A stretch of 12,252 nucleotides of DNA from Clostridia bacterium (GTDB taxonomy: Bacteria > CBDUZB01 > JAGLHV01). This document shows, piece by piece, positions 1 to 12,252 of the stretch. The notes beneath the pieces were generated by a model. It had not been told where the DNA came from, did not search any database, and saw only the letters and a program-made list of their open reading frames with translations. Location of the stretch: assembly GCA_030595925.1 (NCBI GenBank), contig JAUVLC010000074.1, positions 1-12,252 of the forward strand, written 5' to 3'. Every line of letters begins with the position of its first letter. Position 1 is the stretch's first letter. A program made the translations under genes and the position numbers.

Positions 1-9
1 GGAGAAACA

Positions 10-360
10 ATGATTGTTAAAGAAAAGAATGTATGTAAAGAATGTGAGGCAATTTGTTGCCGAAACTTAGCTATCCCGATGACAAAACCAAAAAATATTG
101 CTGAAATTGATGACTTGCGGTGGAAATTACATTTTGATACGGTAAAAGTATATATTAAAAGCCGTCGATGGTATTTGTTAATTAAAGGAAAGTGTATGTA
201 TTTATCCGATGATAATCTTTGTGAAATATATGACCGCAGGCCTGAAGTGTGTAGAGAGCATAAATCGGACTCTTGTGAAATGACCGGGCAATGGTATGAT
301 AAAATAATTTCTTCTCCGGAAGAGTTGGATGCATATACAAAGCAAAAACGAAAGAAGTAA
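10..360 (+). CDS. YkgJ-like cysteine-cluster protein
   Basis: This 116-residue protein has the layout of the YkgJ / zinc- or iron-chelating family (often annotated as Fe-S oxidoreductase). An N-terminal C-x2-C-x3-CC cluster (C9, C12, C16, C17) is followed by a second set, C62, C71, C81 and C89, with the spacing GKC...C-x-IYDRRP-x-x-C. The C-x-IY-x-x-RP-x-x-C segment is the most diagnostic part. Family members are soluble and are thought to bind a metal or Fe-S centre; the reaction is not established. The start is supported by GGAGA at 1-5 with a short spacer to ATG. The C-terminus is lysine-rich. It is followed within 10 nt by the damaged gene at 368, so the two may have been co-transcribed. 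Family membership is fairly secure; function is not known. Confidence 0.85.
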   Translation: MIVKEKNVCKECEAICCRNLAIPMTKPKNIAEIDDLRWKLHFDTVKVYIKSRRWYLLIKGKCMYLSDDNLCEIYDRRPEVCREHKSDSCEMTGQWYDKIISSPEELDAYTKQKRKK

Positions 361-367
361 AAGGATA

Positions 368-911
368 ATGATTAAAGGTTTTTTTGTCAAAAAGCAAACG
401 GCAGATTATTCTAACGTTGGGAGTGGTAATAATGTTAGTGTTATTGAAAAGTAATTGGCAGATTGTTTCAACATTGGGAATAGCAATCTGGGGATTGTGA
501 AAGTATTTTGATACTAGAAATCGGGAATTAGCCTGGCGGAGAACCGAATTTCTTTTTGAACAGGTGAAATTAATGGATACGGATAATGTCTTGGGTGAAG
601 CGGTAAAAATTCTGGAAAATAGACATCCGGAAATTAATATCAAAACTCTGTATGAAAATTTTAATCAGAAAGAAAATTTACCGGAATATTGGGAATATTA
701 CCAAAAGTTTGATAAATTATTAAATTTTCTTGATCATATGGCTTATGCACATTTTCATGCAAAAACACTTTCCATTGAAGAAGTATCAAACTTCGGATGG
801 TATTTAGATAAAATAAGCGAAAACCCTTATTTATCAAAATATTGTGAAATTCATGGTTTTAATGATATTCTTGAATTATCAAAAGAAATAGATAAATATA
901 ATAACGGCTAA
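368..911 (+). pseudogene. Disrupted membrane-anchored protein gene (frameshift plus in-frame TGA)
   Basis: The uninterrupted frame runs only from about 501 to 911, and the one available internal start (GTG 564) has no ribosome binding site. The real start is probably ATG 368, which has AAAAGGA just upstream. From there the frame breaks at a T7 run (379-385). Reading six T's instead of seven gives MIKGFLSKSKRQ, followed by two hydrophobic stretches and then WGL, a TGA at 498-500, and KYFDTRNRELAWRRTEF, which continues into the long C-terminal part. The context GL-stop-KYF strongly suggests that a TGG (Trp) codon became TGA. The intact product would be about 180 residues: one or two N-terminal membrane helices and a cytoplasmic helical domain. 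I do not recognise the domain. Genuine decay, sequencing error or recoding are all possible; decay or error is likeliest. Confidence 0.65.
390..488 (+). repeat. Degenerate tandem duplication, 57-nt offset
   Basis: Segments 390-431 and 447-488 match at 31 of 42 positions by my hand alignment. The offset of 57 nt (19 codons) preserves the reading frame. Each copy encodes a KS..QI..TLG... hydrophobic segment, so it looks like an in-frame duplication of the membrane helix inside the damaged gene. Confidence 0.6.
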
Positions 912-992
912 CAAAAAAATTGGGGAGTATCTATAAGGATATAAAAGTAAAAATACGAGGATGGATAGGGATATAATAAGGGATTAACTATT

Positions 993-1433
993 ATGAAAAC
1001 AAGTAAAATATTAATCGGTATTGCATTTCTTATTTTGTTGTTTTTAGTTATAACACAGATGGCTGGGATTATTTGGTCGAGCAAAGTTTTATTTAAATCA
1101 GTTCAACCACATGAAATTAATTATAATTCATTTGATCCGTATTGTTTGCTTGTTGTAAAAGAACAAAAAACTTTAGGAACGCAATTAAAAATAAAAATTA
1201 TTAACGATAAGTTATATGAAGCTGGGGGAGATTATGGTTGTCATATGAATTATTTTGATGATTATTATTCTGAGTATATCAAGGGGGAAGAGTTAAAAAA
1301 AGCAAAGGTTATTTGGGAAGATAATGGGCTGATTTTGGAGGTTCCCATGTTAATTTGGACAAAAAATGGGAATGATTTTAATAAGAAATATCGATTATTT
1401 ATTCCTAAGGAATGTTTTATTGGCGGACGTTAA
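993..1433 (+). CDS. Membrane-anchored protein of unknown function
   Basis: This 146-residue protein begins with a positively charged segment and a hydrophobic stretch (residues about 6-28) that acts as a signal anchor. The rest, about 115 residues, would lie outside the membrane. It is rich in Tyr and beta-prone segments, with a central GGDYGCHMNYFDDYYSEY region and two Cys (C51 in DPYC, plus that of YGC) that could pair. The start is ATG 993 with AAGGGA about 9 nt upstream. There is no lipobox. I recognise no family. It stands alone, with 81 nt of noncoding sequence before it and about 85 nt after it. A TATAAT-like sequence at 972-977 lacks a convincing -35 box, so its promoter is uncertain. 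Confidence 0.75.
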   Translation: MKTSKILIGIAFLILLFLVITQMAGIIWSSKVLFKSVQPHEINYNSFDPYCLLVVKEQKTLGTQLKIKIINDKLYEAGGDYGCHMNYFDDYYSEYIKGEELKKAKVIWEDNGLILEVPMLIWTKNGNDFNKKYRLFIPKECFIGGR

Positions 1434-1519
1434 ATAAAAATTATCCAATAAATGATTGCATGGTTTTGGGAGGTAAGCTTTGACCTTATATTTCAAAAAA
1501 CAAAATGGAGGGAATATCT

Positions 1520-1834
1520 GTGGCTTTTAAAACACTATTTCTTGCGCATATTCCGGATGCCGACAAAGAAAAACACAGAAGCGTGATAGAAACAGGGATG
1601 TACAAGCTTTTTACTGTGATTGTAAAAAATCAAAAAGAAGCTATAGATGTTTGTAATGATTTGGTAAGCAAAGAAAATATAGATTCGATTTTGCTTTGTC
1701 CCGGATTTACGCATAATGATGTTGCGGAAATTGTTAGAATAACAGGGAATAATGTTGCCGTATCAGTGGCAAGGGGTGATGGTCCAAGCGGTAAAATATC
1801 ACTTGCAGCAAGAAAAAGAGAAGGGTATTTATAG
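1520..1834 (+). CDS. DUF6506-like small protein
   Basis: A 104-residue soluble alpha/beta protein resembling the short DUF6506 family: an opening strand (FKTLFLAHIPDAD), a conserved-looking VIETGMYKLFTVIVKN segment, an amphipathic helix (QKEAIDVCNDLV), then ILLCPGFTHNDVAEIV and a final strand VAVSVARGD. The family's function is unknown; no catalytic residues are evident. The start should be GTG 1520, not the in-frame ATG 1505: a strong GGAGGG (1507-1512) overlaps that ATG and lies 7 nt before the GTG. The C-terminal tail (KISLAARKREGYL) extends past the core. No obvious operon partner; the gaps are 86 nt before and 114 nt after. The family assignment is from memory of the motif pattern and is moderately confident. 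Confidence 0.75.
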   Translation: MAFKTLFLAHIPDADKEKHRSVIETGMYKLFTVIVKNQKEAIDVCNDLVSKENIDSILLCPGFTHNDVAEIVRITGNNVAVSVARGDGPSGKISLAARKREGYL

Positions 1835-1948
1835 GAGATTCTGGGGTTTGAATTAAAGTTTTTTGTAAGATAAATTCAGTTCTTATTTTCAGGTAAATTT
1901 AGATAATGTTTTGAAACAAAAATATTAAATATAAAGGAGGTTTGTTTT

Positions 1949-2257
1949 ATGATAGAATATAAAAGATTTAAAGATGTAAATATTATAAGGTTGGGTAGTT
2001 ATGTAATTTTTATATTTTTGATTGTGCTGGGATTTATAGGTTGTCGTGCTAAAGTTGGACTGGTAGCAAAAGAGAAGCGGGATGTTGTGAAACACGAATA
2101 TACGGGTATAGTTGAAAAGGTTGAAAATGGGGAAGGATATAAGATGGTGTATTTTAAAGGCGATGTAGTCTATGAAGTTCTTGGTTCTCCATCTGTTAAA
2201 CCGGGACAACGGATTAATATTAAGAAAGGAGAGAGAGGTTTTGAAGTGGCAGACTAA
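1949..2257 (+). CDS. Small predicted lipoprotein
   Basis: A 102-residue protein with a long N-terminal region, a hydrophobic segment at residues 17-31 and a lipobox-like end, VLGFIGC, with C32 as the likely lipidated residue. F at -3 is atypical, so lipidation is probable rather than certain. The mature part is only about 70 residues: a basic linker followed by a beta-rich segment from EYTGIVEKVENGEGYKMVYF to the VKPGQRINIKKG turn. That pattern suggests a small OB-like barrel. A strong AAAGGAGG (1933-1940) lies about 8 nt before the ATG. Function is unknown. The next gene starts 68 nt downstream behind its own ribosome binding site, so they may share a transcript. Confidence 0.78.
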   Translation: MIEYKRFKDVNIIRLGSYVIFIFLIVLGFIGCRAKVGLVAKEKRDVVKHEYTGIVEKVENGEGYKMVYFKGDVVYEVLGSPSVKPGQRINIKKGERGFEVAD

Positions 2258-2325
2258 AGAAAGATGGGTGGTTCTGTATTTGAGATATGGAGTAAATTTA
2301 GGTTTACTGTTAAAAGGAGATAAAG

Positions 2326-3033
2326 TTGATTGATCCTAAATTTAATATAAATTCTAAAAAGGAATTAAACGAAGTGATAAAAAAAATAATTTTTATTTTG
2401 TTGTTGTTTATGATAACACCAATAATGGTTTTAGCGTGGGATGATTGTCCTTTAGGTAGAGTTAACGGTAGTTATCCGGGTGATTGTGGAAGATATATTG
2501 ATATGGACAATGACGGGATATGTGACCGTTCACAGTTAGCACCGGAAGATAGAAAGAGTAATTTCACTAATACCGAAACTATAACAAATGAGGTTGATAA
2601 TTTAAAAAAGAACGAAGAATTAGAAACAAATGTGGTCACAGAGATTGATGTGTCATTGGAATCAAATACTCAGTTTGCTGAATCAGATCAAAGTAATAAA
2701 GAGCATAAACCAATTTATCATTTATTACCGATTTCATTAGTTTTAGTTTTTTTATATTTATTTGGTTATATTCTATCTAAAAGAAAAATTATAAAAGTGG
2801 TAAATCATAGAAAAATTTGGAATTTTTTATTATTACTTAGTTTTTTATTTTCGGGAATATCGGGAATTTTATTGATTATCAAAATTAATTTAGGCATAGT
2901 TATTCCGTTACCCTTTAATATTTTATTTTGGCATGTGGAAACAGGAATAGCTATGTTTGTAATTTGCATCTTTCATATATTGTGGCATTGGACTTACTTT
3001 AAGAATATGTTTAGAAAATTAGGAAAAAAATAA
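2326..3033 (+). CDS. DUF4405-like membrane protein with extracytoplasmic Cys/Asp-rich motif
   Basis: This 235-residue protein has a signal segment (residues 18-37), then a short extracytoplasmic motif DDCPLGRVNGSYPGDCGRYI with a D-x-D-x-D-G-x-x-D loop (D59-D67) and Cys at 41, 54 and 66. The D-rich loop resembles the calcium-binding loops of EF-hands, dockerins and thrombospondin type 3 repeats. A low-complexity acidic linker (about 75-128) follows, then a helix (133-150) and a DUF4405-type helical pair (163-226) with H161, H203, H217 and H221. The histidines suggest b-type haem binding, as in small cytochrome b-like redox proteins; this is inference. The TTG start 2326 is chosen because AAAGGAGA ends 5 nt before it. 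No electron-transfer partner gene is adjacent. Confidence 0.75.
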   Translation: MIDPKFNINSKKELNEVIKKIIFILLLFMITPIMVLAWDDCPLGRVNGSYPGDCGRYIDMDNDGICDRSQLAPEDRKSNFTNTETITNEVDNLKKNEELETNVVTEIDVSLESNTQFAESDQSNKEHKPIYHLLPISLVLVFLYLFGYILSKRKIIKVVNHRKIWNFLLLLSFLFSGISGILLIIKINLGIVIPLPFNILFWHVETGIAMFVICIFHILWHWTYFKNMFRKLGKK

Positions 3034-3126
3034 GGGGGGTGTTCATAAAAGTATAAATAAGTTGATAAAGGAAATACAATATTAAAATAGGCAATGGACA
3101 TAGAAGGGGAGTTAGGGTTGAATTAA

Positions 3127-3999
3127 ATGGAAAAACAGAAATTTTTGAGTTTTGGGTGGATGGTAATTTTAATTATGGGTATTGTATTTATTAGTGGTTG
3201 GATTAAAGCAAAATCATATGAAGGTGAAATAGCCTGGGAACCTGAATATCCGGAAGAATATATTATTTATCGGGATTATATCGAAACAATTAAAGGTGTT
3301 ACTTCTTTTTCTATGCGTTCTATATATGATACCGGGATAGTTAAAGCCACCGTAATTTCAATAACAAAATCTCAAGTATGTTCTGATACGACAAATCCAT
3401 CTGCCCTTGAACCAAAGAAATGTAGTATTGAGCCATATCCAAAGGATACAGGGGTGGTGAGAATAGATAAAATTATCGATTATATCACTTTTTCTAAATA
3501 TGGTGCAGAGCAACCCCTTGAGCAATTGGGTAAAGAAGAACCGGGAAGAAAAGGGAAAATCACCCCTGGATACAAAGGTAAAGAACTTTCTAAATCTAAG
3601 TTCCCTGAATATAAACCGTTGCAAGTAGGACAAAAAGTTTCAGTTAATTTCTTGCTTACTGCAAGAGCGGCGAAAGTCAGATATGTTTCAGTACCTCCGA
3701 TAAGCGAATCAAAACAATCTGAATGGCCTTATGGACGTTCGGAGGGGACAACATCATTAAATGATACAGATTATAAACAAACTGTTACTCATCCAATTAA
3801 GCCAGCCGACAAACTTTTACCAAAAACTTGCAAACCAATTCCTAAAGAAGGCGATTATTTTGTGTTTACGACAAGAATCATTGAATATCCGAAGACAAAT
3901 CAAAAGATGCTTTCCGGATTAAAAGTGGGGGATAAATTTAAAGCCAAAATTCACTATAGTGGCATATTATATGTAGAGGAATATGAAATAATTAATTAA
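3127..3999 (+). CDS. Signal-anchored extracytoplasmic protein, unknown family
   Basis: A 290-residue protein with a short charged start and one hydrophobic segment (residues about 8-27), so it is exported or anchored. There is no lipobox. The rest is beta-rich with many Pro, Lys and Tyr. Two blocks have a similar pattern: TGIVKATVISITK...LQVGQKVSVNFLL and DYFVFTTRIIEYP...LKVGDKFKAKIHY, which suggests two related beta-barrel domains. A linker between them is rich in Gly, Lys, Ser and Thr. Three Cys (in QVCSDTT, KKCSIEP and KTCKPIP) could form a disulfide. The start is ATG 3127, with a purine-rich GGGGAGTTAGGG upstream but no ideal Shine-Dalgarno. I do not recognise a family. It is flanked by gaps of 93 nt before and 157 nt after, so it is likely monocistronic. 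Confidence 0.72.
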   Translation: MEKQKFLSFGWMVILIMGIVFISGWIKAKSYEGEIAWEPEYPEEYIIYRDYIETIKGVTSFSMRSIYDTGIVKATVISITKSQVCSDTTNPSALEPKKCSIEPYPKDTGVVRIDKIIDYITFSKYGAEQPLEQLGKEEPGRKGKITPGYKGKELSKSKFPEYKPLQVGQKVSVNFLLTARAAKVRYVSVPPISESKQSEWPYGRSEGTTSLNDTDYKQTVTHPIKPADKLLPKTCKPIPKEGDYFVFTTRIIEYPKTNQKMLSGLKVGDKFKAKIHYSGILYVEEYEIIN

Positions 4000-4156
4000 A
4001 TTTTTTAGATAAAAAAACAGGAAATAGTTGACATAAAAACTGAAAAGCAGGTCTGGATAAGAGGGGGAATAAATAAGTAATTAATACGGATGAATTATTA
4101 TTGTCCAGGTAAAAAAATATTGAGAACAAAAATTTATAATAGAAAGGATATAAGTT

Positions 4157-4510
4157 ATGAAAACAAATCCTGAAATTGATGATTTTATACAGGATATATT
4201 GCTTATTGATAAGGACAAAGGAGAGATGGTTCTTTCTTTAAGGAAATTGGTTTTAAAGATAATGCCGAAAATAAAAGAAGAAATAAAATATGGCGGTTTG
4301 GTTTTTGTAAATAATAAGAGATTATTTTGCGGAATTTTTGTCCGGAAAAACCATATATCTGTTGAATTTGATAGAGGGGTAGATTTTCAGGATGCGGATA
4401 ATTTTCTGGAAGGAAGCGGAAAATTAAGAAGACATTTAAAGATTTATCAACAAAAAGATATTAAAAATAAAAAGGTTGCTTATTATGTTAAGCAATCTTT
4501 TCAGTTATAA
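4157..4510 (+). CDS. DUF1801 domain protein
   Basis: A 117-residue soluble protein that matches the DUF1801 pattern (the YdhG-like fold) across its whole length: a helical start, LRKLVLKIMPKIKEEIKYGG, then LVFVNNKRLFCGIFVRKNHISVEFDRG and the FLEGSGKLRRHLKI block near the C-terminus. The family is widespread and its biochemical role is not settled. The length is typical. AAAGGA about 8 nt before ATG 4157 supports the start. The next gene begins 22 nt after its stop, behind AAGGAAGG, so the two probably form an operon. The assignment rests on recognisable motif order and is fairly secure; function is not known. Confidence 0.82.
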   Translation: MKTNPEIDDFIQDILLIDKDKGEMVLSLRKLVLKIMPKIKEEIKYGGLVFVNNKRLFCGIFVRKNHISVEFDRGVDFQDADNFLEGSGKLRRHLKIYQQKDIKNKKVAYYVKQSFQL

Positions 4511-4532
4511 AGGAAGGTTTTTTATAACAAAA

Positions 4533-5074
4533 ATGTTTAATTTGTTTGGTAATAGCGAAATAAAATGTGAAAGATGTCATGTTTCTTGGAAAAAAATAAA
4601 TATCATTTTTTTGATGTGGGGTACCGTAAATTATTTAAACAAGGCGAAAGATTAAAATTATGTACTTCCTGTCTTATGGAAAAATACAAAGAATATTTAA
4701 ATTTTTTTCAATATAGAGCAATAGTAATAGAACCGTTTAAACCTTTAAATGCTTATCAGTTTTATAACTTTCAGCAAATGAAAAAGTATAATTTTAGAAA
4801 AGAAGATATTGAAAAAATGAAGGTTTTAATTCCAGGGATAAAAAAACATTGTGATTGTGGCCGATCAGCTCGTTTTCTTTGGTGTTCTCCGGAAGTTTAT
4901 TTTCGCGATGTATATAAGTTTAATATGAATTCACAGTATAAAGGTGATTCATTATGCATAAAGTGTTTGTGTAATCATCTTAAAAATATTATAATCAGGG
5001 AACAAATTTATTTTGATGAGGTTTTTCCTCCCATGGGGGAGAGTGACGGGTTAATAACCTCTTTTGAATGTTAG
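4533..5074 (+). CDS. Zinc-ribbon-like protein, readable only through a -1 shift at an A7 tract
   Basis: Two overlapping frames together make one sensible protein. From ATG 4533 the first frame reads MFNLFGNSEIKCERCHVSWKK, then fails. The second, whose nominal start is ATG 4574, continues as NKYHFFDVGYRKLFKQGERL to the stop at 5074. They join exactly at A7 (4590-4596): a -1 slip, or one extra A, gives SWKK-NKYHFF. The joined product, about 180 residues, has CERCH near the start and CTSC after the junction, a classical four-ligand zinc ribbon. HCDCG...WC and CIKCLC pairs follow later. ATG 4574 has no ribosome binding site, whereas AAGGAAGG (4511-4518) precedes 4533, though about 15 nt away. Function is unknown. 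The break may be a sequencing error, a mutation, or slippage on the A7 run. Confidence 0.62.
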
Positions 5075-5090
5075 ACGGATTAAAAATTTA

Positions 5091-5215
5091 ATTCAATGAG
5101 ACTTAGATTTTTTGTCAGCGTAGCTGGAAAAACTCTGTAGTCGAATAGATCCTGAGCAATCGTAGGGAGTTTAAGGGTCTCGGTTGTATTTCTTACTAGC
5201 TTGCTGCGGGGTAGT
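5091..5215 (+). repeat. Structured dispersed element, copy 1 (candidate ncRNA or REP-like unit)
   Basis: A noncoding element matching 9377-9500 in the same orientation. The first 17 nt are identical (5091-5107). So are a 29-nt core (5128-5156), GTAGGGAGT (5162-5170) and TAGCTTGCTGCG (5196-5207). Potential pairings: GAGAC 5098-5102 with GTCTC 5177-5181; AGA/TTTTT 5105-5113 with AAAAA/TCT 5128-5136, with one mismatch; an apical CAGC/GCTG (5116-5119 with 5123-5126); TTACTA with TAGTAA at the 3' end. It lies between the zinc-ribbon stop and the L,D-transpeptidase ribosome binding site. A weak promoter-like pair, TTGAAT (5064-5069) and TTTAAT (5087-5092) with a 17-nt spacer, would start transcription at its 5' edge. 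It could be a small RNA, a 5' leader or a mobile repeat. Confidence 0.7.
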
Positions 5216-5246
5216 AAATTTAGTGGTTAAAGAAAAGGAGTTTTTC

Positions 5247-5915
5247 ATGGGTATAGAGACAATAAAAAGTAGAATAAGAATAAGATTAATTTGTTTAATG
5301 GTCTCTTTTTTTATTGTAGGTTGTGTAAAAAGTGAAGTTAAGAAAAAAAATGAAAGTTTGTCGGATAATACAATTGTTAAAGAAAACATTTTAAACCAAA
5401 AGAAACTTTTGCGAAAACTACAAGTAAAATTTAATCTTAAATCCGATCAATTTGCGATTATTGTAAGTATTTCCAAACAAAAACTTTATCTTATCAAAAA
5501 TGAAGAAATTATTAAAACATACCCTGTTTCTACTTCTAAATATGGGATAGGAAGCAAGCCGGGTAGTAATAAAACGCCTTTGGGAACCCACTATATTTGT
5601 GAAAAAAGAGGAGAAGGAGCTAAGATTGGGACAATTTTTAAAGCACGTAAAAATACGAAGAAAATTGCTAAAATTTATATTGATAATACCGATGTTCCTG
5701 AGGATTTTGTAACTACTCGTATAATGTGGTTAAAAGGATTAGAAGCGGGTGTTAATCTTGAAACATTGAAACGTTACGTTTATATTCATGGGACACCGGA
5801 AGAAGGATTGATTGGGACACCGGCATCACATGGGTGTGTAAGAATGAAAAATAAAGAAGTGATTGAGTTGTTCGAATTTGTTTCAGTAGGTACACTGGTT
5901 GAAATTCAGGAATAA
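5247..5915 (+). CDS. L,D-transpeptidase (YkuD domain) lipoprotein
   Basis: This 222-residue protein is a predicted lipoprotein: basic N-terminus, hydrophobic segment (12-24) and lipobox IVGC with C26. A Lys-rich linker is followed by a YkuD catalytic domain (about 68-221) opening with FAIIVSISKQKLYLIKN. The active-site signature is complete: H181 in YIHGTPEE, and SHGCVRM with catalytic C197 and R199. Such enzymes make 3-3 cross-links in peptidoglycan or attach proteins to it, on the outer face of the cytoplasmic membrane. An upstream in-frame start (5184) is rejected because ATG 5247 has AAGGAG (5235-5240) and gives a proper signal peptide. The methyltransferase-like gene follows 17 nt downstream, so the pair is probably an operon. 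The upstream element at 5091-5215 may lie in its leader. Confidence 0.93.
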   Translation: MGIETIKSRIRIRLICLMVSFFIVGCVKSEVKKKNESLSDNTIVKENILNQKKLLRKLQVKFNLKSDQFAIIVSISKQKLYLIKNEEIIKTYPVSTSKYGIGSKPGSNKTPLGTHYICEKRGEGAKIGTIFKARKNTKKIAKIYIDNTDVPEDFVTTRIMWLKGLEAGVNLETLKRYVYIHGTPEEGLIGTPASHGCVRMKNKEVIELFEFVSVGTLVEIQE

Positions 5916-5932
5916 AGGAGGCCGGAATATTT

Positions 5933-6382
5933 ATGAAAAAAGAAAATTTTTTGCCGCCTGCTTATTTGATATCATATTTGTTATTAGCCATTGGGTTGCA
6001 TTTTGTTTTACCGATAAAACAATTGATTTATGTCCCGTATAAATATAGTGGAATTTTATTAATTGGATTTGGATTTTTGCTGAATATTTGGGCTGATGGG
6101 TTATTTAAAAAAAAGAAAACGACAATTAACCCATTTGAAAAATCATCTACATTGGTTTTAGAGGGGCCGTTTCGTTTTAGTCGTCATCCTATGTATTTGG
6201 GTATGGTAATTATTCTTTTGGGCGAAGCAATTATTTTAGGTTCATTAATTGCTTTTTTTATCCCGGTTGCTTTTTTTACAATTATGAAGATTGTTTTTAT
6301 TCCTTATGAAGAAAAGGCAATGGAAGAGACTTTTGGCCGGGAATATTTGGATTATAAAAATCGCGTTAGGTGTTGGTTATGA
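5933..6382 (+). CDS. Isoprenylcysteine carboxyl methyltransferase-like membrane protein
   Basis: A 149-residue integral membrane protein of the ICMT/PEMT-like methyltransferase family. It has about four membrane segments (roughly 8-27, 37-54, 90-106 and 107-124). The family signature is clear: GPFRFSRHPMYLG (78-90), an EE pair (126-127), then FGREYLDYKNRVRCWL at the end, where most members have RVRRW. These regions form the SAM and methyl-acceptor site in the family. The bacterial substrate is usually unknown, so the specific reaction should not be assumed. AAGGAGG lies directly after the L,D-transpeptidase stop and about 13 nt before ATG, which argues for one transcript. A 10-bp hairpin follows the stop. 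Confidence 0.88.
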   Translation: MKKENFLPPAYLISYLLLAIGLHFVLPIKQLIYVPYKYSGILLIGFGFLLNIWADGLFKKKKTTINPFEKSSTLVLEGPFRFSRHPMYLGMVIILLGEAIILGSLIAFFIPVAFFTIMKIVFIPYEEKAMEETFGREYLDYKNRVRCWL

Positions 6383-6389
6383 ATATAGT

Positions 6390-6415
6390 GGGAAATGACT
6401 GTTGTGTCATTTCTC
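6390..6415 (+). terminator. Possible transcript-end hairpin without U-tract
   Basis: GAAATGAC (6392-6399) pairs with GTCATTTC (6406-6413) around a 6-nt loop. The stem extends by a G-T and a G-C pair. It lies just after the methyltransferase-like stop. No run of T follows, so it is not a standard intrinsic terminator. It may be an mRNA 3'-end stabiliser or a boundary between transcription units. Confidence 0.4.
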
Positions 6416-6464
6416 TATCCAAAATAAAAGGTCAGAAATAAAGACTTGATTTTTAGGGGTTGGT

Positions 6465-7034
6465 ATGGAACAGAATAATGAAAAGTTAAAAGAACAAAGA
6501 ATAAAAGACCTAAAAGAAATTGCGATTGTAATAGATACATGGGATGATGTTTTTTCTGATTTCGATCCCAGACCGTTAAATATGCGCACAGTATCAGGGG
6601 ATTTTATTGAAGAGTTAAAAAAACGCTACAGGGAAACCCGAACCGGTAATTTTGTAATTACTATGTATGTTCCGATTGCCTTAAAAGATGAAAAATCAGA
6701 ACAGATGGTTAGACAGCGATTAAAAAAGCATTTTCTTCATATGTTTTTGCAAAAGAAAAAAAGGATTGTCCGTCTTCGTGTTCGGGGAGTGATATTTGTT
6801 CTTGTTGGAATTTGTTCTTTGAGTTTTTTGACCATGGCTACCTATTTAAAATTTTTAAATGTTCTTACTCTTGATATTTTAAGTATTATTCTTATGCCTC
6901 TGGGATGGTTTGGTTTTTGGGAAGGGCTTTCTAAACTTATAGATAATTCCCCTGTTTTTGTTCAGGAAGAAATGTTATTCGGTAAGATGTCAAAAGCGAT
7001 TTACCGGTTTAAATATATAGAGGATAAAAATTAA
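6465..7034 (+). CDS. Conserved-type membrane protein of unknown function
   Basis: A 189-residue protein with a charged cytoplasmic N-terminal half and two membrane helices (about 107-127 and 133-153). The segment IDTWDDVFSDFDPRPL (23-38) looks like a conserved motif, and the basic stretch before the first helix (KKKRIVRLRVR) fits the positive-inside rule. A GWFGFWEGL block follows the second helix, then a short cytoplasmic tail. I have an impression of similar proteins in uncultivated bacteria and archaea, but can name no family and no activity. ATG 6465 is supported by AGGGG (6455-6459). The SAM methyltransferase starts 17 nt after its stop with its own ribosome binding site, so the two are very likely co-transcribed. 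Confidence 0.75.
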   Translation: MEQNNEKLKEQRIKDLKEIAIVIDTWDDVFSDFDPRPLNMRTVSGDFIEELKKRYRETRTGNFVITMYVPIALKDEKSEQMVRQRLKKHFLHMFLQKKKRIVRLRVRGVIFVLVGICSLSFLTMATYLKFLNVLTLDILSIILMPLGWFGFWEGLSKLIDNSPVFVQEEMLFGKMSKAIYRFKYIEDKN

Positions 7035-7051
7035 AATCGGAGGGTTGATTA

Positions 7052-7612
7052 ATGGGTTTTAAAAGGTATTTTTGTGGTAATGAAATGGAAAGAATGCCTG
7101 ATATATCATTTAAAATAATGTCTTTTTTCTTTAAACTATCAGATATTTTTTTCTCGGTTGATAAACGAATGGATACCTTTGGTATTAAAGAGAATTTTAC
7201 AGTAATAGATTATGGGTGCGGTCCCGGAAGGCATTTAAAAAAAGCATCTTGTTTAGTGGGAGAAAAGGGTAAAGTATATGCTGTAGATGTCCATAAATTA
7301 GCAATAAAGTCGGTAGAAAAAAGGATAGAAGAATATGATTTAAGAAATGTTGAACCGGTGGTAGCTAATGGATATTTTTGTAGTATTAATGATCATAGTG
7401 CCGATATGATTTATGCATTAGATATGTTTCATATGATTAAAATTCCGCTTCCTTTTCTGAAGGAGTTACATCGTTTGTTAAAAAAAGAGGGATTTTTAAT
7501 CATTGAAGATGGCCACCAGTCTCGTAATGAAACAAAAATAAAGATAAATAATTCAAAAATCTGGAATATTGTGGAAGAGTCGAAAAAACATTTAAAGTGT
7601 ATTCCTATTTGA
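7052..7612 (+). CDS. Class I SAM-dependent methyltransferase
   Basis: A 186-residue protein with a Rossmann methyltransferase core. Motif I is VIDYGCGPG (51-59); the acidic residue that binds the SAM ribose is D79 (VYAVDV); a motif II/III-like segment DMIYALDMFHMI (118-129) and a post-core ELHRLLKKEGFLIIEDG strand (138-154) follow. The short C-terminal part (WNIVEESKKHLKCIPI) looks natural, so the gene is probably complete despite its small size. The TGA stop is backed up by TAA two codons later. The methyl acceptor cannot be predicted. GGAGGG before ATG 7052 and the 17-nt gap place it in an operon with the preceding membrane protein. Confidence 0.88.
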   Translation: MGFKRYFCGNEMERMPDISFKIMSFFFKLSDIFFSVDKRMDTFGIKENFTVIDYGCGPGRHLKKASCLVGEKGKVYAVDVHKLAIKSVEKRIEEYDLRNVEPVVANGYFCSINDHSADMIYALDMFHMIKIPLPFLKELHRLLKKEGFLIIEDGHQSRNETKIKINNSKIWNIVEESKKHLKCIPI

Positions 7613-7700
7613 GCTTAAAAAATTATTTCTTAAAAAGAGGAGATTGTTTTTCCTGAATTTTACGGGATGGTATGAATTTTTTTTTCAATAAATTTTATTA

Positions 7701-7730
7701 TTGAACACAGACAAATTGATATGCTATAAT
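7701..7730 (+). promoter_or_regulatory. Sigma-70-type promoter for the TPR lipoprotein/hydrolase unit
   Basis: TTGAAC (7701-7706) and a perfect TATAAT (7725-7730) are separated by 18 nt, with a TG extension (TGC-TATAAT). Transcription would start near 7737, giving a leader of about 70 nt before the lipoprotein start. Confidence 0.7.
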
Positions 7731-7809
7731 TACTATAAGAAAAAATAATGGTTTTGTTCTGGGATATCAGAGTGTATCAAAGGGAAATTGAACAATTAAG
7801 GGAGATCCG

Positions 7810-8397
7810 GTGTTAATGAAGCACTTAAGCCGAATAGGTGGGTTAAGTATCAGTGTTTTATTGCTTTTCATTTTTGGATGTACACAATTATTTTTTTCCG
7901 CAAAGTCAGACCCTGTTTTAGAAAAAAAAATAGTTTTATATTTAAAAATAATAGAAGTTTTTTCGGATACTCCTTACTGTGCCGGTTATTATTGTGAATT
8001 ATCCCGGATGTATAATGAATTAGGAAAGATATCGGAAACCCGGGAATATAATGAGAAATGGGTGGATTGTGTAAGAAGAAAAAATAATCCCGGAGATATA
8101 GAAGAAAGCTATGATTTGGCTTGCTATGAAAAAGTCTTGAAGGTTTGTGATGAGTTTATTTCTTCCGACCCGAATTTTGTCTATGCCTATATTGAAAAAG
8201 CAAATGCCTGTATGATATTACAACGAATAGACGAAGCTTTTAAAGTTATAAATAAAGCAGCTGCTTTTAATTCGGAGAATGCTGAAGTATATGCTTTTCG
8301 TTCTGCTATGTATGCCAAAATTCATCAGGAAGAAAAATCTCAGATGGATGAAAAAAAAGCAGAAGAATTGTTGGCTAAAAAGGTAGAAGAGAAATAG
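7810..8397 (+). CDS. TPR-containing lipoprotein
   Basis: A 195-residue protein with a signal peptide (hydrophobic 12-22) and a lipobox-like IFGC, C24 being the likely lipidated residue. The mature part is helical and contains TPR-like repeats: YYCELSRMYNELGKISETREY; NFVYAYIEKANACMILQRID with the EAFKVINKAAAFN helix; and ENAEVYAFRSAMYAKI. The last two are the most canonical. TPR lipoproteins act as scaffolds, but no partner is evident. GTG 7810 (GGAG at 7801-7804) or ATG 7816 could be the start; they differ by two residues. The C-terminus is Lys/Glu-rich. The hydrolase gene starts 66 nt downstream without a clear promoter, so the two are probably co-transcribed from the promoter at 7701-7730. 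Confidence 0.82.
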   Translation: MLMKHLSRIGGLSISVLLLFIFGCTQLFFSAKSDPVLEKKIVLYLKIIEVFSDTPYCAGYYCELSRMYNELGKISETREYNEKWVDCVRRKNNPGDIEESYDLACYEKVLKVCDEFISSDPNFVYAYIEKANACMILQRIDEAFKVINKAAAFNSENAEVYAFRSAMYAKIHQEEKSQMDEKKAEELLAKKVEEK

Positions 8398-8421
8398 TTT
8401 TTATTATTTGGCAGGTAAAAT

Positions 8422-8439
8422 GTAATATTTTAATATTAC
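8422..8439. promoter_or_regulatory. 18-nt dyad between lipoprotein and hydrolase genes
   Basis: GTAATATT (8422-8429), TT, then AATATTAC (8432-8439) is a perfect inverted repeat with a 2-nt centre. It lies 25 nt after the lipoprotein stop. It could be an operator or a processing hairpin. It is very AT-rich, so chance is not excluded. Confidence 0.35.
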
Positions 8440-8463
8440 CGATTTACGAATTAAGGAGGTTTT

Positions 8464-9306
8464 TTGGGTATAATTGGACAGAAAATTTGGTCGATAAGTT
8501 GGATGGTAATAGCTATTGTTGTGGGAGTATATTTTGTTTTGTTAGTTTTTTTGCTAATGTTTCAATCCGACCTTATTTATTTTCCCCAGCGTGAAATTAC
8601 GTTTCTACCCGGGACCATGGGATTATCCTACGAAGATGTTTATTTTAAAACTGCTGATGGGGTAAATCTTCACGGTTGGTTTGTCCCCGCAGAAAGGGGC
8701 AGGGGGGTGGTTTTATTTTGTCATGGTAATGCCGGTAATATTTCACATCGGTTGGAATCTATTCAAATATTTCATCGTCTGGGATTAGATACATTTATTT
8801 TTGATTATCGGGGTTATGGTAAGAGTGAAGGTAGAATTAGTGAAGAAGGTACTTATCTTGATGTGGAAGCGGCCTGGCAGTATCTTGTTAGTAATCAAAA
8901 AATAAGTGATGATAAAATTATTATTTGGGGCAGGTCTCTGGGTGGTTCCATTGCTGCCTGGATAGGGCAAAAACACACAGCTAAATTGCTTATTTTAGAA
9001 TCTGTCTTTACTTCTGTTCCGGATATGGGAGCTGAAATATATCCTTTTTTTCCTGTTAGATTGTTGGCGCGTTTTAAATACAAAACTATAGATTATGTGA
9101 AACAAGTAAATTTTCCGGTTTTAATCATTCATAGCCCTGAAGATGAAATAATTCCTTTTGTTCACGGACGGCGATTATTTGAAGCGGCAAAGGAACCGAA
9201 GAAATTTCTTGAAATTAGTGGTTCACATAATGAGGGTTTTATTTTTTCGGGAAAACACTATGAAAATGGGTTGGATTCTTTTATTACTGAATATATCGAA
9301 AAATAA
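8464..9306 (+). CDS. Membrane-anchored alpha/beta hydrolase (BEM46/ABHD13-like)
   Basis: A 280-residue protein with one N-terminal membrane helix (about 10-34), then the LIYFPQRE segment common in BEM46/ABHD13-like serine hydrolases. The catalytic set is complete: oxyanion segment FCHGNAGN (85-92), nucleophile S158 in GRSLGG, acid D227 in HSPEDEIIP and H255 in GSHNEG. The length is normal for the family. Substrates are usually unknown; an ester or acyl lipid is plausible given the membrane anchor. The start is TTG 8464, 4 nt after a strong AAGGAGG (8453-8459). That spacing is short, but no better start preserves the membrane helix. A strong stem-loop terminator follows the stop. Confidence 0.9.
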   Translation: MGIIGQKIWSISWMVIAIVVGVYFVLLVFLLMFQSDLIYFPQREITFLPGTMGLSYEDVYFKTADGVNLHGWFVPAERGRGVVLFCHGNAGNISHRLESIQIFHRLGLDTFIFDYRGYGKSEGRISEEGTYLDVEAAWQYLVSNQKISDDKIIIWGRSLGGSIAAWIGQKHTAKLLILESVFTSVPDMGAEIYPFFPVRLLARFKYKTIDYVKQVNFPVLIIHSPEDEIIPFVHGRRLFEAAKEPKKFLEISGSHNEGFIFSGKHYENGLDSFITEYIEK

Positions 9307-9313
9307 AGAAATG

Positions 9314-9358
9314 AAATGAAATGCAGAAAACAGGGGGGGACCAGGCTGCATTTTATTT
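9314..9358 (+). terminator. Intrinsic terminator after the alpha/beta hydrolase
   Basis: A 13-bp stem (9314-9326 with 9346-9358, one G-T pair) encloses a 19-nt loop that contains seven consecutive G. The 3' arm itself ends in TTTTATTT, the expected T-rich run. The A-rich 5' arm could let it act in both directions. It begins 8 nt after the hydrolase stop. Confidence 0.65.
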
Positions 9359-9376
9359 AAGGAAAAATAGAATTTT

Positions 9377-9500
9377 ATTCAATGAGACTTAGAGTTTTTT
9401 CATCTACGCTAATAAAAACTCTGTAGTCGAATAGATCCTGAGAGACTGTAGGGAGTCGAAGGGTTTCCGGTTAATTTCCCGTAGCTTGCTGCGAGGTAGT
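9377..9500 (+). repeat. Structured dispersed element, copy 2 (candidate ncRNA or REP-like unit)
   Basis: This copy shares the conserved blocks of 5091-5215: 9377-9393, 9414-9442, GTAGGGAGT (9448-9456) and TAGCTTGCTGCG. Its second stem is perfect here: AGAGTTTTT (9391-9399) with AAAAACTCT (9414-9422), around a loop unrelated to copy 1. The long-range stem is kept as GAGAC with GTTTC through a G-U pair. CTTG-CTG-CGAG can form a small 3' hairpin. It occupies most of the 343-nt gap between hydrolase and kinase, downstream of the terminator and upstream of the TTGACA promoter. It therefore does not look like a leader of either gene. No good promoter of its own was seen. Confidence 0.7.
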
Positions 9501-9544
9501 TTATTTAATCTAAGAGGATTAAAAGCAAAAAAAGAAAGAATATA

Positions 9545-9573
9545 TTGACATTTCCTTTGTCTTTTGTTAGATT
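9545..9573 (+). promoter_or_regulatory. Sigma-70-type promoter for the histidine kinase
   Basis: A perfect TTGACA (9545-9550) is followed after 17 nt by TAGATT (9568-9573), one or two mismatches from TATAAT. Transcription would start near 9580, almost at the ribosome binding site of the leader ORF. Confidence 0.75.
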
Positions 9574-9588
9574 AAGGGGAAGAAATAA

Positions 9589-9648
9589 ATGGGATTAGTG
9601 GATTTAAAAGAAAAGGAAAGAAAAATAGGAATAGGAGTAATAATATAA
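9589..9648 (+). CDS. Possible 19-aa leader peptide upstream of the kinase
   Basis: ATG 9589 is preceded by AGGGGAAG at a good distance and opens a 19-codon frame, MGLVDLKEKERKIGIGVII, ending with TAA at 9646-9648. The kinase ATG follows one base later (9650). The kinase has only a distant AGGAG (9633-9637), so its translation may depend on ribosomes ending the leader. The peptide has no recognisable regulatory codon run. It may be a coupling device or a chance ORF. Confidence 0.4.
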   Translation: MGLVDLKEKERKIGIGVII

Positions 9649-9649
9649 A

Positions 9650-10639
9650 ATGGACAGGGATAGAGCAATGAAGGAAATGTGTAAAAAAATAGATTCTTCC
9701 AAAGAACAGAAAAAGAAGGCGTTGAAAGGTTTATTAATACCCTTAAGTTCATTTATTGCTGTTATGTTAGTAATTTTTTTAGATGAAGTATTGGATTTAC
9801 CCTATGTCATTTTTAATGCACCGGATACCCCTATTAACTGGGTGGAATTATTAATGGAAGAGAGTTTGTGTGTTATGGTATCCATTTTTTTTCTAATAAT
9901 TTTTTATAAGAGTAATTTAAGACAGTATCAATCAGAGGCAAAACTTTGTAAGGAACATGCACGTGTCTTATTCTTAAACGACTTAATGGATCATGACATC
10001 AGTAATATGATCCAGATTATTTTCAATTATTTAGTGTTTTTATCAAAAAAATCGAAGTTATCAAACGAATTTAAAAAAATTATCGAGATCCCTTTAAATC
10101 AAATTAAAAGGGTTACAAAATTAATATCCAATGTGCGTAAATTATCGAGTGTTTCGTTGAAAGGGGAAAAAACAGAAAAAATTGATATATATAAGACATT
10201 AATATATGTTATAGATTCAATTAAATCCAGTTTTCCTGATAAAGAAATTGATATTAAACATAATCTGTCATCCGGAGAGGTTATTATTGAGGGAAATGAA
10301 TTAATGGAAGACGTAATTGGTAATTTGCTTCATAATGCAGTTAAGTTTAATCAACAGAAAGAGGTTGAAGTAGAGATTAACCATAGTTTGTCAAAGGATA
10401 AAGGGTGCTGGAAGATAGAGTTTAAAGACAATGGCCCGGGGATTCCGGATAGTATGAAAGAAAAAATTTTTGATAGATTACAACGGGGAGATGAAAGTGT
10501 TGGGGGGACAGGACTTGGACTCACTCTGGTAAAGCAAATAGTTGAGGGATACGGTGGAGAGATATGGGTGGAGGATAGAATTAAAGGGGATAGTACAAAA
10601 GGAAGTGATTTTATTGTGTTCCTTCCCAAAAGTAATTAA
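9650..10639 (+). CDS. Orphan membrane histidine kinase with HDISN phosphoacceptor box
   Basis: A 329-residue sensor kinase. Two membrane helices (about 27-48 and 68-87) flank a short loop with DLPYVIFNAPDTPINW, so there is no large extracytoplasmic sensor. A short coiled segment leads to the H-box DLMDHDISNMIQ, with phosphoacceptor H115. The HD-x-x-N form differs from the common HE[LF]RTP and recalls kinases often seen in methanogens. The HATPase domain is complete: N-box NLLHNAVKFN (N229), G1 DNGPGIP (260-266), F-box F274 and G2 GTGLGL (286-291). No response regulator gene is adjacent, so its partner is elsewhere. Because the sensor region is essentially the membrane part, it may sense a membrane state or another protein. 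It has its own TTGACA promoter. Confidence 0.92.
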   Translation: MDRDRAMKEMCKKIDSSKEQKKKALKGLLIPLSSFIAVMLVIFLDEVLDLPYVIFNAPDTPINWVELLMEESLCVMVSIFFLIIFYKSNLRQYQSEAKLCKEHARVLFLNDLMDHDISNMIQIIFNYLVFLSKKSKLSNEFKKIIEIPLNQIKRVTKLISNVRKLSSVSLKGEKTEKIDIYKTLIYVIDSIKSSFPDKEIDIKHNLSSGEVIIEGNELMEDVIGNLLHNAVKFNQQKEVEVEINHSLSKDKGCWKIEFKDNGPGIPDSMKEKIFDRLQRGDESVGGTGLGLTLVKQIVEGYGGEIWVEDRIKGDSTKGSDFIVFLPKSN

Positions 10640-10773
10640 TCTAATTACATTGTTTTATTATTATTATTAAGGCCTGCCATATTTGTGAATTATCCCAATT
10701 ATGATGTGAAAACTAAAAAAAGCAAAATTTTAAAAAAAAATAAATAAAAACAGTATGATTAAATAAAGTTAAT

Positions 10774-11415
10774 ATGAAAATCACTATTATTTATGATAAT
10801 GAAGTAGATAAAGATAAGGCAAATCTTAAGGCTGATTGGGGTTTTGCTTGTCTAATAGAAGTATATGACCGGAAAATATTGTTTGATACCGGGGCAAATG
10901 GGGATATACTTTTTCATAATATGGAAAAACTTAATATAAATCCAACCCTGATCGAAGAAATTTTTATTTCTCATAATCATTGGGATCATACCGGAGGGCT
11001 TTCCGATTTTCTTAAAATAAATCCGGTTAAGGTTTATATTCCTATTTCTGCTTCTGAACCTCATCAAGCGAAAGAAGTGGTTAAAGTAAAAAAAGCATTT
11101 AAAATTCATGAGAATATTTTTTCCACAGGGGAATTGGGAAATACTGAACAATCTCTTATAGTTAAAACAGGAAAAGGAGTCATTGTGATTGTGGGATGTT
11201 CTCATCCGGGAATTAAATCTATTTTGGATTCAGCGGTTCAATGGGGAAAACCTTATGCACTTATTGGGGGGATGCATGGGTTTAAGGAATTTAATCTGGT
11301 TGAAGGATTAGAATTAATTTGTCCTACTCATTGTACTCAATATCAATCGGAAATAAAATCACTTTATCCACAAAAGTATGTTAGCGGAGGAGCGGGGAAA
11401 GTGATAGAGATATAA
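10774..11415 (+). CDS. MBL-fold metallo-hydrolase, COG1237 type
   Basis: A 213-residue metallo-beta-lactamase-fold protein of the COG1237 type, the group annotated as 7,8-dihydropterin-6-yl-methyl-4-(beta-D-ribofuranosyl)aminobenzene 5'-phosphate synthase. Signatures in order: ILFDTGANGD (35-44), the metal motif SHNHWDHTGG (H67, H69, D71, H72), VGCSHPGI with H144, GGMHGF with H168, and PTHCTQ with H186. The GCSHPGI and THCT segments separate this group from ordinary glyoxalases. It is somewhat short but no core motif is missing. The pterin annotation is inherited from an archaeal homologue and may not hold here. The ribosome binding site before ATG 10774 is weak. Its stop overlaps the ATG of a small ORF. 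Confidence 0.87.
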   Translation: MKITIIYDNEVDKDKANLKADWGFACLIEVYDRKILFDTGANGDILFHNMEKLNINPTLIEEIFISHNHWDHTGGLSDFLKINPVKVYIPISASEPHQAKEVVKVKKAFKIHENIFSTGELGNTEQSLIVKTGKGVIVIVGCSHPGIKSILDSAVQWGKPYALIGGMHGFKEFNLVEGLELICPTHCTQYQSEIKSLYPQKYVSGGAGKVIEI

Positions 11416-11495
11416 TGATGGTGAAAGCAAGTGTGGTTGGAAATATTGCCGGCGGTTTGCTAAGTGGAATATTATTTGGCAATGATTTTTTTTAA
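11415..11495 (+). CDS. Possible 26-aa membrane peptide overlapping the MBL gene stop
   Basis: The stop of the metallo-hydrolase overlaps ATG 11415 (TAATG), a typical coupling arrangement. The frame reads MMVKASVVGNIAGG then LLSGILFGNDFF, ending with TAA at 11493-11495. The peptide is hydrophobic with a GxxxG-like pattern (GNIAGGLLSG) and could form one short membrane helix. It has no strong ribosome binding site of its own. It may be a real small protein, the remnant of a longer gene, or chance. The PAP2 gene follows 24 nt later. Confidence 0.4.
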   Translation: MMVKASVVGNIAGGLLSGILFGNDFF

Positions 11496-11519
11496 TCAAA
11501 CAATAAAAGGGATTTAGTA

Positions 11520-12101
11520 ATGGATTTTTTGAACGCTTTAGATGTTAAATTGTTTTATTTTATAAATCGGGGATTGGAGAATAACTTCTTTGATTTAATT
11601 ATGCCGATAATTACCAGTGTCCGGTATTGGCGGATACCGTTAATAATAATATTTTTGAGTTTATTTATATGGGGCGATAAAAAAGGAAGAAAGACTTTTT
11701 TGCTTTGCCTGATTACCTTGATTTTAAGTGATCAGGTAAGCAGTAGCTTGTTAAAGCCATTATTTCACCGCTTACGGCCCTACAAGGTTTTAGATAATGT
11801 GCATAAATTGGTAGGTTCCGGCGGGTTTTCTTTGCCTTCTTCCCATGCCGCTAATATTTTTTCTATGGCAATGGTAATAACTTATATTTGGCGTCGTGCA
11901 TGGATTGGTTTTTTTGTTTTCGGGATAGCGGTAGTAGTGGGTTTTTCCCGTGTTTATGTAGGAGTGCATTATCCCCTGGATGTTGCCGCAGGTGTTATCG
12001 TGGGAGGGGTTTGTGTGTTATTGTCTATTCAGATATTTAGAGGTTTTAAATGGGGGTTTTTAAAAATAAAGAGAACTTCTTCCAAATCCGCATTGGAATG
12101 A
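11520..12101 (+). CDS. PAP2-family membrane phosphatase (undecaprenyl-diphosphatase/PgpB-like)
   Basis: A 193-residue integral membrane protein with about five or six membrane segments and the complete PAP2 signature: K-x6-RP (K79 to R86-P87), PSSH (106-109) with catalytic H109, and SR-x5-H-x3-D (S143, R144, H150, D154). The LDVKLFYFINRGLENNFFDLIM start is typical of small bacterial members such as BcrC and YbjG. These remove phosphate from lipid pyrophosphates at the outer face of the membrane, most often undecaprenyl pyrophosphate in cell-wall recycling. Phosphatidylglycerophosphate is an alternative substrate, and sequence alone does not decide. AAAGGGA precedes ATG 11520. The C-terminus is a basic, Ser-rich tail (KIKRTSSKS). 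It shares the envelope theme of the L,D-transpeptidase upstream. Confidence 0.9.
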   Translation: MDFLNALDVKLFYFINRGLENNFFDLIMPIITSVRYWRIPLIIIFLSLFIWGDKKGRKTFLLCLITLILSDQVSSSLLKPLFHRLRPYKVLDNVHKLVGSGGFSLPSSHAANIFSMAMVITYIWRRAWIGFFVFGIAVVVGFSRVYVGVHYPLDVAAGVIVGGVCVLLSIQIFRGFKWGFLKIKRTSSKSALE

Positions 12102-12162
12102 AGTGTGGCGGCCCTAAATCCGATATTGAAAAAAGGAAATAGACGAGAAAGAGCAAAAAAGA

Positions 12163-12242
12163 TTTCACCAAATAGGTGAAAAAGGTATAAAAAAGCCTCG
12201 CTATTTGGTATAATAATAGTTGTAACAAAAAATTGTTATACC
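12163..12242. promoter_or_regulatory. Overlapping inverted repeats with alternative hairpins after the PAP2 gene
   Basis: TTTCACC (12163-12169) pairs with GGTGAAA (12175-12181). CCAAATAG (12168-12175) instead pairs with CTATTTGG (12201-12208), so the two hairpins exclude each other. GGTATAA (12207-12213) pairs with TTATACC (12236-12242), and TGTAACAA (12221-12228) with TTGTTATA (12233-12240). No T-run follows, so a plain terminator is unlikely. It may be a leader or operator of a gene beyond the window. Confidence 0.4.
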
Positions 12243-12252
12243 GACAAATAAA

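Follow-up and report, generated by a model that had tools for sequence, protein, structure and literature searches.

The window analysed here is a stretch of 12,252 nucleotides from a Clostridia bacterium, and its contig is one of the 193 contigs of a 2.6 Mb genome (G000). It contains two copies of a repeat, at 5091-5215 and 9377-9500, where the original prediction had placed them, and these two are only part of many. The blocks of 17, 29, 9 and 12 nt that were described as identical between the two copies are indeed so (ATTCAATGAGACTTAGA, AAAAACTCTGTAGTCGAATAGATCCTGAG, GTAGGGAGT and TAGCTTGCTGCG), and BLAST aligns the copies with 80% identity over 138 nt (E=1.7e-26), far above chance. As for the limits of the copies, end conservation indicates that they had been drawn roughly correctly, except that the right edge was a few bases short and the left edge took in part of the insertion target. 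Using conservation at 65 left and 37 right junctions to set the limits of the element, we arrive at the following features, all on the forward strand.

5087-5093, forward strand: target heptamer TTTAATT of copy 1, outside the element (left-junction logo, 65 ends; the motif is also present in the empty sites of other copies).
5094-5221, forward strand: element copy 1, of the A-C type, without a B module (BLAST family, module scan and end logos).
5100-5142, forward strand: module A hairpin of copy 1 (module A alignment and pair counts).
5192-5211, forward strand: module C hairpin of copy 1, the IS200-type right-end hairpin, with a partly decayed stem (module C alignment; right-end profile match at 5198-5215, E=0.0014).
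5212-5221, forward strand: right tail of copy 1, TAGTAAATTT, the consensus being TAGTTGATTT (right-junction logo, 37 ends).
9373-9379, forward strand: target heptamer TTTTATT of copy 2, which reads TTTAATC in the empty site of genome G002 (empty-site alignment).
9380-9506, forward strand: element copy 2, of the A-C type, not found at the orthologous G002 site (sister-locus alignment and end logos).
9386-9428, forward strand: module A hairpin of copy 2 (module A alignment and pair counts).
9477-9496, forward strand: module C hairpin of copy 2, the IS200-type right-end hairpin (module C alignment; right-end profile match at 9478-9505, E=7.3e-7).
9497-9506, forward strand: right tail of copy 2, TAGTTTATTT (right-junction logo).

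Near the end of the window, a separate 137-nt stretch (12112-12248) recurs with 100% identity on contigs C97 and C187 and with 77-94% identity in congeneric genomes, and it probably marks the border of another multi-copy element.

A count of copies, which the original prediction had called for, gives dozens per genome by BLAST. Copy 1 as a query returns 51 matches in the window's genome, whereas a consensus query returns 38 there and 36 and 35 in two congeners. In other words, each of the three genomes of the genus (G000, G001 and G002) has about 40 copies, these counts of BLAST matches being lower bounds where copies have diverged. Fetching the loci and scanning them for modules revealed 77 distinct clusters across the three genomes, with modules arranged in the order A-(B)n-C. 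The copies are some 130-300 nt long, are mostly intergenic and contain no transposase gene. Module A is a hairpin of the form GACT.AGAGTTTTT-loop-AAAAACTCT.AGTC, in which the loop is either TCAGC..GCTGA or short. It is followed by GATCCTGAGC and then, optionally, by B palindromes (GAGTTTATCCTGAGCGTAGTCGAAGTGCTCAGCATAAACTC...GTCGAAGGG). Module C reads GGGTCTCGGTTTAATTCCCCGCAG-CTTG-CTGCGGGG TAG TTGATTT, and its longer variant consists of two such hairpins. With 6 nt between the left junction and the A hairpin, and 10 nt between the C hairpin and the right end, the element has palindromes near both of its ends. Judging by their sequence, some tandem copies look as if one element had inserted into the TTTAATT inside another one.

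Comparison of the three genomes shows that the element is mobile and that copies have moved after the species split. G002 lacks copy 2 of the window: the orthologous locus, on contig JAGLYT010000031.1 ('bacterium isolate RS_13_36'), is an empty site that reads GAATTTAATC|AATCTAAGAGG, as opposed to GAATTTTATT-element-AATCTAAGAGG in the window. Likewise, two copies on contig C1 of G001 are found in neither G000 nor G002, a copy common to G000 and G002 (C102/C157) is not present in G001, and a G000 copy at C120:33826 is not present in G002. The informative empty sites already bear the target-like motif without the element, one of these sites (s2) being poorly aligned. Upstream of the empty site for copy 2, G002 also has about 975 extra bases just past the gene that ends at 9306 (near window positions 9305-9311). 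Within window positions 4526-5233, G002 has neither copy 1 nor the adjoining ORF at 4574-5074, so the copy 1 site is not usable as an empty-site test; the copy and this ORF may have been gained or lost as a unit. Where two species share a site, the copies differ in module content, and the element is usually less conserved (62-95% identity) than its upstream flank (87-93%). The exception is a single pair (L002/L137), with 95% identity in the element and 93-94% in the flank, based on 91 aligned positions with 66 gaps.

Both ends of the element are sharp. On the left, conservation starts abruptly at TTTAATT (consensus of 65 ends); on the right, it stops abruptly after TTGATTT (37 ends), and the flanks beyond are not conserved. 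These ends can be compared with those of a classical MITE or BOX element, which would show terminal inverted repeats and a target duplicated by its DDE transposase. The modular A-(B)n-C structure is that of BOX elements, which combine this layout with inverted repeats and duplications (PMC3049150), and the AT-rich target together with a weak likeness between the ends (AATTCAA/AAATCAA) would also agree with such an origin. However, the heptamer conserved at the left end differs in consensus from the one at the right end, and beyond that weak likeness there is no convincing terminal inverted repeat. In addition, a permutation test on 30 full copies revealed no consistent target duplication over 225 offsets (the best single offset had z=3.0, a small effect, and AT-rich flanks limit the power of the test), which led us to reject a BOX-type MITE with target duplication. 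The AT-rich flanks also make a short duplication hard to rule out at any single site. Taking into account that the right end is common with tnpA-bearing elements of the IS200 group, described below, we consider a MITE or BOX element of this kind highly improbable.

The original prediction had favored a different interpretation, an unrecognised functional RNA. Indeed, a structured RNA such as a riboswitch or sRNA present in many copies might be expected to reside between genes and to keep its pairing. The element does the former for the most part, and 34 out of 56 copies are co-directional with both neighbours, as compared to 14 in the opposite orientation. As to the preserved pairing that had been proposed, 93% of the cells compared across 35 A modules retain the A stem, and double changes are in modest excess (9 versus 2.5 in shuffles), whereas no such excess of covariation is seen in the C stem of 25 C modules. 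Rfam yields no match at the gathering score. Folding is weak, neither window copy being better than dinucleotide shuffles (z of -1.2 each), and no terminator-like site was found at copy 1. The orientation bias can be explained at least in part without any RNA function, because the target carries a TAA stop codon. For the same reason, left junctions are expected to fall on the stop codon of an upstream sense gene, as they do in 21 of 60 cases compared with 2.4% of random positions. Since hairpins are predicted by both readings, the stems have to be interpreted with care. Retention of the A stem would fit a hairpin recognised in transposition as well as an RNA, and a hairpin in single-stranded DNA would give the same excess; decay of the C stem would fit copies that are free of constraint after insertion. 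The dispersal of the repeat as mobile DNA, the empty sites in sister genomes and the divergence of copies at shared sites speak against the RNA interpretation. Thus, the repeat of the window is real but is not a new RNA family, and the chance that it represents a functional structured RNA appears very slight.

As for the right end of the element, its hairpin and tail (CCCCGCAGCTTGCTGCGGGGTAGTTNATT) are also found in unrelated bacteria, as the terminus of transposase-bearing IS200/IS605 elements. With up to 2 mismatches allowed, the C end alone is present in 11 of 386 sampled genomes, two of which come from other families and have 39 and 21 copies of it, while the reversed pattern used as a control has no match in the 386 genomes. 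The IS200-type end was not found in E. coli genomes, and a phage origin was discarded in view of copy 1 having no match in phage records. In genome G361 the element takes the form TTTAAT|CTCTTTTAGGGTCTAATTCCCCGCAGCTTGCTGCG...GTTGATACCCCGCTGCTTGCGGCGGGGTAGTTCATT|, so that the TTTAAT target is found there too. A plasmid search with this G361 element identified a complete insertion sequence on the Pseudanabaena plasmid NC_019690.1, consisting of TTTAAT|CACTATAGGGTCTAATTCCCCGCCGCTTGCGGCG, then tnpA, then TTGAATACCCCGCTGCTTGCGGCGGGGTTTTTTATT|, with the transposase being WP_015146128.1 of Pseudanabaena sp. PCC 7367. The same arrangement, including tnpA, is seen in a viral contig from IMG/VR (L263), and another viral contig (L264) has a solo copy made of the ends only. 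Relatives bearing tnpA are also found in Megaera, Kovacikia, Chroococcidiopsis, Pantoea and Edwardsiella. Throughout these tnpA-bearing elements, those of Pseudanabaena and L263 included, the left end is AATC..GGGTCTAATTCCCCGC, usually following TTT, and the right end is ATACCCCGC...GCGGGGTNGTTNATT. Between the left end and tnpA, the relative on a Pantoea plasmid (L299) has a DNA adenine methylase gene and the one on an Edwardsiella plasmid (L304) a gene for a hypothetical protein.

The transposases of the Pseudanabaena element and of contig L263 both belong to Y1_Tnp in Pfam. Both also score well with the NCBIfam IS200/IS605 transposase model (137 and 126 bits, respectively, the cut-off being 55) and stay below the cut-off of the REP-associated transposase model. 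To compare the ends, we used a profile of nine right ends of tnpA-bearing elements, none of them from this genus, the Kovacikia and Chroococcidiopsis ends having been shortened by one stem base for ungapped alignment. The two best matches of this profile in the window are the two copies (9478-9505 and 5198-5215, with the E-values listed above), and in 200 locally shuffled windows it has no matches. A left-end profile also has a match in copy 2, at 9470-9493 (E=0.00095), a segment situated just before the C hairpin. The element's own left end has no match to this profile, no relative of hairpin A was found, and nothing in the transposase-bearing elements corresponds to modules A and B. As far as we have searched, A and B are additions limited to this genus. 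By sequence comparison, then, it is the right end and the segment preceding the C hairpin that resemble transposase-bearing IS200 elements with the same target. The window's genome itself has a decayed, frameshifted TnpA associated with a right end of the same kind, GTTGATACCCTGTGG..CCACAGGGTAGTTCATT; over 86 residues, this TnpA shares 51% identity with the one of Pseudanabaena. An intact IS200 TnpA is encoded on contig C65. In the fetched loci of the genus there is no transposase gene between the A and C ends, and no Y1 transposase was detected in G001, though this genome has lineage-specific insertions.

Y1 transposases are also the presumed movers of another class of repeats, the REPs, in which GTAG stands 5' of a hairpin and which are paired with REP-associated tyrosine transposases, or RAYTs (PMC8266576, PMC3733652, PMC6006769). 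The alternative offered in the original prediction, in which an unlinked transposase moves a repeat of the REP/MITE type, was essentially right, except that the relatives are IS200-type elements and not GTAG REPs. A GTAG-type REP or REPIN moved by a RAYT would account for the GTAG next to the palindromes, for the presence of about ten RAYT-like Y1 genes in the window's genome (L059-L069) and for one copy in G361 located 69 bp upstream of a RAYT gene. Nevertheless, GTAG does not precede the 3' hairpin as had been reported; it is found 3' of the C hairpin and inside the 3' arm of A, rather than 5' at the foot of the hairpin, where a REP would have GTAG or GTGG. The flanks fetched for the Y1/RAYT genes of the window's genome, up to 1.5 kb long, do not contain the element, and several of these RAYTs have palindromes or inverted repeats of their own (e.g. 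GGCAACTAC, GGGGACGTTG and CGCAGGCTAAAGCCTGCG) that are unrelated to the element. The RAYT of G361 is likewise flanked by a repeat of its own (GGGGACGCGTC/GACGCG), and its association with the copy may therefore be incidental. Considering also that the ends of the element match IS200 elements instead and that the associated TnpA proteins fall below the cut-off of the REP transposase model, we find a REP/RAYT origin improbable.

Members of the IS200/IS605 family have hairpins near both ends and insert 3' of a short target, with neither terminal inverted repeats nor target duplications (PMC7290912, PMC6006769); PATEs are their transposase-free versions with related near-terminal palindromes (PMC3119063). 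Because its right end closely matches an IS200/IS605 end, the repeat is to be classed with known kinds of mobile DNA and not with new regulatory RNAs. Very probably, it is a transposase-free mobile element of the PATE type, derived from IS200/IS605-family insertion sequences, and the best reading of the element as a whole is a non-autonomous, IS200-derived, PATE-like element with genus-specific, BOX-like extra modules. As to how such a PATE-like element would move, a Y1 (HUH) TnpA supplied in trans might bind the hairpins near both ends on single-stranded DNA, cutting the left side 3' of the TTTAAT target and the right side after the TTNATT tail. The excised strand would then be joined 3' of another TTTAAT without duplication of the target. 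We infer this scheme from the target, the ends and the relatives. What speaks against it is that the A and C ends enclose no transposase in the fetched loci, that no Y1 gene was detected in G001 and that A and B are without counterpart. A TnpA of the IS200 group presumably did the moving, and the A hairpin may now serve as the left recognition hairpin. One could go further and envisage an IS200-derived element with a replaced left recognition hairpin, a self-expanding modular array and an unlinked or lost TnpA, some copies of which have been recruited as 3' ends of transcripts, at junctions that provide the stop codon of the upstream gene. We regard this extended scenario as rather unlikely. 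In practical terms, a candidate RNA family is removed and a well-supported mobile element takes its place. With the right-end signature CCGCAGCTTGCTGCGGGGTAGTTNATT and insertion after TTTAAT as a guide, non-autonomous IS200-type repeats, which are easily mistaken for structured RNAs, can be annotated in unrelated bacteria. The modular left part also raises the question of whether an IS200-type TnpA accepts a left hairpin unlike that of its own element.

Among known systems, the element shares with GTAG REPs and REPINs (PMC3733652, PMC8266576) intergenic palindromes and Y1-type transposases as presumed movers, but it differs from them in having GTAG 3' of the hairpin, in its fixed left target and in not being located beside the RAYT genes of the window's genome. 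With the BOX elements of Streptococcus pneumoniae (PMC3049150) it has in common the modular A-(B)n-C organization, stem-loops, an intergenic location and arrays of variable length; BOX elements, however, have terminal inverted repeats and target duplications and are tied to another insertion sequence (ISSpn2). The insertion sequence of Pseudanabaena sp. PCC 7367 (WP_015146128.1) and its relatives from Kovacikia, Pantoea, Edwardsiella, Megaera and a viral contig have the same right hairpin and tail, the same GGGTCTAATTCCCCGC segment before the hairpin and the same TTTAAT target, while differing in the presence of tnpA and the absence of modules A and B. The PATEs of Haloquadratum (PMC3119063) and the PATE-like element of Halanaerobium (PMC7290912) are similar in being transposase-free, in their many copies and short targeting sequence, in near-terminal palindromes related to IS200/IS605 (here at the right end only) and in having neither inverted terminal repeats nor duplications. 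What sets our element apart from these PATEs are the additional ordered modules, the A hairpin and the B palindromes, which precede the IS-like hairpin and are known here from one genus only.
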